64,000 nt of DNA, taken from an uncultured Prevotellaceae bacterium. Its GTDB lineage: Bacteria; Bacteroidota; Bacteroidia; Bacteroidales; Muribaculaceae. The position numbers and the translations under genes are program-made. The stretch covers positions 62,001 through 126,000 of the forward strand of contig ONGE01000004.1 in the NCBI GenBank assembly GCA_900317325.1. Reading direction: 5' to 3'. Position 1 is the stretch's first letter, and every line of letters starts with the position of its first letter. A model generated the notes under the pieces. It was not told the DNA's origin, ran no database searches, and worked only from the letters and a program-made list of their open reading frames with translations. Shown piece after piece: positions 1 through 64,000 of this stretch.

Positions 1-1303
1 CGATCATCGGGGTGCGGAAGACCTCCAGATTCCACATGTCGACCATGGGCACGTGGTTGATCCAGTCGAGGTCGCGCTCGGGCTTCACCATATCGGGAAT
101 CTCGACAGCAGGTGCATAGTTCTCGCCCAGGCAGATGTCAAGGTCCCAAGGGGTCACCGTCAAGCGACGGTCCACAGTGATGTCACGGCAGGAATAATAG
201 ATGTTCTTGCTCTCGTTGTCAAGGGCCTGCAGGGCTGCAATGAAGATGAAATAGTCTTGCAGGACGGGCAGGTCAAAGTAGTCACCGATGCTGTCGATGA
301 ACATCTGCTTGCTGGCGGCGTTGTCGGCACGGTTAACGAACCATACGGCGTCTTCAAGCGTGGTCCAATCCACGCGGTGAATCTCCTGATAGTCGGGGTA
401 GCGAACTCTGAAGCCGTCCCAGGTCAGCTTGCCGGTACGTTCCTCGGGCTCACTCATCATCACGGTGCGGGTGCGGGTGTAGGCATCCCAAATCTCGCCG
501 TGGAAGGTCTTGGTATCGGCATCGTAGCGTTCGAGCTTGAGCTGCTTGCGGTCGATGGGCTCACACATGTTGTAGATACCCCTGTACTCGCCGTTGAGGA
601 ACACTTCGACCATCTGGCCGCGTGAACCGTTGCGCACGTTGGCCACGGTGTCGGCATAGAACGGCTTGCGGGCCATGTCGAGCCACAGGTCACTGCTCAC
701 GCGATTGCGCACGCGCAGGAAGTCCATCTGTCCGGCATCCAGAATCCAGTTGTTGTCGTTGCGCAGACCGAAGAAGCGCCTGTTCATCTTGGTGCTGTCC
801 TCGGCAACAAACTTGATGCGGTAGTTGCGTTTGTGCTTACGCGAGGCATTGGTGGAGATGCCACGGTGCTTGATCTTGGCTTTCATGGGCTCGGGGAACA
901 CCGAATCGGGTTCGCTGACGAAGATCTCGGTGTAGCTGTAGAAGTCGGTGAAGTTGCCGAACAGTTCCACGATGGGGAGCCACGTGAAGGTGATACTGCC
1001 GGTGATCAGGCTGTCGCCCATGTGGGCGGTCACTGTGTACTGCTTGCCTCCCTCGATGCCGTCAAAGGTGAACACCTCGCCGCTGGCGACTGCTACACCA
1101 TCGATAACAACTTCGCTCAGTTCTTCACCATAGGTGACCTGGGCATCGAAGTCGTTGCCGAACAATGACTGGGGGATGCTGCACAGCCAAGTGTGGCTGA
1201 CCGTGTCAAGCGGGGCGCGATGACCGTCGATGTGAAGCACCTGGGCCATCGAGGCCATTGCTGTCAACACGATAGTCATAGCAAGAAGTAATTGTCTCTT
1301 CAT
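1..1303 (-). CDS. CotH kinase-family secreted protein (5' part; runs off window)
   Basis: The reading frame is open from the ATG at 1303 to the window edge (about 434 residues, C-terminus missing). Residues 1-21 form a signal peptide ending in MASMAQ, so the product is exported. After an N-terminal beta-rich region, the CotH hallmarks follow: a HRGIST segment, LRNDNNWILDA, a VEVFLNGEYRGIYN..EPIDR stretch, a DYFIF segment followed by DNESKNIYY, and the conserved TPWDLD. CotH domains are atypical kinases of spore coats and also occur in many secreted Bacteroidetes proteins of unknown target. A TAnnTTTG box lies about 100 bases upstream. The family call is firm; the substrate is not known. Confidence 0.85.
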   Translation of the reverse strand, partial: MKRQLLLAMTIVLTAMASMAQVLHIDGHRAPLDTVSHTWLCSIPQSLFGNDFDAQVTYGEELSEVVIDGVAVASGEVFTFDGIEGGKQYTVTAHMGDSLITGSITFTWLPIVELFGNFTDFYSYTEIFVSEPDSVFPEPMKAKIKHRGISTNASRKHKRNYRIKFVAEDSTKMNRRFFGLRNDNNWILDAGQMDFLRVRNRVSSDLWLDMARKPFYADTVANVRNGSRGQMVEVFLNGEYRGIYNMCEPIDRKQLKLERYDADTKTFHGEIWDAYTRTRTVMMSEPEERTGKLTWDGFRVRYPDYQEIHRVDWTTLEDAVWFVNRADNAASKQMFIDSIGDYFDLPVLQDYFIFIAALQALDNESKNIYYSCRDITVDRRLTVTPWDLDICLGENYAPAVEIPDMVKPERDLDWINHVPMVDMWNLEVFRTPMI

Positions 1304-1405
1304 GATCAATTAATTGATTAAAAAATTTTGTTGATATTTCGTTAATGTGATGTTCGAACTCATGTCTTTTGGAACCTGAAAACAAACAGATCTCTAAAAA
1401 CCGTG

Positions 1406-1413
1406 CAAAGATA
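1406..1413 (-). promoter_or_regulatory. Bacteroidetes -7 box upstream of the CotH gene
   Basis: On the minus strand the sequence reads TATCTTTG, matching TAnnTTTG. It leaves a leader of about 100 nt. No clear -33 TTTG is seen at the usual distance, so this is a partial match. Confidence 0.4.
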
Positions 1414-1627
1414 GTAAAAATGTCAACACGCAGTGGTCTAGGTCGCTAATTTTCAAGAATATTTTACATGAATCGGGTATTTGAACGAACTAAATTATTC
1501 ATTATGAGAGCCGGTCATGCAATTGATGGTGCAGTAATCAGGAGGATGAAATGGCGTTTGCTGCAGGGCAAGAAAAAAAGTCTTCAGTTTTAAGTTTTTT
1601 TTAGAGTCTCATCCGCCAAAAAATAAG

Positions 1628-1635
1628 TAACTTTG
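1628..1635 (+). promoter_or_regulatory. Bacteroidetes -7 box for nnr
   Basis: TAACTTTG matches TAnnTTTG and lies 40 bases before the nnr ATG. The 1304-1675 intergenic stretch otherwise holds only the divergent CotH leader and AT-rich sequence with no gene. Confidence 0.55.
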
Positions 1636-1675
1636 TTGGCTCAATTAAACAAAACTTGAAAATCACTCGACCAGA

Positions 1676-3196
1676 ATGAAAATATTTACCAACGAAGGTC
1701 TTCGCCGCATCGGCGACCGCACTTTGGAAAAGGATGGCATAGAGATGCTGGACCTCATCGAGAGGGCAGCCTCGGCTGTGTCCTACGAACTCATATCGCG
1801 CTGGAGAACTTCCAAGCGTTTTGTCTTTTTTGCTGGCCCCGGCGACAATGGGGCTGATGCTCTGGCAGTTGCCCGCATGATGTACGAGCAGGGTTATCGC
1901 CCCGAGGTGTACCTGTTCAACATCAAGTCGGCGGCGCTGTCGCCTTGCTGTCTTGCCAACCGTGACCGTCTGTTGCAGGCGGCTGGCGATGACATCGATT
2001 TCATTGAGGTGATCCAGAACTTCAACCCGCCCGAACTCGACGAGAACGACGTGGTGGTCGATGGTCTGTTCGGCAATGGATTGCGCTCTCCCCTCAGGGG
2101 CGGTTACACCGCGCTGGTGCAGTACATCAACGCCAGCAATGCCTATGTCGTGTCGATTGACATCCCCTCGGGCATGTTCGGCGAGTGGAATGTGGGCAAT
2201 GACCGCCGTAATATCATCAGGGCCAACCTCACGCTCACCTATCAGAGCAAGCGCCTGGCCTTCTACTTCGCCGAGAATGCCGAGTGCGTGGGCGAGTGCA
2301 AGGTGCTGGACATCGAGATGGACAGTGAAAGCATTGCCCGTACGCCCTCCGACTTCTATCTCATCGAGCGTGACGATGTGCACGATTTGATGAAGCCGCG
2401 CAACCCCTTCAGCAACAAGTACGATCATGGCACATTGCTGCTCATTGCCGGCAGCTATGGCATGATGGGGGCCGCTGTGCTTGCCGCCAAGGGTGCACTG
2501 AGGACCGGCGCCGGACTGGTGACGGTGCATGCTCCGCGCTGCGGACATCAGATCCTGCAGACTGCTGTCCCCGAGGCCCTGTTCGAGCCTGACCGTAACG
2601 AGATCGTCACCAGCAGCATTGACATGCGTCACACCTACAGCGTGGTGGCTCTGGGACCGGGTCTGGGCGTCAACGACGAGACCCTCGAGGCCGTGCATCA
2701 ATTCATCATGAACTTCAAGCGGCCGTGCCTGCTCGATGCCGATGCGCTGAATTGCATCGCCCGTCGTCCCCAGCTGCTCAGGAGCATCCCGCCGCGCAGC
2801 ATCATCACGCCGCACGCCATCGAGTTCGACCGCCTCTTCGGTGACCACAATACCGATGAGGAGCGCCTCAAGAAGGCCATCGACGTTTCGAAGCTCTACA
2901 AAATCACCATCGTGCTCAAGGGCCACTACACGATGACCGTGCGCCCCGACAGCAAGATTTATGTCAACAGCAGCGGTAATCCCGGCATGGCGACACCGGG
3001 CAGCGGCGATGTGCTCACCGGAGTCATCTCGGCACTCATTGCCCAGAACTATGCCGCCGACTGGTCGGTGGTGCTCGGCGTCTATCTGCACGGCTTGGCT
3101 GGCGACTTGGCGGCCCAGACTCATGGCACCTATGGCATGATAGCCGGCGACATCGTCGATAACCTGGGAAAGGCCATTGTTGAGGTTATGAAATAA
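1676..3196 (+). CDS. nnr: Bifunctional NAD(P)H-hydrate epimerase / ADP-dependent dehydratase
   Basis: The 506-residue protein joins the two metabolite-repair activities for hydrated NAD(P)H: an N-terminal YjeF epimerase domain (about 1-210) and a C-terminal ribokinase-like dehydratase (about 225-506). The epimerase part shows FAGPGDNGADALAVARMM and a later DIPSGM segment. The dehydratase part shows ALGPGLG, LLDADALN, TPHAIEF and the nucleotide-binding region GNPGMATPGSGDVLTG near the C-terminus. Length and domain order match the fused form found in many bacteria. The ATG at 1676 starts directly on the YjeF domain. It is monocistronic, with its own promoter and a strong hairpin after the stop. 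Confidence 0.95.
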   Translation: MKIFTNEGLRRIGDRTLEKDGIEMLDLIERAASAVSYELISRWRTSKRFVFFAGPGDNGADALAVARMMYEQGYRPEVYLFNIKSAALSPCCLANRDRLLQAAGDDIDFIEVIQNFNPPELDENDVVVDGLFGNGLRSPLRGGYTALVQYINASNAYVVSIDIPSGMFGEWNVGNDRRNIIRANLTLTYQSKRLAFYFAENAECVGECKVLDIEMDSESIARTPSDFYLIERDDVHDLMKPRNPFSNKYDHGTLLLIAGSYGMMGAAVLAAKGALRTGAGLVTVHAPRCGHQILQTAVPEALFEPDRNEIVTSSIDMRHTYSVVALGPGLGVNDETLEAVHQFIMNFKRPCLLDADALNCIARRPQLLRSIPPRSIITPHAIEFDRLFGDHNTDEERLKKAIDVSKLYKITIVLKGHYTMTVRPDSKIYVNSSGNPGMATPGSGDVLTGVISALIAQNYAADWSVVLGVYLHGLAGDLAAQTHGTYGMIAGDIVDNLGKAIVEVMK

Positions 3197-3222
3197 CTCG
3201 CTGAAATAGTGGCTAAATAAAA

Positions 3223-3262
3223 TAATGGCGGTTGATAATCACTTGATTATCAACCGCCATTA
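3223..3262. terminator. 18-bp perfect hairpin between nnr and tRNA-Leu (likely bidirectional terminator)
   Basis: Arms at 3223-3240 and 3245-3262 are perfectly complementary around the loop ACTT. The hairpin sits between two convergent transcripts and ends one base before the tRNA 3' end. It has A- and T-rich flanks but no long T tract. Confidence 0.7.
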
Positions 3263-3263
3263 G

Positions 3264-3348
3264 TACCTGAAGTGGGACTTGAACCCACACGGCCGCAATG
3301 GCCAAGGGATTTTAAGTCCCTCGTGTCTACCGATTCCACCATTCAGGC
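3264..3348 (-). tRNA. tRNA-Leu (anticodon UAA)
   Basis: The 85-nt minus-strand sequence folds as a class II tRNA. The acceptor arm GCCTGAA pairs with TTCAGGT (first pair G-U), the anticodon loop ACTTAAAAT gives UAA, there is a long variable arm with GGCC paired parts, and the T arm carries GGTTCAAGTCC. The 3' CCA is not encoded. A minus-strand TACCTTTG at 3370-3377 lies just upstream. Confidence 0.95.
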
Positions 3349-3369
3349 ATCGCGGTACGGATTCGGCTG

Positions 3370-3377
3370 CAAAGGTA
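3370..3377 (-). promoter_or_regulatory. -7 box for tRNA-Leu
   Basis: Minus-strand TACCTTTG matches TAnnTTTG and lies 21 bases upstream of the mature tRNA 5' end. No convincing -33 element is visible. Confidence 0.5.
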
Positions 3378-3442
3378 GTACTTTTTGCCGAATGAGCGCT
3401 TCATTTATCGTTTTTTTTATGATTCCTGCCGATAAATTGCCT

Positions 3443-4810
3443 CTACGACGGCTGTTGCAGGGGCTCGATATCGGGTAAGTCAAGCAGACGGATGTTGTTT
3501 ACGTCATGCTGTTGATTGTCGCGAAGGGCTTTAATGGCAGCGGTCATCTTGGCAAATCGGGCGTCGGCCTTGGCGATGAAATCGCTGTTGCCCAGATTGG
3601 CCAGCCGGTTGGTGACATCGTTCACCGTGAAGTCGTCGGGGTCGAAGGTCGGCTGGTAGGTGATTTCCCTATCGGCATTGACCTCATCCTCCTTGTCGCT
3701 GGTCACGGTAGTGAGCAGGCCTGCTTTTTGCAGACTTTCGGTCAACTGGTCGGCCAGCAGGCCGGGAATGTCATAGTCGATGAGCAGCTCCTTGCGTGTG
3801 AGGGGCTCTTGCTGCCGCTTGAATCGCTTGGCCGCCATCGTCAGCACGGCAATGGCGAGGTTGCTGGAGTAGGTTTGTGATATCCCCTTGGCGAGGTCGT
3901 TGTAGATGTAGTTGTTGAAGTTCTGCCACGAGTAGCACAGCACCACGCCGGCCAGCGAGATGAGCCATGACAGTTGCAGCCACACCAGCATCAACGGCAG
4001 GAAGGCGAAGCTACCGTAGATGGCGTTGTATTTCGATACATACAACTGTCCCGTCACGAACAGCCATTGTACCCCCTGGAACAATGTGCCGCACAGGATG
4101 CCGGCAACCAGTGCCCCCTTGAAGCGCACCTTGGTGTTGGGGATGATGTAATAGGCCGCAGTGAAGATGATCCACGAGATGAGCGTGGGCGTGAAGGAAA
4201 GCAGCCGATGAGCCATCGGCGACAGCGGGTTGCCTTGAAACAGATGCTGCACGGCGTCGCTCAAGAAAATCGAGATGCCGGCCGAGCAAATCATCATCAA
4301 GGGCAGCAGCAGGAGAATTGCCGAGTAGTCGGTGAACTTGCGCAAGACTGAGCGCCGCTTGGTCACGCCCCAGACGTAGTTGAAGGTGTCCTCCACATTG
4401 CTCATCAGCGAGTGCAGTGTCCACAGCAAGAACACCAGGCCGATGCCGATGAATGCGCCCTGCGATGCCTGTGACAGATAGTTGTCGACATACTTAAGCG
4501 CACTCTCCAACGCTTGTTGTTGGGCGGGGAAGTAGCGGAATAGCTCGCTCTGCAGCAGGTTCTGGAAGCCGAAACCGCGCCCGATGGCAAACAGCATGGC
4601 CAGTGCCGGCACAATGGCCAGCACCGTGTTGTAGGTCAATGATCCGGCGCGCATCTGGAGGTCATGACGCAGAAACGAGCGTACGCTCAGGTTGATGATC
4701 TTCAGCGTCTTGACCGACCACAAGGCGCGTGTGTCATTCCACACGCCATTGATGCAGTACGTCACGTTCTGCATCACGCGCTCCCAAAAGCTGGCCTTCT
4801 CCTCGCTCAT
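3443..4810 (-). CDS. YihY/virulence factor BrkB family inner-membrane protein
   Basis: This 455-residue protein has about six hydrophobic helices between residues 40 and 300. They include the family-typical stretch MRAGSLTYNTVLAIVPALAMLFA and the segments GIGLVFLLWTLHSLMSNVEDTFN and YGSFAFLPLMLVWLQLSWLISLAG. The last 130 residues are a hydrophilic tail, as in many Bacteroidetes members. The family (once misnamed RNase BN) has no settled biochemical role. It is the last gene of a run hpt-adk-yihY on the minus strand, 46 bases after adk, with a REP-like palindrome in that gap. Confidence 0.85.
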   Translation of the reverse strand: MSEEKASFWERVMQNVTYCINGVWNDTRALWSVKTLKIINLSVRSFLRHDLQMRAGSLTYNTVLAIVPALAMLFAIGRGFGFQNLLQSELFRYFPAQQQALESALKYVDNYLSQASQGAFIGIGLVFLLWTLHSLMSNVEDTFNYVWGVTKRRSVLRKFTDYSAILLLLPLMMICSAGISIFLSDAVQHLFQGNPLSPMAHRLLSFTPTLISWIIFTAAYYIIPNTKVRFKGALVAGILCGTLFQGVQWLFVTGQLYVSKYNAIYGSFAFLPLMLVWLQLSWLISLAGVVLCYSWQNFNNYIYNDLAKGISQTYSSNLAIAVLTMAAKRFKRQQEPLTRKELLIDYDIPGLLADQLTESLQKAGLLTTVTSDKEDEVNADREITYQPTFDPDDFTVNDVTNRLANLGNSDFIAKADARFAKMTAAIKALRDNQQHDVNNIRLLDLPDIEPLQQPS

Positions 4811-4823
4811 AAATCTCGTTTTT

Positions 4824-4850
4824 GGGACAAGGGGACGGTTCTTTTGTCCC
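4824..4850. repeat. REP-like palindrome in the adk-yihY gap
   Basis: A 27-bp palindrome has outer arms GGGACAA (4824-4830) and TTGTCCC (4844-4850) around a GGGGACGGTTCTT core. It fills most of the gap between adk and yihY. A degenerate relative (TTTGTCCC, later GGGAAAAGAACCGTC) is seen around 30143-30182. Confidence 0.55.
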
Positions 4851-4856
4851 GTTTAG

Positions 4857-5432
4857 TTAAAGGGTGTCGAGGGATTCTTTGATCAGGTCAAAGATGCCGT
4901 CGATGCTGCCCAGGCCGTTGATGGCGCGGTACTTACCCTTCTCCTCATAATAGGCCTTCAAGGGCGAGGTCTGGTTATGGTAGGTCTCCAGGCGCTTGCG
5001 GGCGGTCTCCTCGTTGTCGTCCGAGCGGCCGCTCATCTGTCCGCGCAGCAAGATTCGCTTGATGAGCTCTTCTTCGGGAACCTCAAGGCCCACAACGGCG
5101 TCGATCTGGGTGCCGCGGTCGGCCAGCAGCTGCTCCAGAGCCTCGGCCTGCGGAATGGTGCGGGGGAAGCCGTCGAAGATGACGCCCTGGGTGGCCTGAT
5201 CTTTATTGTCGTCAAGAACCTGGGCCAGAATGTCGATAATGAGCTCGTCGGGGACGAGTTGGCCCTGGTCGATATAACCCTTGGCCGTCTTGCCGAGTTC
5301 GGTGCCACGGCGAATGTGGTCGCGCAGCACGTCACCGGTCGAGATGTGGAACAGGTTGTAGTGTTCAATCAGTTTATCGCTTTGGGTGCCTTTGCCCGAC
5401 CCGGGCGCACCAAAAATGACAATGTTCAACAT
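4857..5432 (-). CDS. adk: Adenylate kinase
   Basis: Adenylate kinase interconverts AMP and ATP with two ADP. The 191-residue protein opens MLNIVIFGAPGSGKGTQ, with the P-loop at residues 8-16. It has the AMP-binding ISTGDVLRDHI region, the DGFPRT motif, a short lid with RGQMSGRSDDNEET, and the C-terminal conserved R..Y motifs. Length fits the short-lid form. It starts 54 bases after hpt and is followed by yihY, so it is probably co-transcribed with these genes as a nucleotide-metabolism unit. Confidence 0.97.
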   Translation of the reverse strand: MLNIVIFGAPGSGKGTQSDKLIEHYNLFHISTGDVLRDHIRRGTELGKTAKGYIDQGQLVPDELIIDILAQVLDDNKDQATQGVIFDGFPRTIPQAEALEQLLADRGTQIDAVVGLEVPEEELIKRILLRGQMSGRSDDNEETARKRLETYHNQTSPLKAYYEEKGKYRAINGLGSIDGIFDLIKESLDTL

Positions 5433-5486
5433 AATCTTGAATTTTCTGTTAAGAGTTCTATATATGTTAGTTAATGTGTATTCTCT

Positions 5487-6038
5487 TTATTCTTTGTCCG
5501 TTTCTTTCAGGACATAGATGTCAGGAAGATTGCGGGCCAGGCCGTCGAGATCCAGACCGTAACCCAGGATGAACTTGCAGGGAATCTCAAAGCCTACATA
5601 TTCCGGACCCTTGCCCACGGTGAGCGCATCGGGCTTGAAGAGCAGCGAGACCATTTTCACGCTCTTGGGATTATGTTTGGCCAGTTCCTTGCGCAGCTGG
5701 GCGGCAGTGACGCCACTGTCGATGATGTCCTCGACGATGAGCACGTTGCGGCCCGTGATGTCCTCGCTCAGGCCCATCAGCTGCTTCACGCTGCCTGTCG
5801 ATTCCATGCCCTCGTAGGACTTGAAACGGATGAATGTAATCTCGGAATCATGCAGGTTGCACGCGCGGAACAAGTCGGCAGCAAAGATGAAGGAACCGTT
5901 GAGTACACACAGGAACAGTGGATTCTCATTGGCATAGTCACGCTTGATTTCCTGGGCAAGGCGATGCACTTGCTTGGCAATTTCTTCACGTCTGATGTAA
6001 GGCTCAAACGTCAGGCCCTGATAAGTTACTTCTTCCAT
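5487..6038 (-). CDS. hpt: Hypoxanthine phosphoribosyltransferase
   Basis: This 183-residue purine-salvage enzyme transfers phosphoribose from PRPP to hypoxanthine or guanine. The PRPP-binding signature VLIVEDIIDSG is complete. LNGSFIFAADL precedes it, and the C-terminal CKFILGYGLDLDGLARNLP segment contains the purine-contacting residues. It is first in a minus-strand cluster with adk and yihY. A minus-strand TACCTTTG about 20 bases upstream of the ATG (6059-6066) is the likely -7 box. Confidence 0.95.
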   Translation of the reverse strand: MEEVTYQGLTFEPYIRREEIAKQVHRLAQEIKRDYANENPLFLCVLNGSFIFAADLFRACNLHDSEITFIRFKSYEGMESTGSVKQLMGLSEDITGRNVLIVEDIIDSGVTAAQLRKELAKHNPKSVKMVSLLFKPDALTVGKGPEYVGFEIPCKFILGYGLDLDGLARNLPDIYVLKETDKE

Positions 6039-6058
6039 TTGTTTACAGAATTAAAGCA

Positions 6059-6066
6059 CAAAGGTA
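6059..6066 (-). promoter_or_regulatory. -7 box for the hpt-adk-yihY operon
   Basis: Minus-strand TACCTTTG matches TAnnTTTG just upstream of hpt. The -33 element is not clear. Confidence 0.5.
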
Positions 6067-6126
6067 TAAAAAAGTTTTCAGTAATCGGTTTTCAGCCTCT
6101 CGGTTTTTTCATGGAACAGGGAAAAT

Positions 6127-6277
6127 AAAGCGAGCCGGAGGCTCGCAATACTCCGACAGACCGCCCGTCCTTGCCATCCTGGCCGTTGCGGGCGCCGCTA
6201 TGACGGGCCTGCTGTGGCCGTGCCGTTTGGCGTGGTTGTCGCGGTGGTCGAGGTATTGCGAGCCTCCGGCTCGCTTT
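6127..6277. repeat. Paired REP palindrome (BIME-like), copy 1, 3' side of the RAYT gene
   Basis: Two 25-bp arms (6127-6151 and 6253-6277) are exact reverse complements. Each arm is itself a small hairpin, GCGAGCC-gga-GGCTCGC. The 100-bp middle shares blocks with copy 2, such as the CCGCCCGTCC, GTTGCGGGCG and GTCGCGGTGGTCGAG segments. The element ends 10 bases from the stop of the transposase gene. Confidence 0.9.
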
Positions 6278-6287
6278 TGGTGCGGCA

Positions 6288-7250
6288 TCATTGCCGTGTG
6301 GCGATGGCCCGTGCCAGGGCGTTCATCTTGCGGCAGCATTCAGCGGTTAGCGCCTGGTAGTCGTTGCGGTGCTCAAATGGCGACACCAGCAGCACCTTGC
6401 CGGCAACACATGCTTCAAAGAGTTTCCCGCCAGGCTTGGACATGGCATCAAAGCCGTTGTTGCAGATGAGAATCACGGGGATTCCCGCTTCGAGAGCCCG
6501 GTTCATGATGGCTCTTTCTCCAGGGCTGATGGCCGGCGACACAAGCACAGCCTCCTGGGCCAGCAGTCGATCACCTTCGCGGGCTATTTCCTCATCGCTC
6601 ATGCGTCGTGAGCAGTAAACCTGAATGATTGATGGGTGCTGCAGGAGTTGATGGTTGCCCATGGCACTCACAGCATTACCAGCGACCGTGAGCTGGTTAG
6701 TCACCGTGAAAAAAGCATGGTGGCTTCGCTTTAACCACAAGCGTCGCGGGTTTTCGTTCAGGTAGGCTGTCCAACGGTCCAGTTGCCCCTTGCCACGCAG
6801 CAGCTTGTCGTTGTAACCCTGTTCCCACAACGGGACATCGGCTCCGAGTTCCCTCGCTGCCCTGTTGCAGCCGGTCTTGAAACCATTGATGACTTTCCCA
6901 AGATGGACTGGCAACGGCTGGGTGACAAACAGGATGCCATGGATGTGGTCGGGCATGACGGCCAGCGCCAGCATTCTGATGTGCGGGTAATAGCGGGGAA
7001 TGCCCAGCCATTCGGCTTTTACTCTCTCGCCCAATGGCGAGAGGCTCACCCATGGTTGCTGGTGTTCACTATCGGGCCCGCAGAGCGTCCCTAGGGTAGG
7101 GCGCCTCTCCTTTACTGTCAAGGTAATCAGGTAGATGTCCCTGTCCAGGTAGTTGTGCCCAGCCATTCGACGCTTCATTGAGGGTGAGGCGGGCACGTCG
7201 GGATGGTTATGGGCCCATTGCTTGCGTCCCTCGTTGCGCTTGTCGTCCAT
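6288..7250 (-). CDS. REP-associated tyrosine transposase (RAYT) with an extra C-terminal Rossmann-like domain
   Basis: The 320-residue protein has an IS200-like Y1 transposase half (about 1-180). It shows the RDIYLITLTV strand, the HUH metal site as DHIHG (His102, His104) in VMPDHIHGILFVT, and a probable catalytic Tyr163 in AYLNENPRR, the usual RAYT context. Residues about 200-320 are not part of a standard RAYT. They show VLVSPAISPGERAIMNRA, then GIPVILICNNGFDAM, then KLFEACVAGKVLLVSP, resembling the nucleotide-binding fold of the DprA/Smf and LOG families (inferred by eye). The gene is bracketed tightly by two large REP-type palindromes, as expected of RAYTs that move or maintain REP sequences. 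It has no recognisable ribosome-binding site. Transposase half firm; C-terminal assignment tentative. Confidence 0.85.
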   Translation of the reverse strand: MDDKRNEGRKQWAHNHPDVPASPSMKRRMAGHNYLDRDIYLITLTVKERRPTLGTLCGPDSEHQQPWVSLSPLGERVKAEWLGIPRYYPHIRMLALAVMPDHIHGILFVTQPLPVHLGKVINGFKTGCNRAARELGADVPLWEQGYNDKLLRGKGQLDRWTAYLNENPRRLWLKRSHHAFFTVTNQLTVAGNAVSAMGNHQLLQHPSIIQVYCSRRMSDEEIAREGDRLLAQEAVLVSPAISPGERAIMNRALEAGIPVILICNNGFDAMSKPGGKLFEACVAGKVLLVSPFEHRNDYQALTAECCRKMNALARAIATRQ

Positions 7251-7264
7251 TGCTTGGAGGTTTT

Positions 7265-7429
7265 AAAGCGAGCCGGAGGCTCGCAATACCCCGACGGGGC
7301 CGCCCGTCCTGGTCATTCTGGCCGTCCTTGCCGTTGCGGGCGTCGCTATCGACAGCACATCCACAGCCGTCCCGTTGTGGCTGTCCCGCTTGTCGCGGTG
7401 GTCGAGGTATTGCGAGCCTCCGGCTCGCT
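7265..7429. repeat. Paired REP palindrome (BIME-like), copy 2, 5' side of the RAYT gene
   Basis: The left arm at 7265-7289 is identical to the left arm of copy 1. The right arm at 7407-7429 matches it in inverse over 23 bp. Each arm holds the GCGAGCC/GGCTCGC mini-hairpin. The middle is related to copy 1 but has indels, so the two are diverged members of one family. It lies 14 bases upstream of the transposase ATG and 11 bases from the stop of the neighbouring transporter gene. Confidence 0.9.
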
Positions 7430-7440
7430 GTTTGGGTTGG

Positions 7441-8982
7441 TTACTTGGCGACTTTCTCCAGGCGCTTCATCATGGCGAACATGAAGATGGCGGCGATGAG
7501 GCAAACGCCCAGGAAGACGCTCCAGCATACCCACAAGGGCACCTGGCCCCACAGGGCGCCGCCCACGAGCACGAGCTGGTTGCCCAGCGCGGTCGATACG
7601 AACCAGCCACCCATCATGGCTCCCTTGTACTTGGGAGGAGCCACCTTGCTGACGAACGAAATGCCCATCGGCGAGAGCAACAGCTCACCGAATGTCAGCA
7701 CCAGATAGACACTGATGAGCAGGTTGGGCGTCACGTCGGCCACGTGTTGACCCACGAGGTTGCCATCGGCATCAGGTGCCATCTGCGGCATGGGCAGACC
7801 GACCGAGGCGAACGCCATGATGGCATAGGCAATGGCGGCGACCACCATACCGTAGGCGATCTTGCGCGGAGCCGAGGGCTCCTTGCCCTTGCTGGCCAGC
7901 CAGCTGAAGATGGCCATCGATACTGGCGTCAGTGCAACGACATAGAACGGGTTGAACTGCTGGAAAATCGGTGCAGCGATATTGATGCTGCCGGTGGTGC
8001 GGGTGTACTTGTAGTACAGGATGCCCAGCGCAGCCAGGATAATAGCGCCCGAGATGCCTTTAGCCTTGGCTGTTTTGCTCTGGAAGAGCGAGAATCCGGC
8101 ATAGACGATGAAGATGACCAATACCAGGTTCCACACGTCAAAGGCCATGCTCTCGAGTCCGCTCGACGTGTTGGCGGTGAACTCGTCGGCAAAGAAGGTG
8201 AGCGACAAACCGTTCTGGTGGAATGCCATCCAGAAGAATACCACCACGGCGAACACGAGACACAGGGCGATGATGCGGGCCTTGGTGTCCTCCTTGCTCA
8301 ACTCGGGCTCCTTGACGGTGTTGTCCTCGGCCTTGACAGCGGCCTTCTTGCCGCCCTCGGCGTGACGGAAGGTGTTGCGGAAGGCGTAGTAGATGGCAAT
8401 CGACAGTACCAGCGAAACGCAGGCCACGGCAAACGAGAAGTGGTAAGCATCGTTTGACGAGAAGCCCCAAACGGTCTCGGCATACTCCTTGATCTTCACG
8501 GCAGCCGTCGGTGCAAACAGGGCGCCGATGTTGATGGCCATGTAGAAAATCGAGAAACCGGCGTCGCGCTTGGCGGCATAGCGGGTGTCGTCATACAAAT
8601 TGCCCACCATCACCTGCAGGTTGCCCTTGAACAGGCCTGTACCCAGGCCGATGAGCAGTAGTGCTCCGATCATCACAATCAGTGCAAAGGTGTTGCCGCC
8701 CAATGGAACGGCCAGGAGCAGATAGCCCAGGAACATGATGATGATACCGATGGTCACCATCTTGCCGAAGCCGAATTTGTCGGCCATCCATCCACCGATG
8801 AGCGGGAGGAAATACACCACCATCAGGAACGAACTGTAGATGAAGCCGGCGACAGCCGGGGAGAGGCCATAGTTGGCCCTGAGGAAGAGGGCGAACACGG
8901 CAATCATCGTGTAGTAGCCGAAGCGCTCGCCCGTGTTGGCCAGTGCCAACGCGAAAAGTCCTTTAGGTTGTCCTTCAAACAT
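7441..8982 (-). CDS. POT-family proton-dependent oligopeptide transporter
   Basis: This 513-residue inner-membrane protein of the PTR2/POT family has about 14 hydrophobic segments. It begins with MFEGQPKGLFALALANTGERFGYY (the GERFGYY proton-coupling region in helix 1), continues with GGWMADKFGFGKMV, and contains the family signature FSIFYMAINIGALFAP. Later parts include FFWMAFHQNGLSLTFFA and GELLLSPMGISFVSKVAP. Members import di- and tripeptides with protons. A second POT gene lies directly upstream on the same strand, so the two may be co-transcribed. The paired REP element begins within 12 bases of the stop. Confidence 0.92.
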   Translation of the reverse strand: MFEGQPKGLFALALANTGERFGYYTMIAVFALFLRANYGLSPAVAGFIYSSFLMVVYFLPLIGGWMADKFGFGKMVTIGIIIMFLGYLLLAVPLGGNTFALIVMIGALLLIGLGTGLFKGNLQVMVGNLYDDTRYAAKRDAGFSIFYMAINIGALFAPTAAVKIKEYAETVWGFSSNDAYHFSFAVACVSLVLSIAIYYAFRNTFRHAEGGKKAAVKAEDNTVKEPELSKEDTKARIIALCLVFAVVVFFWMAFHQNGLSLTFFADEFTANTSSGLESMAFDVWNLVLVIFIVYAGFSLFQSKTAKAKGISGAIILAALGILYYKYTRTTGSINIAAPIFQQFNPFYVVALTPVSMAIFSWLASKGKEPSAPRKIAYGMVVAAIAYAIMAFASVGLPMPQMAPDADGNLVGQHVADVTPNLLISVYLVLTFGELLLSPMGISFVSKVAPPKYKGAMMGGWFVSTALGNQLVLVGGALWGQVPLWVCWSVFLGVCLIAAIFMFAMMKRLEKVAK

Positions 8983-9001
8983 GATTTTTTCTCTTTAACC
9001 A

Positions 9002-9044
9002 GAGAATCTAGAAAATCTAGATATGCTAGATCTCCTAGATTCTC
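9002..9044. repeat. 9-bp periodic CTAG repeat and hairpin between the POT genes
   Basis: CTAG occurs four times exactly 9 bases apart (9008, 9017, 9026, 9035). The outer parts GAGAATCTAG (9002-9011) and CTAGATTCTC (9035-9044) are reverse complements, so the whole can fold as a hairpin. The same 9-bp period recurs at 33297-33340. Confidence 0.75.
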
Positions 9045-9083
9045 ATGTGGTGATTATTTAATAAATAATGTGTAGCTCGGGAA

Positions 9084-10670
9084 TTACTTTTTCTCGCCGG
9101 TAACGCGCTCCAGCCAGCTGACCATACCCCACATGACGCACATGGCGACGAGGCAGATAACCAGGAAGACGGCCCAGCACATCCACAGCTTGGGCATCTT
9201 GTTGAGCATAACCGGGCCAATCCAGATGAACAGGTTGCCCAGTGCGGTTGCACCCAGCCACAAACCCTGGCAGATACCCTGCAGGTGCTTGGGAGCAATC
9301 TTCGATACGAACGACAGACCCAGCGGTGAGATGAACAACTCGGCAACGGTCAGGAAGAAGTAGGTGGCAATGAGTACCCACCACTGTGACTTCATGGCTG
9401 CCTGCTGGTCAATGCCCATGGCACGGAAGGTCTCACCATTGGGATAATCGTAACCCATGCTCAGGATAACCAGGAACAGGTAAGCCAGGCCGGTGATTGC
9501 CATACCGATGACAATCTTGCGCGGGGTGGAAATGGCTTTACCTTTCCTTGCCAGTGCAGCAAAGATAGCCATGATGATCGGCGTGAGCACAATCACGAAG
9601 AACGGGTTCACTGCCTGCCAGATCTCGGGAGCGATCTTATCGGTGATGACATAGTCACGGGCAAATACCGACAGCGACTGACCGTTCTGGTGGAACGACA
9701 ACCAGAAGAATACGCAAACGCCCAGCACAGCGAACAACGCTGCCATGCGCTGCTTGATCTCCTTGGCCATGGCTCTCTTCTCCTCGGCAGTGTACTGCTC
9801 GACGGCAGCAGCCTCCTTCTTGGCGGGAGTCGGGAAGATTTTCTTAAAGGCAATGAAGATGATCAGCGAGATGAACATGGCGACAACCGAAGCGATGAAG
9901 CTGTAGTGCACACCAGTGTTGAACACCTCAAGGTAGCTGTTGCAAGCAGCTTCCATGTTGCTCATGTCAAGGCCTCCCTGATTAACCTTCTCCATCAGTG
10001 CAGTGAGGTTGGTCATCTGATCACTGGCCATGCTGGCGCCTTCTTTCAGGTACTGGTGGCACAATGCGGGCAGACCTGCATCATATACCATACCCTTGAC
10101 ACCGAGCCACCACTGGCGCAGCAACGGGGCAACGAACGGGGCAATCAGACCACCGATGTTGATGAACACGTAGAAAATCTGGAAACCAGAGTCGCGGCGG
10201 TCCTTGATGGACTTGATCTCTTCTTCGGACTTGCCGGCAGCGATGGCATCGGCTTCCATGTTGTCATACATCTGACCCACGATGGCCTGCAGGTTGCCCT
10301 TGAACAGACCGTTACCGAAGGCGATCAGGAACAGTGCCACACAGGTGAACACGAGCAGCCACATGTGGTTGCCGGCTGAGTGGACAACGGGGATTGCCAG
10401 CAAAACATAGCCAACAGCCATGATCACGAGACCCCACTGGATGGTACCTTTGTAATTCTGGGTGCGGTCGGCAATGAAACCGCCGACAAGACTTAATACA
10501 TAAATACCGGCATAGAAGACGCTGTAGATGGCGCCCGATGTGCCCTCGTCAAGACCGAACTTGGAGCACAGGAACAGCAGCAGCACGGCATTCATGATGT
10601 AGTAGCCGAAGCGCTCGCCCATGTTACTCAAGGCGGCAGGGATTAGACCCTTAGGATGGTTCTTAAACAT
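9084..10670 (-). CDS. POT-family proton-dependent oligopeptide transporter (paralogue)
   Basis: This 528-residue paralogue of the neighbouring gene opens MFKNHPKGLIPAALSNMGERFGYY and has the signature FQIFYVFINIGGLIAP. FFWLSFHQNGQSLSVFARDY and AELFISPLGLSFVSKIAP follow. It differs by a hydrophilic insertion of roughly 60-70 residues after residue 190 (VYDAGLPALCHQYLKE onward, before GVHYSF). That insertion suggests a different substrate range or a partner-binding loop. It lies 47 bases downstream of sufE and 101 bases upstream of the other POT gene. Substrate peptides cannot be told from sequence. Confidence 0.92.
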   Translation of the reverse strand: MFKNHPKGLIPAALSNMGERFGYYIMNAVLLLFLCSKFGLDEGTSGAIYSVFYAGIYVLSLVGGFIADRTQNYKGTIQWGLVIMAVGYVLLAIPVVHSAGNHMWLLVFTCVALFLIAFGNGLFKGNLQAIVGQMYDNMEADAIAAGKSEEEIKSIKDRRDSGFQIFYVFINIGGLIAPFVAPLLRQWWLGVKGMVYDAGLPALCHQYLKEGASMASDQMTNLTALMEKVNQGGLDMSNMEAACNSYLEVFNTGVHYSFIASVVAMFISLIIFIAFKKIFPTPAKKEAAAVEQYTAEEKRAMAKEIKQRMAALFAVLGVCVFFWLSFHQNGQSLSVFARDYVITDKIAPEIWQAVNPFFVIVLTPIIMAIFAALARKGKAISTPRKIVIGMAITGLAYLFLVILSMGYDYPNGETFRAMGIDQQAAMKSQWWVLIATYFFLTVAELFISPLGLSFVSKIAPKHLQGICQGLWLGATALGNLFIWIGPVMLNKMPKLWMCWAVFLVICLVAMCVMWGMVSWLERVTGEKK

Positions 10671-10717
10671 AATTTTGTTTGTTTATAGGTTAATATATGA
10701 ATAATGTAGTTGTCGTC

Positions 10718-11152
10718 TTAACAGCCACTGTGCTCGCGAGCCTGGTAGGCGATGGCATAGGCTCTGATCTGCTTGATCATCGCCAGCAGGCCGTTGCTGC
10801 GGGTGGGGGAGAGGTGCTCCCTGAGCCCGATGCGCTCGATGAAATACAGGTCGGCGTCGAGCACTTCTTGCGGGGTGGCCCCGTCAAGCACGCGCACCAG
10901 CATCGAGATGATGCCCTTGACGATAATCGCGTCGCTGTCGGCCTGCAGGCGCATTTTGCCGTCGATGCAGTCGGCCTGCAGCCACACGCGGCTCTGGCAA
11001 CCGTCAATCAGGTTGTCGGCTGTCTTGTATTGCTCGTCGAGAGTGGGCATGGCATTGCCCATGTCGATGATGACGCTGTAGCGGTCCATCCAATCGTCCA
11101 GACCTTCAAATTCCTCAATGATTTCCTCTTGTCGCTCGTTAACTGTTGACAT
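10718..11152 (-). CDS. sufE: SufE-family sulfur acceptor protein
   Basis: SufE accepts persulfide sulfur from the cysteine desulfurase SufS and passes it to the Suf scaffold for Fe-S assembly. The 144-residue protein has the family's NLIDGCQSRVWL segment with the acceptor Cys52, and SDAIIVKGIISMLVRVLDG and LSPTRSNGLLAM later. No suf genes lie nearby. A minus-strand TAAATTTG at 11182-11189 is the likely -7 box. The stop lies 47 bases before the POT gene, so read-through is possible. Confidence 0.93.
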   Translation of the reverse strand: MSTVNERQEEIIEEFEGLDDWMDRYSVIIDMGNAMPTLDEQYKTADNLIDGCQSRVWLQADCIDGKMRLQADSDAIIVKGIISMLVRVLDGATPQEVLDADLYFIERIGLREHLSPTRSNGLLAMIKQIRAYAIAYQAREHSGC

Positions 11153-11181
11153 GAAAAAAGTTGATGTTATGGTTTAACCTA

Positions 11182-11189
11182 CAAATTTA
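11182..11189 (-). promoter_or_regulatory. -7 box for sufE
   Basis: Minus-strand TAAATTTG matches TAnnTTTG, 30 bases upstream of the sufE ATG. Confidence 0.45.
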
Positions 11190-11285
11190 GACTTATTTTT
11201 TGAGATAGCGTGCCACTTGACGGCGAAAAATGAATAATTCGCCCCAATAAGACCTAAAAATGCCTTGTGAACGGCCATAAAACAG

Positions 11286-11321
11286 CGACAACCCGGACCG
11301 ATGATAAAGTCCAGGTTGTCG
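11286..11321 (-). terminator. Hairpin downstream of the outer-membrane barrel gene
   Basis: Arms 11286-11298 and 11309-11321 pair over 13 bp with one G-U. It lies 36 bases past the stop of the minus-strand gene and is followed on that strand by a TTTT run. Confidence 0.65.
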
Positions 11322-11356
11322 GATGAGTTGTTGTCGTCAAGGGTGGGACTGCCTTA

Positions 11357-13276
11357 TCAGAAGGTGAAGCCGGCGCCCACCATGAAACCGATGCGTTGCG
11401 CGCCCATGCCGTAGAGCAGGTCGTAGCGGCGGTTCAGCAAGTTGTGGGCTTGCAGCCACAGGCTGACGGTGCTGTTCAGACGGTAGTTGGCTCCGGCATG
11501 CAGGTTGATGACGTCGTCCATGTCGGTGAAGTGATAGCTTGGAGTCGTCGAAGTACCGTTGGATTCCTGGAACTCAACGCCGAAGAGTGCCATGCGGCCT
11601 CCACGGTACTCGAGGCCCAAATTCAGGCTCAAGGGACGCCACGGTGTCACCTTCAGGTCGATGTTGGCGACGGTAGTCGGGCGGTCAACACCCAACTTGT
11701 AACCGTTGTAATGGCCGTCGCTGGCAAACATCTCCTTGTCGTGAGGCGCATACTTGACAGCTGCCGAAGCCTCGATGAGTGAGCGGTACTTGTAGTTAAC
11801 CTCGGCGTTGAGGTAGTAGCCGCGGCTGTCGATCACCTTATAACCGCTCATGAAACCGGTGTATAATCCCAGGAGCGTGTTGCCATCGATTGTCAAGGTG
11901 TTAACATCGCTGTCGAAAAAGGATGGCAAAATGTTGCGGAACGAGTCTTGTGCGCGGTAGATGATACCGGGTTCGTTCTTGACGATGGCATATCCCAGCG
12001 ATACCTTGGCGCTCAAGCCGTTGAACGGCCCGATCTGAATACCGCCCTCGGCATCCAGCGGAGTGTACAGGCTGCCATAGAGCAACAAGGGGTTGTCATA
12101 GCGATAGTTGATGAAGTGCTTGCCCAAACGGGTTCCCAGGCCTTTGAAGCCCAGTGCATTGGCAAAGACTGAGAAGCCATCGACCAGCGACAGGTTGGCG
12201 CGCACGTTGGGCGAGAGGCGGAATGCCGCACCGTCGCTGAAGCTGATGTGGCCGTTCAGGCCCAGCTGCAACTTGAACATGTCGCCACGAATGGTGTAGG
12301 TGGGCGAGATGGTGATCAAGCCTGCCTCGTCGAACAGGTCATTCATGTTGCTTGATTTGGCCTTGGTGCCGCGGTTCAGGTATTCGCCCTTGATGATGAG
12401 CCCGGCGGTGGTCAGCTCGGTCAGGTCGTAGCTGCCGCCCAGCGTCAAGGTTGTCCAGTGGTCGTGAACGCCCTTCTTGTACAGGGCGTTGAAGGGCTTG
12501 TCGTGGGCCGAGTAGTTGTACATGAGACCCACGTTGTACTTCAGCGGATTGTCGCGCAACATGAATCTGCTGGCCCAACCTGCATTCACGGTGAAATCCA
12601 TGAAGGTCTGCTTCTCGGTGTCCCAGTTGAACAGTGAGCTCAGTTTTCCTATTTGTTCAGAGCCAAACTCATCTATCGCGGTGAAATCACCCACATTCCA
12701 GCCGCCATAGTAGTTATAGCTGTCGATGTGGGCCTTGGCGCCCAGGCTGAGGTTGCCGGTGCCCACAGCCTTGCTGTAGTCCACGGCGATGGTGTTGTCG
12801 TTGTACTTCTGCTTGTTGCGGTTCTCCTCGAGGGTGATGATCTTGCTCGGGTTCTTGCTGTTCCACGTGCTGTTGTGGTTAACCCACAAACCCAGTTTCT
12901 CGCGCTCCTCGTTGATGAGACGGTAGCCGAAATCAACTCTGAAGTTGGCTTGTGTGCCGGCGCCCACGTCAAGGTAGCCGCGCTTGTCGCTGAAGTTGTG
13001 CGCCGTGCGGTAACCGTAGGGCAGTAAGGTGGGAATTGTGGTGGGTACCTCGATGGGCGAAGTCAGGTCGCTGTAGTTCAGCGCGGTCTTCGACCCGGTA
13101 GTGGTGGGGCGCTTGACTGCAGGCAGGGTGTTCTTCTTGACCGCCTTTTTCTCCAGTGGCGCGATGTCCTTCTCGAGGGTGATCTCCTTGTTGAGCTTGG
13201 TGTTGTCTTGGGCGTAGGCCCCATTCAGGGCAAACGCGGCCAGCAACATGGCGATATATATCTTCTTCATCTTCAT
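11357..13276 (-). CDS. TonB-dependent-receptor-like outer-membrane beta-barrel protein without plug
   Basis: The 639-residue product has a signal peptide (MKMKKIYIAMLLAAFALNGAYAQ), then a basic and acidic linker. Alternating amphipathic strands follow to the C-terminus, ending NLLNRRYDLLYGMGAQRIGFMVGAGFTF. The NLLNRRY motif and terminal aromatic residue are typical of the last strands of TonB-dependent receptor barrels. No N-terminal plug or TonB box is evident, so it is more likely a receptor-like barrel with a structural or export role. It starts 39 bases after a 1022-residue TPR gene on the same strand, so the pair is probably an operon and a physical complex is plausible (inference). Confidence 0.75.
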   Translation of the reverse strand: MKMKKIYIAMLLAAFALNGAYAQDNTKLNKEITLEKDIAPLEKKAVKKNTLPAVKRPTTTGSKTALNYSDLTSPIEVPTTIPTLLPYGYRTAHNFSDKRGYLDVGAGTQANFRVDFGYRLINEEREKLGLWVNHNSTWNSKNPSKIITLEENRNKQKYNDNTIAVDYSKAVGTGNLSLGAKAHIDSYNYYGGWNVGDFTAIDEFGSEQIGKLSSLFNWDTEKQTFMDFTVNAGWASRFMLRDNPLKYNVGLMYNYSAHDKPFNALYKKGVHDHWTTLTLGGSYDLTELTTAGLIIKGEYLNRGTKAKSSNMNDLFDEAGLITISPTYTIRGDMFKLQLGLNGHISFSDGAAFRLSPNVRANLSLVDGFSVFANALGFKGLGTRLGKHFINYRYDNPLLLYGSLYTPLDAEGGIQIGPFNGLSAKVSLGYAIVKNEPGIIYRAQDSFRNILPSFFDSDVNTLTIDGNTLLGLYTGFMSGYKVIDSRGYYLNAEVNYKYRSLIEASAAVKYAPHDKEMFASDGHYNGYKLGVDRPTTVANIDLKVTPWRPLSLNLGLEYRGGRMALFGVEFQESNGTSTTPSYHFTDMDDVINLHAGANYRLNSTVSLWLQAHNLLNRRYDLLYGMGAQRIGFMVGAGFTF

Positions 13277-13315
13277 AATGTCTATATAATAATGTGTGAC
13301 GCTTGCATTGAAGGG

Positions 13316-16300
13316 TTATTTCTTGCTCTTGGTGCTTTTCTTGCCGTTGTCGCTGCTGGAGACCGACGTGGATGAGGCATTGCCGCCTTTCCACTTGCTC
13401 AGGCGGCTCTCGATGCCGTTGAGGATGTCTTTCTCCTTGCCGGGGTAGTTGGTCTTGAGGCTCTGCAGATAATCGCGGGCCTGGGCCGTGTTGCCCTGCT
13501 TGTAATAGACATCGGCCAGCGTCAAGAAGCTCTTGGCAAGCCAGTAGTTGTGGGGCGTGCCGACATCAATCAGTGCGTTGATGGTCTGCTCGGCTCCCGA
13601 GTAGTTGCCCATCTCATACTGCATGCGAGACAGCTCGTAGGATGCTTGGGCGCCGTATTCATTGGAGGGATCCTTGGCCAGAGCGCGGAAGGCAGCCTCG
13701 GCTTCCTTGGTATTACCCATTTGAGCGAACGAGAGGCCGCGGTCGAGCGACACCTCCTTCTCCTCGTTGGCGGTGAGACCGCCACGGTCGAGCAGCGTGC
13801 CCGAGATCTGGCGAACCTCGTTCCAGTTGCCCATCTGCTTGGCGACACGCATTGCGCCCAGCTGGGCCAGGGTGCGGTTGTCGTCGCTGGTGGCGCGCTC
13901 TGCCAGGTCTTTGTAGCTCTGGAGGGCCTCGTCGAGTTTGCCTTGACGGGTGAGGATGTCGCTGCGCATGGCCAGGGCGTCCTGGGCGTAGGAAGCGTCA
14001 CCGCCGCCCTGCAAGGCTTCGTCGATGGCGGTCATGGCCTCGGCATAGTTGCCCTTGCCGTAGTGGTAGCGGGCAATATAGTATTTGGCTTTGGAGACAT
14101 AAGCTCCGCCGGGATAGTTCTTGAGGTACTGCTGCATCTTGTCGATGTTGGGACGCGTGTCGATGGCGGCTTTCTCGGCGGCCTCGAACGTGAGGCGTTC
14201 CACCTCGTTGACGTCGATCTTGGGTGCGTTGGGAACGCTGTTGAGGAATTTGCTGAACTCAGCCAGCTGGCCACGGTCGGCGTAAATGAGTTTCATGTCC
14301 TCGGCAGCAGCCTGGGCTTCGTCGCTGGTGGGATACTGCTTGATGACCTTCTTGTAGGCCTCAAGTGCGTCGTCTTCCTTGTTGATGCTCTTGTTGACCA
14401 GAGCGGTCTGCAGCAGGCCCTTGCGTGCCTCCACGCTCTTGGGATAGTCCTTCAGCAGGGTGGCATAGGTGGACAGCGCCTCGTTGTTCTTGCCCAGCAA
14501 TGCTTGGGCGTTGCCTTTCTCGAGCAGGGCCTGCGGGGCGAGGTCACTCTTGGGATAAGCCTTGATCAGGGCATCCATCTGGGCGATCTCGTCGGCATAC
14601 TGATGGCTCAGGCCCATCATGATGCCCTTCTGGTACATCGAGTAGTCGCCGCTGCCGTTCTTGTCGATTCTTGACGCCTGGTCATAGGATGACTGGGCAC
14701 CGCCGAAGTCACGCGCATAGTACTGCGTGTCGCCGATGCGGTTATAGGCATCGGCCACTAGGTCGTTGCTCAGCTGCTTGCTGGCGATGGCGTTCTGGAA
14801 TGCGGCCTTGGCCTCGCTGTAGCGCTTCTGGTTGTAAAGGCTGTAACCCAGGTTGTATTGGGCCAGGCCGTAGTTCTCGTCGCTCTTCTTGATCGACTTC
14901 ACGTATTCTTGCTGCTGCTTGGCGGCCTCCTTGTAGTTGCCCTCGCGGTACTCGGCCTCGGCGAGCCACAGGCGGCTCTCGTTCAAGGCCGTCTGGTCAT
15001 AATTGCCCACGGCGATGGCGTCCTTGAAGTATTTGTCGGCTTCCTGGTTGCGGTTGTTGGCCATAGCCTGGACACCCAGGTTGTACAGTATGTTCTGCTT
15101 GGCCTTGAGAACCTTGGCGCCGGGCGTCTTGATGCGGTTGATGCTCGTCAAGGCGCGCTGGTAGTCGGTCGTGTTCATGTAGGCGTCAACCAGGTAACCC
15201 TCGACGTTGTCTTTGTAGCGCGAGTTGGGGTACTGGTTCAGGAAGTCCTCGAACAGGTCAACACTCTTGTCGAACGGGGTGCGTGCGCCCTTGCTCACGC
15301 CCACGGCATAGTTATAGTAGGCGGTCTCTTTCACGTTGCGATCGCAGTCCATCATCGCTGCCTGCTGGAACGCCATGTTGGCAGCGTTGATGTCGCCCAA
15401 CTGACGCTTGGCCTGACCCAGATAGAGATATGCACTCTGGGACAGGGCGTCGCTGCCGTCGGTCACGTGAAGCATGTTGTCGACCACGGCTTCGTAGTTG
15501 CCGTTGCGGTAGTCCAGCACACCCATCGTGTAGGCCGCGGTGCGGTAGGGCTCGCCCTCGGGGTTGTCCAGGTAGCGGCGCAGGAAGGTGCGCGCTTCGT
15601 TGTCGTTGCCCTGGTGATAGTAGCTCTCGCCCACCAGGCGGTTCAGCTCGGCGTCAAAGTAATCGTTGCCGTGCTGGTCAAGCAACTCCTTGCCGCGCTT
15701 GATGACATCGGTATAGTGCTTCTTGTTGTACTCGATCTGGGTGAGATAGTACTGGGACTGGAAACCAAGTTCGGTGCCCTCGGGGATGCGCGAGAACATG
15801 GCCTCGGCGTCGTCATAGTTGCCCTGGGCATACTCCAGATAAGCCTTATAGAACTCGCTCGCCCCGCCATAGCGTGCAGTGTGGTCCAACTCGTGGTACT
15901 GGCGCTCGGCATCGCGGTAGTTGCCCAAGCGCAGGTTACAGTAGGCGCGGCGGTACTCGAGGTCCTCGTCTTTGTTCCTGTCCAGCGAACGGTTTCGCAC
16001 CAGCGAGTAGCTCAACAGAGCGCTTTCCCATTGTCCGCGGTAGAAGTAGTAGTTACCCACCTTCAGCTGGGCCTCCATCGCCAGCGGTGACGACGGGTAA
16101 TTGTCGATGAACTTGAGCAGCGCGTTGATGCTGGACTCCTCGCCACGTTCAAACTTGCTCAGTGCGATGTAGTAGTCGGCCTGTTCGCGTATCGTGGCAT
16201 TGCAGGGCATCTGCCTGCAGTGCTCCAGCTGGTCGATGGCGCCGACATAGTTGTGTGATTCATACATCAGCCTGCCGCGCTCGAGATAGCCGGCAGCTTC

Positions 16301-16384
16301 ACTGATCATCACGCCGGGCTGGGCCATAGCCATGGCAGGGATCGCCACGAGCGCCGACAATAAGACTTTCTTTAATTTAGCCAT
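13316..16384 (-). CDS. Large periplasmic tetratricopeptide-repeat protein
   Basis: The 1022-residue protein is read from ATG 16384. This start gives a clean signal peptide (MAKLKKVLLSALVAIPAMAMAQ); an upstream in-frame start adds only a basic, non-signal stretch. Almost the entire length is TPR and Sel1-like helical repeats with phrases such as YHQGNDNEARTFLRRYLDN, LGYSLYNQKRYSEAKAAFQNAI and YYKQGNTAQARDYLQSL. The end is a Ser/Lys-rich tail. Such proteins act as scaffolds in periplasmic complexes. The next gene on the strand, 39 bases on, encodes a barrel, so a joint envelope complex is likely. No catalytic domain is seen. Confidence 0.88.
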   Translation of the reverse strand: MAKLKKVLLSALVAIPAMAMAQPGVMISEAAGYLERGRLMYESHNYVGAIDQLEHCRQMPCNATIREQADYYIALSKFERGEESSINALLKFIDNYPSSPLAMEAQLKVGNYYFYRGQWESALLSYSLVRNRSLDRNKDEDLEYRRAYCNLRLGNYRDAERQYHELDHTARYGGASEFYKAYLEYAQGNYDDAEAMFSRIPEGTELGFQSQYYLTQIEYNKKHYTDVIKRGKELLDQHGNDYFDAELNRLVGESYYHQGNDNEARTFLRRYLDNPEGEPYRTAAYTMGVLDYRNGNYEAVVDNMLHVTDGSDALSQSAYLYLGQAKRQLGDINAANMAFQQAAMMDCDRNVKETAYYNYAVGVSKGARTPFDKSVDLFEDFLNQYPNSRYKDNVEGYLVDAYMNTTDYQRALTSINRIKTPGAKVLKAKQNILYNLGVQAMANNRNQEADKYFKDAIAVGNYDQTALNESRLWLAEAEYREGNYKEAAKQQQEYVKSIKKSDENYGLAQYNLGYSLYNQKRYSEAKAAFQNAIASKQLSNDLVADAYNRIGDTQYYARDFGGAQSSYDQASRIDKNGSGDYSMYQKGIMMGLSHQYADEIAQMDALIKAYPKSDLAPQALLEKGNAQALLGKNNEALSTYATLLKDYPKSVEARKGLLQTALVNKSINKEDDALEAYKKVIKQYPTSDEAQAAAEDMKLIYADRGQLAEFSKFLNSVPNAPKIDVNEVERLTFEAAEKAAIDTRPNIDKMQQYLKNYPGGAYVSKAKYYIARYHYGKGNYAEAMTAIDEALQGGGDASYAQDALAMRSDILTRQGKLDEALQSYKDLAERATSDDNRTLAQLGAMRVAKQMGNWNEVRQISGTLLDRGGLTANEEKEVSLDRGLSFAQMGNTKEAEAAFRALAKDPSNEYGAQASYELSRMQYEMGNYSGAEQTINALIDVGTPHNYWLAKSFLTLADVYYKQGNTAQARDYLQSLKTNYPGKEKDILNGIESRLSKWKGGNASSTSVSSSDNGKKSTKSKK

Positions 16385-16465
16385 ATCTTGTTGTTTATTT
16401 GTTGATTTCTTGCTTGAGAGTGCCCGTCGCAGGGGCACGACACGACTTTACATTAATAATAACTG

Positions 16466-16473
16466 CAAATGTA
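16466..16473 (-). promoter_or_regulatory. -7 box for the TPR/barrel operon
   Basis: Minus-strand TACATTTG matches TAnnTTTG about 80 bases upstream of the chosen ATG. It lies within the divergent 16385-16722 region. Confidence 0.5.
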
Positions 16474-16630
16474 GCGAAAAATTGCCAATCAACCGTAACA
16501 CATCTTCTAAAATAATCCTAAAATTCACCTATAAATGTTGTTTGGGTTGAATGAGCCCTTGACTTTGCACTGCAAGCAAGGGACTGAAAAACCCTAAAAT
16601 GATAAAAAAGTCAGAAATTTAAGCAACTTT

Positions 16631-16661
16631 TTTGGTATAATGCAAAAAATGACTACCTTTG
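16631..16661 (+). promoter_or_regulatory. Consensus Bacteroidetes promoter of the PpiD-like gene
   Basis: TTTG at 16631-16634, 19 bases, then TACCTTTG at 16654-16661: a full match to the -33/-7 pattern, with the ATG 61 bases downstream. Confidence 0.8.
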
Positions 16662-16722
16662 CGTGTTTTTTTGGCTCAAAGCCCTAAATTTGAAAGAAAT
16701 AAAGTAATAAAAATATTTGTAA

Positions 16723-18798
16723 ATGGCTACATTAGAGAAAATTAGGAAACGTAAAGTTTGGCTTGCCGTTGTGATCGGTCTTGCTCTGTTCGCCTTCATT
16801 GCTGAGGCAGCATTTGAGGTTCTTGGTCGTTTTGGCGGCAGCACCGAAGCCGCTAAGGTCGGCAGCGAGAAGATTGACATTATGGACTTCCAGAAGCGCG
16901 AGCAGCTCGTGGCTTCGAACGAACAGCAGAACAACCAGCAGGCCACCGACGCTGCAGTACGTCAGCAGCAGGTGCTTGATGAGATGATCAACGAGAAGCT
17001 CCTTGAGCAGGAGTATAAAAAGCTGGGTATCTCGGTCAGTGACTGGGAGATCAGCCAGTTGATGATCGGTAAGAATCCTGCCCAGGCTGTCGTTCAATTC
17101 GCACAGCAGGCTGGTGCCAAGTCACCTGCCGAGCTCTATGAGTTCATCATGAACCCCACCAAGCAGGGTGTTCAGGCCTCGCAGGTCGAGCAGCTTAAGA
17201 ATCAGTGGAATCAGCTCAAGGATGAGATTACCAAGCAATATTTGTTCGCCAAGGTTCAGACCCTCATGGCCGGCTGTATGCAGGCCAATGACCTGGATCG
17301 CGCTCAGATGGCCGAGGAGGCTGCTGTCACTAACGTGGTAACCTTCGCCAAGAAGGACTACTCCACGCTGCCCGACGACAAGTATGCCGTCAGCGACGAG
17401 GAGCTCAAGGCCGAGTGGGAGAAGATGAAACCCATGTTCAAGATCGATGAGCCCCTGCGTGCTATTCACTACATCGCAGTTAATATCGAGCCCAACCAGG
17501 AGGATATCATCGCTGCCAACAAGATTGCCGATGCTGCTTACATCGCCCTGCAGAAGGGTCGTGGCGTTGACTCGGTTCGCCTGTTGGGTACCGTGAAGAT
17601 CGATACCGCCATGCTCCTGAAGAACAACCTGCCCGCCAAGGTGCGCGACTTCTTCGCTGGCGCCGAGGTTGGTACCACCAAGCGTGACACTGTCATGAAT
17701 AACAAGCACACCATGTACAAGCTCATCAACAAGATGGTCAGCCTCGACTCTGTAATGTTGAGCTACGTGGGTGTACAGGGTGACGCCAAGATGCAGAAGC
17801 AGGTTCTCGACGAGCTCAATGCAGGTAAGTCGCTCGATGACATCAAGAAGGCTTATCCCCAGAAGGTGGATGGCAAGCTTGATGACTGGCAGCGCGTGTA
17901 CACCTTGGTTGACTCGTTGAAGAACAAGGTGACTAATGCAACTCCCGGTGTTTACTTCGTTTACAACAGCGGTGAGCAGGGTGCAACGCTGCTCAAGGTG
18001 GGTGAGAAGAAGGCTCCCAAGACTTTCTACACACTCGCAACTGTTACCTACGAGGCCTATGCCAGCACCAAGACCAGCGATGCCCTGCGTGACAAGTTCC
18101 AGGACTTCCTGAACAAGAACAAGACCGCTAAGGACTTTGAGGCCAATGCCGCTAAGGCCGGTTACAATGCCGCTGAGCTCATGATTTCTCCCAGCACCCC
18201 GCAACTTGGTAGCCAGTTCGGTGCCATCAAGGATAGCCGCAAGGCCATCAAGTGGGCCTTCGACAACAAGAAGGGTATGGTTTCGCCCATCTTCAGCGAT
18301 AACAACGACGTGCTGGTCGCTGTAGCTGTCGACGAGATCTACGACGGTGAGTATCTGCCCTACAACTTTGCTCAGGGCAAGGAGATGCTCACTCAGCGCG
18401 TGCGCAACAACAAGAAGGGTGATGACCTGATGAATCAGTACAAGGGCAAGGCCAACGACCTGAACGGTTATGCCGCACTCATGGGTGCTAAGGTCGACAC
18501 CGCCCGCATCGTCTTCGCCGCCAATGGTGATCCCAAGATCGGTAACGAGCCCGGTCTCGTGGGCCGCGTGGCTGTCGCTAAGCCCGGCACGCTCCAGGGT
18601 CCCTGGAAGGGTCAGAATGCTGTGATTGTTTACCAGGTGGTTAAGCAGGAGAAGGAAGAGCGCAAGCCCAGCAAGGAAGAGCTCGACAACCGTTATGCTC
18701 AGACTCGCGGCGCTCAGGTCTTCGCCAACCCGTCCAACATCTATATGATTTTGAGCAAGGCCACTAAGGTGAAGAAGAACCTGATCAGCTTCTATTGA
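16723..18798 (+). CDS. PpiD/SurA-like periplasmic peptidyl-prolyl isomerase, membrane-anchored
   Basis: The 691-residue protein starts with a short basic cytoplasmic stretch and one transmembrane helix (about residues 12-33, VWLAVVIGLALFAFIAEAAF), the PpiD topology. A SurA-like N-terminal chaperone region follows (DFQKREQLVASNEQQN, VLDEMINEKLLEQEYKKLGISVSDWEI). One or two degenerate parvulin-type domains come next, then a C-terminal segment. PpiD-type proteins help fold proteins leaving the Sec translocon. The classical active-site residues are not obvious, so chaperone function is safer than isomerase activity. It has its own promoter and terminator and is divergent from the TPR gene. Confidence 0.85.
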   Translation: MATLEKIRKRKVWLAVVIGLALFAFIAEAAFEVLGRFGGSTEAAKVGSEKIDIMDFQKREQLVASNEQQNNQQATDAAVRQQQVLDEMINEKLLEQEYKKLGISVSDWEISQLMIGKNPAQAVVQFAQQAGAKSPAELYEFIMNPTKQGVQASQVEQLKNQWNQLKDEITKQYLFAKVQTLMAGCMQANDLDRAQMAEEAAVTNVVTFAKKDYSTLPDDKYAVSDEELKAEWEKMKPMFKIDEPLRAIHYIAVNIEPNQEDIIAANKIADAAYIALQKGRGVDSVRLLGTVKIDTAMLLKNNLPAKVRDFFAGAEVGTTKRDTVMNNKHTMYKLINKMVSLDSVMLSYVGVQGDAKMQKQVLDELNAGKSLDDIKKAYPQKVDGKLDDWQRVYTLVDSLKNKVTNATPGVYFVYNSGEQGATLLKVGEKKAPKTFYTLATVTYEAYASTKTSDALRDKFQDFLNKNKTAKDFEANAAKAGYNAAELMISPSTPQLGSQFGAIKDSRKAIKWAFDNKKGMVSPIFSDNNDVLVAVAVDEIYDGEYLPYNFAQGKEMLTQRVRNNKKGDDLMNQYKGKANDLNGYAALMGAKVDTARIVFAANGDPKIGNEPGLVGRVAVAKPGTLQGPWKGQNAVIVYQVVKQEKEERKPSKEELDNRYAQTRGAQVFANPSNIYMILSKATKVKKNLISFY

Positions 18799-18829
18799 TC
18801 TGACAATCCTTATCCATCAGGATAACTGA

Positions 18830-18861
18830 CAAGTCCCGTGGGCAACTGCCCGCGGGACTTG
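18830..18861 (+). terminator. Terminator of the PpiD-like gene
   Basis: A stem of up to 15 bp (one G-U) has arms 18830-18844 and 18847-18861 with a tight loop. It lies about 30 bases after the stop. Confidence 0.75.
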
Positions 18862-19293
18862 TTGCATAATAGGGGTTTTGATGCACCATCAATCGCCCCG
18901 GGTTTTACAATAAGCATAGAAAGAATTAACGTGAGCTCGATAATAATAAATCGTTGATATTGAATTCATTCGCTACTGGCCACTAACCCACTGATATATA
19001 GAACAGATTTCATCGAACTCACGTCAAATATTAATGCTCTCCACCCCAAAAAGTCAATGAAACAGATGCTGGCCCCAAAAGCTTTCTAATTCATATTTCG
19101 CTAATGCAGCGAATTGCAAGAAAAAGAATTAATCCGCATATAATTGGCAGAATTGGCTTCGCGCGATCTAATGGTTCGTGTAATTTGCATTAGTCTCGCT
19201 GGGTTCAAACTGACATTTTTATTCTCGCTTTTTTATGGAAATCAGTAGGAATGAATGCTTTATAACGGAAGAAATGTTAAAATAATCCGTAAT
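18862..19293. other. Gene-free AT-rich intergenic region
   Basis: No supported reading frame is visible on either strand. The only structure seen is an imperfect 13-bp inverted repeat, 18929-18941 with 19012-19024 (one mismatch), spaced by 70 bases. Whether it marks a regulatory site or a small RNA cannot be told. Confidence 0.4.
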
Positions 19294-19326
19294 TTTGCTT
19301 GATTTTATTACTTTTTCTTATTTTTG
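19294..19326 (+). promoter_or_regulatory. Promoter of the 2162-residue repeat protein
   Basis: TTTG at 19294-19297, 21 bases, then TATTTTTG at 19319-19326. The implied leader before the ATG is about 155 nt, longer than for neighbouring genes. Confidence 0.65.
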
Positions 19327-19488
19327 TGCTTTAAATAGTTCGCCTTGGGATGAAGCATCAAAATTCAAGTGCTTTTCAAGGCCAGAATCAAGTATATAAA
19401 CAAGTATAACTAATTAGGCAGACACAAGGATAGAGGGTTCACCCTGGTTGATGCCCATAACAATGAATTGAACCCGCCTTAATTCAAG

Positions 19489-22400
19489 ATGAAAAAATTA
19501 CTACTATTTCTAATGCTGCTCGCTTTTGCACTACCACCTGCAATAGCGGGCGAGAAGACCGTGACGATCTCTCGCAACGAGGGAATCTATAAGGATTCCG
19601 AAGGTGTGTATTACTGCTATAAGGACGGTATTACCATGACCTTCTCCAGCGGTATGAACAATGTCAACTACCTGGTGGAACACCAGCAGGTGGTATTCTA
19701 CATCCGCTCGGACAACTATGTCATCAAAAAAATCAAGTTCAACTGTTTGGACAACACCACTAATAGCAACATGGATTGCTTCTATTGGGGCCCCTCAACC
19801 ATACACGAACTTGGTGCAGTGGGATCTTACACGCCCACAGGTAACTACGCTTCCAGTGGTTATATCGGCACATGGGTCGGTGGTTCAACCGATTCCAAGG
19901 ATGTCAAGTTCACGACCGAGGGCAAGCCAGTGCGCTTCGGCTCGGTCGAGATTACCTATGACAAAGAGTTTGGTGACATCTATGACCTTGTGACACAGAA
20001 CAGTGAGATTGAGAATGGCCAGACTTATGTTCTTGTGAGCCGGCAATCATCCAAAGCTTTGGGTAAAGAAGAGTATCATGGCAGTGATTCATATACAACC
20101 TTCAGCTCAACGCCTGTTACCCTGTTGAACAATAATCAAAAGGTAAAGGTGACCGATGAGGTGCAACTTATTAAGTTGCAGTCTTCTGGTGATGGGACCC
20201 GCCCCTGGTATATCAAGGTCGGTGACAATTACATGCGTCGCCGCAATGGCGATTACACGTCAGGTTCGGGCAATACCTATGGTTATAACCTGTATTCCCA
20301 GGAAAACATCGCAAGTGGCACCGAAAGCAATTATCGCGTTTCCATCAGTGTGACGGGTAATACTAACAATAATGCCTTGATTAGGTTCAGTCATAATAAT
20401 AGTGAGACTGCTGCTCCTTCGGGAGGCGTGACCAGGACTTTCGCCATCCGCCACTACAATGGTGGCAGCCTCTTCAGGGTAATGGACTATTCGTCGAACA
20501 ATAGTGAAGCTTCCTACCAGCGCGTTTACTTGTACAAGCCTGCTCAGAGCTATGAGGTGACTACCGAGTGCATTCCTACCAATGGCGGTTACATCACTTT
20601 GGGTAATGGTATCCTTACCGATAATCAGGGCAAGAACTGGTCGCAGCAATATGACAATGTCACTTTCTTTGTCGGTCCGACTGACGGATGGGGTGTCGGT
20701 AACGTGACTGTGACCGATATGAACACGAGGGCAGTGACCACACTGCAACCGACCAACACGGGCGACTTCGGTAACGACTACAGTTTTGAGATGCCCGCCA
20801 ATGACGTGAAGATCACGGCCAATTTCTTGGAGCCTGTAGAGATTGACACGATATGTAATCCTGCTAATGGCGGCCAATTTAACTTCATCAATGGCTATAC
20901 CAACTTTAACGGACAATATTACTCCAACGACGGCAAGACGGTAACCTTCAAGCCCACTGCCGCCGACGGCTACATCTTCAACTCGGTCACTATAACCGAT
21001 AATGGCGTCACCACAACCATGACGCCCGATGCCGACGGTGTTTATTCGTTCGTTATGCCTGACCATCCGGTGACCTTGACAGCCAACTTTGAGGAAGCTA
21101 CCGACCTGTATCTGCTCGGTACAGCCAACGGTGTGACGGGCTGGTATCCCTACGGTCCCAAGTTCAATTTCAACACGGCCAACGAGGAGTACTACATCGA
21201 CGTTTACTTTAAGGGCGGCAACGATAATCCCAACATCGATCAGGCCTATGGCTACTTCAGTCTGACCAAGAAAATCGACTTGGGTGGCAACTGGAACAAC
21301 ATCAACGGTTATCGCTTGGCTGCCGAGTACAATAATTACTGGGTGGAGGACGGCAACACTGGCATTAACCTGTATGGCGACCGCAACGATAATGCTTTCA
21401 AGATCAAGCCCGGTGTTTACCGCATCAAGGTGGATAAGACGATGACCCACATGAGTATCGTGGAATATCCGCTCTCGCTCTCCTTTGATCCTGTTGACGG
21501 CTCGATAGTTGAATCGGGTCAAGTGGTAACCATCACCAGCAACCTCGATGATCTGGTGCACGGCATCAATCCCGATGAGGTTTTCTCATCCTTCTATAAC
21601 ACCACTGATAACTGGGCAACCCAGGAGAACGACAACACCGCAGTGATTACCCAAGAGGGTATCACCACGGTTAAGGCCAACACCAACCTGGGTTACATCC
21701 ACGTTGAAGGCCAGGCCGATTATGAAATCATCGGTGACCTCTACCTGCTCGGTACCGCCATTGGTCGCACGACATGGGCTTCTTCAGGTCCTAAGTTCAC
21801 CTATGATGCCGAGAATGAGGAGTATCACCTTGATGTTTACTTCAAGGGTGGAGAAGCAACCTTGCCTCCCTCTCCCGAGTATCAGTATTACGGCTACTTC
21901 AGCCTTGCGACTCATGTTTCGGACTTCGATTGGACGCAAAGGACTAATTGTCCCGATTATACCTGGTCTCAGGTATCGGGTCGCTTAGGTGCCGCGGTTG
22001 ATGACCTTGGTGTGGCTGGCGGTTCAACGGATGTCCCCTTGTATGGTGACGGTCAACATGATAATTGTGCCTTCAAGATACCTGCTGGCATTTACCGCAT
22101 CACGGTCAACAAGAATAAGACCTTGATGAGCATCACCCAAACTCCTGTTCATATCTACTTTGACCCTGCCGGTGGCACTGTCGAGGCAGGTACAACAGTG
22201 ACGCTCAGCAGTGACATCCAGTCCCTTGTATGGCCCATTGCTGCAACCTATGGCATGACTGAGGATCCTCAAAACTTCAGAATCAGGACCGACGACATGG
22301 GCGAGGATGAATGGAATGACAATGGCCAGCACTACGACAACGACATCGTGATTACCCGTCAAGGCGAAACCACCATTGTCACTGGTTATGTTGAGCTTGG

Positions 22401-25400
22401 TTTCATTTCCACCGAGGGCACTGCCCAATATACCATTCCCGCTCCTCATGTTTACAACATCTCGACGAGTGTCACTCCCGAGGGCGGAGGTGTGATTACT
22501 GCTCCCTCTGGCTCAGTAGCTGGAGAAACGGTAACCTTTACTGTGACCGACAGCAATCCCAGTGTCTATACTCTTAGTGAGATAGAGGTTTATAACAGCT
22601 ATGGCGCACTGGTGGATGTCGTTAATAATGGTGACGGTACCTATAGCTTCACGATGCCTAGTGATGATGTGACCATCAGTGCCAGCTACACGCTTACTCA
22701 GTATACCGTGACAACCAGTTGGTCGCCCATAGATGGTGGTGCCATCTGGCTGGATGGAGTCAATACACCTCAAACTGTCGTGAAGACTAATGGTGAACAG
22801 GTGGAATTTGGCGTTACGGCAGCCACCGAAGCCAATTATCGACTGGCAAACCTCGTTGTAACGAACCTGACGACTAATGAGGTGATTGCAACTACGCCAT
22901 CCGGAAGCAATGGATACACCTTTACCATGCCGACAGCCAACGTATCGATCACTGCCGAATTTGATAATCGCTTTAACATCACCACGGTGTGTGTGCCTGA
23001 AGAAGGCGGTACGATTAATATCGGTGTAACTCAAGCCATGGCCGGCGAAAGGGTTTTCTTCCAATTGATCAGGAACTCTGGATATGTAGCCTCTTACGCG
23101 ACCATTTCTTATGTGGATGAGAATGATGAGACTCAAACCATAAGGATGGAGGATTCAGAAGGTCAGTATAACTTTATCATGCCTGCTGCCGATGTGACGA
23201 TCACGGCTTATTTTGCACCATTGTATCTTTTGGATACGCAAATTGTGCCTAATGAGGGCGGACAAGTTGAGACAATTATTCAAGTTCCACGAACTAGTGT
23301 TTGGCTTGTTGAAGGAGCAAACGTATATCTCACTATGAGAGCCTACCAAGGCTATCGTTTAAATCATGCGATTTTATCTTATGTGGATGAGAATGATGAA
23401 ACGCAGGAGATTGCTTTGACTCCCACCACTTATCCAGCATCGTATAGTTTCAGCTTCACCATGCCTCCTGCCAATGCGATGTTCACTGCTTATCTTGATA
23501 AGAGTTATGCTATCACGAAACAATGTACGCCGCCCGAGGGTGGAACCATCAATCTGAATACTGTCTCGTCTTATGCGGGTACCCCGATTTCCTTCACAGT
23601 GACTTCCAATCCGGGCTATGCGGTAACTGACGTGACTATTTCTTATGTGGACGAAAATGATGTCACTCAGACAGTCTTGTTGACTCCTGACGAGAATGGC
23701 GTTTACGGCTTTACGATGCCTGAGGCTCCTGTGACCATCAATGCCAACTTTGCCCATATACCCTATGGAATCAGTGCTGTTTGCAACCCGAACGAAGGTG
23801 GTTCGATTGAAGTGGCTTCCTCGGCCTACACCGGTGACCAGGTTGCTTTCACTGTTGACAGAAACCCGGGATATGATCTGATTAGTCTTACCGTTACCAA
23901 CTCTGTCACTGGGCAAGAAATTGTGTTTACTCAAGGACAGAATGGCCAATACCGCTTCGTTATGCCTGACGCAGCAGTGGTCATCACGGCAAACTTCAGT
24001 ACGATCAGTGACCTGTATCTATTGGGTACTGCCAATGGCGTGACTGAGTGGGCTCCCACTGGACCCAAGTTTGATTACGATCCTGTCAACGATGAGTACA
24101 CCTTGACGGTTTATTTCAAGGGTATCAGAGATGTCGCCGGCCAGGACGATGACCGCTATGGTTACTTTAATTTGACGACAGTGGTCCATGAATCGGATTG
24201 GGATTACATTGCTCCTTATCGTCTTGTTCCTAAGACCATTATTGACGAAGTGGGCTTAACTCATCATGTAGATGATCCTGAAGAGGACACCGAATCGTTG
24301 TATAGGGCATCGGATGGTTATAATGCTGACAATAAATTCAAGATTTTCCCTGGCATCTTTAAGTTGACCGTTCCTGGCGATAAGAAATCGATAACGGTAA
24401 CTCGAATCCCTGTCTCTGTAATTTTGACTCCTTCGGATGTTGTCGTTCTGGATGGGTATAATTACGTTGACTATGGTACTGTGGTTACAGCCAGCAGCAA
24501 TCTGGAACAGACTGTTCATGCCATCAATCCCAACGAGGATGATGCCGTCTTCTATATGACCTTGAGTGACGAATTCAGTACTATTGAAACCATAGATACG
24601 ATTCCCGGCAACCAGATAACCATCACCAAAGAAGGAAAAAACCGAATCAAAGGTGCGGCTTATATTGGTTGGATTGAGCCCGATACTATCGAGAATTATT
24701 ATTATCATACCCTCCGTTTCATTGAAGGTCTGCCTAGTTTAACTGTTGGGGAACCTCAAGTCCTCGCCGATACGCTTGTTGGCGTTTGGGCAGCAGATAA
24801 GATATTGTGGGCTAAGGACTTGGGTGACAGGTCTATAAACAAGGACTACAATGTTAATAATCTGGTGGATTATGGTATCGACATCGCCCACATGCAAGAT
24901 CCAGTGCGTGGTTGGGACCAGAGCAACTGGGTAATGCTTGACTTCACTGATATCTTGAATGATTTAGGCTGTACTTCCAATGACGAAGCTCTTGAAGTCT
25001 TGAATAAGTATGTTAACAAGCAATTGAAGTCTATGAGTGTCAGGGGATTCTATGAAAGTGATGCCACTTACCGCATTACGCTTTATTGTGAGCCTGAGGT
25101 CTTGAAGGACACCGTTGGTTATCCGGGATACCTGCAAGATCCCCTCGAGCTCCTTGCCAAACCCACTGGACGCACCGAGCCTGTCATCTATCACTATAAC
25201 CACTACACGCCGTGTAATTTCATGTATGGTTCTGTGATTGAACAAGGTGAACAATCTGACCTCATGCCTCCCCTTGATGACTGGGATGAACTTGAAGCCT
25301 TTGTGAGAAGTCATATTGAGTTTGCCGAACTTTGGGATTACGACTGGTCAGATAGTGACAACTGGACTGATGACCAATGGGAAACCTTCGATGAATTGCT

Positions 25401-25977
25401 GAATAATTATTTCATTGATAACAGTTTCTTCGTCGTCAGGGGCAAACCATGTGAGGTTGCTCACGTGTGGGCCGTTTGGCGTGGAGATGACGTGTTTGAT
25501 GTGTACGAGAGGAGTATTAACGAGACTGGTGACACCATCTACAATAGGTATGACCTTTCGGGTGCTTTCAGGGTTGGTGGATGGGAGTACAATCGCTTGA
25601 CACCTAATCCGGCCTATTATGGTGAGCCCGAGGGCTTGCAAGCTCTGCATGTCAATGCGGCTTATGAGTTCCATATCGCTATCATGACACCCGGTGAAAA
25701 TGACCAACCCAGTAAGAAAATGAGGAAGGCTCCTGTTGCTAAGGGATGCGAACCGAATGATAGTGAGTATCTGATTTATCCTTTGGACTTGAAGAGCCAC
25801 TCCGATAATGTGACAGATATTCCTGAAATATCTATGATAACTGATGACAAGATGGTTATCAGCGTGCGTTATTACAACCTGATGGGTCAGGAGAGCAGGA
25901 CACCGTTCGATGGCATCAACATTGAGGTGATCCGCTACAATGACGGTAGTATGATTTCCAGGAAGATTCTCAAGTAA
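19489..25977 (+). CDS. Giant secreted repeat protein with InlB-B-type repeats and a type IX sorting-like tail
   Basis: This 2162-residue protein has a signal peptide (MKKLLLFLMLLAFALPPAIAG). Residues about 25-330 are beta-rich. At least eight divergent InlB B-repeats follow, each closing in a Y.F.MP...V.ITA.F pattern, near residues 435, 525, 1055, 1145, 1230, 1325, 1410 and 1495. Three copies of another module (DLYLLGTANGVT, then GPKF, VYFKG and YGYFSL) begin near 537, 749 and 1506 and recall starch-binding SusE/SusF-type domains. A unique region covers about 1700-2060. The end resembles a type A sorting domain (YYNLMGQ, then SRKILK), so export by the type IX system is likely. A carbohydrate or surface adhesion role is inferred; no catalytic motif was found. 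Confidence 0.82.
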   Translation: MKKLLLFLMLLAFALPPAIAGEKTVTISRNEGIYKDSEGVYYCYKDGITMTFSSGMNNVNYLVEHQQVVFYIRSDNYVIKKIKFNCLDNTTNSNMDCFYWGPSTIHELGAVGSYTPTGNYASSGYIGTWVGGSTDSKDVKFTTEGKPVRFGSVEITYDKEFGDIYDLVTQNSEIENGQTYVLVSRQSSKALGKEEYHGSDSYTTFSSTPVTLLNNNQKVKVTDEVQLIKLQSSGDGTRPWYIKVGDNYMRRRNGDYTSGSGNTYGYNLYSQENIASGTESNYRVSISVTGNTNNNALIRFSHNNSETAAPSGGVTRTFAIRHYNGGSLFRVMDYSSNNSEASYQRVYLYKPAQSYEVTTECIPTNGGYITLGNGILTDNQGKNWSQQYDNVTFFVGPTDGWGVGNVTVTDMNTRAVTTLQPTNTGDFGNDYSFEMPANDVKITANFLEPVEIDTICNPANGGQFNFINGYTNFNGQYYSNDGKTVTFKPTAADGYIFNSVTITDNGVTTTMTPDADGVYSFVMPDHPVTLTANFEEATDLYLLGTANGVTGWYPYGPKFNFNTANEEYYIDVYFKGGNDNPNIDQAYGYFSLTKKIDLGGNWNNINGYRLAAEYNNYWVEDGNTGINLYGDRNDNAFKIKPGVYRIKVDKTMTHMSIVEYPLSLSFDPVDGSIVESGQVVTITSNLDDLVHGINPDEVFSSFYNTTDNWATQENDNTAVITQEGITTVKANTNLGYIHVEGQADYEIIGDLYLLGTAIGRTTWASSGPKFTYDAENEEYHLDVYFKGGEATLPPSPEYQYYGYFSLATHVSDFDWTQRTNCPDYTWSQVSGRLGAAVDDLGVAGGSTDVPLYGDGQHDNCAFKIPAGIYRITVNKNKTLMSITQTPVHIYFDPAGGTVEAGTTVTLSSDIQSLVWPIAATYGMTEDPQNFRIRTDDMGEDEWNDNGQHYDNDIVITRQGETTIVTGYVELGFISTEGTAQYTIPAPHVYNISTSVTPEGGGVITAPSGSVAGETVTFTVTDSNPSVYTLSEIEVYNSYGALVDVVNNGDGTYSFTMPSDDVTISASYTLTQYTVTTSWSPIDGGAIWLDGVNTPQTVVKTNGEQVEFGVTAATEANYRLANLVVTNLTTNEVIATTPSGSNGYTFTMPTANVSITAEFDNRFNITTVCVPEEGGTINIGVTQAMAGERVFFQLIRNSGYVASYATISYVDENDETQTIRMEDSEGQYNFIMPAADVTITAYFAPLYLLDTQIVPNEGGQVETIIQVPRTSVWLVEGANVYLTMRAYQGYRLNHAILSYVDENDETQEIALTPTTYPASYSFSFTMPPANAMFTAYLDKSYAITKQCTPPEGGTINLNTVSSYAGTPISFTVTSNPGYAVTDVTISYVDENDVTQTVLLTPDENGVYGFTMPEAPVTINANFAHIPYGISAVCNPNEGGSIEVASSAYTGDQVAFTVDRNPGYDLISLTVTNSVTGQEIVFTQGQNGQYRFVMPDAAVVITANFSTISDLYLLGTANGVTEWAPTGPKFDYDPVNDEYTLTVYFKGIRDVAGQDDDRYGYFNLTTVVHESDWDYIAPYRLVPKTIIDEVGLTHHVDDPEEDTESLYRASDGYNADNKFKIFPGIFKLTVPGDKKSITVTRIPVSVILTPSDVVVLDGYNYVDYGTVVTASSNLEQTVHAINPNEDDAVFYMTLSDEFSTIETIDTIPGNQITITKEGKNRIKGAAYIGWIEPDTIENYYYHTLRFIEGLPSLTVGEPQVLADTLVGVWAADKILWAKDLGDRSINKDYNVNNLVDYGIDIAHMQDPVRGWDQSNWVMLDFTDILNDLGCTSNDEALEVLNKYVNKQLKSMSVRGFYESDATYRITLYCEPEVLKDTVGYPGYLQDPLELLAKPTGRTEPVIYHYNHYTPCNFMYGSVIEQGEQSDLMPPLDDWDELEAFVRSHIEFAELWDYDWSDSDNWTDDQWETFDELLNNYFIDNSFFVVRGKPCEVAHVWAVWRGDDVFDVYERSINETGDTIYNRYDLSGAFRVGGWEYNRLTPNPAYYGEPEGLQALHVNAAYEFHIAIMTPGENDQPSKKMRKAPVAKGCEPNDSEYLIYPLDLKSHSDNVTDIPEISMITDDKMVISVRYYNLMGQESRTPFDGINIEVIRYNDGSMISRKILK

Positions 25978-26002
25978 TCCATTAAGGATTCCTCAATAAA
26001 GC

Positions 26003-26035
26003 GTCGCGCGCTCCGTCATGTACGGGGCGCGCGAC
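26003..26035. terminator. Hairpin between the repeat protein and the C10 peptidase gene
   Basis: A 13-bp GC-rich stem (one G-U) with arms 26003-26015 and 26023-26035 and a 7-base loop separates two convergent genes. It probably serves both. Confidence 0.75.
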
Positions 26036-26070
26036 TGTTGTTGATGCCTGGATCAATAAGATCCGGAGTT

Positions 26071-28437
26071 TTATTCAGCTTGAGCCATGATCATGTTGAT
26101 GAGCATGGTCAAGTCGGTGATATTCAGGGTGCCGTCCTCGCTCATGTCGGCATTGACATCATCGATGGGGATGCTGGTGTTGCCCATCAGGTAGTTGGTC
26201 AACGTGGTCACATCGGTGATGTTCACTGTGCCGTCATTGTTCACGTCGCCCTTCATGACCTGAGGTGCCTCGGGGAACACGATAGTGTAGAACGATGAGC
26301 TCTTGATCTTAACGACTGAGCCGGCACTGTAGCAATAAACCGAGGCAAAGTAGCGCCAACCGTCAACGACGTTGTCAAAGTCGGCCTGCAGCACGATAGT
26401 GTCGCCAGGTGCCAGATTAACATGATGGCTCTGGGCCTGAACAAGGTTGCCATAGTTGTCGTGAGTGTTCTTGTACAATCTCAACAAGAGGTCCTCGTCA
26501 TAGGGGGTGCTACCCGTGTTGACAATAGTATATGAAGCACTGAACTTGTCGCTCGTCACAATCTTGTTGGTGGCATCGGTAATATTAAGAATCTGGATGG
26601 ATGCCGTGAGCGATGCCTCGGGCATCTCCTCAATGACCAGCGTGTAGCTGCCGATGGGATCGCTGCCGTCGCTGTTGAACGAGAAAGTGAGGTTGTAGGT
26701 GCCGGGTTCCGAGGGCGTGTAGCTGAAGGGAATGTCGGCGGTCTCGCCATTGTCGAGGCAAACCGTGCCACCACTGGCAAATGTGCCGTCCACGAACATC
26801 TGCAGGATGCGCATGCTCCATTCGCCCTCGTTGGTCAGATTGACGTTCAGATCAACCGGATGACCATTGTGCAAGTTGCCTTGGGTAGTGATGCTGTTGA
26901 CGATGTATTGGGGTGTCGAAGCGCTACCATAGCCCTTGAACGTGCAACTGTTGCCGTTGATGGTCACCTCTATGTAGTTCTTGTCGGCACCATTGCAGGG
27001 ACGCCAGTTGGTGGGCTCATACTCGCTGCAGATGGGCACAATGCGGTAAGTGCCGCTGGTGATGCCTGCACCAAAGTTTAATGTCTTATTGCTGGTGAAA
27101 TACTTTCCAGGGGTGGAGGCTGTGCTGTAAGAACCCTGCAGCCTCTTGACTAAGTTGCCGTCCTCATCGTATAGGCCCCATCCGAACCTGACGGCAGTTA
27201 CCTCGCTCATGTAGTTGTGGAAGAGACCCGTGACAATGGCTTGGAAGTCATCTTCGCTGCTCTCGCGGGTATTGACGTAACTGTCGAGCGAGACGCTGGT
27301 AATGGTCATGGCGAAGATGTTGTAGGCCTCGCCCGGCTCAACGCCCACAAGAATCGCCTGGCTGTAGATATAGCCATATTCGCCATTGGCACTGCCCGTG
27401 CCCTGGATCTCGGGGTTGAGGATGTTGAGCAGGAAGAAGCCGTTGCTGTCGCCGTTCCAGCCCCAGTTGAAGTGGAACATGCCGTTGCCGTCATAGCCGT
27501 CGCAGATGAAGGCATGGCCACCAGGATTCTTGCTGCCGCTGAAGATCACGGGACGTCCTTCCGACAGTTCGCGGTAGATGGTGTCGGCCCACTCCTGAGA
27601 GGTGTAGTTAATGCGGCTCAGGGCATGGGCACTGCCCTTGTAGTCGAAGTATTCGGCGAGATACATCGGTATTTGTGTGGTCGTGGCACCCGATGAACTG
27701 GCCTTGAAATCCATCTGAACTGCTTGGGCGCAATAGAGCGACAGCTGTGAGGCGGCCAGTGCCTCGACACTGGATGTATCGGTGGTCTGGTAGGTGTTCT
27801 GCATCGCATCCCAGTTGAAATCCACAGGCGGGAGAGCGGGCATTTCAATCTTCAGTGATGATGAGGTGTAACCAGGAATGAGCTTGCTGGGGTGTGCGGG
27901 CCACTTCCAGTAGTACATCACCTGGGCCATGGCTGTGGCTACACAACCCACGGCAGCGTGCTTGCCGGCGCTCACATACGGGAACAGGATGTTGAAAGGA
28001 TTGTTCTGCGACCAAGTGCAGGGTACCAGCGGGGCGATGGCAGCTCCCGACTTCAGGGTTGGTGCAGCCTTTGCTCCCCACTCCAGGGCCTCAATCTGGG
28101 CGGTATAGCTGTCCAGCAGTTGCTGCATGGCTTCAGGAACGTCCTGGGCGTCGAAGGTGCCCTTGTCGCTGTAGCCCAGCACCGCAGGAGCGCGGTCGTC
28201 ACCGGCCACGATGACGTAGCCGCGGCTGGCGTTGAACACATAGTAGGCAGCCTTGTCGCTCCCGGCGCTCATGCTAGGCGCCTTCTTGGCGGTTTGCAGG
28301 GTGTAGGCCGGCATCTGGTGACTGTTCATAAACTCGGCGGCGATTTTGCGCGCTTGGCTCTCGGTAATGGAGCCAGCCAGTGCTGTGCCGGCCAGTGCCA
28401 GGCACATCACGATAAACAACAAAGTTCTTTTTTTCAT
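26071..28437 (-). CDS. C10-family (streptopain-type) secreted cysteine peptidase with dockerin-like C-terminus
   Basis: The 788-residue protein has a signal peptide (MKKRTLLFIVMCLALAGTALAG), a SpeB-type propeptide with ITESQARKIAAEFMNS and YVIVAGDDRAPAVLGYS, and the peptidase core. The nucleophile is Cys165 in AAVGCVATAMAQVMYYWKWP and the histidine is His308 in GGHAFICDGYDG, followed by FHFNWGWNG. Both dyad residues are present. A beta-rich middle and a DUF-like CARDB-type stretch follow. The last about 60 residues form a dockerin type I pair (DVNNDGTVNITDVT, then DMSEDGTLNITDLT) with calcium-ligand Asp/Asn spacing. The dockerin may dock the enzyme to a cohesin on the cell surface. The minus-strand -7 box TACATTTG is at 28480-28487. 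Confidence 0.93.
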   Translation of the reverse strand: MKKRTLLFIVMCLALAGTALAGSITESQARKIAAEFMNSHQMPAYTLQTAKKAPSMSAGSDKAAYYVFNASRGYVIVAGDDRAPAVLGYSDKGTFDAQDVPEAMQQLLDSYTAQIEALEWGAKAAPTLKSGAAIAPLVPCTWSQNNPFNILFPYVSAGKHAAVGCVATAMAQVMYYWKWPAHPSKLIPGYTSSSLKIEMPALPPVDFNWDAMQNTYQTTDTSSVEALAASQLSLYCAQAVQMDFKASSSGATTTQIPMYLAEYFDYKGSAHALSRINYTSQEWADTIYRELSEGRPVIFSGSKNPGGHAFICDGYDGNGMFHFNWGWNGDSNGFFLLNILNPEIQGTGSANGEYGYIYSQAILVGVEPGEAYNIFAMTITSVSLDSYVNTRESSEDDFQAIVTGLFHNYMSEVTAVRFGWGLYDEDGNLVKRLQGSYSTASTPGKYFTSNKTLNFGAGITSGTYRIVPICSEYEPTNWRPCNGADKNYIEVTINGNSCTFKGYGSASTPQYIVNSITTQGNLHNGHPVDLNVNLTNEGEWSMRILQMFVDGTFASGGTVCLDNGETADIPFSYTPSEPGTYNLTFSFNSDGSDPIGSYTLVIEEMPEASLTASIQILNITDATNKIVTSDKFSASYTIVNTGSTPYDEDLLLRLYKNTHDNYGNLVQAQSHHVNLAPGDTIVLQADFDNVVDGWRYFASVYCYSAGSVVKIKSSSFYTIVFPEAPQVMKGDVNNDGTVNITDVTTLTNYLMGNTSIPIDDVNADMSEDGTLNITDLTMLINMIMAQAE

Positions 28438-28479
28438 TTGGGAAACGGTTTAAAGTTAGGGTTTAATACTAATTTCCCG

Positions 28480-28487
28480 CAAATGTA
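28480..28487 (-). promoter_or_regulatory. -7 box for the C10 peptidase
   Basis: Minus-strand TACATTTG matches TAnnTTTG, 43 bases upstream of the ATG. Confidence 0.5.
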
Positions 28488-28527
28488 GTTATTTTTCTGC
28501 AATATTTTTGTCATATTTCTCATATTC

Positions 28528-28557
28528 TTTGTGAAACCGCTTTTTTTGCTAAATTTG
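28528..28557 (+). promoter_or_regulatory. Promoter in front of the broken dockerin gene
   Basis: TTTG at 28528-28531, 18 bases, then TAAATTTG at 28550-28557. It is divergent from the C10 peptidase promoter. Confidence 0.55.
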
Positions 28558-28565
28558 CCCCCTCG

Positions 28566-28966
28566 AGCAATGCTGCAATTCCCAATAGCGAGTCCACCAT
28601 GACAGCTGTCGTCACTGTGAGCGAGCCTTCGGTTCTGTCGTTTGACTACGAGGCATGCGGAGAACAGGACGATTATGACGATAGTCAAGTCTTTGATCAA
28701 TGCCTGTTCTACATCGACGATGTCGAGATCTTCTGCTACGGCCGTAGCTACGGTTGGAAAACCTATAGCGTAGCGTTGTCACCCGGCACGCACACCCTGC
28801 GGTGGAGCTATGTTAAGGACAATGATGTCGATCTTCAAGGCGATTACTTTGCTGTTGATAATGTCGCCATCAGGGCTGCTGGTCTTACTGGCGACGTGAA
28901 CGGTGACGGCGTGGTGAATATCACCGAAGTGACCACCCTGATCAACATGGTGATGAGCGCCATCTG
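28566..28966 (+). pseudogene. 5'-truncated gene for a dockerin-bearing secreted protein
   Basis: The frame starts abruptly with SNAAIPNSESTMTAVV and has no signal peptide; its first ATG is 28599, giving 122 residues. The body (LSFDYEACGEQDDYDD, then CLFYIDDVEIFCYG, LSPGTHTLRWSYVKD, GDYFAVDNVAIR) is the C-terminal part of a beta-sandwich module common in large Bacteroidales secreted proteins. The end is a single dockerin-like repeat (GDVNGDGVVNITEVTTLINMVMSAI). A good promoter sits right before the break, so it looks like a deletion joined promoter to gene end. It could still be transcribed but would not be exported. Confidence 0.7.
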
Positions 28967-29002
28967 ATTTCCGAGCCCATCGGGGGCTCTTGTAGCTAAA
29001 AG

Positions 29003-29038
29003 GAATCCCAAAAGCCGGCTATTTGGCTTTTGGGATTC
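29003..29038. terminator. Terminator after the dockerin fragment
   Basis: A perfect 14-bp stem (29003-29016 with 29025-29038) and 8-base loop, followed by TCTTT. It lies between convergent frames and can act on both. Confidence 0.8.
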
Positions 29039-29060
29039 TCTTTGCTTGATGAGGAGATGA

Positions 29061-29471
29061 CTACGGACGGCACAGCAACAGTAGCGTGCGAGCGCGGTGC
29101 AGGCGCCAGGCTGTGCCGTAGATGCTGTCCTCGTCGCCGTACAGCGACATCAACGTGTAGTTGGCCAGGGCAGCGACCATCGCGCTCTTGAGTTCGCTGG
29201 CCAGCGAGAGCAGCGGACGCTTGCTCAACTCCAGCCCCAGTACAATGTTCCGGCTGTCGAGATTGAAGTTGATGTTCTGGCTCACGATGTAGCCGCTCAT
29301 GCGGGCCAACAGGTCGTCGAGGCCCTCGCGCACGCGACGGTCAACAATGGGTTCATTACTCGGGTTCACGCCCCAGGCGGTGGCGTTCTCGGCGGGGTGC
29401 CATACCCCCTCGGTGTAAATGGCTTGCTGGATGTCATCCAGGTCGATGACGACGTCAATGCGGTATTTCAT
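29061..29471 (-). CDS. Small protein of unknown function
   Basis: This 136-residue product was not recognised. It starts MKYRIDVVIDLDDIQQAIYTEG, lacks a signal peptide and membrane helix, has an acidic N-terminal half and ends LHRARTLLLLCRP. It lies 54 bases downstream of another unrecognised gene on the same strand. Both ATGs follow the same short block ATTTTACC, which hints at a shared translation signal. Codon use is like that of the surrounding genes. It is likely cytoplasmic and co-transcribed with its neighbour. Confidence 0.6.
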   Translation of the reverse strand: MKYRIDVVIDLDDIQQAIYTEGVWHPAENATAWGVNPSNEPIVDRRVREGLDDLLARMSGYIVSQNINFNLDSRNIVLGLELSKRPLLSLASELKSAMVAALANYTLMSLYGDEDSIYGTAWRLHRARTLLLLCRP

Positions 29472-29525
29472 GGTAAAATGGTGTTTTAATTGATGGGTTG
29501 GTATTACTCGTTATGGACTTAATGC

Positions 29526-30002
29526 TTATCTCAGGGCTCGGTTGCGGGCCTTGGGGCAGATTTTGGTCAAGGCGGTTGCCGGCGAGATGAAGAAACGCGA
29601 AGCGCGACAGTGCTCCAGCACATGGTCGATGGCGCGCTCGGTGCTCATTCCCTGCGCCATGAGCGCTCTCACGTGGTCGGTGATTTCATACCACATCTTC
29701 AGGCGTAAGCGCCGCTCGGGCAGATGCATCTCCTCCTCGGTGCGGAACGTGCGCGCACCGTTGCCCTTCTTCTCCTTGTCGTTGAGCAGATGGCACACGC
29801 AGCGGTAGGCACGCTCGTGGCCCACATGGTAATGCGGATGGCCGTTAGTGATGGTGAACTCGACTGCGGCGCGTCTGGCCTGCCGCTCGGTCTTGCCTTG
29901 TTCCAGCAGGGCATCCAGCGTCGGGTGATACAGCGCCAAGAATTCCTTGTCGCGCTGCTGGCACAGTTCCCTGTGCTCAATCTGTGATTTCATGTCATTC
30001 AT
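29526..30002 (-). CDS. Small basic helical protein of unknown function
   Basis: Read from ATG 30002 (158 residues, MNDMKSQIEHRELCQQRDKEFL). A longer frame upstream begins inside AT-rich promoter-like DNA and is not credible. The protein is rich in Arg, Glu and His (HPHYHVGHERAYRC, LPERRLRLKMWYEITDHVRALM, MSTERAIDHVLEH) and predicted mostly helical, as in DNA- or RNA-binding proteins, but no family was recognised. It is first of a two-gene unit with the 29061 gene. A promoter with TTG, 20 bases and TAATTTTG lies on the minus strand at 30047-30077. Confidence 0.65.
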   Translation of the reverse strand: MNDMKSQIEHRELCQQRDKEFLALYHPTLDALLEQGKTERQARRAAVEFTITNGHPHYHVGHERAYRCVCHLLNDKEKKGNGARTFRTEEEMHLPERRLRLKMWYEITDHVRALMAQGMSTERAIDHVLEHCRASRFFISPATALTKICPKARNRALR

Positions 30003-30046
30003 GGTAAAATTGTACTTAAAATGGTAAAACGATAATTTTGACATTG

Positions 30047-30077
30047 CAAAATTACAACACTGTTGGTGATTTGTCAA
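30047..30077 (-). promoter_or_regulatory. Promoter of the two-gene unknown unit
   Basis: On the minus strand TTG (30077-30075), 20 bases, then TAATTTTG (30054-30047), about 45 bases before the ATG. Confidence 0.6.
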
Positions 30078-30195
30078 GATTTCACCCCCACAATTTTCCA
30101 AAAACCACCATTTCTGATAGTTTTTGGAGGCGTTGATGGTCCTTTGTCCCGCTTTTTGCCTGAAATGGGAAAAGAACCGTCGCCGAGTTCCACTT

Positions 30196-30227
30196 TTTGG
30201 ATTATTGAAAAAGTTGCTGTACATTTG
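30196..30227 (+). promoter_or_regulatory. Promoter of the cohesin-like protein gene
   Basis: TTTG (30196-30199), 20 bases, TACATTTG (30220-30227), 31 bases before the chosen ATG. Confidence 0.7.
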
Positions 30228-30258
30228 CGGTCATAATTAACTCAATGAATTGTTGCAG

Positions 30259-30885
30259 ATGAGACATTACTTAATGATGCTTGTTGCTGTGCTGGTGGCT
30301 ATGCCGTGTTGGGCACAGGGCAACAGGCTTTATATCGAAGATTTTGAGGTGGAACCTGATTCCAGCATCACGGTGCCTGTGATGATGGCCAATGCCGACT
30401 CGACGCGTGGCGTGCAGTTCAATTTCACGTTGCCCCAGGGGCTCGACCTCAGCGGGTTTGTCGTTTCGAGCTACAGCCTCATTTACGAGATGACCATGAG
30501 CTGCCGCCTCACCGATGATGGTACCCATTATGTCGTGATGGTGTATCCCCGTGGGCCCATCTGTTATCCTGCAGGTACCGCTTCGATCGCTCTGCTGACA
30601 TTTACCGCCAGTTCCACTTTCAAGGGCGGCATCATCAACGTGTGGAAATGCCGCGGCTCCACTATCGACAACCACGTGATTGATTTTGAGGGCTGCAACA
30701 CCACGGTGACGGTGCCTGCCAGTTCGCTCATCGGTATTCCCGTCGAGCAGGAACCTGTCAAGGACGAGTTTTTCAACTTGCAGGGTTCTCCCATCAGTTC
30801 TCCCGACTCGGTGTCGATGGCCATCAAGGTGAGCACCTGGCCCGACGGCAAGACGACCTCCTGCAAGGTGGCTTGCCGCATGTAA
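30259..30885 (+). CDS. Secreted cohesin-like beta-sandwich protein with sorting-like tail
   Basis: The start is the ATG at 30259, which gives a signal peptide (MRHYLMMLVAVLVAMPCWAQG); an upstream TTG adds only two codons before CAG. The 208-residue product then shows IEDFEVEPDSSITVPVMMANADSTRGVQFNFTLP and ASIALLTFTASSTFKGG. That is the opening and closing pattern of cohesin and related beta-sandwich domains, which bind dockerins. The tail (FFNLQGSPIS, then WPDGKTTSCKVACR) recalls a type IX sorting domain. Several dockerin-bearing proteins are in this window, so a docking role is plausible but unproven. It is followed by a DUF3108 gene. Confidence 0.65.
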   Translation: MRHYLMMLVAVLVAMPCWAQGNRLYIEDFEVEPDSSITVPVMMANADSTRGVQFNFTLPQGLDLSGFVVSSYSLIYEMTMSCRLTDDGTHYVVMVYPRGPICYPAGTASIALLTFTASSTFKGGIINVWKCRGSTIDNHVIDFEGCNTTVTVPASSLIGIPVEQEPVKDEFFNLQGSPISSPDSVSMAIKVSTWPDGKTTSCKVACRM

Positions 30886-30946
30886 TCTGCCCCCAGGTTA
30901 AACCCATGGCTCATTTTATCGTCTAAAGGTGGAACATTAACAATAC

Positions 30947-31699
30947 ATGACGATGAAAAGGATAATGACTACGTTGTTGCTGATGGTGGCGATCATGCTG
31001 CCGCAGCAGATGGGGGCGAGGGATTTCAATAACGAGACCCTCAACTATGAGGTGGTGTATCACTGGGGCATGATCTGGAAACATGCCGCTGACGCCTCGT
31101 TGACCACCCGCAAGACCAAGGACGGCTATTACGCCCAGCTCGTTGGCAAGACGCGCTCGTGGGCCGACAAGGTATATCCCGTGCGTGACACCCTCAAGTG
31201 CACCATGGACAATAACCTCAAGCCCCTGCGTTATGAGAAGTTGACCCACGAGAAGGACTACTATGCCCGCGACGTGATCAAGTTTTCCTACAACTACAGC
31301 CACACCAAGGCTCACTGCACGCGCTACCGCAAGAGCGGCACCACGTCCATCGACCTGAGCGCCAAGGCTCAGGCCTATGACATGGTGAGCGTCTTCTACA
31401 TGCTGCGCAACCTGGATTACGGCGAGTTGAGCCGCAACAAGAACTACACGACGGTCATCTTCTCGGGTAAGGAGAAGGAGTATCTCACCATCAATTATAA
31501 GGGTGTGGAAAACATCAAGATGCGTGACGGCACGAAGCGCAAGGCCTACCGCATCGACTTCCGCTTCACCCAGGAGGGCGGCAAGAAGTCGAGCGATAAC
31601 CTCAGCGCCTGGATGTCGACCGACGACAGCCGCATCCCCTTGCTGCTGGTGGGTAAGCTCCCCGTCGGTGAAGTAAAGTGCTACTATTCCGGCAAATAA
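30947..31699 (+). CDS. DUF3108-containing exported protein
   Basis: The 250-residue protein has an N-terminal signal peptide from MKRIMTTLLLMVAIMLPQQMGA (ATG 30953 is an equally good start). It continues as the DUF3108 beta-rich domain: NETLNYEVVYHWGMIWKHAADASL, VYPVRDTLKCTMDNNLKPLRYEKLTHE, and a C-terminal AWMSTDDSRIPLLLVGKLPVGEVKC. Members are periplasmic proteins of unknown function. It follows the cohesin-like gene by about 60 bases. Nothing shows a specific substrate. Confidence 0.85.
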   Translation: MTMKRIMTTLLLMVAIMLPQQMGARDFNNETLNYEVVYHWGMIWKHAADASLTTRKTKDGYYAQLVGKTRSWADKVYPVRDTLKCTMDNNLKPLRYEKLTHEKDYYARDVIKFSYNYSHTKAHCTRYRKSGTTSIDLSAKAQAYDMVSVFYMLRNLDYGELSRNKNYTTVIFSGKEKEYLTINYKGVENIKMRDGTKRKAYRIDFRFTQEGGKKSSDNLSAWMSTDDSRIPLLLVGKLPVGEVKCYYSGK

Positions 31700-31819
31700 T
31701 ATCCATTGGACCCTATCACTTCGGGTAGCCAAACTGGACCAAAAAGACCAACAATTGTTCCAAATTTCACTAATAGTGGATAATTTGGGGCAATTGTTTT
31801 TTCTTAATGAAATAAGTAG

Positions 31820-31827
31820 TATCTTTG
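31820..31827 (+). promoter_or_regulatory. -7 box for the tolC-type operon
   Basis: TATCTTTG matches TAnnTTTG, 23 bases before the ATG. A TTG 23 bases upstream of it is a weak -33 candidate. Confidence 0.55.
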
Positions 31828-31849
31828 CACCGATAAAACAGACCTATTT

Positions 31850-33286
31850 ATGATTATGCGAAACGTCGTTCTTATAGCGCTTTGCGCCATTTCACTAGCG
31901 GTTTCGGGACAAGTGGTGACACTGGATTCCTGCAGAAATATGGCCCTGCGCAACAACAAGGAGATTCAGCAAGCCACACTCGCCATCGACAAGGCGGGTT
32001 ATCAGCGCAAAGAGGCTGCCGCGGCCTATCTGCCGCAGTTTGACCTCACGGCGGGCTATATCTACAATTCCCGCAAGGTGTCGCTCATCAAGGAAGACCA
32101 GTTGCTGCCCACCAAGTCGTTCAACTTGCAGACGGGGACCTATGACTTCAATCTGGTCATCGACCCGCGTACGGGTGCTCCCCTGCAGCTCGAGAACGGG
32201 CAGTATGTCCCCTCGACTGTGGCCTTGCTGCCCAAGAGTGGCATGACCTACAACATCCACAACCTGATGGGTGGCGCGCTGACGGTGACCCAACCCATCT
32301 ACATGGGTGGTAAAATCACCGCCATGAATCAGATCACCGACTTGGCCCAGCAGCTGGCTCGCGAGATGCGCGAGAGCAAGGTCGAGGATGTTATCTACAA
32401 CGTGGATGCCGCCTACTGGCAGGTCGTGTCGCTGTGCGCCAAGCAGAAGCTGGCCCGCAGCTATGTGGGTCTGGTCCAGAAACTTGACGACGACGTGAAG
32501 GTGATGGTGAACGAGGGTGTCGCCACACTGGCCAACCAGCTCGCTGTGGACGTGAAACTCAACGAGGCCAACGTGGACATGACCAAGGTGGACAACGGCG
32601 TGACCCTGTCGCGCATGCTGCTGGCGCAGTTGTGCGGCTTGCCCGTCAACACCATGATGACACTGGCCGACGAGAACCGTGATGACCTGGGCCTTACCCT
32701 TGCTCCGACCAACTTTGATCTCAACCAGGTCTATGCCAAGCGTCACGACGTGCGTTCGCTGGAATTGGCTACCAAGATTTACGACCAGCAGGTCAAGGTC
32801 GCCCGCAGCGAGATGATGCCCAAGCTGGCTGCCGTCGCTGCCCTGCATGCCACCAACCCCAACAGCTATAACGGCTTTGAGAACCGCTTCGGCGCTGCAT
32901 TCAGCGTGGGTGCGACGCTGCGTGTGCCCTTGTGGCACTGGGGCGGCTTGAGCAACAAGGTCAAGGCTGCACAGGTCGATGCCAACGTCAAGCGTCTGGA
33001 ACTTGATGACGCCAAAGAGAAAATCGCCCTGCAGATCAGCCAGGCAGCCTTCAGCTACCAAGAGGCCTACAAGACCTATGAGGCCACCAAGGCCAATCTG
33101 GCTCAGGCCGACGAGAACCTGCGCATTGCCGGCATCGCCTTCAAGGAGGGCATGGGCACTGTCGATGAGGTGCTTGGCGCCCAGACCGCATGGCTCAAGG
33201 CCAACAGCGAGAAAATCGATGCCGAAATCAACGTCCAGCTCACCTATGAGTTCCTGGCCAAGGTCATGGGCTCGATGAATTACTGA
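31850..33286 (+). CDS. TolC-family outer-membrane efflux protein
   Basis: The 478-residue outer-membrane channel has a signal peptide (MIMRNVVLIALCAISLAVSGQ; ATG 31856 also possible) and two repeats of the TolC helical fold. The first begins LDSCRNMALRNNKEIQQATLAI; the second carries ARSEMMPKLAAVAALHATN, GATLRVPLWHWGGLSNKVKAAQ and GTVDEVLGAQTAWLKANSEKIDAEI. It heads an operon with a HlyD adaptor and two ABC-2 permeases, and would form the outer-membrane exit of that export line. A run of five 9-bp repeats lies in the gap before the HlyD gene. Confidence 0.93.
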   Translation: MIMRNVVLIALCAISLAVSGQVVTLDSCRNMALRNNKEIQQATLAIDKAGYQRKEAAAAYLPQFDLTAGYIYNSRKVSLIKEDQLLPTKSFNLQTGTYDFNLVIDPRTGAPLQLENGQYVPSTVALLPKSGMTYNIHNLMGGALTVTQPIYMGGKITAMNQITDLAQQLAREMRESKVEDVIYNVDAAYWQVVSLCAKQKLARSYVGLVQKLDDDVKVMVNEGVATLANQLAVDVKLNEANVDMTKVDNGVTLSRMLLAQLCGLPVNTMMTLADENRDDLGLTLAPTNFDLNQVYAKRHDVRSLELATKIYDQQVKVARSEMMPKLAAVAALHATNPNSYNGFENRFGAAFSVGATLRVPLWHWGGLSNKVKAAQVDANVKRLELDDAKEKIALQISQAAFSYQEAYKTYEATKANLAQADENLRIAGIAFKEGMGTVDEVLGAQTAWLKANSEKIDAEINVQLTYEFLAKVMGSMNY

Positions 33287-33296
33287 AAGTAAAAGA

Positions 33297-33340
33297 GAAT
33301 CTAGAACATCTAGTGAATCTAGGACATCTAGAACATCTAG
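33297..33340 (+). repeat. Five 9-bp tandem repeats with ATCTAG core
   Basis: ATCTAG occurs at 33299, 33308, 33317, 33326 and 33335, exactly 9 bases apart, with the other three bases varying between GA, AC and GG types. It is located in the untranslated gap between the TolC and HlyD genes. Confidence 0.85.
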
Positions 33341-33372
33341 CAACAATAGACAACTGATAAAAAGAATACAAT

Positions 33373-34383
33373 ATGGAAAAAGACGAACAGAGAACTGTGG
33401 TCCGCAAAAAGGACAAAGCGCTGCTGGCTGCACTGGCCGTGTTCGCGCTGGTGATGGCAAGCATTGCCGTCGTGGGCATCCTGCTCATCCATCCTGCCGA
33501 AGCCACTATCCAGGGACAGGCCGATTGTGACGCTGTGCGCGTGAGCGGCAAGTTGCCGGGACGCATCGTGCGATTCTATGTCCACGAGGGCGACACGGTG
33601 CACAAGGGCGACAAGCTGGTGAGCATCTACTCCAGCACGGTCGATGCCAAGTATTACCAGGCCAAGCAGATGCAGCAGGCCGCCGCTTCCCAGGATCAGA
33701 AAGCCGCAAAGGGAACCCGCGAGGAATTGAAGCAAGGTGCCTACAACATGTGGCAGCAGGCTGTAGCCGCACAGACCATCGCCGAGAAGACCTACCAGCG
33801 TGTCGAGAACCTGTTCAAGCAGGGTGTCGCCACCCAGCAGAAGCGTGATGAGGCTAAAGCCGCTTATGACGCTGCTACGGCTCAGGTCAAGGCGGCCAAG
33901 GCCCAGTATGACATGGCTGTGAAGGGTGCTCAGCAGGAGGACAAGAATGCCGCCAAGAGTATGGCCAACGCTGCCCGTGGCACCGTCATGGAGGTGGAGA
34001 GCCTGCTCGAGGATCAGGTGCTCGTGGCACCGTGTGACGGCGAGGTGAGCGAGATTTACCCCCAGGAGGGCGAACTCGTGGCCATGGGCACGCCCATCAT
34101 GTCGATTGCCAAGATGGACGACATGTGGGTGAGCTTCAGCGTGCGTGAGGAAATCCTGAACGACCTGCCCATGGGCAAGGAAGTGAACGTGCGAATCCCG
34201 GCCTTGAACAATATGCAGACCAAGATGTCGGTTTATTACATCCACGACATGGGCAGCTATGCCGTTTGGCAGGCTGCCAAGGCACAGGGCCAGTACGACA
34301 GCAAGACCTTTGAGGTGAAGATGCGTCCCACCAGCAAGGTGCCCAACCTGCGACCTGGCATGTCGGTTATCCTCGAGAAATAA
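33373..34383 (+). CDS. HlyD-family membrane-fusion (adaptor) protein
   Basis: This 336-residue adaptor has one N-terminal membrane helix (ALAVFALVMASIAVVGILLI). A biotinyl/lipoyl-like half (VRVSGKLPGRIVRFYVHEGDTVHKGDKLVSI), a long coiled coil (about 90-215, with QQAVAAQTIAEKTYQRVENLFKQGV), the second half-motif (VLVAPCDGEVSEIYPQEGELV) and a beta-barrel follow. It bridges inner-membrane pump and TolC. It is followed 22 bases later by an ABC-2 permease gene. Confidence 0.93.
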   Translation: MEKDEQRTVVRKKDKALLAALAVFALVMASIAVVGILLIHPAEATIQGQADCDAVRVSGKLPGRIVRFYVHEGDTVHKGDKLVSIYSSTVDAKYYQAKQMQQAAASQDQKAAKGTREELKQGAYNMWQQAVAAQTIAEKTYQRVENLFKQGVATQQKRDEAKAAYDAATAQVKAAKAQYDMAVKGAQQEDKNAAKSMANAARGTVMEVESLLEDQVLVAPCDGEVSEIYPQEGELVAMGTPIMSIAKMDDMWVSFSVREEILNDLPMGKEVNVRIPALNNMQTKMSVYYIHDMGSYAVWQAAKAQGQYDSKTFEVKMRPTSKVPNLRPGMSVILEK

Positions 34384-34405
34384 CAAACCTATCCAGTAGC
34401 GACTA

Positions 34406-35581
34406 ATGACAAGCAACTTGCCCAAATACATCGGGAATTCGTTCAAGCGCGGGTGCATTCAGCTCGTGCGTCGCCCCATGTACTTCCTGTTGATCGTCAT
34501 CATGCCGCTGTTGTGCAGCTGGTTCCTGATGGACCTCATCAAGGACGGTACGGTGCAACGTGTGCCCGTGGGAATCGTTGACCTGGACAACAGCAGCCTG
34601 TCGCGTCGCATCTCGCGCAACTTGAACGGCTTCCAGCAAGTGGACATCAGCCGGCGTTACACCAACTTTGCCGAGGCTCGTGATGCCGTGCAACGCGGCG
34701 AGGTGTATGGCTTCTTCTTGATCCCTGATAATCTGGAGGAAGAGGCATTGGGTGGCCACCAGCCCGTGGTGAGCTATTATGTGAACTATGCCTTCTATGC
34801 TCCCGGCTCGATGCAGTACAAGGGTTTCAAGACCATCTCGCTGCTCGTCAATGGCGGCATTGTGCAAACGGCGTTGCGCACTGTGGGCCTGTCTAACCAC
34901 AGGATTGAATCGACCTTGGTGCCCTATCAGACCCATGTGCACATGTTGAACAACCCGTTCACCAACTACAATTTCTACTTGAACAGCACCTTTGTGCCTT
35001 GTTTCCTGTCGTTGTTCATCCTGCTGGTGACAGCGTTCTCGCTGGGGCTGGAATTGAAATCTGGTTTGAGCCGCCAGTGGCTCAGGACTTCGGGCGGCAG
35101 TATGTTCCTGGCTCTTGTGGGCAAGTTGGTGCCTCAGACGGTGCTGTTTACCGCTGTCGGCTGGTTCATCCAGTGGATGATGCATCGATGCTTTGACTTC
35201 CCGCTGAACTGCAACCCGTGGAATATGCTCATCGCCATGTTCCTGCTCGTGGTCGCCAACCAGAGTTTTGCGGTGCTGATGTTCTGCTTCGTGCCCAACT
35301 TCCGCTATGGCACGATGTTGTGCACGCTGTTGGGTATGGTGTCGTTCTCGTTCTCGGGTTTCTCATTGCCTCAGGAGTCGATGTACCCCTGGGTGACATC
35401 CTTAGGCTACGTCATGCCCATCAAGTACTACTTCCTCATCATGGTGGATCAGTCGTTGAACGGCATCGACCTGTATTATTCAAGATTTTATTATGCTGCA
35501 CTCATCGGATTCACCATCCTGCCCATGCTGTTGTCATGGCACTTGAAGAAGGAATGCATGAATCCCGTGTATGTGCCCTGA
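34406..35581 (+). CDS. ABC-2 type transporter permease
   Basis: The 391-residue inner-membrane protein has one N-terminal helix (MYFLLIVIMPLLCSWFLMDLI). A large extracytoplasmic domain follows (GIVDLDNSSLSRRISRNLN, EARDAVQRGEVYGFFLIPDNLE), then five C-terminal helices. This is the YhhJ/ABC2_membrane_3 layout. It forms a pair with the next permease, whose frame begins within a few bases of the stop. No ATP-binding protein is encoded in the operon, although this family normally works with one. Confidence 0.88.
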   Translation: MTSNLPKYIGNSFKRGCIQLVRRPMYFLLIVIMPLLCSWFLMDLIKDGTVQRVPVGIVDLDNSSLSRRISRNLNGFQQVDISRRYTNFAEARDAVQRGEVYGFFLIPDNLEEEALGGHQPVVSYYVNYAFYAPGSMQYKGFKTISLLVNGGIVQTALRTVGLSNHRIESTLVPYQTHVHMLNNPFTNYNFYLNSTFVPCFLSLFILLVTAFSLGLELKSGLSRQWLRTSGGSMFLALVGKLVPQTVLFTAVGWFIQWMMHRCFDFPLNCNPWNMLIAMFLLVVANQSFAVLMFCFVPNFRYGTMLCTLLGMVSFSFSGFSLPQESMYPWVTSLGYVMPIKYYFLIMVDQSLNGIDLYYSRFYYAALIGFTILPMLLSWHLKKECMNPVYVP

Positions 35582-35585
35582 TGAT

Positions 35586-36842
35586 ATGACCGAGAAAGTT
35601 AAACATAGCAGGCTTTTCCTGTGGTTCGTGCAGGTGCTGAGGGTGTGCGGGCGCGAGTTGTTGCTCGTGTTTCGTGACGAGGGTGTAGTGATTTTCTTCC
35701 TGCTCCTCAATGCAGTTTATCCTGTTCTGTATGCACTCATCTATAACCCCGAGGTGGTGCGCGACGAACGCGTTGTCGTTGTCGATGACAACCGCACGGC
35801 ATTGAGCCGTGACATGGTGCGCCGTCTCGATGCCACACAGGAAATCGCCATAGCCGGATACGCCGCCAACATGCAGGAGGCCCAGGAGGCCATGCACCGC
35901 AAGGAGTGCTACGGCATTCTGTACGTTCCGCGTGATTTCGGCCAGTGTGCCGGTCGTGGCGAACAGGCTCATGTGTCGCTCTATTGCGACATGAGCGTGA
36001 TGATGCGTTACAAAGCCATGTTTACTGCCCTGTCCAATGTCACCCAGGCGATGGGCAACGAGAAGATGGCCGCAGTTGTCGAACCGGTCCTCAACATGAG
36101 CGGCTCCATCGTCGAGAACAGTCAGGTGCCTGTGGGTAATCCTGCTATGGGTATCGCGAGCGCCGTGTTGCTGTTCATCCTGCCGCTTGTGTTGCAGCAG
36201 AGTATGATTCTGGGTATCGCGATGCTGCATGGCGGCAGCATTGAGCGCCGTCGCCGCAATGGAGGACGTGACCCGATGGCCATTGAGGCCAGCCCCGGTG
36301 CCACCATCATTGGCAAGATGATGTGTCACCAGATTGTCTATACCGTGCCCGTGATCTACGTGTTGCACTATGTGCCGTTGATGTTCGGCTTCCCGCAGAA
36401 CGGCGATATCTTGCACATCATCTGCCTGGCAGTGCCCTTTATCATCGCCGTGTCCTTCATGGGGCAGACGTTGTCGGCCGTCGTCAACGAGCGCGAGAGC
36501 GTTTTCCTCTTGTTCGTGTTCTCGTCGGTTGTGTTTGTCTTCCTCACGGGCGTATCATGGCCTCGCTACCTGATGTCAAGGCTCTGGTGGCTGGTGGGTG
36601 ACTGCGTGCCGGGCACATGGATGGTCAACGGCTACGTCCTCATGCAGTCCAACGGGGCCACACTCTATCAGGTCCAGCACCAGTACTGGATGCTGTGGCT
36701 GCAAGTGCCCGTGATGTTCATCCTGGCCTACCTCGTTGAGCGTTACGTCAACCGTCGCCGCTACCGCTCATGGATAGCCGCCAGCGAGGACAATCCCAAC
36801 GTTCTCACCCGCATCGACCTCGCCAAGAACGGCGTCGGATAA
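35586..36842 (+). CDS. ABC-2 type transporter permease (second subunit)
   Basis: Read from ATG 35586 (MTEKVKHSRLF, 418 residues), five bases after the first permease's stop; an upstream in-frame ATG at 35571 would overlap that gene by 11 bases. It has the same layout as its partner: one helix, an extracytoplasmic domain (VVVDDNRTALSRDMVRRLDATQ, ECYGILYVPRDF), then C-terminal helices. It probably forms a heterodimer with the first. The four-gene export line ends here; a phosphopantetheinyl transferase gene follows after about 75 bases. Confidence 0.88.
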   Translation: MTEKVKHSRLFLWFVQVLRVCGRELLLVFRDEGVVIFFLLLNAVYPVLYALIYNPEVVRDERVVVVDDNRTALSRDMVRRLDATQEIAIAGYAANMQEAQEAMHRKECYGILYVPRDFGQCAGRGEQAHVSLYCDMSVMMRYKAMFTALSNVTQAMGNEKMAAVVEPVLNMSGSIVENSQVPVGNPAMGIASAVLLFILPLVLQQSMILGIAMLHGGSIERRRRNGGRDPMAIEASPGATIIGKMMCHQIVYTVPVIYVLHYVPLMFGFPQNGDILHIICLAVPFIIAVSFMGQTLSAVVNERESVFLLFVFSSVVFVFLTGVSWPRYLMSRLWWLVGDCVPGTWMVNGYVLMQSNGATLYQVQHQYWMLWLQVPVMFILAYLVERYVNRRRYRSWIAASEDNPNVLTRIDLAKNGVG

Positions 36843-36916
36843 CTCCCTGTTTTTTTATCCGTCCTGTCCGTTATTTCCGTTGATTCAGTTTTATCCGTTA
36901 ATCCCGCGCCAGCAGA

Positions 36917-37546
36917 ATGATTGAGATGACGTTTCCCGGGGATACCAGAGTGCTGGTGTGGCCGCTCGATGAGCAAGCACCGCAACTGATTGCTTTGTGC
37001 CGTGAGGCTGGTGTCCTTGTCGATGACCTGATCGACATTCCGGTCAAGCGGCAACGGGAGAAGGCGGCCGAGCGATTGTTGTTGTGCCGGGCTATAGGCC
37101 GTCCCGTGATACCGTCTCATACCGACCAAGGGGCTCCTTATATCGACGGCAGCCCTGTGAACATCAGCTTCACCCACACGCAATTCCTGGTCGCTCTTGG
37201 TGTCAACGATGGCGATGTCATCGGCATTGATGCCGAGTCGATGGACCGCAAGCAGGTGTTGCGGGTGCGTGACAAATTCCTCAATGCCAGCGAACAGCAA
37301 TTTATCAATCCTGACGACCAGACCGCCCATGTCATCGCCTGGACGGCCAAGGAGGCTGTCATCAAGGCCGAGCGCAACAGCGCCATCGACTGGACCGACG
37401 GCATCTGTCTAGAACCCTTTTCCGCCGACGGATTTGGTGACCGTGAGGTTACCTTAGCCGCCCGTTGTGGTGACCGTTGTTACCACCTGATTTGTCGTCT
37501 GGTTGAGGGGCATTGCTTGACGGTTGCGATTGCCTCCCCGCAGTGA
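36917..37546 (+). CDS. 4'-phosphopantetheinyl transferase superfamily protein
   Basis: The 209-residue Sfp-type enzyme moves phosphopantetheine from coenzyme A to a serine of carrier proteins. The metal-binding and catalytic motifs are present: VIGIDAESMDR and AWTAKEAVIKAER, preceded by FTHTQFLVALG. Size fits the Sfp/AcpT half-size class. Upstream DNA (36843-36916) carries several imperfect TCCGTT repeats. The carrier it serves is not in the window. Confidence 0.9.
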   Translation: MIEMTFPGDTRVLVWPLDEQAPQLIALCREAGVLVDDLIDIPVKRQREKAAERLLLCRAIGRPVIPSHTDQGAPYIDGSPVNISFTHTQFLVALGVNDGDVIGIDAESMDRKQVLRVRDKFLNASEQQFINPDDQTAHVIAWTAKEAVIKAERNSAIDWTDGICLEPFSADGFGDREVTLAARCGDRCYHLICRLVEGHCLTVAIASPQ

Positions 37547-37610
37547 ATATCGCCCCCGATGCAATAATGCGGCGAAATAATCGTTAATAGAGTATAAAAT
37601 TAATTGCACA

Positions 37611-40600
37611 ATGATGATCAAAATAATGAGATATTTCGTCCGTATGGCCTTGTCGGTTTTCGTGCTGGCCTGCTGTACTGTAAATATGCATGCGCTTGAC
37701 AAGAGCTACTATGCCGCGACGAGTAAACTCGCCGAAGGCAGCTGGGTCAAGATCGCAGTGAAGGAAAGTGGTATCTATCAGATAACGGCCGACGACATCC
37801 GTTCTTGGGGCTTGGGCGGCGACCTGTCGAAGATTCATGTGTTCGGTTACGGTGGCAAGCCGTTGAGCGAGACGATGCTGGGCGACAATTATGCCGATGA
37901 CCTGCCGCAGATGCCCATCGTGCGCACCGGCGACCGCATTCTGTTCTATGCCCAGGGTCCCGTGACCTGGAAGCACAAGGGCACCGCGCTCGAGCAGGTT
38001 CAGGTGCAGCATCCCTACGCCCTGACGGGCTCCTACTTCGTCACCAACGATGACCGCTTCACCGATATCGCCACGGTAAAGGCCGACAACGACCCTTCAG
38101 GCGAACTTTTCTCAACCTATACCGAGCGTCTGTATCACGAGCTGGAGATCATCAATCCTGGCGAGACAGGACGTGCTTTCCTGGGCGATGATTTCAAGAG
38201 TAACCGTCACCAGACGTTCAAGTTCGACCTCAGCGGCAAGGTTGCAGGCTCCCAAGTGAAATCCTACATGATGTTCGGTGCCAGGACACCCAATGTGAAC
38301 AGCACCGTTTCCTCGAGTTATAACGGCAAGCCACTGCCCGTGACCGATGCCGACCTCATCAGTGCCGTGAATGGCGTTTCCCACGTCCATTACTATCTCA
38401 ATGGACAGAGTGCCGGTTCAATCAAGACGTTCAATCTTGACGACACCGATGAACTGAACTACACCCTGGATTATTCCTGCAACGGTACGGTGGAACTGGC
38501 CCGTTTGGATTTCTTGACGATCAACTTCGAGCGTAATCTGGCGCTGCGTAAAGGTCATCTGGCCTTCGGCTTGCAGAATGCCAATTCTGGCAACTGCTAT
38601 CGCGTGAGCGAATGCGGCAGCGCAACCCACGTGTGGAATGTCACCGAACCCTTTGCCATCGTGGAGATGAAAACCACCTCTAGCGGAGACGGTACAGTCA
38701 TTTTCAGCCCCCAGAAAAGCGGCAGGCAAGAGTTTGTGGCGTTTGACGAGTCGGGTACTTTCTCCCATCCCGAGTTCGTGGCCGAGATAGCCAATCAGGA
38801 TATCCACGGCGAACCGATTCCCGACATGATCATCCTGTCCCCGACCGCTTATCTCGACCAGGCCTATCGTATCGCCGAGCTGCACGAGAAGAATGACAAC
38901 TTCCGTGTGCTTGTGCTTGACCCCGAGAAGGTGTATAACGAGTTCTCCAGCGGCACGCATGACGCGATGGCTTACCGCAGGTTGTGCAAGATGTTCTATG
39001 ACCGTGGCGCCAGCGAGGACGGGCACAAGTTGGGCTACCTGCTGTTGCTGGGTTGCGGTAACTATGACAACCGTCTTGTGGGTGTCGATCGCGCTGCATT
39101 GGGCTATCCGAGCTTGCTCACATGGCAGAGCACCATGGGCAAGACCGATGACGACTCCATCACGTCCGATGACTATTTCGGCATTCTCGACGATGAGTCG
39201 AGTCTCGACGATAACGATCGCATGAACATCGCTGTAGGGCGCATGATTGTCAAGAACGTGAGCGAGGCCCGTGCCGTGGTCAACAAACTGGTGAAGTATG
39301 TCAACAAGCCCGCTTATGGCGCTTGGCGCAATCAGGTGATCATGGTGGCCGACGACGGCAACCAGGCTGCCCACATGCAGCAGTCCAAGGACATGATTTC
39401 CATCGCTCGCAGCAACGGCGGTGAGAATATGATTTATAATTACGTGTTTATTGACGCCTTCAATGCCGTGAGCGAGGGCGGTGCCCGCACCTATCCTGAT
39501 GCCCGCACCAAGATGTACACGACCCTCAAGGAAGGCGCGTTGTGGTGGAACTATATCGGCCACGCCAGTACCCAGAACTGGACCGGTGAGGGCTTGATGA
39601 TGCGTTCGGATGTCGAGACTCAACTTTTCTACCGTCACCTGCCCGTGCTGTATGCAGCAACCTGCGAGTACACACGCTTCGACAACACGGTGCTCTCTAG
39701 TGGTGAGCGCATTTTCTTGAATGCCAATGGCGGTGCTGTGGCAGTGTTGTGCCCCGCACGTCTGGCCTATATCTCCAACAACGGCGCCTTGAGCAACGCG
39801 GTGGCCAAGTATGTCTTCTCGCCCGATGAGAAGGGCATGCCTCGCCGCGTGGGCGATATCCTGCGCCTGGCCAAGAACTCCATCAACACCACGATGGACA
39901 ACAACCGTCGCTACTTCTGCTTCGGCGACCCGGCGATGCGTCTGGCATGGGCTCCCTATACGGCCCAGATCGAGACGATCAACGGCGAGCCCGTGGGTCC
40001 TGACAACAAGCCTGTGTTCAAAGCCCGTGAGACCGTTGAATTCACCGGCAAGATCGTGAACTTGAGCGGTGAGGTGGCTACCAATTTCAACGGCGCTGTC
40101 GTATCGACACTCTTTGGCCCTGAGCAGACCATCACCACCCACGGTTATGGTTCCGATGGCGTTTCAATCAACTACGATGACCGTCCCAACCGTCTGGCCA
40201 TCAATGTGGACACCGTTGAGGGCGGACAGTTCACCGTGCGCGTGGTCATCCCCAGCGAGGTGAACAATGAATATGACGACTACTCGCCGTCGTTGATCAG
40301 CCTGTATGCCTATGACAGCCGTGACAGCCTCGAGGCCAAAGGCTCTAACAGCGACTTCTATATCTACGGTTACGAGGACGAGCAAGTGGCCGATACCATC
40401 GGCCCCCGCATCATCACGCTGGGACTGAATGATGACAATTTTGTCGATGGCAGTGAAGTCAACGAGTCGCCGCTCGTGCTGGCCACGGTGAGCGACGAGA
40501 GCGGTGTGAACTTCTCGTCGGCCGGTATCGGACACTCCATGACGCTGACGCTCGACGGCACCAACACCTTCAACGACCTGGTGAGCTATTACACGCCCAT

Positions 40601-41060
40601 GTATGCCGAGCCGGGTACGCTGGGCAGCATCAGCTATCAGTTGAACGACCTGGCACCGGGATCGCACACGTTGCGCCTGCGTGTGTGGGACGTGTATAAC
40701 AACGTGAGCGAGAAGACCATCACCTTCAATGTCGTCAAGGGTCTGGCGCCTGAAATTGCCGATGTGTATTGTGCCGGCAATCCCGCCAGTGTAGAGACAT
40801 CCTTCTATGTGAAACATAATCGTCCTGATGCTGTGGTGAGCGTCACCATCGAGGTCTATGACCTGATGGGCCGCAAGGTGTGGAGCACGACCCAATCGGG
40901 CCGCAGCGACATGTACACCACGACTCCCGTCACTTGGGACCTGACCGATATGGGCGGACGCCGTGTGCCTCGCGGCATCTACGTCTATCGCGCCACCATC
41001 TCGACCGACGGTATCAAGGAAGCCACCAAGGCCAAGAAACTCGCCGTCGCCGGTGAGTGA
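37611..41060 (+). CDS. PorU-like C25 (gingipain-family) peptidase, copy 1
   Basis: This 1149-residue secreted protein has a signal peptide from MRYFVRMALSVFVLACCTVNMHA (37626 is an alternative start). An N-terminal beta-rich part (SYYAATSKLAEGSWVKIAVKESGIYQITADDI) and the gingipain-type catalytic domain follow. The dyad is His651 in YIGHASTQNW and Cys685 in AATCEYTRFD, the pattern of PorU, the type IX sortase. After Ig-like domains it ends with a FlgD-like element (VSVTIEVYDLMGRKVW, then RGIYVYRATI). A paralogue lies 1.5 kb downstream, beyond rex. Which copy is the housekeeping PorU cannot be decided from sequence. Confidence 0.88.
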   Translation: MMIKIMRYFVRMALSVFVLACCTVNMHALDKSYYAATSKLAEGSWVKIAVKESGIYQITADDIRSWGLGGDLSKIHVFGYGGKPLSETMLGDNYADDLPQMPIVRTGDRILFYAQGPVTWKHKGTALEQVQVQHPYALTGSYFVTNDDRFTDIATVKADNDPSGELFSTYTERLYHELEIINPGETGRAFLGDDFKSNRHQTFKFDLSGKVAGSQVKSYMMFGARTPNVNSTVSSSYNGKPLPVTDADLISAVNGVSHVHYYLNGQSAGSIKTFNLDDTDELNYTLDYSCNGTVELARLDFLTINFERNLALRKGHLAFGLQNANSGNCYRVSECGSATHVWNVTEPFAIVEMKTTSSGDGTVIFSPQKSGRQEFVAFDESGTFSHPEFVAEIANQDIHGEPIPDMIILSPTAYLDQAYRIAELHEKNDNFRVLVLDPEKVYNEFSSGTHDAMAYRRLCKMFYDRGASEDGHKLGYLLLLGCGNYDNRLVGVDRAALGYPSLLTWQSTMGKTDDDSITSDDYFGILDDESSLDDNDRMNIAVGRMIVKNVSEARAVVNKLVKYVNKPAYGAWRNQVIMVADDGNQAAHMQQSKDMISIARSNGGENMIYNYVFIDAFNAVSEGGARTYPDARTKMYTTLKEGALWWNYIGHASTQNWTGEGLMMRSDVETQLFYRHLPVLYAATCEYTRFDNTVLSSGERIFLNANGGAVAVLCPARLAYISNNGALSNAVAKYVFSPDEKGMPRRVGDILRLAKNSINTTMDNNRRYFCFGDPAMRLAWAPYTAQIETINGEPVGPDNKPVFKARETVEFTGKIVNLSGEVATNFNGAVVSTLFGPEQTITTHGYGSDGVSINYDDRPNRLAINVDTVEGGQFTVRVVIPSEVNNEYDDYSPSLISLYAYDSRDSLEAKGSNSDFYIYGYEDEQVADTIGPRIITLGLNDDNFVDGSEVNESPLVLATVSDESGVNFSSAGIGHSMTLTLDGTNTFNDLVSYYTPMYAEPGTLGSISYQLNDLAPGSHTLRLRVWDVYNNVSEKTITFNVVKGLAPEIADVYCAGNPASVETSFYVKHNRPDAVVSVTIEVYDLMGRKVWSTTQSGRSDMYTTTPVTWDLTDMGGRRVPRGIYVYRATISTDGIKEATKAKKLAVAGE

Positions 41061-41210
41061 TGTGGCTGCGACTGCCCTTTTACATTAACCGGTTTGTGTA
41101 ATTGTGGCCTGTAACCCCGTAAGTTATGCCCAAGGCATAAGATTTGTTAAAATCAGTACTGTTTTTAATAAATTAGGGTGGCATTTAGCGTTGTGTTCAA
41201 AAAATTGAGG

Positions 41211-41218
41211 TAACTTTG
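41211..41218 (+). promoter_or_regulatory. -7 box for rex
   Basis: TAACTTTG matches TAnnTTTG, 30 bases before the chosen ATG. A TTG at 41191 is 17 bases upstream, a little short for a -33 element. Confidence 0.5.
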
Positions 41219-41247
41219 CAAGTTATTTGTATCATAGTATAGATGAC

Positions 41248-41910
41248 ATGGCTAAGAATAACGAGAACCAGATAATCCTGCCAGAACCGACGATCAGGCG
41301 ATTGCCCTGGTATCTGTCCTATGTGCGCATGCTCGACAATCTGCATGTTGAGTATGTGTCATCGACACAGATTTCCAAGGAGTTGAATGTGCAGTCGTCG
41401 CAGATTGCCAAGGATTTGTCTTTTCTCAATATTCGCGGCAAGACGCGCATCGGCTATGAGGTGCATAGCCTGGTCGAGGAGCTCGAGGGATACCTGGGGT
41501 TCAATCGCCAGCATGACGCGGTCGTGATAGGTGTCGGTAGCTTGGGCGCTGCCCTGATGCAGGACCGAGGCCTGAAGAATTACGGCTTGAACATCGTTGC
41601 GGGTTTTGATGTCCGCAGCGAGGTGATAGGAACGAGTCTGGGTGGCCTGCCCGTGTATGACATCAGCGACCTGGCTGCATGGCAACGCGAGCACCGTGTG
41701 TCGATCGCCATCTTGACGGTGCCGGTCGATCGGGCTCAGGAGACTGCAGCACTCGCAATAGCGAGCGGTATGAGGGCGCTGTGGAATTTCACGCCCTACC
41801 GCATCAAGGCGCCTGACGATGTGGTGATCGCCAACACGTCGATTTATGCCCATCTGGCCATCATCTATAACAGGATGCATAACTCGGATTCAGACTTGAA
41901 ACAAGAATGA
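41248..41910 (+). CDS. rex: Rex redox-sensing transcriptional repressor
   Basis: Rex binds NADH/NAD+ and represses fermentation and respiration genes when NADH is low. Read from ATG 41248 (220 residues, MAKNNENQIILPEPTIRRLPWYLSY). A winged helix-turn-helix follows (VSSTQISKELNVQSSQIAKDLSFL) and a Rossmann fold with VVIGVGSLGAAL. The C-terminal swap helix is AHLAIIYNRMHN. The gene sits between two PorU-like peptidases with a FAH-like gene just after. An operator could not be defined with confidence. Confidence 0.95.
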   Translation: MAKNNENQIILPEPTIRRLPWYLSYVRMLDNLHVEYVSSTQISKELNVQSSQIAKDLSFLNIRGKTRIGYEVHSLVEELEGYLGFNRQHDAVVIGVGSLGAALMQDRGLKNYGLNIVAGFDVRSEVIGTSLGGLPVYDISDLAAWQREHRVSIAILTVPVDRAQETAALAIASGMRALWNFTPYRIKAPDDVVIANTSIYAHLAIIYNRMHNSDSDLKQE

Positions 41911-41942
41911 GTCCGATGAGATATTTGGGGAACGATTAAGGA

Positions 41943-42515
41943 ATGAAAGTAATCGGTTTCACAGGAAATTACGATGATAAGGAGGATGCCAGGTGCTATC
42001 TGATGGCTGATTCTTCAGTTTTGTACACCGGACGCCCTTTCTTCATTCCTGACTTCGCTCGGCGCTTTGTGGCGGCACCGACTATTGTGGTGCGCACGGG
42101 ACGGTTGGGCAAGTGCATCGCCCCCAAGTTCGCCCATCGCTATTGGGATGCCGTCACCGCTGGATTCAGCGTGATGGCATGCCAGGATGTGGATGGACGG
42201 ATGGAAGCCTTGGACCGTGCATTTGACGGTGCGGCCATAGTGGGCGATTGGGTGCCTGCCGCGTCTGTCGAGGACGTGTTGCACGCGATCGTCGAGGTCA
42301 AGGTCGACGACACGCTGGTGTCACGTCATTGCCTGGCCGACATGAGGTTTCCGTTGGCCGATGCCCTGTCGGCGGTGAGCACGCGTTGCAGCATCAAGAT
42401 GGGCGACCTGTTGTTCACCGGCGATGCCGGCACGCCGTTCGTGCTGTCACCGGGAATGCGCTTGACAGCCAGTATCGGGGACAGGAATGTCCTTGACGTG
42501 AAAGTGAGACTATAA
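41943..42515 (+). CDS. Fumarylacetoacetase-like fold protein, short form
   Basis: The 190-residue protein has features of FAH-family hydrolases and decarboxylases: PTIVVRTGRLGKCIAPKFAHRYWDAVTAGFSVMACQDV resembles the beta-roll entry strands, and MGDLLFTGDAGTPFVLSPGMRLTASIG the GDVI/GTP closing motif. The usual E-x-E and D metal ligands of FAH are not obvious and the chain is short, so it may be non-catalytic. It starts 32 bases after rex, so the two are likely co-transcribed. The metabolic role is unknown. Confidence 0.6.
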   Translation: MKVIGFTGNYDDKEDARCYLMADSSVLYTGRPFFIPDFARRFVAAPTIVVRTGRLGKCIAPKFAHRYWDAVTAGFSVMACQDVDGRMEALDRAFDGAAIVGDWVPAASVEDVLHAIVEVKVDDTLVSRHCLADMRFPLADALSAVSTRCSIKMGDLLFTGDAGTPFVLSPGMRLTASIGDRNVLDVKVRL

Positions 42516-42563
42516 CGAGATAATTATATATTGGTAACTGAATAATAACCAAGAAAATTAGAT

Positions 42564-45500
42564 ATGCGCAATCTGACTAAACTTCAACTCGCGTGCGCTG
42601 TGGTGCTGGCCATCTTCTGTGTCGGCTTTGCCAGCGCATTTAACGCATCGAATTATGCGACTACATCCCAGCTTGCTACCGGCAAATGGGTGAAGATTTC
42701 CATTCCCGAAACCGGAATGTATGAAATCACTTATGACGAGCTTCGTGAAATGGGTTTCAACGATCCCGAGAGGGTCAGCGTGTACGGCTTCGGCGGTGGC
42801 AAAATCAGTGAAGTGCTCACTAGCAGCGCCCCCGATGACCTGAAGCGTATCCCCATCATGCGTAGTAACAACAAGATTTGTTTCTATGGCGTGGGACCTG
42901 TCACCTTCAGTCTTGCTGATTACAACACGCAGCCGCGTTACACTCGCACTTTCAACCCTTATTCACTCACGGGTAACTATTTCCTTACCGAGTCCAGCCA
43001 GCCCGACTTGCTGCCTGCCAAGAAGGCAAAGGTTACCGTGAACAACGCAGTGAACACGCCCACGAGCCTCAGCTATTGCTATCACGAGCGTGAAATCCTC
43101 AGTGTGGGTGGTACGGGTAAGGAAATGCTCGGCGAGGACTTCTCGGCCGGTAATTTCAAGGCCGATTACTACATGCCTGAGATCGCCGACAGCACGATTG
43201 TAGTGCATACTTCAATTGCTGCAGTTACCCCGGTTATTTCTTATGCCACTGTTATCTTCCACAGCGGTGCCGCTGTCGATACTGCCGAGTTCTCGGTATC
43301 GTCTTCGCGCATCTATCCGTTAGGTTCATCCACGACCGCCTCGACCACGCTCTATAACCTGGCTACGCCTTATGCCAAGTTGAAACTGAGTGACCCTGCC
43401 GAACACGGCCAGTTGGAGCCTTTCCTGCGCATGAGTGATCCCGAGCAAATCATCGAGATGGGCCGTCTGGATTATTTCGTCCTGACCTATAAGCGCAACA
43501 ATATCATCAATGAGGATGAGCATAACCAGCTGATGATGGGCTATGCCGCCACTCGCGGCAACGAGCGCTTCATGCTGCCCAATGCAACGTCCGACATCGT
43601 GGTGTGGTGTGTCAACAGCCCCACTTATCCCACCGAGGTGTACACCTATCCCTACAATGATGAAACCGGTTCGGGTCTTGAGTTCTTCTCGACCGCTACC
43701 TCGCTTTCTCACTATATCGCATTCAACCCCACCAAGACGTTGAAGAAGATCTCCGGTTATGAGAGCGTTCCCAATCAGAATCTGCATGGCATGGCCGTTC
43801 CCAACCTGCTGATCATCACCGACAAGATGTTCCATGAGCAGGCCCAGCGTGTGGCCGACCTGCATACTGCTGTCGATGGCATCGACGTAGCTGTTGTGGA
43901 CCAGGACCAGATCTTCAACGAGTTCTCCAGCGGTACCCGTGACGCTATGGCTTATCGCCTGCTGTGCAAGATGCTCTACGATCGCGACAACACCAAGTTC
44001 AAGAACCTGCTGCTCTTCGGTACCGGTACCTTCGACAACCGTGAGCTCATGGGTGCTCATCCCGGCAACCTGCTCACCTACCAGAGTGACAACAGTAACT
44101 TCGAGAACTACTCCTTCACTTGCGACGACTTCTACGGCTTCTTGGATGACAATTCCGGTGCCAATGTCGCTAACGATAAGCTGCGCATCGGCGTGGGTCG
44201 CATCACCTGCTCCGACGTCGAGGAGGCTAGAAGTGACGTTGACAAGCTGATCGAGTATTATGCCAATCCCGACTATGGCGTATGGCGCAACAATGCGATG
44301 GTGGCATCCGACTCTCCCGAGCATGGTGACTATATGTACCAGGGCGAGACCTACAAGAACATGATCGACAATGAGCTCAACACCGGTATGAACGTCACTA
44401 CTGTTCACAATACGCAGTATCCCCGCTCTACTACCGAGCCCGGTATCGTCGAGGAGAAGAAGACGGCCGTCGAGGGTAAGCAGCTGTGGAGCAACACGCT
44501 CAAGAATGGTGTCTATTTCTCGACCTATGTAGGCCACGCTGGCCCCATCTCGTTCACCAAGAAGAACAAGATGTGGACCACCGGTGATGTGGCTCGCACC
44601 AGCTACAGCCACTGGCCCATCATGAGTACTGCCTGCTGTGACGTGGCTCACTTCGACGGTGACACGCGCGGTATTGCCGAGCTGATGTTCCACAAGCGTG
44701 ACGGTGGCGCCATCGCTATGCTCACCAGTACGCGCATGGTGTTCGCTTCGGACAACAACACGTTGAACAAGTACTTCATCAATGCCTTGTTCAGCTATGA
44801 CAAGAATGGTGTGATGCCCACGCTGGGTGAAGCCTACAAGCAGTCCAAGCTCGGTTTCACTTCATCCAACACCAATAAAATGTCCTTCTTCCTGCTGGGT
44901 GACCCCGCCATCAAGATCAATTATCCCATCTCACGTTTCCAGATCATTGAATTGAACGGTGCCGACATGACCGACTCGACCGATGTGGCCATGCTTCGTC
45001 CCCTCAGGAAGTTCAACGTGGTGGCTCATGTGCTGGATGCCGAGGGCAATCTGGATACCAGCTTCAATGGCGATGCTACGGTGACGCTCTACGACAAGGA
45101 GGAACTCTTCACGACGCTTACCTCGACTTATACCTACTCCAACCTCAATGCCAAGATCTACTTCAACCGCGATAAGCTCACCGAGCTCAACGGTCGCGTG
45201 GAGAATGGCGTGTTCACCGCTTCGGTGATTGTGCCCGAGAATCCCAAGGCCAAGAACGAGATGGTGCTGATGCGTGTCTATGCCCACAAGGACAATAGCG
45301 ACTACATGGTGAACGGTTTCACCAAGAACATCAAGATGCTGGCCTATGACGAGCACATGGCTATCACCGATACCCAGAATCCCGTCATCACCAACATGTA
45401 TATCAACAACGAGGACGCCTTCAACTACGGTTCGACTGTTGGTTCCACCTCGATGCTCTATATCACCGCTACCGATGATCAGGGTATCAACTTCCACAAC

Positions 45501-46022
45501 TCGGTGGAGAGGAGCATGAGACTCGTCCTGGATGCCGGTCGTCCCTCCTACAATGATATCACCTGCTATGCCAGCACGACCAACGAGGGCAAGACCGTGA
45601 ACGTCGAGTTCCCGCTGACCAACCTGTCCGAGGGTCTCCACACCTTGACCTACACCGTCTATGACCTGGTGGGTAACAGTGCCGAGCGCACCATCACCTT
45701 CATTGTGGGCCAGACCGGTAATGTGGAACTTACCACCGATGCCCTTCCCGCCTACGTCGGCCAGGATGTGAACTTCGACCTCGAAACTGAGCTGAGCAAC
45801 GCTCCTCAAATGGTGGTTCGCGTTACCGATGCCACCGGCAAGCTCGTGTGGATGAATACCACCAACACCTTCCCCGTGACTTGGAACATGAGAGACATGG
45901 ACGGCAATCTGGTGCCTGGTGGTCTGTACCGCTACTTCGGTACCTACACCGATGGTGCCAACTATGGCGGCACCTCGATCAATAAGCTCATCGTCCTTGA
46001 TCCGCTCAAGACGGCTAACTGA
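42564..46022 (+). CDS. PorU-like C25 (gingipain-family) peptidase, copy 2
   Basis: The 1152-residue protein has a signal peptide (MRNLTKLQLACAVVLAIFCVGFASA) and the same opening as copy 1 (ASNYATTSQLATGKWVKISIPETGMYEITYDEL). The catalytic region keeps the dyad: His658 in YVGHAGPISF and Cys692 in STACCDVAHFD, with an extra Cys just before. C-terminal Ig-like domains and a FlgD-like end (MVVRVTDATGKLVWMN, then GGLYRYFGTYT) follow. Divergence from copy 1 is moderate throughout, so the duplication is old. Both probably act in surface export and attachment of type IX cargo. Confidence 0.85.
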   Translation: MRNLTKLQLACAVVLAIFCVGFASAFNASNYATTSQLATGKWVKISIPETGMYEITYDELREMGFNDPERVSVYGFGGGKISEVLTSSAPDDLKRIPIMRSNNKICFYGVGPVTFSLADYNTQPRYTRTFNPYSLTGNYFLTESSQPDLLPAKKAKVTVNNAVNTPTSLSYCYHEREILSVGGTGKEMLGEDFSAGNFKADYYMPEIADSTIVVHTSIAAVTPVISYATVIFHSGAAVDTAEFSVSSSRIYPLGSSTTASTTLYNLATPYAKLKLSDPAEHGQLEPFLRMSDPEQIIEMGRLDYFVLTYKRNNIINEDEHNQLMMGYAATRGNERFMLPNATSDIVVWCVNSPTYPTEVYTYPYNDETGSGLEFFSTATSLSHYIAFNPTKTLKKISGYESVPNQNLHGMAVPNLLIITDKMFHEQAQRVADLHTAVDGIDVAVVDQDQIFNEFSSGTRDAMAYRLLCKMLYDRDNTKFKNLLLFGTGTFDNRELMGAHPGNLLTYQSDNSNFENYSFTCDDFYGFLDDNSGANVANDKLRIGVGRITCSDVEEARSDVDKLIEYYANPDYGVWRNNAMVASDSPEHGDYMYQGETYKNMIDNELNTGMNVTTVHNTQYPRSTTEPGIVEEKKTAVEGKQLWSNTLKNGVYFSTYVGHAGPISFTKKNKMWTTGDVARTSYSHWPIMSTACCDVAHFDGDTRGIAELMFHKRDGGAIAMLTSTRMVFASDNNTLNKYFINALFSYDKNGVMPTLGEAYKQSKLGFTSSNTNKMSFFLLGDPAIKINYPISRFQIIELNGADMTDSTDVAMLRPLRKFNVVAHVLDAEGNLDTSFNGDATVTLYDKEELFTTLTSTYTYSNLNAKIYFNRDKLTELNGRVENGVFTASVIVPENPKAKNEMVLMRVYAHKDNSDYMVNGFTKNIKMLAYDEHMAITDTQNPVITNMYINNEDAFNYGSTVGSTSMLYITATDDQGINFHNSVERSMRLVLDAGRPSYNDITCYASTTNEGKTVNVEFPLTNLSEGLHTLTYTVYDLVGNSAERTITFIVGQTGNVELTTDALPAYVGQDVNFDLETELSNAPQMVVRVTDATGKLVWMNTTNTFPVTWNMRDMDGNLVPGGLYRYFGTYTDGANYGGTSINKLIVLDPLKTAN

Positions 46023-46044
46023 TCGTTGACCGCTGACTGATAGC

Positions 46045-46082
46045 CGAACGGGAGCGCCCTGAAACCTGGGCACTCCCGTTCG
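46045..46082 (+). terminator. Terminator after the PorU-like copy 2 gene
   Basis: Stem of CGAACGGGAG with CTCCCGTTCG and a further 4 bp past a one-base mismatch, followed by TCGTTTTT. Confidence 0.85.
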
Positions 46083-46222
46083 TCGTTTTTGGCTGCTAAA
46101 AAAGCGCTGTGTGTTGCAAAACTGCACTTGACTCAGTTTTTAACTGGCCTAACGCGATTAATTATGGGTGACATGAGTTTTGCAACATTCTCCACATATT
46201 TTAACCAGGCTCTAAAAAAGGA

Positions 46223-46255
46223 TTGCGACCATGCCAAGTGATGGCATAGCCGCAA
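46223..46255 (-). terminator. Minus-strand terminator without an upstream gene
   Basis: On the minus strand a 13-bp stem (two G-U; arms 46243-46255 and 46223-46235) is followed by TCC then six T. No gene is seen on the minus strand upstream of it, so it may be a leftover. Confidence 0.65.
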
Positions 46256-46280
46256 CCGTTTGTTTGTTGTTGATGTCTGA
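46248..46280. repeat. 33-bp segment identical to the ferredoxin 3' untranslated region (copy A)
   Basis: All 33 bases equal 50648-50680, where the segment links the ferredoxin stop to its terminator. Both copies overlap the first arm of a minus-strand terminator hairpin. Confidence 0.9.
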
Positions 46281-46542
46281 TGATCTTCACGTGGTCGGTG
46301 TTGTCTGGAACCCTAATCCTGTGAGCAATGCGAGTATCCTGATAAAGAACGCGGAGGCCAATTAAAACGATTTTTTTTGATTTCTAGCGAGCCCTTGCGA
46401 GCAATCCCAATAATACTAGCGCCTTAGCGTGGGGCCCCACGTGCGCATGCCTAAATAAAGATTGTACCTTTTTTGTGAGGGCGGGTCACAATTTTTTGAG
46501 GGTACATTGCGTTATATATAACAGCAGGTAACATGAAAAACG
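46281..46542. other. Gene-free region before the TPR lipoprotein
   Basis: No supported gene on either strand. A perfect 14-bp palindrome (46428-46441, CGTGGGG/CCCCACG) and AT-rich promoter-like sequence are seen; no full TTTG/TAnnTTTG pair was found. Confidence 0.4.
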
Positions 46543-48237
46543 ATGAAGCATTTACTGACGGTCATATTGTCAATTCTGGCGCTTGTGGCGGTGGTCACGG
46601 GCTGTGGCGGTGCGCACCGTTACGATGCGCGCCTGGTGCGGGCCGACAGTCTGATGCGCCCCGACCCTGACAGTGCCCTGGCTATCGTCCAGGCCGTCGT
46701 TCGCGATAGCCTGACGAGCGATGGCGACCGTGCCTACCGCGACCTGTTGCTTACCCAGGCCCGCTACCGCTGCTACGTCACCGCCACCAGCGACAGCGAC
46801 ATCAACCGCGCCCTGAGTTACTACCGCGCCCACAGCGGCGAGCGCGAGAAACTCACCCGCGCCTACATCTACAAGGGTGCCGTTATGAAAGAACTAGGCC
46901 ACCCCGACAGCGCCATGCTCTACTACAAGACCGCCGAAGCCACCGCCGCCCCCGACGACTACTTCAATTTGGGCTACAGCAAAATGAGGATCGGGGAATT
47001 ATACCAATCTCAACTTCCCCAAGACAGTGCTGGCATCAAAAGACTGCTTGAGGCACGTCAATGCTTTAAAATGCTGAATGACACCAATTACCTGATAGTC
47101 ACACTTGGAATGCTAGGTGCAATCAGCGGTGTCAATTGTCCTGATTCAGCAAAATCATATTTTGAGCAAGCAATTCGTTTAGCTCAAGACTACAAGCCGT
47201 CATTACAATATACTTATAAATCTAAATTAGCTGGAGTATATCTTCATGAGAATGAAATAAGAACGGCCAACCAATTGGCTATGGATGTCTTCAGGAACGG
47301 AAAAGATGTATGCTATGAGAATCAATTCTATTATTATGCTGCACTGTCGTTTGTAAGATTAGGGTTGATAGATTCAGCCAAATATGTTGTTTCTCACCTC
47401 CCTGTGCTATCTAATGCAATCGACAGTATGAACTACTATAATGTGATGGCTGAAATCGCAAAAGCTGAAAACAACCATGAATTATATGGGAAATGTGTAG
47501 CACATTCCAAAGAAATCACAACGAAATTATTACATATTAAGTCTGCTCCCACAGTCTCGCAAAGCGAGCTGATCATCAACAACGAACAGCTTGAGAGAAA
47601 ACAAGGAGTCGAACACTCTCAAAAGAGATTACTTTGGGGTCTTGTATTTCTGCTAGCGTTGATAACAGCGCTTATTATCTTGAAACTGTACTATAATGTC
47701 AAGAAATATGAGCGAGAAAAAGCCATCCTTAAACAAGAATTTGATTTGACATTAAACAGTTGGAAAGAATCTCTACAGGAAGAAAACGCAAAACACGTTT
47801 CGACATTAGTTGGGTATAGACTTTCTGCTATCGAAGAACTGTATCAAGACATCAGGTTCAGAATGAAAGATAACGGAAGAGTTAAAAAATTGTTACCGCT
47901 GTCCAGTTTGCTTGAAATCATGAACGAAAGAAATGAACTGCTTGATGTCAAGCCTTCTGATTCTTTTTGGGAAAAAATGAAGCTTTCGGTTAACGGCCAA
48001 TTTAATGGTATCGTCACTTATGTGGAAAAACATTATCCAAGTTTAACAGATAAAGATATTAACATCTTCTGTTTACTTTGCGCTAACGTAACGCCTCAAA
48101 TCATCAAGTTGTGTGTGGGATTTTTGAACGCAAAGAGCGTGAGCAACTATAAGAATAAGCTCATAAAAAACAAGATGGGGCTTGACATGTCTTTTAATGA
48201 CTTTATTGATGCCTACATGAGAGGCGATTTGCCATAA
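46543..48237 (+). CDS. TPR lipoprotein with membrane helix and C-terminal helix-turn-helix-like domain
   Basis: The 564-residue product starts with a lipoprotein signal (MKHLLTVILSILALVAVVTGC, lipobox VTGC). TPR-type repeats fill about 30-330. One transmembrane helix (LLWGLVFLLALITALIILKL) lies near 370, followed by a coiled coil and a C-terminal DNA-binding-like region (LTDKDINIFCLLCANVTPQIIKLCV, KSVSNYKNKLIKNKMGLD). This architecture is frequent in Bacteroidetes and is thought to couple envelope sensing to regulation. Composition changes abruptly near 46,980 (residue about 146): GC-rich before, AT-rich after, suggesting a chimera. The following DUF3244 gene is also AT-rich. Confidence 0.8.
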   Translation: MKHLLTVILSILALVAVVTGCGGAHRYDARLVRADSLMRPDPDSALAIVQAVVRDSLTSDGDRAYRDLLLTQARYRCYVTATSDSDINRALSYYRAHSGEREKLTRAYIYKGAVMKELGHPDSAMLYYKTAEATAAPDDYFNLGYSKMRIGELYQSQLPQDSAGIKRLLEARQCFKMLNDTNYLIVTLGMLGAISGVNCPDSAKSYFEQAIRLAQDYKPSLQYTYKSKLAGVYLHENEIRTANQLAMDVFRNGKDVCYENQFYYYAALSFVRLGLIDSAKYVVSHLPVLSNAIDSMNYYNVMAEIAKAENNHELYGKCVAHSKEITTKLLHIKSAPTVSQSELIINNEQLERKQGVEHSQKRLLWGLVFLLALITALIILKLYYNVKKYEREKAILKQEFDLTLNSWKESLQEENAKHVSTLVGYRLSAIEELYQDIRFRMKDNGRVKKLLPLSSLLEIMNERNELLDVKPSDSFWEKMKLSVNGQFNGIVTYVEKHYPSLTDKDINIFCLLCANVTPQIIKLCVGFLNAKSVSNYKNKLIKNKMGLDMSFNDFIDAYMRGDLP

Positions 48238-48336
48238 ACTGCTGCATCAATCGGGCATCTCCCCCTTTGGTGATTTTTTATTTTTGTAATATGCTAAAAA
48301 TCAGTTGATTATCTATCAGAATGATGAACTGATTTT

Positions 48337-48369
48337 TTTGTCTTTATCGGGAAAGTGTGTGTAACTTTG
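48337..48369 (+). promoter_or_regulatory. Promoter of the DUF3244 gene
   Basis: TTTG (48337-48340), 21 bases, TAACTTTG (48362-48369), 48 bases before the ATG. Confidence 0.7.
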
Positions 48370-48416
48370 CAACGAATTCGATAATCAAATTCAATAATAA
48401 ATAATACTTTTTTATC

Positions 48417-48839
48417 ATGATACAAAAACCCATTTTATTGTTAGTTTTGTGTTTAATCTGTGGAGTTAATTTGTATGCTAATGATGAAGCAACATATCAA
48501 ATTAACATACAGAACGTTCCTCATGGCGGCACTCATTCCGAGTATTATGCTCCAGCAGATATGCCAGAGGTCTGTTTTAACTCGCAGGACATGGAGATCA
48601 TCATCGTGGCGAATGGTGTGGCCCTTTACTATGACGTGGAAATCATCTCTCAAAAGACCAACCATTCTGTTTTATACACCAAAATCAGTGGCTATGGCGA
48701 CATTATAGACGTCTCCTATCTCCCCGAAGCCTACTATCGCATTGTCATTCATTCCTCTAATAATAATGTATTTGAGGGTTATTTCAAGAAGACAGAATCA
48801 TCGTCTTTGAAAAATCCCTTTTATCATAGAAGAAAATAG
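48417..48839 (+). CDS. DUF3244 small exported protein
   Basis: This 140-residue protein has a signal peptide (MIQKPILLLVLCLICGVNLYA) and one small beta-sandwich typical of DUF3244, including QDMEIIIVANGVALYYDVEIIS and EAYYRIVIHSSNNNVFEGYF. Such proteins are common in Bacteroidales, often next to TPR sensor lipoproteins as here. Function is unknown. The gene is AT-rich, like the 3' part of its upstream neighbour. Confidence 0.75.
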   Translation: MIQKPILLLVLCLICGVNLYANDEATYQINIQNVPHGGTHSEYYAPADMPEVCFNSQDMEIIIVANGVALYYDVEIISQKTNHSVLYTKISGYGDIIDVSYLPEAYYRIVIHSSNNNVFEGYFKKTESSSLKNPFYHRRK

Positions 48840-48880
48840 AATTACAGATAATTTATTCCCACATAAAAACATTAAATATT

Positions 48881-50473
48881 ATGAAGAAGAATTTGATTAT
48901 TTTACTGTTGGCCTTATTGGGCATGACCCAGCTGTCGGCACAAGAGGGAGAGTACATCCCGTTTGTGCGTGAAGGCAAGAAGTGGATATGCTATTACAAT
49001 TCATATTACAGCTATATGTATTATGCGCACTTTATCAATTATTACCCCCAGGGCAGAACCAATTTCACGCTTGAGCTCAAGGGCGACACCGTAATTAACG
49101 GCAAGACCTACATGAAGATGCACAAGTACAGCGGCGACGCCATCAACGAGCAGAACGACACCGTTCTGGTTTGCCTGCGTGAAGAGGACAGGATCGTCTA
49201 TGCCATCATGCCGAAGCTATACCCCGACATTTATTATGTGGGTTATGGACTGGCTGTGAATGATCCTGCTGTCAACCTGATTGATGCCGCTCGAAGCGGC
49301 GAGGAGTTCATCCTGTATGACTTCAGTGATCCAGAAGGTTATTACAACAACATCTATAATGGAGCCTTCAGTTACCTGGGATGCGATGAGGTTCCTGTCG
49401 ATGACAGGATGGCAAAGCGCTACCGCTTCGACTACGAGAATTATCATCCGTGTTTCATCGAGGGTGTCGGCTATGACGGTTATCGCACCGGCTACACATT
49501 GGGGTATCTGTGTCTGAACCGTGACCAGTTATTAAATACATACTTTGATGGTTTCTTCTTGAGCCATGTGGAGGAAAACGGCAAAATCATCTACAAGGGC
49601 ATCAATGATGAGCAGGTAATGCCCTCTGATGGCCATATGCCCATGGCACAGGAAGGCAAGATATGGGTCAACGAGCGCGTCGTTATCAACAAGGGCGACA
49701 CCACACGCAGCTATTACTGCTATGAAATCAAAGGGGACGACCCCCGTTTTCCCAGATATGACGTAAAACAGTGCCACTATTACACTGGAACCAAGATCGA
49801 TCCCGAGAATGACAGCATCGTCAGCTCATTGGCAGATCCTGTAAATTTGTCTGAAGTTGAATCCCTTTACAATTGGCCTCTTCAAGAAAACATTGAAAAG
49901 AACCGCAGCATGCTTCGTCACGAAGAACTCACTAACGGCTATCTACTCTATTGGTTGCAGCACGGAGAGCCAGAAAGGACCATACGGTTCTATGTTGCTC
50001 GACAGAACTCGCCGAAGGTACTGACCGTGGACAATTTCATCGCTGTGGATCCCATTGAGATTGACGGCTTCATGTGCGAGCGTTACGCCTACGTCAACGA
50101 GCAGGGCGAGCCGCAGGCCTACTTGGTCGAGGGCATCGGCTTTGACAGCCGCTGCATGGGTGACCTGCTGACGCCCTTCACGCGCGAGCCCGACCACGAC
50201 GCCGACTATCAGGAGTACTGCGGCCTGAGCCACGTGATCAAGAACGGCAAGATCATCTACAAGGGCATGTGCTACAACGAGCGCAACGTTGAGGCTCTGG
50301 CCGCTGACGTGAACGGTGACGGCGTGGTGAACATCAGCGACGTGACGACTTTGATCGAGATGATCCTGCACGAGGGACCGTCGCATATCCGTCCCAATGG
50401 CGACATCAATCAGAACGGCGAGACCAACATCAGCGACGTGACGACCCTCATCGACCTCATCATGAGCGAGTGA
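48881..50473 (+). CDS. Secreted protein with C-terminal dockerin type I pair
   Basis: The 530-residue protein has a signal peptide (MKKNLIILLLALLGMTQLSA) and two related beta-rich halves. Each half contains a phrase like SHVEENGKIIYKGIND or SHVIKNGKIIYKGMCY and a GVGYDGYR or GIGFDSRC segment, so the body looks like an internal duplication. The last about 60 residues form two dockerin repeats (DVNGDGVVNISDVTTLIEMI, then GDINQNGETNISDVTTLIDLI). No catalytic motif was recognised. It may be displayed through a cohesin partner. Confidence 0.8.
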   Translation: MKKNLIILLLALLGMTQLSAQEGEYIPFVREGKKWICYYNSYYSYMYYAHFINYYPQGRTNFTLELKGDTVINGKTYMKMHKYSGDAINEQNDTVLVCLREEDRIVYAIMPKLYPDIYYVGYGLAVNDPAVNLIDAARSGEEFILYDFSDPEGYYNNIYNGAFSYLGCDEVPVDDRMAKRYRFDYENYHPCFIEGVGYDGYRTGYTLGYLCLNRDQLLNTYFDGFFLSHVEENGKIIYKGINDEQVMPSDGHMPMAQEGKIWVNERVVINKGDTTRSYYCYEIKGDDPRFPRYDVKQCHYYTGTKIDPENDSIVSSLADPVNLSEVESLYNWPLQENIEKNRSMLRHEELTNGYLLYWLQHGEPERTIRFYVARQNSPKVLTVDNFIAVDPIEIDGFMCERYAYVNEQGEPQAYLVEGIGFDSRCMGDLLTPFTREPDHDADYQEYCGLSHVIKNGKIIYKGMCYNERNVEALAADVNGDGVVNISDVTTLIEMILHEGPSHIRPNGDINQNGETNISDVTTLIDLIMSE

Positions 50474-50518
50474 GGTGCCCTAGGGAAAAATAGTATGATC
50501 AAGATTCATCAAAATCCT

Positions 50519-50558
50519 GGTGCGGCGCCACTGTTTTAAGTCCAGTGTGCGCCGCACC
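50519..50558 (+). terminator. Terminator of the dockerin gene
   Basis: GC-rich 15-bp stem with one bulged base: GGTGCGGCGC and CACTG pair with CAGTG and GCGCCGCACC. It lies 45 bases after the stop. Confidence 0.7.
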
Positions 50559-50625
50559 GCTGATTTCTTCGGTATATGTCGGAAAAAATGTGCTCTTGTC
50601 AAGATGACAGTGACATGAAAAAGCG

Positions 50626-50653
50626 GCGGCCGTTCCCGAAAAGGAACAGCCGC
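50626..50653 (-). terminator. Terminator of the ferredoxin gene
   Basis: On the minus strand an 11-bp stem (arms 50643-50653 and 50626-50636, one G-U) is followed by GCC GCCGC and then TTTTT. Confidence 0.8.
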
Positions 50654-50680
50654 AACCGTTTGTTTGTTGTTGATGTCTGA
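50648..50680. repeat. 33-bp segment shared with 46248-46280 (copy B)
   Basis: It forms the 3' untranslated region of the ferredoxin gene and the first arm of its terminator, and is identical to copy A. Confidence 0.9.
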
Positions 50681-50681
50681 A

Positions 50682-50852
50682 TTATTCGCCGGGAGCGATT
50701 GCACCAGTGGGGCAAGCGTCGGCACAAGTGCCGCAGTCCAGGCAGGTGTCAGGGTCGATCGAGTAGATGTCGCCTTCCTTGATTGCATCAGCGGGGCATA
50801 CCGACTGGCAGGTACCGCAAGCAACACAGCTATCAGAAATTACGTAAGCCAT
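50682..50852 (-). CDS. 2[4Fe-4S] ferredoxin
   Basis: This 56-residue gene carries two clostridial-type cluster motifs: CVACGTCQSVCP and CLDCGTCADACP, each C-x2-C-x2-C-x3-C followed by Pro. The start MAYVISDSC is the usual one. It is a cytoplasmic low-potential electron carrier, probably for pyruvate:ferredoxin oxidoreductase or hydrogenase. A minus-strand TACTTTTG at 50907-50914 is the -7 box and a TTG lies 22 bases before it. It is monocistronic with a clear terminator. Confidence 0.97.
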   Translation of the reverse strand: MAYVISDSCVACGTCQSVCPADAIKEGDIYSIDPDTCLDCGTCADACPTGAIAPGE

Positions 50853-50906
50853 AGTGTAGTTGTAATTTAAGTGAATTAGTTAATAATGTAAATGTAAACA
50901 GTTCGA

Positions 50907-50939
50907 CAAAAGTAGTGCTTTTATTTGAATTGGTAGCAA
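50907..50939 (-). promoter_or_regulatory. Promoter of the ferredoxin gene
   Basis: Minus-strand TTG (50939-50937), 22 bases, TACTTTTG (50914-50907), matching the Bacteroidetes pattern. Confidence 0.6.
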
Positions 50940-51009
50940 GTTTTGCCGTTTTTTCTTTCTCGTGAGTCGTTTTTTTGTGTTTTGATGTTCATTTCTCGCG
51001 ATTTTTTTG

Positions 51010-51017
51010 TACTTTTG
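51010..51017 (+). promoter_or_regulatory. -7 box for the SUI1/YciH gene
   Basis: TACTTTTG matches TAnnTTTG, about 68 bases before the ATG. The nearest TTTG is 25 bases upstream, longer than usual. Confidence 0.45.
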
Positions 51018-51084
51018 ACCTTAGATGAGGGAGATGCAGGAAGGTTTAATCCTGCCACAGTTTTTTACATAGATTTTTAGACTA

Positions 51085-51444
51085 ATGAATACTACCGACT
51101 GGAAAGAAGCCTTGGGCAAGGCCTTTAATGTGCCCGTCCCCGAAGATAATGAAGTGACCGATGCCGCTGAGCAGCCCGTGGAGCGCGAGGATGCCGTCAC
51201 CCAGCAAGGCAAGGAGCGTCTGGATATCGTTCTTGAGCGCAAGGGCCGCAATGGCAAGCAGGCGACGATCGTGACGGGATTCACCTGTCACGACGAAGCC
51301 CTCAAGCAGGTGGCATCGACGCTCAAGCGCGCGCTGGGTGTGGGCGGCAGTGCCCGCGGCGGCGAGATTTTGATTCAAGGTGACTTCAGGCAGCGCGTGC
51401 TCGACGAGTTGACGGCGCTGGGCTTCAAGGCACGCATCATCTGA
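51085..51444 (+). CDS. SUI1/YciH-family translation factor-like protein
   Basis: The 119-residue protein has an acidic N-terminal tail followed by a SUI1 (eIF1-like) domain: RKGRNGKQATIVTGFTCHDEALKQVASTLKRALGVGGSARGGEILIQGDFRQRVLDELTALGF holds the family's VTG and GGS..G.I..QGD motifs. Bacterial members may influence start-site choice. It lies 28 bases before the AddA-like gene, so co-transcription is probable although the functions seem unrelated. Confidence 0.92.
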   Translation: MNTTDWKEALGKAFNVPVPEDNEVTDAAEQPVEREDAVTQQGKERLDIVLERKGRNGKQATIVTGFTCHDEALKQVASTLKRALGVGGSARGGEILIQGDFRQRVLDELTALGFKARII

Positions 51445-51472
51445 TAAGATTATTCTCAACCCTGTAATTGCC

Positions 51473-54400
51473 ATGAGGAATAAATCCGATAATCATCATC
51501 GCAACCTGCTCGTCATCAAGGCATCGGCAGGTTCGGGCAAGACCTATCGTCTGGCCTTGGAGTATATCCGGCATCTGCTGTTCACGACAGCCGAGGATGG
51601 CGTGACCCTGGTGCCGCGTCGTGTGGCCGGCGACCAGCGTCCGCTCAACACCCATCGTCATCTGTTGGCCATCACGTTCACCAACAAGGCGACCGACGAG
51701 ATGAAGCAGCGCATCGTGACCGAGCTCTATAACCTCTCGCAACCGGGTGTGCGCAGCGACTATCTGGAGGGTTTCGTCAAGGAAACCGGTCTGGACGAGG
51801 GTAGGGTGCGTGAGTTGGCACGCTTGGCATTGAGCGAACTGCTGTTTGACTACAGCAACTTCAACGTGAGCACCATCGACTCGTTCTTCCAGACCATCCT
51901 GCGTAACTTCGCTCGTGAGCTGGACCGTGATTTCAACTACGATATCCAGCTCGAGGAGGATTATGCCGTGCGCGTAGCGGTACACAATTTCCTGCTCTCG
52001 CTGGGCAAGGAGGGCCGCCCCACGCCGGTTGACCAATGGGTCAAGGATTACCAGCGCCACCTCGTGCATGGTGATGCCGATAAACGCAAGTGGAAATTCT
52101 TTGACGACGCTGGCGACCTCAACAAGTTTGCCAAGCAGATCAACAGCGAGCTGTTCCGCGGCCGCATGGATGACATCCGCGCCTATCTGGGCCGCATCGA
52201 GAACGGACGCTTCGTGCCCGATTTCTCGCGCATCTATCAGTTCCAGAAAGCGATGAAGGAGGTAGCCGAGGACTGCGATAATCAAGTGACCGACAACTTG
52301 GCCGCCCTCAGGCGTGAACTGCAGCCCGTCAGCGAGAGCCTGTGGAAAGGCCGCACATTCTATAATTTCCTTGCCAAGGCCAATGACGAGCCGTTGTCCA
52401 AGAAAGGCTGGGAAACCATCGATGATAAGAAAATCCTTAACCAGTTCGGCAAGAACAAGCCCGATGACGCCGTGATCGAGCGCTTGCAGCAACTCATGAA
52501 CGAACATTTCACGCTGCAGGAGCAGGCCGCCTTTTTCAAGCACATCAAGGACAACTTGGGCTTGCTGGGCATGCTGGCGATGATTGACTTGTTCCTTGAG
52601 GAATACCGTCACGAGACCAACTCCATCCTCATTGGAGACACCAACGAGCTGATCGGCACGGTGCTTGACAGCGGCTCCGACTTCGTGTATGAGCGGGTAG
52701 GGACGATGATCTTCAATTTCATGATCGACGAGTTCCAGGACACGAGTGCCAAGCAGTACGAGAACTTCAAGGGCCTGCTGAAAGAGAGCTTGGCCAACGG
52801 CCATTTCGATATGCTCATCGGCGATGCCAAGCAGTCGATCTACCGTTTTCGCAATGCCGACCCGACGGTGTTCCGCGACCGTGTGGGCGCCGATTTTGCC
52901 GATGATATCGATGACGACAGGGCATCACCCAGCGACGACGATGACTCAGCTCAGGGCGTTGACCGTCCTGCTTCGACCAATTATCGCAGTTCGTCGAACA
53001 TCATCGATTTCAACAACAGGCTGTTTGTGTTCATGAGAGACCAGTACATCGACCGCCAGGCCGTTGTCAATACCTATGCCGACATTGTGCAGGCTAAGCC
53101 CGACGGTATCGACACCGACAAGGTGCCGGGCTACGTGCGCCTGATGACGGGCAACTACAGCAGCCTGCTGCACGACGATGACATCAAGTCCTCATTGCCG
53201 CCCGATCTCGAAGTCGGGCCCGACAGTCCGGTGGATGTGCTTACTGTTCTGCCGGGTTACTTGCTCCAACTGCATGAACGCTATGACTGGCGCAAGATCG
53301 GCATCCTGGTCAACAAGAACAAGGAGGGCGACAAGGTGGTGGAGTGCATCCTGGAATATAACAAGCGCACTACGGGCGAGAAAATACGCATCGTGTCGGG
53401 TGAGTCGCTCCTGTTGAGCAATTCGCCCATCATCAGGCGCATCATCGCTATGCTACGGTTTATCGACATCAGCCAGTTCGGTGCCGATGAGGAAGACGCC
53501 GATGATGCCGAGCGCGACCAGGAAGACGACGTCGCCCGGGCCATCAGACGCAAACGCGAGAGCGACCGCCGTCTTTACACTTCGCTGGGCCGCTTCATCA
53601 AGGCGGTGGCGGCCAATCCCGATGCGTCGCCGGTCGACAATGGCGCCCTGCTGGTGCAGAGCCTGAGTACAGTCGATGATGCCGCGCCCGAGGGCGAAGA
53701 GGCGGCCGATGACTTGCTGCAGCACCTCCTGCCGCCGGCAGGCGAACTCACGACACTGGTGAGCATCGTCGAGACCATCATCGCTCATTTCAAGAACGAG
53801 GAGCGCGGCGGTGCCGACGTGGATCGCGAGGCGGCTTTCCTGCTGGCATTCCAGGATGCGGTCATGCAGTTCGCGTCGTTGCGCAACGGTGGCAGCGTGA
53901 GGGAATTCCTCAAGTATTGGGACGAGAAGAAAGGCACACTCGCCGTGAGCAGCGCGTCCAATGACGATGCCATCGAGATCATGTCGATTCACAAGGCCAA
54001 GGGCCTGGAGTTTGATTGCGTGGTCATCCCCTTTGCTGATTGGGAATTGGACAGCAACTCGCGTGAGACCAATTATTGGATGCCGAGCGAGGTGTTTGCC
54101 GACGTGTTGAAATCGTTGCATATCGATGCCGGGGAACAGATCGAGAACATCATGCCGCCCTTGCTCCATGTGGACAAGGCATCGATTGTGGCCTTGCACA
54201 AGCGTGGCCTGCTCAAGGGGAAGGCAGCGGCCTTTGTCAGCAAGCAGATCGACGACGTGCTCATCGATAACCTCAACAAGACCTATGTGGCCATGACACG
54301 ACCGCGCAGCGAGCTGCACGTGTTTGCCCAGGGTAAGGAAAATACCGTGGCATCACCGCTGGCCCAATTTGCGCGCGATTGCGGCGTGATGACGCCCATG

Positions 54401-55108
54401 GCGCTGGAGCCCCATTGGTATGAATTGGGCGAACCTCCCACAAGGGCCGATTTCGAAGCCCTGCGCGAAGCCAAGAAACGCAAAAATGCCCTGAAACCAG
54501 GCCGTGACAGTGAGCGCCAGGTGAGCCATGAGCGCATCAGCGGCTATACCGTCAACGCCATTCCGCTGAAGCTGCGTGTCAAGGTCGATCACGCCTCCAG
54601 CCCCAGCATCGACGCCGGTCTCAGGCTGCACAGTGTGCTCAGCCGCATCCATGACCGTGACGACGTTGATCGTGCCATCGATACGGCCCTCAAGCACGGC
54701 GTCATCACCACCGACAACCCCGATGATCCCTGCGGCCTCAACAGTGTCAACGCCCACGTGCGCGGTCCTATCCTTGGCGCGGACTCGCGGGTCGCTGCTT
54801 GGTTCGACCCGGCCAACGTCGTCTATAGCGAGCGCACCATCACCAGTGCCAGCGACTCGCTCTGGGACGAGGACGGCATCGAGAACCTGCGCCCCGACCG
54901 CATTGTGCGCCGCCCCGACGGCCAGATCATCGTCATCGACTACAAGAGCGGTGAGCGTAACGACAAGCGCTACCTGCGCCAGTTGAACCGCTACATCACC
55001 AAGCTGCGCGCCATCTTCCCCGGCACTGCCATCGTGGGCCGCCTGTGGTACGTCACACACGACCTCATCATCGATGAAAAAGGCCAGGCATTAGGTTTTA
55101 GGCTTTAG
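51473..55108 (+). CDS. AddA/RecB-like UvrD-family helicase-nuclease
   Basis: This 1211-residue protein has the superfamily 1 helicase motifs in order: Walker A KASAGSGKT (15-23), AITFTNKATDEM, STIDSFFQTILRNFA, Walker B MIDEFQDTSAKQYENF (near 415), GDAKQSIYRFRNAD, NYRSSSNIIDFNN, SIHKAKGLEFDCVV and VAMTRPRSELHVF. A C-terminal PD-(D/E)XK nuclease (PDRIVRR, then IIVIDYKSGE, near 1141-1165) completes the AddA layout. It should act in double-strand-break repair and degradation of linear foreign DNA. No AddB partner is adjacent. The last codons fall within a TTAGG-type tandem repeat. Confidence 0.92.
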   Translation: MRNKSDNHHRNLLVIKASAGSGKTYRLALEYIRHLLFTTAEDGVTLVPRRVAGDQRPLNTHRHLLAITFTNKATDEMKQRIVTELYNLSQPGVRSDYLEGFVKETGLDEGRVRELARLALSELLFDYSNFNVSTIDSFFQTILRNFARELDRDFNYDIQLEEDYAVRVAVHNFLLSLGKEGRPTPVDQWVKDYQRHLVHGDADKRKWKFFDDAGDLNKFAKQINSELFRGRMDDIRAYLGRIENGRFVPDFSRIYQFQKAMKEVAEDCDNQVTDNLAALRRELQPVSESLWKGRTFYNFLAKANDEPLSKKGWETIDDKKILNQFGKNKPDDAVIERLQQLMNEHFTLQEQAAFFKHIKDNLGLLGMLAMIDLFLEEYRHETNSILIGDTNELIGTVLDSGSDFVYERVGTMIFNFMIDEFQDTSAKQYENFKGLLKESLANGHFDMLIGDAKQSIYRFRNADPTVFRDRVGADFADDIDDDRASPSDDDDSAQGVDRPASTNYRSSSNIIDFNNRLFVFMRDQYIDRQAVVNTYADIVQAKPDGIDTDKVPGYVRLMTGNYSSLLHDDDIKSSLPPDLEVGPDSPVDVLTVLPGYLLQLHERYDWRKIGILVNKNKEGDKVVECILEYNKRTTGEKIRIVSGESLLLSNSPIIRRIIAMLRFIDISQFGADEEDADDAERDQEDDVARAIRRKRESDRRLYTSLGRFIKAVAANPDASPVDNGALLVQSLSTVDDAAPEGEEAADDLLQHLLPPAGELTTLVSIVETIIAHFKNEERGGADVDREAAFLLAFQDAVMQFASLRNGGSVREFLKYWDEKKGTLAVSSASNDDAIEIMSIHKAKGLEFDCVVIPFADWELDSNSRETNYWMPSEVFADVLKSLHIDAGEQIENIMPPLLHVDKASIVALHKRGLLKGKAAAFVSKQIDDVLIDNLNKTYVAMTRPRSELHVFAQGKENTVASPLAQFARDCGVMTPMALEPHWYELGEPPTRADFEALREAKKRKNALKPGRDSERQVSHERISGYTVNAIPLKLRVKVDHASSPSIDAGLRLHSVLSRIHDRDDVDRAIDTALKHGVITTDNPDDPCGLNSVNAHVRGPILGADSRVAAWFDPANVVYSERTITSASDSLWDEDGIENLRPDRIVRRPDGQIIVIDYKSGERNDKRYLRQLNRYITKLRAIFPGTAIVGRLWYVTHDLIIDEKGQALGFRL

Positions 55109-55115
55109 GTTTTAG
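55091..55115 (+). repeat. Tandem TTAGG(C/T)TT repeats over the AddA stop
   Basis: Three imperfect copies of TTAGGTTT-like units run through the last five codons and past the TAG stop at 55106-55108. Confidence 0.55.
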
Positions 55116-55121
55116 CTCACG

Positions 55122-55149
55122 CACGCGTGGACGGACTGGACAAAATGGA
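55122..55149 (+). repeat. 28-bp direct repeat, left of the restriction locus
   Basis: All 28 bases are identical to 59937-59964, right of hsdS. Both contain GGACGGACTGGAC. Confidence 0.95.
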
Positions 55150-55191
55150 TTTTTGGATAGGATTATTGTTATAGATATATAAGGATTTGTG

Positions 55192-55217
55192 TTGTGTTAA
55201 AGCTTGCGATAACACAA
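55192..55217. repeat. Inverted repeat in the hsdR upstream region
   Basis: TTGTGTTA (55192-55199) and TAACACAA (55210-55217) flank a 10-base spacer, with GGATTT and AAATCC extending the symmetry. Confidence 0.55.
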
Positions 55218-55236
55218 AATCCATATTGTTTATTTA

Positions 55237-55282
55237 GTCCAGTTTGTCCATGTTATATATATAATAGGTGGACAAACTGGAC
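55237..55282. repeat. 14-bp inverted repeat before hsdR
   Basis: GTCCAGTTTGTCCA (55237-55250) and its exact reverse complement (55269-55282) flank an 18-base AT-rich loop. The motif is related to the GGACTGGAC part of the 28-bp direct repeat. Confidence 0.85.
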
Positions 55283-55332
55283 AAAACACAAACAAAATCA
55301 GGTTTTGAATATTGATTCTTGAACTGTTTTGC

Positions 55333-55340
55333 TATCTTTG
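55333..55340 (+). promoter_or_regulatory. -7 box for the hsdRMS operon
   Basis: TATCTTTG matches TAnnTTTG, 27 bases before the ATG. A TTG lies 18 bases upstream. Confidence 0.6.
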
Positions 55341-55367
55341 CCATCAAAATAATAACGACCAACGAGA

Positions 55368-57707
55368 ATGACGATCCAAGAACTATCCGAAGAGGACATA
55401 AAACTGCGTTATATCACTCCTGCCATTCTCTCAAAGGGATGGTCAGTCAAGGATATCACCATGGAAACGAAGGTGAAACTAACCGATGGTAAGATTAACC
55501 TTCGCGGCAACTTCGTGGTGCGTGACAAGGCGAAATATGCCGACTATGTTCTATATTTCAACCGAGCTCACCCCATCGCCATCATTGAGGCCAAGGATGC
55601 CAACCATTCTGTATCTTTTGGCATGCAGCAAGCCAAGGAATATGCCATGATGATGGATGTCCCGTTTGCCTATAGCTCAAATGGTTTTGGCTTCCAGGAA
55701 TACGATTTCCTGACGGGTACTGAACGCACCATCACGATGGACGAGTTCCCGACAAAAGAGGAGTTATACAGCCGTTTCCTCGCCGAGAGCCATGACGGTC
55801 ACGGCTTCTCCGAAGAAGAACAAAGAATCATCAATCAGCCTTATTGCACGGGGCAAGATATCTTCCCGCCCCGCTATTACCAGCGCACAGCGATTAATAG
55901 AACCGTTAATGCAGTTGCCCAAGGTCAAAAGCGCTTGCTGCTTGTCATGGCAACGGGAACGGGTAAAACCTACACGGCTTTCCAAATCGTTTATCGATTG
56001 CTCAAGGCGAAATTGGTGAAGAAGGTGCTTTACCTCGCCGATAGGAACGTTCTCGTTGACCAATCCATCGAGCAGGACTTCAAGCCATTGAACAAGACCA
56101 TTCACAAGGTGAACTACCAGCAGGATTTGGGCACTGGCATCACAGCTTATGAGATGTATTTCGCCCTCTATCAGCAGCTCATCGGGCAAGGCGGCAAGCA
56201 GAACTACAAGGAACTGTTCAAGCCCGAGTTCTTTGACATGGTCATTGTTGACGAGTGCCACCGTGGCAGTGCAAAGGACGACAGCAACTGGCGTGAAATA
56301 CTCGAATACTTTGAGGGCGCTATCCAGCTGGGCATGACTGCCACGCCCAAGGAGACCAAGTACCAGTCCAGCATCACCTACTTCGGTGAGCCCATCTACA
56401 CCTATAGCCTCAAGGAAGGCATCGAAGACGGCTTCCTGGCGCCGTTCAAGGTCGTGAACATCACCACCAACATCGGCGACGAATGGCGTCCCGTCAAGGG
56501 GCAAGTCGATATCTACGGCAACGAAATAGAAGACCGCATCTACAACAATTCGGACTACGACTACAACATTATTATCGAAGACCGCATCCGTGAGGTGGCC
56601 CAGGAAATCACCAGCTACCTGAAGCATACCGACCGCATGGCGAAGACCATCGTTTTCTGTGCCGACGAGGACCATGCCGAGCGCATGCGCATTGCCCTGG
56701 TCAACGAGAACTCCGACATGTGCAAGCAAAACCCCGACTATGTGGTGCGCATCACGGGCAGCGACACCTACGGGCAGTCCAAGTTGAGCTACTTCATTTC
56801 GGCCTCGGCAAAATATCCCGTCATCGCCACCACCAGCAAGCTGCTCTCGACGGGTGTTGACTGCAAGATGGTCAAGCTCATCGTGCTCGACCAGCGCATC
56901 AACTCGATGACAGAGTTTAAACAGATTGTGGGCCGTGGCACCCGCATCAGGGAAAAAGAGGGCAAGACGCATTTCACCATCATGGATTTCCGCAACATCA
57001 CCCGCTTGTTTGCTGATCCTGATTGGGATGGCCCCATCGAGGTGGATGACGGTTACACACCTGGGAAAAAATACAATGATCCCCCTGAACCTGAACCTGG
57101 CCCTGTTGTAGAAGAACCTCCTGTTAAATATGCCAAGCCCGTGGTTGACCGTGACGGCTGTAAGGTCTTTGTAACCAACAAGGTGGTATCGGTTTATGAC
57201 ACCAACGGCATATTGTTGAGAACCGAGAGCATCACCGACTATACCCGCAAGAACATCAACGATACCTACGCCAATTTGGATGATTTCATCCATCGCTGGA
57301 ACGCTGCCGAAAAGAAGGCCGAAATCACTGACTTGCTGCGTGATAGCGGCATTGACCTGCAAGCCCTGAAGCGTGAGCGCGACATGGAAGATGTCGATGA
57401 CTTTGATTTCATCTGCCATATCGCCTACGGCAAGAAGGCCTTGACTCGCAGGGAACGTGCCGAGAACGTGAAAAAACGTGACGTGTTCAACAAATATGGA
57501 ACTGAGGCCCGAAAAGTCCTTGAGGCTCTGCTTGACAAGTATGCTAACGACGGCATCACCCAGCTGGAGAACAGGGCCGTGCTGCGCCTGGACCCGTTCA
57601 GGCAGATGGGCTCCCCAGCCAACATCGCCAAACTGTTTGGAGGTAACCAGCAGTACTTTGATGCGGTAAAAGAACTTGAAACAATGATCTATAGCGATAT
57701 CGCATAA
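55368..57707 (+). CDS. hsdR: Type I restriction enzyme R subunit (EcoEI-like)
   Basis: The 779-residue motor-nuclease subunit has an N-terminal PD-(D/E)XK-like region (ADYVLYFNRAHPIAIIEAKDAN). The DEAD-like translocase follows: Walker A MATGTGKT near 195, DECHRGSAKDD near 292, MTATPKETK, then helicase C with FCADEDHAERM, ATTSKLLSTGVDC and QIVGRGTRIRE. The C-terminal part (from about 580) contains the EcoEI-type subunit-contact region. It translocates DNA and cuts unmodified foreign DNA when in complex with M and S. It is first of the operon hsdR-hsdM-hsdS, with hsdM starting 8 bases after its stop. Confidence 0.95.
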   Translation: MTIQELSEEDIKLRYITPAILSKGWSVKDITMETKVKLTDGKINLRGNFVVRDKAKYADYVLYFNRAHPIAIIEAKDANHSVSFGMQQAKEYAMMMDVPFAYSSNGFGFQEYDFLTGTERTITMDEFPTKEELYSRFLAESHDGHGFSEEEQRIINQPYCTGQDIFPPRYYQRTAINRTVNAVAQGQKRLLLVMATGTGKTYTAFQIVYRLLKAKLVKKVLYLADRNVLVDQSIEQDFKPLNKTIHKVNYQQDLGTGITAYEMYFALYQQLIGQGGKQNYKELFKPEFFDMVIVDECHRGSAKDDSNWREILEYFEGAIQLGMTATPKETKYQSSITYFGEPIYTYSLKEGIEDGFLAPFKVVNITTNIGDEWRPVKGQVDIYGNEIEDRIYNNSDYDYNIIIEDRIREVAQEITSYLKHTDRMAKTIVFCADEDHAERMRIALVNENSDMCKQNPDYVVRITGSDTYGQSKLSYFISASAKYPVIATTSKLLSTGVDCKMVKLIVLDQRINSMTEFKQIVGRGTRIREKEGKTHFTIMDFRNITRLFADPDWDGPIEVDDGYTPGKKYNDPPEPEPGPVVEEPPVKYAKPVVDRDGCKVFVTNKVVSVYDTNGILLRTESITDYTRKNINDTYANLDDFIHRWNAAEKKAEITDLLRDSGIDLQALKRERDMEDVDDFDFICHIAYGKKALTRRERAENVKKRDVFNKYGTEARKVLEALLDKYANDGITQLENRAVLRLDPFRQMGSPANIAKLFGGNQQYFDAVKELETMIYSDIA

Positions 57708-57715
57708 CCTAAAAT

Positions 57716-59221
57716 ATGGCACTCAATAATTTTGTAAAGAATATCAGGAATATCATGCGTAACGATGCGGGTATCAATGGTGATGCCCAGCGTATTGAGC
57801 AGATAGCGTGGATGCTGTTCCTGAAAGTATATGACGAGAAAGAAAACGACTGGGAGTTCAACGAGGACGATTATGTCTCATTCATCCCCGAGCATTGCCG
57901 TTGGCGCAACTGGGCAAAAGACAACGGGGACGGTGAGGCTTTGACCGCCGATGCCCTGTTGGACTTTGTCAACAACACCCTCTTCCCCACATTGAAGGGC
58001 CTTGAGGTAATGCCAGGCACCCCTATGCGTAGCGCTATCGTCCGCACCACCTTCGAGGATGCTAACCAATACATGAAAGATGGCGTGCTGCTGCGTCAGG
58101 TCATTAATGTCATTGACCAACTCGACCTGGGCGACTACGAGGAGAGCCACGCCTTCGGTGAGATTTACGAGAGCATCCTGAAGGAAATGCAGTCGGCGGG
58201 CACTGCGGGAGAGTTTTACACGCCCCGCGCCTTGACTGACTTCATGGCCGAAATCATCCAACCCGAGATTGGAGAACAAATGGCGGACTTTGCCTGTGGT
58301 ACCGGTGGCTTTATCACCAGCTGGCTCAAGGCCCTCGACAAGAAAGTCAAGACGGCTGAAGACAAGGAGGAATATGCCCGTTCCATCTACGGTATCGAGA
58401 AAAAGCAGTTCCCCTACATGCTGTGCGTGACCAATATGCTCCTGCACGATATTGACTCGCCCCACGTCACGCACGACAACTCGTTGACGAGGGATGTGCT
58501 GAACTATACCGACGATGACAAGTTTGACGTGGTGCTGATGAATCCCCCATACGGCGGCAGCGAGAAGAACGACATCAAGCAACACTTCCCCTCAGACCTG
58601 AGTTCAAGCGAGACTGCCGACCTCTTCATGGTGCTGATCATGTACCGCTTGAAAGAGAATGGCCGTGCTGCCGTGATTCTCCCTGACGGATTCCTGTTCG
58701 GTACCGATAATGCAAAGCTGGCCATCAAGGAGAAACTGCTCCGGGAGTTTAACCTGCACACCATCATCCGCTTGCCAGGCAGCATTTTTTCTCCTTATAC
58801 CAGCATCGCCACCAACATTCTTTTCTTCAACAACGAGAAGGCCGAGGGTGCCAAGCAGGGTTTCAACACCCGCGAAACGTGGTTCTATCGTCTGGACATG
58901 CCCGAGGGCTACAAGCACTTCTCCAAGACTAAGCCCATGCGTGCCGAGCATTGCCAACCCATCGTGGATTGGTGGAACGACCGTCACGAGATAGTGGACG
59001 GTGAGAACAACGACGAGAAATCACGTTGCTTCACGGCTCAACAGCTGATGGACATGGACTGCAACTTTGACCAGTGCAAGTTCCCCAAGGACGAGGAGGA
59101 GATTCTGCCGCCCAAGGAGCTGCTCGAGGGCTATTACAAGAAACGTGCAGCCCTCGACCACGAGATAGATAAGACGCTGGCCGAAATCCAAAGAATTCTT
59201 GGCTTTGAAATTGAATTGTGA
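57716..59221 (+). CDS. hsdM: Type I restriction-modification N6-adenine methyltransferase subunit
   Basis: The 501-residue protein has the HsdM N-terminal helical domain (NFVKNIRNIMRNDAGINGDAQRIEQIAWMLFLKVYD). The SAM-binding motif I is ADFACGTGGFI, and the catalytic motif IV is NPPYGG, the adenine-methylase type. AGEFYTPRALTDFM and the C-terminal IRLPGSIFSPYTSIATNILFF are also typical. It makes host DNA immune to HsdR. Its TGA stop shares bases with the ATG of hsdS (TGATG), so translational coupling is expected. Confidence 0.96.
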   Translation: MALNNFVKNIRNIMRNDAGINGDAQRIEQIAWMLFLKVYDEKENDWEFNEDDYVSFIPEHCRWRNWAKDNGDGEALTADALLDFVNNTLFPTLKGLEVMPGTPMRSAIVRTTFEDANQYMKDGVLLRQVINVIDQLDLGDYEESHAFGEIYESILKEMQSAGTAGEFYTPRALTDFMAEIIQPEIGEQMADFACGTGGFITSWLKALDKKVKTAEDKEEYARSIYGIEKKQFPYMLCVTNMLLHDIDSPHVTHDNSLTRDVLNYTDDDKFDVVLMNPPYGGSEKNDIKQHFPSDLSSSETADLFMVLIMYRLKENGRAAVILPDGFLFGTDNAKLAIKEKLLREFNLHTIIRLPGSIFSPYTSIATNILFFNNEKAEGAKQGFNTRETWFYRLDMPEGYKHFSKTKPMRAEHCQPIVDWWNDRHEIVDGENNDEKSRCFTAQQLMDMDCNFDQCKFPKDEEEILPPKELLEGYYKKRAALDHEIDKTLAEIQRILGFEIEL

Positions 59222-59907
59222 TGGACGGAAAACAACATAATATGATACCCACAAAGAAACTTTCAGCTCTATTGGCTACAAGGGCAGAACTTGATGCCAG
59301 CCTATCGAATAAGTTACGCAAATCAATTTTACAACAAGCAATTCGAGGTTTGCTTGTAGAGCAAGACCCCAACGACGAGCCAGCAATCGACTTGCTCAAA
59401 CGTGTCAATCCCAATGCTACCCCCTCAACCGAAATTGAGAATGAAACCTTACCCAACGGATGGTGCGCTGTTACTCTAAAGGATATTTGTAAGGTGATTT
59501 CGGCAAAACCTTTCCAAATTCAACAAAAGCAGATTCAAGAGATTGGCAAATATCCAGTAGTGAGCCAAAGTGCAAACTATATCGAAGGGTATTCTGATAT
59601 TGAATGTGTTTTCAGAATAAATAAGCCAATAATAGTATTTGGCGACCATACACGAAATGTGAAATACATTGATTTTGATTTCGTAGTTGGAGCAGATGGT
59701 ACTAAAATCCTTGAGCCATACATTTATCCAAAATATGCTTATCTGTTAGTCTTATTTGCAAGTCAGAATATTCGAAACCGTGGATATAGTCGACATTTCA
59801 GTTATTTGTCTAAAGTTATTCTTCCTCTGCCGCCGTTGAATGAGCAGAAGCGGATTGTGGCAAAGGTTGAAGAACTGTTTGCCGTTATTGACGGAATGAA
59901 CAACTGA
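59221..59907 (+). CDS. hsdS: Half-length type I S subunit (single target-recognition domain)
   Basis: Read from ATG 59221 (228 residues); a GTG three bases earlier is less likely. The protein begins in what is normally the central conserved helix (SNKLRKSILQQAIRGLLVEQDPNDEPAIDLLKRV). One recognition domain (LPNGWCAVTLKDICKVIS to NIRNRGYSRHFSYLSKVILPLPPLNEQKRIVAKVEEL) follows, then the C-terminal conserved helix. Full-length S subunits have two such domains, so the first is absent. Half S subunits can work as dimers that read a palindromic site. Composition is AT-richer than in hsdR and hsdM. Length and motifs are clear; function as a dimer is inferred. Confidence 0.88.
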   Translation: MDGKQHNMIPTKKLSALLATRAELDASLSNKLRKSILQQAIRGLLVEQDPNDEPAIDLLKRVNPNATPSTEIENETLPNGWCAVTLKDICKVISAKPFQIQQKQIQEIGKYPVVSQSANYIEGYSDIECVFRINKPIIVFGDHTRNVKYIDFDFVVGADGTKILEPYIYPKYAYLLVLFASQNIRNRGYSRHFSYLSKVILPLPPLNEQKRIVAKVEELFAVIDGMNN

Positions 59908-59936
59908 TAAGTCTGATTGTTCTGAATTTGCGTGTA

Positions 59937-59964
59937 CACGCGTGGACGGACTGGACAAAATGGA
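59937..59964 (+). repeat. 28-bp direct repeat, right of the restriction locus
   Basis: Identical to 55122-55149. It lies 30 bases after the hsdS stop. Confidence 0.95.
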
Positions 59965-60047
59965 CTAAAGGCTTTAGCGTTTATCTCTAAACTTTGAGCC
60001 ATAGGACCGCTATCTTTTTAACATGGTCAAGCGGTTGCCCGTTTATG

Positions 60048-60055
60048 TATCTTTG
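60048..60055 (+). promoter_or_regulatory. Isolated -7 box in the hsdS-argS gap
   Basis: TATCTTTG matches TAnnTTTG about 180 bases before argS. It could be a distal argS promoter; no -33 element is clear. Confidence 0.35.
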
Positions 60056-60161
60056 CGCGTGAGGCAGAGGAAAGACAAGGATTTTGCTAATTTTAACATT
60101 CCCCCGATTTTTTTCCTGCGTCGGTGTTAAGCAACAGCAATGCAGATGCTGAATGAAAAAA

Positions 60162-60189
60162 CTAAAGTCTAAGGTCTAAAGTCTAAAGT
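60162..60189 (+). repeat. Four 7-bp tandem repeats upstream of argS
   Basis: CTAAAGT, CTAAGGT, CTAAAGT, CTAAAGT run head to tail and end 9 bases before the argS -7 box, so they cover the place where a -33 element should lie. Confidence 0.85.
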
Positions 60190-60197
60190 CTTTTTAC

Positions 60198-60205
60198 TAC
60201 CTTTG
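60198..60205 (+). promoter_or_regulatory. -7 box for argS
   Basis: TACCTTTG matches TAnnTTTG, 33 bases before the ATG. The -33 region falls inside the 7-bp tandem repeat. Confidence 0.6.
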
Positions 60206-60237
60206 CAGTTTGAATTAAGTAAATAAGGAGATAGATT

Positions 60238-62022
60238 ATGTCGATTGATAACATACTTGCTGAGGCTACCGCGGTGGCGGTGAAGGAGTTGTATGGCTTG
60301 GATTTTCCGGCCGAGAAGATTGTTCCCCAGACGACGAGGAAGGAGTTTGAGGGCAACTTGACGATTGTGGTGTTCCCCTTCCTGAAGGCGTCGCACAAGG
60401 CTCCCGATGTGACCGCTCAGGAGATTGGCGAGCATCTGGTGGCCCACTGCGAGGCGGTGGAGAAGTTCAACGTCATCAAGGGCTTCCTGAACATCACCAT
60501 CAAACCGTCGTTCTGGACCAGCGTGCTGCAGCACGTGGCCCAAACGCCTGACTACGGTTTCAAGCCTGTGACCGACGACAGCCAGCTGGTGATGATTGAG
60601 TATTCGTCACCCAACACCAACAAGCCCCTGCACCTGGGACACGTGCGCAACAACTTGCTGGGCTACAGCCTGTCGTGCCTCATGGAGGCCAATGGCTACA
60701 AGGTGGTCAAGACCAACATCGTCAACGACCGCGGTATCCACATCTGCAAGTCGATGCTCGCTTGGCTCAAGTGGGGCCACGGCGCTACGCCCGAGTCCAC
60801 CGGCAAGAAGGGCGATCACCTGATCGGTGACTTCTATGTGCTGTTCGACAAGCACTACAAGGCCGAGATCAAGGAACTGGTCGAGAAGGGTATGAGCCCC
60901 GAGGAGGCCGAGAAGCAGGCTCCCCTCATCCAGGAGGCGCACGACATGCTGCGCCGCTGGGAGGCTGGCGACCCCGAGGTGCGTGCCCTGTGGGAGAAAA
61001 TGAACAGCTGGGTATATGCCGGTTTTGACGAGACCTACCGCCGCATGGGTGTCTCGTTCGACAAGATCTACTACGAGAGCGATACCTATCTCGTGGGCCG
61101 CGACACTGTGCTCGAGGGCCTCGAGAAGGGTATCTTCTACCGCAAGGAGGACAATAGCGTGTGGGCCGACCTCACGGCCGACGGCCTCGACCACAAGCTG
61201 TTGCTGCGCAGCGACGGCACTTCGGTCTATATGACTCAGGACATCGGTACCGCTCAGTTACGCTACAAGGACTATCCCATCGACCGCATGATCTATGTCG
61301 TGGGCAATGAGCAGAACTACCACTTCCAGGTGCTCTCGCTGCTGCTCGACAAGCTGGGCTTCAAGTGGGGCAAGGACCTGGTGCACTTCTCCTATGGCAT
61401 GGTCGAGCTGCCCAACGGCAAGATGAAGTCCCGCGAGGGTACTGTAGTCGATGCCGACGAGCTCATGGACGAGATGATCGCCACGGCCACCGACATGGCC
61501 AACGAGCCTGGCCGCTTGCAGGGCGTGCCCGAGGACGAGCGCGAGGACGTGCTCAGGATGATTGGCCTGGGTGCCCTCAAGTATTTCATCCTCAAGGTGG
61601 ACCCCAGGAAGACCATGCTGTTCGACCCCAGCGAGTCGATCGATTTCAACGGCAACACGGGCCCCTTCATCCAGTACACCTATGCCCGCATCCAGTCAGT
61701 CCTGCGCAAGTGCTGTGAGGACTACAAGAGTGTGGACATCAGCGCCGTGGCCCCCAACGAGAAAGAGACCTCGCTCATCCAGCGCCTGGCTGACTTCACC
61801 TCGGTTGTTGCCGATGCCGGTCGCAACTACAGCCCTGCACTCATCGCCAACTACGTCTATGACCTGGCCAAGGAATACAACCAGTTCTACCACGATTGCA
61901 GCATCCTCAAGGAGCAGGACAACGCCGTGCGCTGCTTCCGTCAGTTGCTGAGCGAAACCGTTGCCGACGTCATCAAGCGCGGCATGTCGCTCCTGGGCAT
62001 CGAGATGCCTAACAGGATGTAA
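60238..62022 (+). CDS. argS: Arginyl-tRNA synthetase
   Basis: The 594-residue class I synthetase charges tRNA-Arg. It has the N-terminal additional domain that binds the tRNA D-loop and the HIGH-type signature SPNTNKPLHLGHVRN near 124-138. The KMSK-type loop is degenerate (GKMKSREGT), as common in ArgRS. The anticodon-binding domain at the C-terminus ends DVIKRGMSLLGIEMPNRM, the usual last segment. Start and length fit the family. It is monocistronic with a promoter next to a tandem repeat. Confidence 0.97.
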   Translation: MSIDNILAEATAVAVKELYGLDFPAEKIVPQTTRKEFEGNLTIVVFPFLKASHKAPDVTAQEIGEHLVAHCEAVEKFNVIKGFLNITIKPSFWTSVLQHVAQTPDYGFKPVTDDSQLVMIEYSSPNTNKPLHLGHVRNNLLGYSLSCLMEANGYKVVKTNIVNDRGIHICKSMLAWLKWGHGATPESTGKKGDHLIGDFYVLFDKHYKAEIKELVEKGMSPEEAEKQAPLIQEAHDMLRRWEAGDPEVRALWEKMNSWVYAGFDETYRRMGVSFDKIYYESDTYLVGRDTVLEGLEKGIFYRKEDNSVWADLTADGLDHKLLLRSDGTSVYMTQDIGTAQLRYKDYPIDRMIYVVGNEQNYHFQVLSLLLDKLGFKWGKDLVHFSYGMVELPNGKMKSREGTVVDADELMDEMIATATDMANEPGRLQGVPEDEREDVLRMIGLGALKYFILKVDPRKTMLFDPSESIDFNGNTGPFIQYTYARIQSVLRKCCEDYKSVDISAVAPNEKETSLIQRLADFTSVVADAGRNYSPALIANYVYDLAKEYNQFYHDCSILKEQDNAVRCFRQLLSETVADVIKRGMSLLGIEMPNRM

Positions 62023-62108
62023 ACTTGGCACAGTTCTTGCAGATCAAAGCAAAATGAGTTACCAGTGCCGAGGCTCAGTCTCGACCAAGCAAAAAACAAT
62101 AGACGACT

Positions 62109-62840
62109 ATGAATAACTATCTTGATAACAGCTACCAGAACGGCTATCAGACTGCCGCTCAAGCCGAGAACGAATTGACGTTGCAGCGCTACGTCGCTGG
62201 TGTGATGCGTCGCGTGTATGGCCAGATGACATTTGGATTGCTGGCAACAGCCCTCACTTCTTACCTGGTGTTGTCCAGTGAGCCGTTGAAGGCCCTGCTT
62301 CTTTCCAACAAGATCATTTTCTTGTTGATGTTTGTCAGCGAGTTGGGATTGGTGATCTTCCTGAGCGCCCGCATCAATAAGATGAGCACCACGATGTCAA
62401 AGGTGGTATTCTATCTTTACAGCATTCTCAACGGTATCACCTTGACACCAATCTTCTTTGTTTACACGAGTTCGAGCATCGCAGCCACATTTGCCATCAC
62501 GGCCGGCATGTTCGGCGCGATGACCATCTTCGGCTACGTGACGCGTCAGGATCTGTCCAAAATGGGTTCATTCCTGTTCATGGCTCTGATAGGCTTGATT
62601 GTGTGCCTCGTTGTGAATTTGTTCATTCACAGCACTATGTTTGAGATGCTCATCAGTTTCGCTGGCGTGCTCATCTTTGTGGGACTGACAGCTTGGGATA
62701 CCCAGGCCATCAAGCGCATGTGTGCCGAGGCCGATACGACCACTGTAGGCAAAGTCGCCACGATGGGTGCACTTACCCTCTATCTCGACTTCATCAACCT
62801 GTTCATCTACTTGCTGCGCCTGTTCGGCGACCGCAACTGA
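62109..62840 (+). CDS. Bax inhibitor-1/YccA family membrane protein
   Basis: This 243-residue inner-membrane protein has seven hydrophobic helices after a short hydrophilic N-terminus (MNNYLDNSYQNGYQTAAQAENELTLQRYVAGVMRRVYGQMTFGLLATALTSYLV). The family's signature is visible near the end as GVLIFVGLTAWDTQAIKRMC. Bacterial members are implicated in membrane-protease control and calcium leak. It starts 87 bases after argS and ends before a strong terminator. Confidence 0.93.
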   Translation: MNNYLDNSYQNGYQTAAQAENELTLQRYVAGVMRRVYGQMTFGLLATALTSYLVLSSEPLKALLLSNKIIFLLMFVSELGLVIFLSARINKMSTTMSKVVFYLYSILNGITLTPIFFVYTSSSIAATFAITAGMFGAMTIFGYVTRQDLSKMGSFLFMALIGLIVCLVVNLFIHSTMFEMLISFAGVLIFVGLTAWDTQAIKRMCAEADTTTVGKVATMGALTLYLDFINLFIYLLRLFGDRN

Positions 62841-62869
62841 TCTCGGACAACAGGGACAACTTTAATAAA

Positions 62870-62901
62870 CAACCCCGGCAGCATCCACGTTGCCGGGGTT
62901 G
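62870..62901 (+). terminator. Terminator of the BI-1 family gene
   Basis: A perfect 11-bp stem (CAACCCCGGCA with TGCCGGGGTTG) and 10-base loop are followed by CATTTTTT. Confidence 0.9.
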
Positions 62902-63054
62902 CATTTTTTAGATTTATGGGCTCTTGTGATGAGTTTACAAGTTTGTGGACTTTTTGCTGATTATTAAAAGGGCGTAGCTACTTTAGAAACTTGAATTAGA
63001 ACTTGAATTATCAAATAACCAATCAGGAGGTTTTAGGTTTACAGTAAAGTTTTG

Positions 63055-63062
63055 TATTTTTG
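63055..63062 (+). promoter_or_regulatory. -7 box for the second C10 peptidase
   Basis: TATTTTTG matches TAnnTTTG, 33 bases before the ATG. Confidence 0.55.
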
Positions 63063-63094
63063 CAATCAGTTATAACCATCTAAATCTTGACACA

Positions 63095-64000
63095 ATGATG
63101 AAACGATATCTTTTCGCTCTCTTAGCGCTTGTCGCTGTGATGACAGTGCAAGCCGATACGGTGTCGCAAGAGCGCGCCCTGGCCGTGGCTCAAGGTTTCC
63201 TCAACAACGGTGGCGCCACGTTCAAGGCCGGCGCTGCACCCAAGTTAGCCCACAAGGCCCTCTCGGCTGATGGCCTGCCCGATTACTATGTGTTCAACTA
63301 TGGCGCTGACGGCGGCTTCGTCGTCGTCAGCGGCGACGACCGCACGGTGCCCGTGTGGGGCTACAGCACGAGCGGCATGTTTGACTACGAGACCATGCCC
63401 GAGAACGTCAGGTGCTGGTTCGAGTACTATCAGAGCCAAATGCAGTACCTGCGCGAGCACCCCAACGTCCAGACCCGCCAGCCGGTCACCCTTGCCAGCA
63501 GCGTGGGCCCTCTGCTCTCCACCCGTTGGGACCAAACCTATCCTTATAACCTTTATTGTCCCACAGCCTATGATTACAGTGACCTTGTCGAGTACAATGA
63601 CCATGCCTGCACGGGTTGCGTGGCGACAGCCCTGGCCCAGATCATGAATTACCACAAGTGGCCCAAGGTTGGCACCGGTAGTCAATCCTATGACGTAGTT
63701 GTCAAGGGCTTTAAGTCACATGGGTCACACGAGGAGCAGGACCGCAACGTTACATTGACTGCCGATTTCAGCAAGTCTGAATATAAATGGAGCCTGATGA
63801 AGGATGAGTATGGAGCTTACTGGAATACTGATGGCAGTGTTTGCATGCGTTGCAGGAATGGCAATGGCAACTGGGTAGAGTATGGTAATGTCGGTCCGTG
63901 GGACTACAGCCCGTTCTATGCCGTCGCCCGCTTGATGAAAGACGCGGGCTATGCCGTCGAGATGAAGTACGGGTCACCGCACCGCGGGGGAAGCAGCTCC
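63095..64000 (+). CDS. C10-family secreted cysteine peptidase (5' part; runs off window)
   Basis: The frame is open from ATG 63095 (63098 is equally possible) to the end, about 302 residues. A signal peptide (MMKRYLFALLALVAVMTVQA) leads to a SpeB-type propeptide (SQERALAVAQGFLNN, GGFVVVSGDDRTVPVWGYS) and the start of the peptidase core. The nucleophile is Cys175 in ACTGCVATALAQIMNYHKWP. The catalytic His and any C-terminal dockerin lie beyond the window. It is related to the 26-28 kb enzyme but clearly distinct in sequence. Confidence 0.92.
   Translation, partial: MMKRYLFALLALVAVMTVQADTVSQERALAVAQGFLNNGGATFKAGAAPKLAHKALSADGLPDYYVFNYGADGGFVVVSGDDRTVPVWGYSTSGMFDYETMPENVRCWFEYYQSQMQYLREHPNVQTRQPVTLASSVGPLLSTRWDQTYPYNLYCPTAYDYSDLVEYNDHACTGCVATALAQIMNYHKWPKVGTGSQSYDVVVKGFKSHGSHEEQDRNVTLTADFSKSEYKWSLMKDEYGAYWNTDGSVCMRCRNGNGNWVEYGNVGPWDYSPFYAVARLMKDAGYAVEMKYGSPHRGGSSS

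Follow-up and report, generated by a model that had tools for sequence, protein, structure and literature searches.

A RAYT-like gene that is tightly bracketed by two pairs of REP palindromes raises the question of whether gene and palindromes form a mobile unit, or a unit that stays at a single site and is altered there. We addressed this question at such a locus in the window (the whole 64 kb stretch of DNA that was analysed), comparing it with the rest of its own genome and with genomes of the same genus and order.

A RAYT-type gene between two inverted REP pairs

Two palindromes at 6127–6277 and 7265–7429 were confirmed to have the identical 25-nt outer arms (AAAGCGAGCCGGAGGCTCGCAATAC) that an earlier note had described, and to be separated by 10 and 14 nt, respectively, from the stop and start codons of a 320-aa ORF on the minus strand (6288–7250). 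The sequence and an inverted-repeat search both agree with the note's description of the arrangement as a RAYT-type HUH gene between two inverted REP pairs. The features of the locus and its neighbours are as follows.

5487–6038, minus strand: hpt-like phosphoribosyltransferase gene, the downstream neighbour (Pfam PF00156, E 2.9e-24)
6127–6277, no strand: downstream REP pair (REPIN/BIME), past the RAYT stop codon (inverted repeat I2, 31-nt arms, 94% complementary)
6130–6151, minus strand: REP 1, GTATT followed by a GCGAGCC-TCC-GGCTCGC hairpin (core search)
6253–6274, plus strand: REP 2 (core search)
6288–7250, minus strand: RAYT-like HUH/Y1 gene, 320 aa, with a fused C-terminal domain, stop codon included (ORF)
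6291–6704, minus strand: C-terminal DprA-like domain, residues 183–320 (predicted fold, PADLOC PsyrA match)
6705–7250, minus strand: N-terminal HUH/Y1 part, residues 1–182 (HxH at 102 and 104, candidate catalytic Tyr 163)
7265–7429, no strand: upstream REP pair (REPIN/BIME), ahead of the RAYT start codon (inverted repeat I3, 29-nt arms, 97% complementary)
7268–7289, minus strand: REP 3, its hairpin ending 17 nt ahead of the RAYT start codon
7407–7428, plus strand: REP 4 (core search)
7441–8982, minus strand: POT-family transporter gene, the upstream neighbour (Pfam PF00854, E 2.2e-47)

In each REP, GTATT precedes a hairpin with a stem of 7 bp (GCGAGCC, a 3-nt loop, GGCTCGC), and the paired arms found by the inverted-repeat search are 29–31 nt long and 93–97% complementary. 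The 17-nt hairpin core is present at four places in the window; when up to three mismatches were allowed on both strands there were 8 matches, where 0.24 would be expected and none of 100 shuffles gave more than 2. Folding as single-stranded DNA gave z-scores of -8.4 for the downstream pair and -7.3 for the upstream pair, with 0/200 shuffles as good for each, and in the best folds the two REPs of one pair are bound to each other instead of each folding into a small hairpin. Other origins were considered and rejected: the sole Rfam match to a known structured RNA had an E-value of 0.066 and 25.6 bits, the gathering score being 268, the best PHROGs match, bearing on phage origin, had an E-value of 0.4, and plasmid origin was represented by one weak match of 47% coverage.

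The arrangement is shared to varying degrees by the 18 orthologous loci described below. Two hairpins are found on both sides of the gene in 10/18 (upstream in 15/18, downstream in 11/18), and the distance from the last upstream hairpin to the RAYT start is 17 nt in 12/18 and either 16 or 17 nt in 14/18. This last hairpin, which is separated from the start codon by 7251–7267 in the window, is perhaps a regulatory hairpin in the RAYT leader.

The earlier note expected the gene to be found among HUH/RAYT profile matches, and this was so only in part. It matched NCBIfam NF047646 (REP_Tyr_transpos) with an E-value of 1.2e-9, but the score of 38.2 bits lies under the curated cut-off of 80, and the match to Pfam Y1_Tnp (PF01797; E 0.016) was likewise sub-threshold, at 15.8 against a cut-off of 23. 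H102, H104, Y163, N167 and P168 are invariant across 26 aligned genus sequences; these residues and W142 are common to the window protein and E. coli RayT, and Y163 is aligned with Y115 of the latter, the residue that has been mutated as catalytic (PMC8266576). The full-length structural model is weak (pLDDT 61), and its Foldseek matches 2ec2, 2f4f and 4er8 are IS200 transposases and, in the case of 4er8 (E 1.9e-3), a RAYT-REP complex. As judged by alignment, the N-terminal half is an HUH/Y1 core in which both the HxH and the tyrosine residues are intact. The median dN/dS of the RAYT is 0.14 (34 of 153 pairs having a usable dS), indicating that the gene is under purifying selection and is therefore maintained rather than decaying.

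A pattern search of 101 genomes bore out the proposal that the arm recurs in the own genome and in relatives. With no more than one mismatch, GTAKTGCGAGCCNNNGGCTCG was found 14 times in the own genome (reversed control, 0), four copies being at the window locus, one at a second RAYT gene (C32) and nine elsewhere. Four of these nine off-site copies form a direct array, four are solitary, and one (C27) is accompanied, within 400 bp, by two further REP-like hairpins that point the same way. An inverted partner was sought for each of the nine and none was found, so the genome-wide family of paired copies that the note envisaged was not recovered: the off-site copies are few, and single or in direct array. 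The four-REP array has a period of 48–49 bp and lies between a tRNA-Pro gene and a DNA polymerase A gene (PF00476; L002:1501–1668, contig C12). Across the 101 genomes, GTAKTGCGAGCCNNNGGCTCG with one mismatch allowed was present in 34, all of the same genus, and the reversed control gave 0. Other RAYTs of the genus differ in their surroundings. One (L025) has a different hairpin, GCGAGACTGACGCTCGC, and at some, such as L029, hairpins were not evident by eye. A tandem GTATTGCGGGCGGCAGCCC array was also observed downstream of a RAYT paralogue with 50% identity in G033 (L032).

Genomes carrying the orthologue tend to carry REPs elsewhere. Off-site T-loop REPs were counted by hand in 17/18 genomes with an orthologue and 16/83 without (101 genomes, kinship ignored); within the near clade, defined by hpt at least 83% identical, the corresponding figures were 17/18 and 11/22 (Fisher p 0.004, kinship again ignored). 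For one genome (G133) two of the three REPs counted lie at the transporter end, which leaves its class unaffected. Stem pairing is kept at 97.8% across 26 distinct hairpins, where the maximum of 1000 shuffles was 97.3%, and four double changes were seen in stems against a shuffle mean of 0.9 and a maximum of 4 (1000 shuffles); the changes include C-G to G-C and G-C to A-T. On this comparative evidence, compensatory changes maintain the hairpins. The REP head at the locus is GTAT, not GT[AG]G. It is often preceded by GTCG at these loci; the CGTC-tagged repeats of PMC3733652 were considered and set aside, being reported without a transposase in the available text of that paper.

A predicted DprA-like half and the spread of the fusion

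Residues 183–320 of the protein matched no Pfam family. When they were modelled alone from seven sequences, a pLDDT of 82 and a pTM of 0.80 were obtained, and the top 14 chains in a Foldseek search were all DprA, from three species, or the DprA-like ShosA (E 5.3e-5 to 1.1e-2; TM by query 0.63–0.71), the next in rank being a CMP N-glycosidase with an E-value of 0.07. The PADLOC model PsyrA matched residues 197–305 (E 6.3e-4). We conclude that residues 183–320 are predicted to adopt the DprA Rossmann fold. When 16 Bacteroidales DprAs were compared with the RAYT profile by hhalign, no C-terminal match was obtained, so that the kinship with DprA is distant and is visible mainly in the predicted fold. 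Pfam PF02481 (DprA) was not matched by the window protein, and was matched by 1/26 genus sequences at an E-value of 0.23. The DprA fold serves in ssDNA binding and RecA loading during transformation, and an ordinary DprA is encoded separately in the own genome (C14).

The own genome carries four fused genes, at C25 (the window gene), C32, C40 and C17, the best paralogue being 49% identical to the window RAYT. The protein was present at an E-value of 1e-3 or lower in 60/101 genomes from the genus and order, a set that includes the own genome. Among 295 genomes drawn from the order, 18 gave a profile match at 1e-20 or lower, and in 11 of these (own included, seven family codes) the match extended at least to profile position 298, with inner stops in the best match of two of the 11. 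We scanned nine fused-gene loci from seven genomes of other genera for hairpins with perfect stems of 6–9 bp, over approximately 260 nt per side, and found a GTAK-headed hairpin at only one, L131, on its upstream side only. As for the own-genome paralogues, that at C40 has one unrelated hairpin and that at C17 none, while a pair lies upstream of that at C32, a paralogue at which a GTAG head is found. Since the loci of other genera, C40 and C17 mostly have no such hairpins, the fusion is more widespread than its association with REPs.

One address and its several states

Orthologues with 74–81% identity were found in 18/101 genomes, and in all 18 the RAYT adjoins the same POT transporter gene, with orientation conserved. 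This is at odds with the suggestion of the earlier note that the unit is mobile or self-propagating, in the sense of reaching new sites. The hpt gene is next in 15/18; two genomes (G009 and G021) have a different gene next to the RAYT, and in a third (G123) the contig ends just past the RAYT and hpt is on a separate contig.

Sites that lack the RAYT, which the note had proposed to look for, do occur. The site was examined in 41 genomes, 18 with an orthologue and 23 without, and it can be seen that there are several states: the RAYT is present in 18, a solo REP pair in eight (G019, G020, G055, G058, G059, G122, G126 and G137, the second hairpin of G058 being imperfect and read by eye), a single REP in two (G056 and G113) and no REP in five (G006, G033, G035, G052 and G131), and in the remaining eight the neighbours are apart. 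A ninth solo pair is found in G133, at the transporter end of a rearranged site where transporter and hpt are not adjacent. In this genome (L121), and in G021 (L021) and G009 (L023), a gene other than hpt follows the REP pair or RAYT at the transporter end; on the sequence comparison, all three have rearrangement breakpoints near the REP pair. The transporter-hpt gap of G035 (L077:1010–1078) contains a different long inverted repeat, beginning GGGACACGGGGACGG, instead of REPs, and this repeat was present in none of the other 176 fetched loci.

On the transporter and hpt trees, genomes with a filled site are mixed with those that have a solo pair. The RAYT-bearing genomes do show some clustering, with 22 (transporter) and 6 (hpt) of 500 shuffles as low, and the presence of the gene requires 7–8 changes of state on the two trees, where gain and loss are indistinguishable. 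The simplest source of a solo pair is recombination between the two similar REP pairs with loss of the gene; alternatively, the solo pair is a target of insertion. These observations suggest loss of hairpin-bounded genes at one and the same address, and perhaps also their replacement there.

The two flanking pairs also resemble each other. At 10 of the 18 loci, the other eight being excluded because fewer than two hairpins per side fitted the pattern, the identity of upstream and downstream REP pairs was 0.77 within loci and 0.62 between loci, and a within-locus identity as high was reached in 1 of 100,000 permutations, although the own partner was the best match in only 5/10 rows. Inspection by eye showed that in G053 the shared stretch extends into the sequence preceding the pair, and that the downstream and upstream spacers of G026 are reverse complements of each other. 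As far as these identities show, homogenisation acts between the upstream and downstream REP pairs of the same genome, and gene conversion or REP-directed copying could lie behind this.

Divergence at the site was examined for the closest RAYT-bearing pair, the own genome (G000) and G025, for which dS is 0.19 for adk, 0.13 for hpt and 0.25 for the transporter, and 0.83 for the RAYT. In 60-nt steps, their identity is at least 0.90 along the transporter, except for one step of 0.68, falls directly past the transporter stop, varies from 0.58 to 0.98 across the REP pairs and RAYT, and is again 0.95 directly past the last REP. The adk, hpt and transporter data group G000 with G025, a grouping that the RAYT data reject (AU test, p 0.0146); conversely, the RAYT data group G000 with G129 at 100/100, which the adk, hpt and transporter data reject. 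The first of these groupings was named from the other genes, whereas G000 with G129, and G044 with G127, were named after the RAYT tree had been seen. The opposite relation of divergences is found for G036 and G037, where the RAYT dS of 0.31 is under those of adk (0.57), hpt (0.69) and the transporter (0.46). Over all, the RAYT distance at 4-fold sites exceeds all three flanks in 88/120 genome pairs and is below all in three, an excess that is compatible with faster mutation as well as with repeated exchange.

Among RAYT-bearing genomes, distances correlate with r values of 0.46 for adk and hpt, 0.36 for hpt and RAYT, 0.28 for transporter and RAYT, and 0.26 for hpt and transporter. This order would fit extra shuffling across the REP pairs, although the differences are small. 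The notion that the REP pairs are special points of exchange was dropped when its control failed, since even the adjoining adk and hpt correlate only at 0.46. The POT transporter itself falls into two strongly separated groups, approximately 90–97% and 72–77% identical to the window copy, despite hpt being mostly more than 90% identical; the transporter may therefore have been exchanged too. The low correlations and the split transporter indicate that recombination is general in the genus, so that exchange need not be driven by the RAYT. Taken as a sequence comparison, these data suggest allele exchange at a fixed address, with faster mutation as the alternative.

A vertical, domesticated RAYT that is inherited with its neighbours, has a high mutation rate and is sometimes deleted between the repeats would account for some of this, and we regard it as possible though not favoured. 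RAYTs have been described as domesticated, vertically inherited transposases (PMC8049555), those of gammaproteobacteria diverge faster than their neighbours, and repeated local replication has been proposed as the cause of their faster mutation (PMC2817692). The common site of all 18 orthologues and the greater RAYT distance in 88 of the 120 pairs are in keeping with such inheritance; however, the RAYT data reject the grouping of G000 with G025 that the adk, hpt and transporter trees support, and a RAYT dS under that of every neighbour in G036 and G037 is not expected of a uniformly faster locus.

The generality of recombination in the genus, as seen in the low distance correlations and the split transporter, also leaves room for ordinary RecA recombination between species, in which RAYT and REPs are passive and the REP pairs act mainly as terminators or mRNA hairpins. 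This explanation, to which we give a similar minority chance, is helped by another inverted repeat in the same gap in 5/5 REP-free genomes (by eye), whereas the concerted REP pairs, the kept stem pairing and the link between RAYT and off-site REPs all point to a functional RAYT-REP pair. Hairpins on both sides of an HUH/Y1 gene would further be expected of a classic IS200-like mobile element with the REP pairs as its ends. An ordinary element of this type was rejected, as all 18 orthologues occupy one address and no own-genome copy is more than 49% identical, and we consider it highly improbable.

Proposed mechanism and relation to known systems

The account that we think probable is that the locus is a variant RAYT/REP (REPtron-like) unit, in which an HUH/Y1 core with a DprA-like domain occupies a fixed site and is lost or exchanged between REP pairs. 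The RAYTs of E. coli, Stenotrophomonas and Marinomonas bind single-stranded REP but not its inverse, and cleave beside the REP via a 5′-phosphotyrosine, the head tetranucleotide setting the cleavage site in one of them (PMC8266576). By analogy, the window protein would bind REP hairpins on ssDNA via the GTAT head and the hairpin, with AT or AA, rather than CT, as the cleavage sites predicted by the rule given in PMC8266576. It would nick next to the REP via a 5′-phosphotyrosine bond, the ends could be rejoined, and such nicking and rejoining might occasionally copy REPs to other places. The DprA-like half, again by analogy, would hold ssDNA and may pass it to RecA. The flanking pairs are direct repeats that resemble each other, which would allow recombination between them to remove the gene and leave a solo pair. 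For the same reason, an allele of another species could take the place of the RAYT at this site, the points of exchange lying inside the REP pairs or close to them.

It is conceivable, but in our view unlikely, that the RAYT promotes its own exchange, REP nicking on ssDNA combining with RecA loading by the DprA-like half so that the REP-bounded tract is preferentially exchanged between species or deleted; the ssDNA might come, for instance, from DNA taken up by transformation. If this were true, the REP pairs would be boundaries of targeted allele exchange and would be homogenised by that exchange, and the RAYT would stay mobile while its address never changes.

Returning to the variant RAYT/REP unit, it has long been puzzling that RAYTs outpace their neighbours in divergence (PMC2817692), and the filled, solo and REP-free alleles, the concerted pairs and the discordant RAYT genealogy now make fast mutation and REP-bounded exchange testable against each other. 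By analogy with the known systems, the fusion would join a putative hairpin nickase to an ssDNA-binding and RecA-loading fold, a hint that REP processing could feed recombination. We found no report of a RAYT-DprA fusion in a search of open papers, subscription papers being outside its scope; the same search, whose terms named neither subject, turned up no account of a solo REP pair as one allele of a RAYT site and none of RAYT exchange bounded by REPs.

REP-associated Y1 genes have already been reported in Bacteroidetes, as TnpA-Y1 subclasses 2.4 and 2.6 (PMC6006769). These resemble the window unit in their hosts and in having REP or REP-like structures around the gene, and differ from the window protein in their NHxH motifs and their median lengths of 194 and 179 aa. 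Subclass 2.3 is closer in size, with a median of 325 aa and a long C-terminal domain, but has NHYH and YVDLNP motifs, insertions in the core and, in the available text of that paper, no REPs; its hosts are Chromatiales and Alteromonadales (PMC6006769). DprA, ShosA and PsyrA are alike in the predicted fold of residues 183–320, and PsyrA also in its profile match, whereas in the window protein this domain is fused to an HUH/Y1 core, and the Bacteroidales DprA profile is unmatched. The REPINs of Pseudomonas are, as here, RAYT-linked inverted REP doublets (PMC3116915, PMC8049555); unlike them, the window doublets are located beside the RAYT itself, and copies elsewhere in the own genome are unpaired.

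The RAYT/TnpA-REP REPtrons (groups 2 and 3, subclasses 2.2 and 2.5) have in common with the window unit the HUH/Y1 core with DH[L/I]H, W and Y...NP motifs (PMC2817692, PMC6006769). In both, the gene is surrounded by inverted REPs, further REP copies occur elsewhere and orthologues share one site, and both diverge faster than their neighbours, as described for the REP-flanked RAYTs of gammaproteobacteria, which in addition coevolve with their REPs (PMC2817692). The window RAYT differs in its 320 aa with a DprA-like half, against REPtron medians of 165 and 151 aa (PMC6006769), in its GTAT rather than GT[AG]G head, and in having 14 REP copies in its own genome, where REPtron genomes usually have more than 100 (PMC2817692). 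Compared with REPtrons as described in these sources, the window unit is further set apart by its Bacteroidales host, its solo REP pairs and its apparent exchange at the same site.
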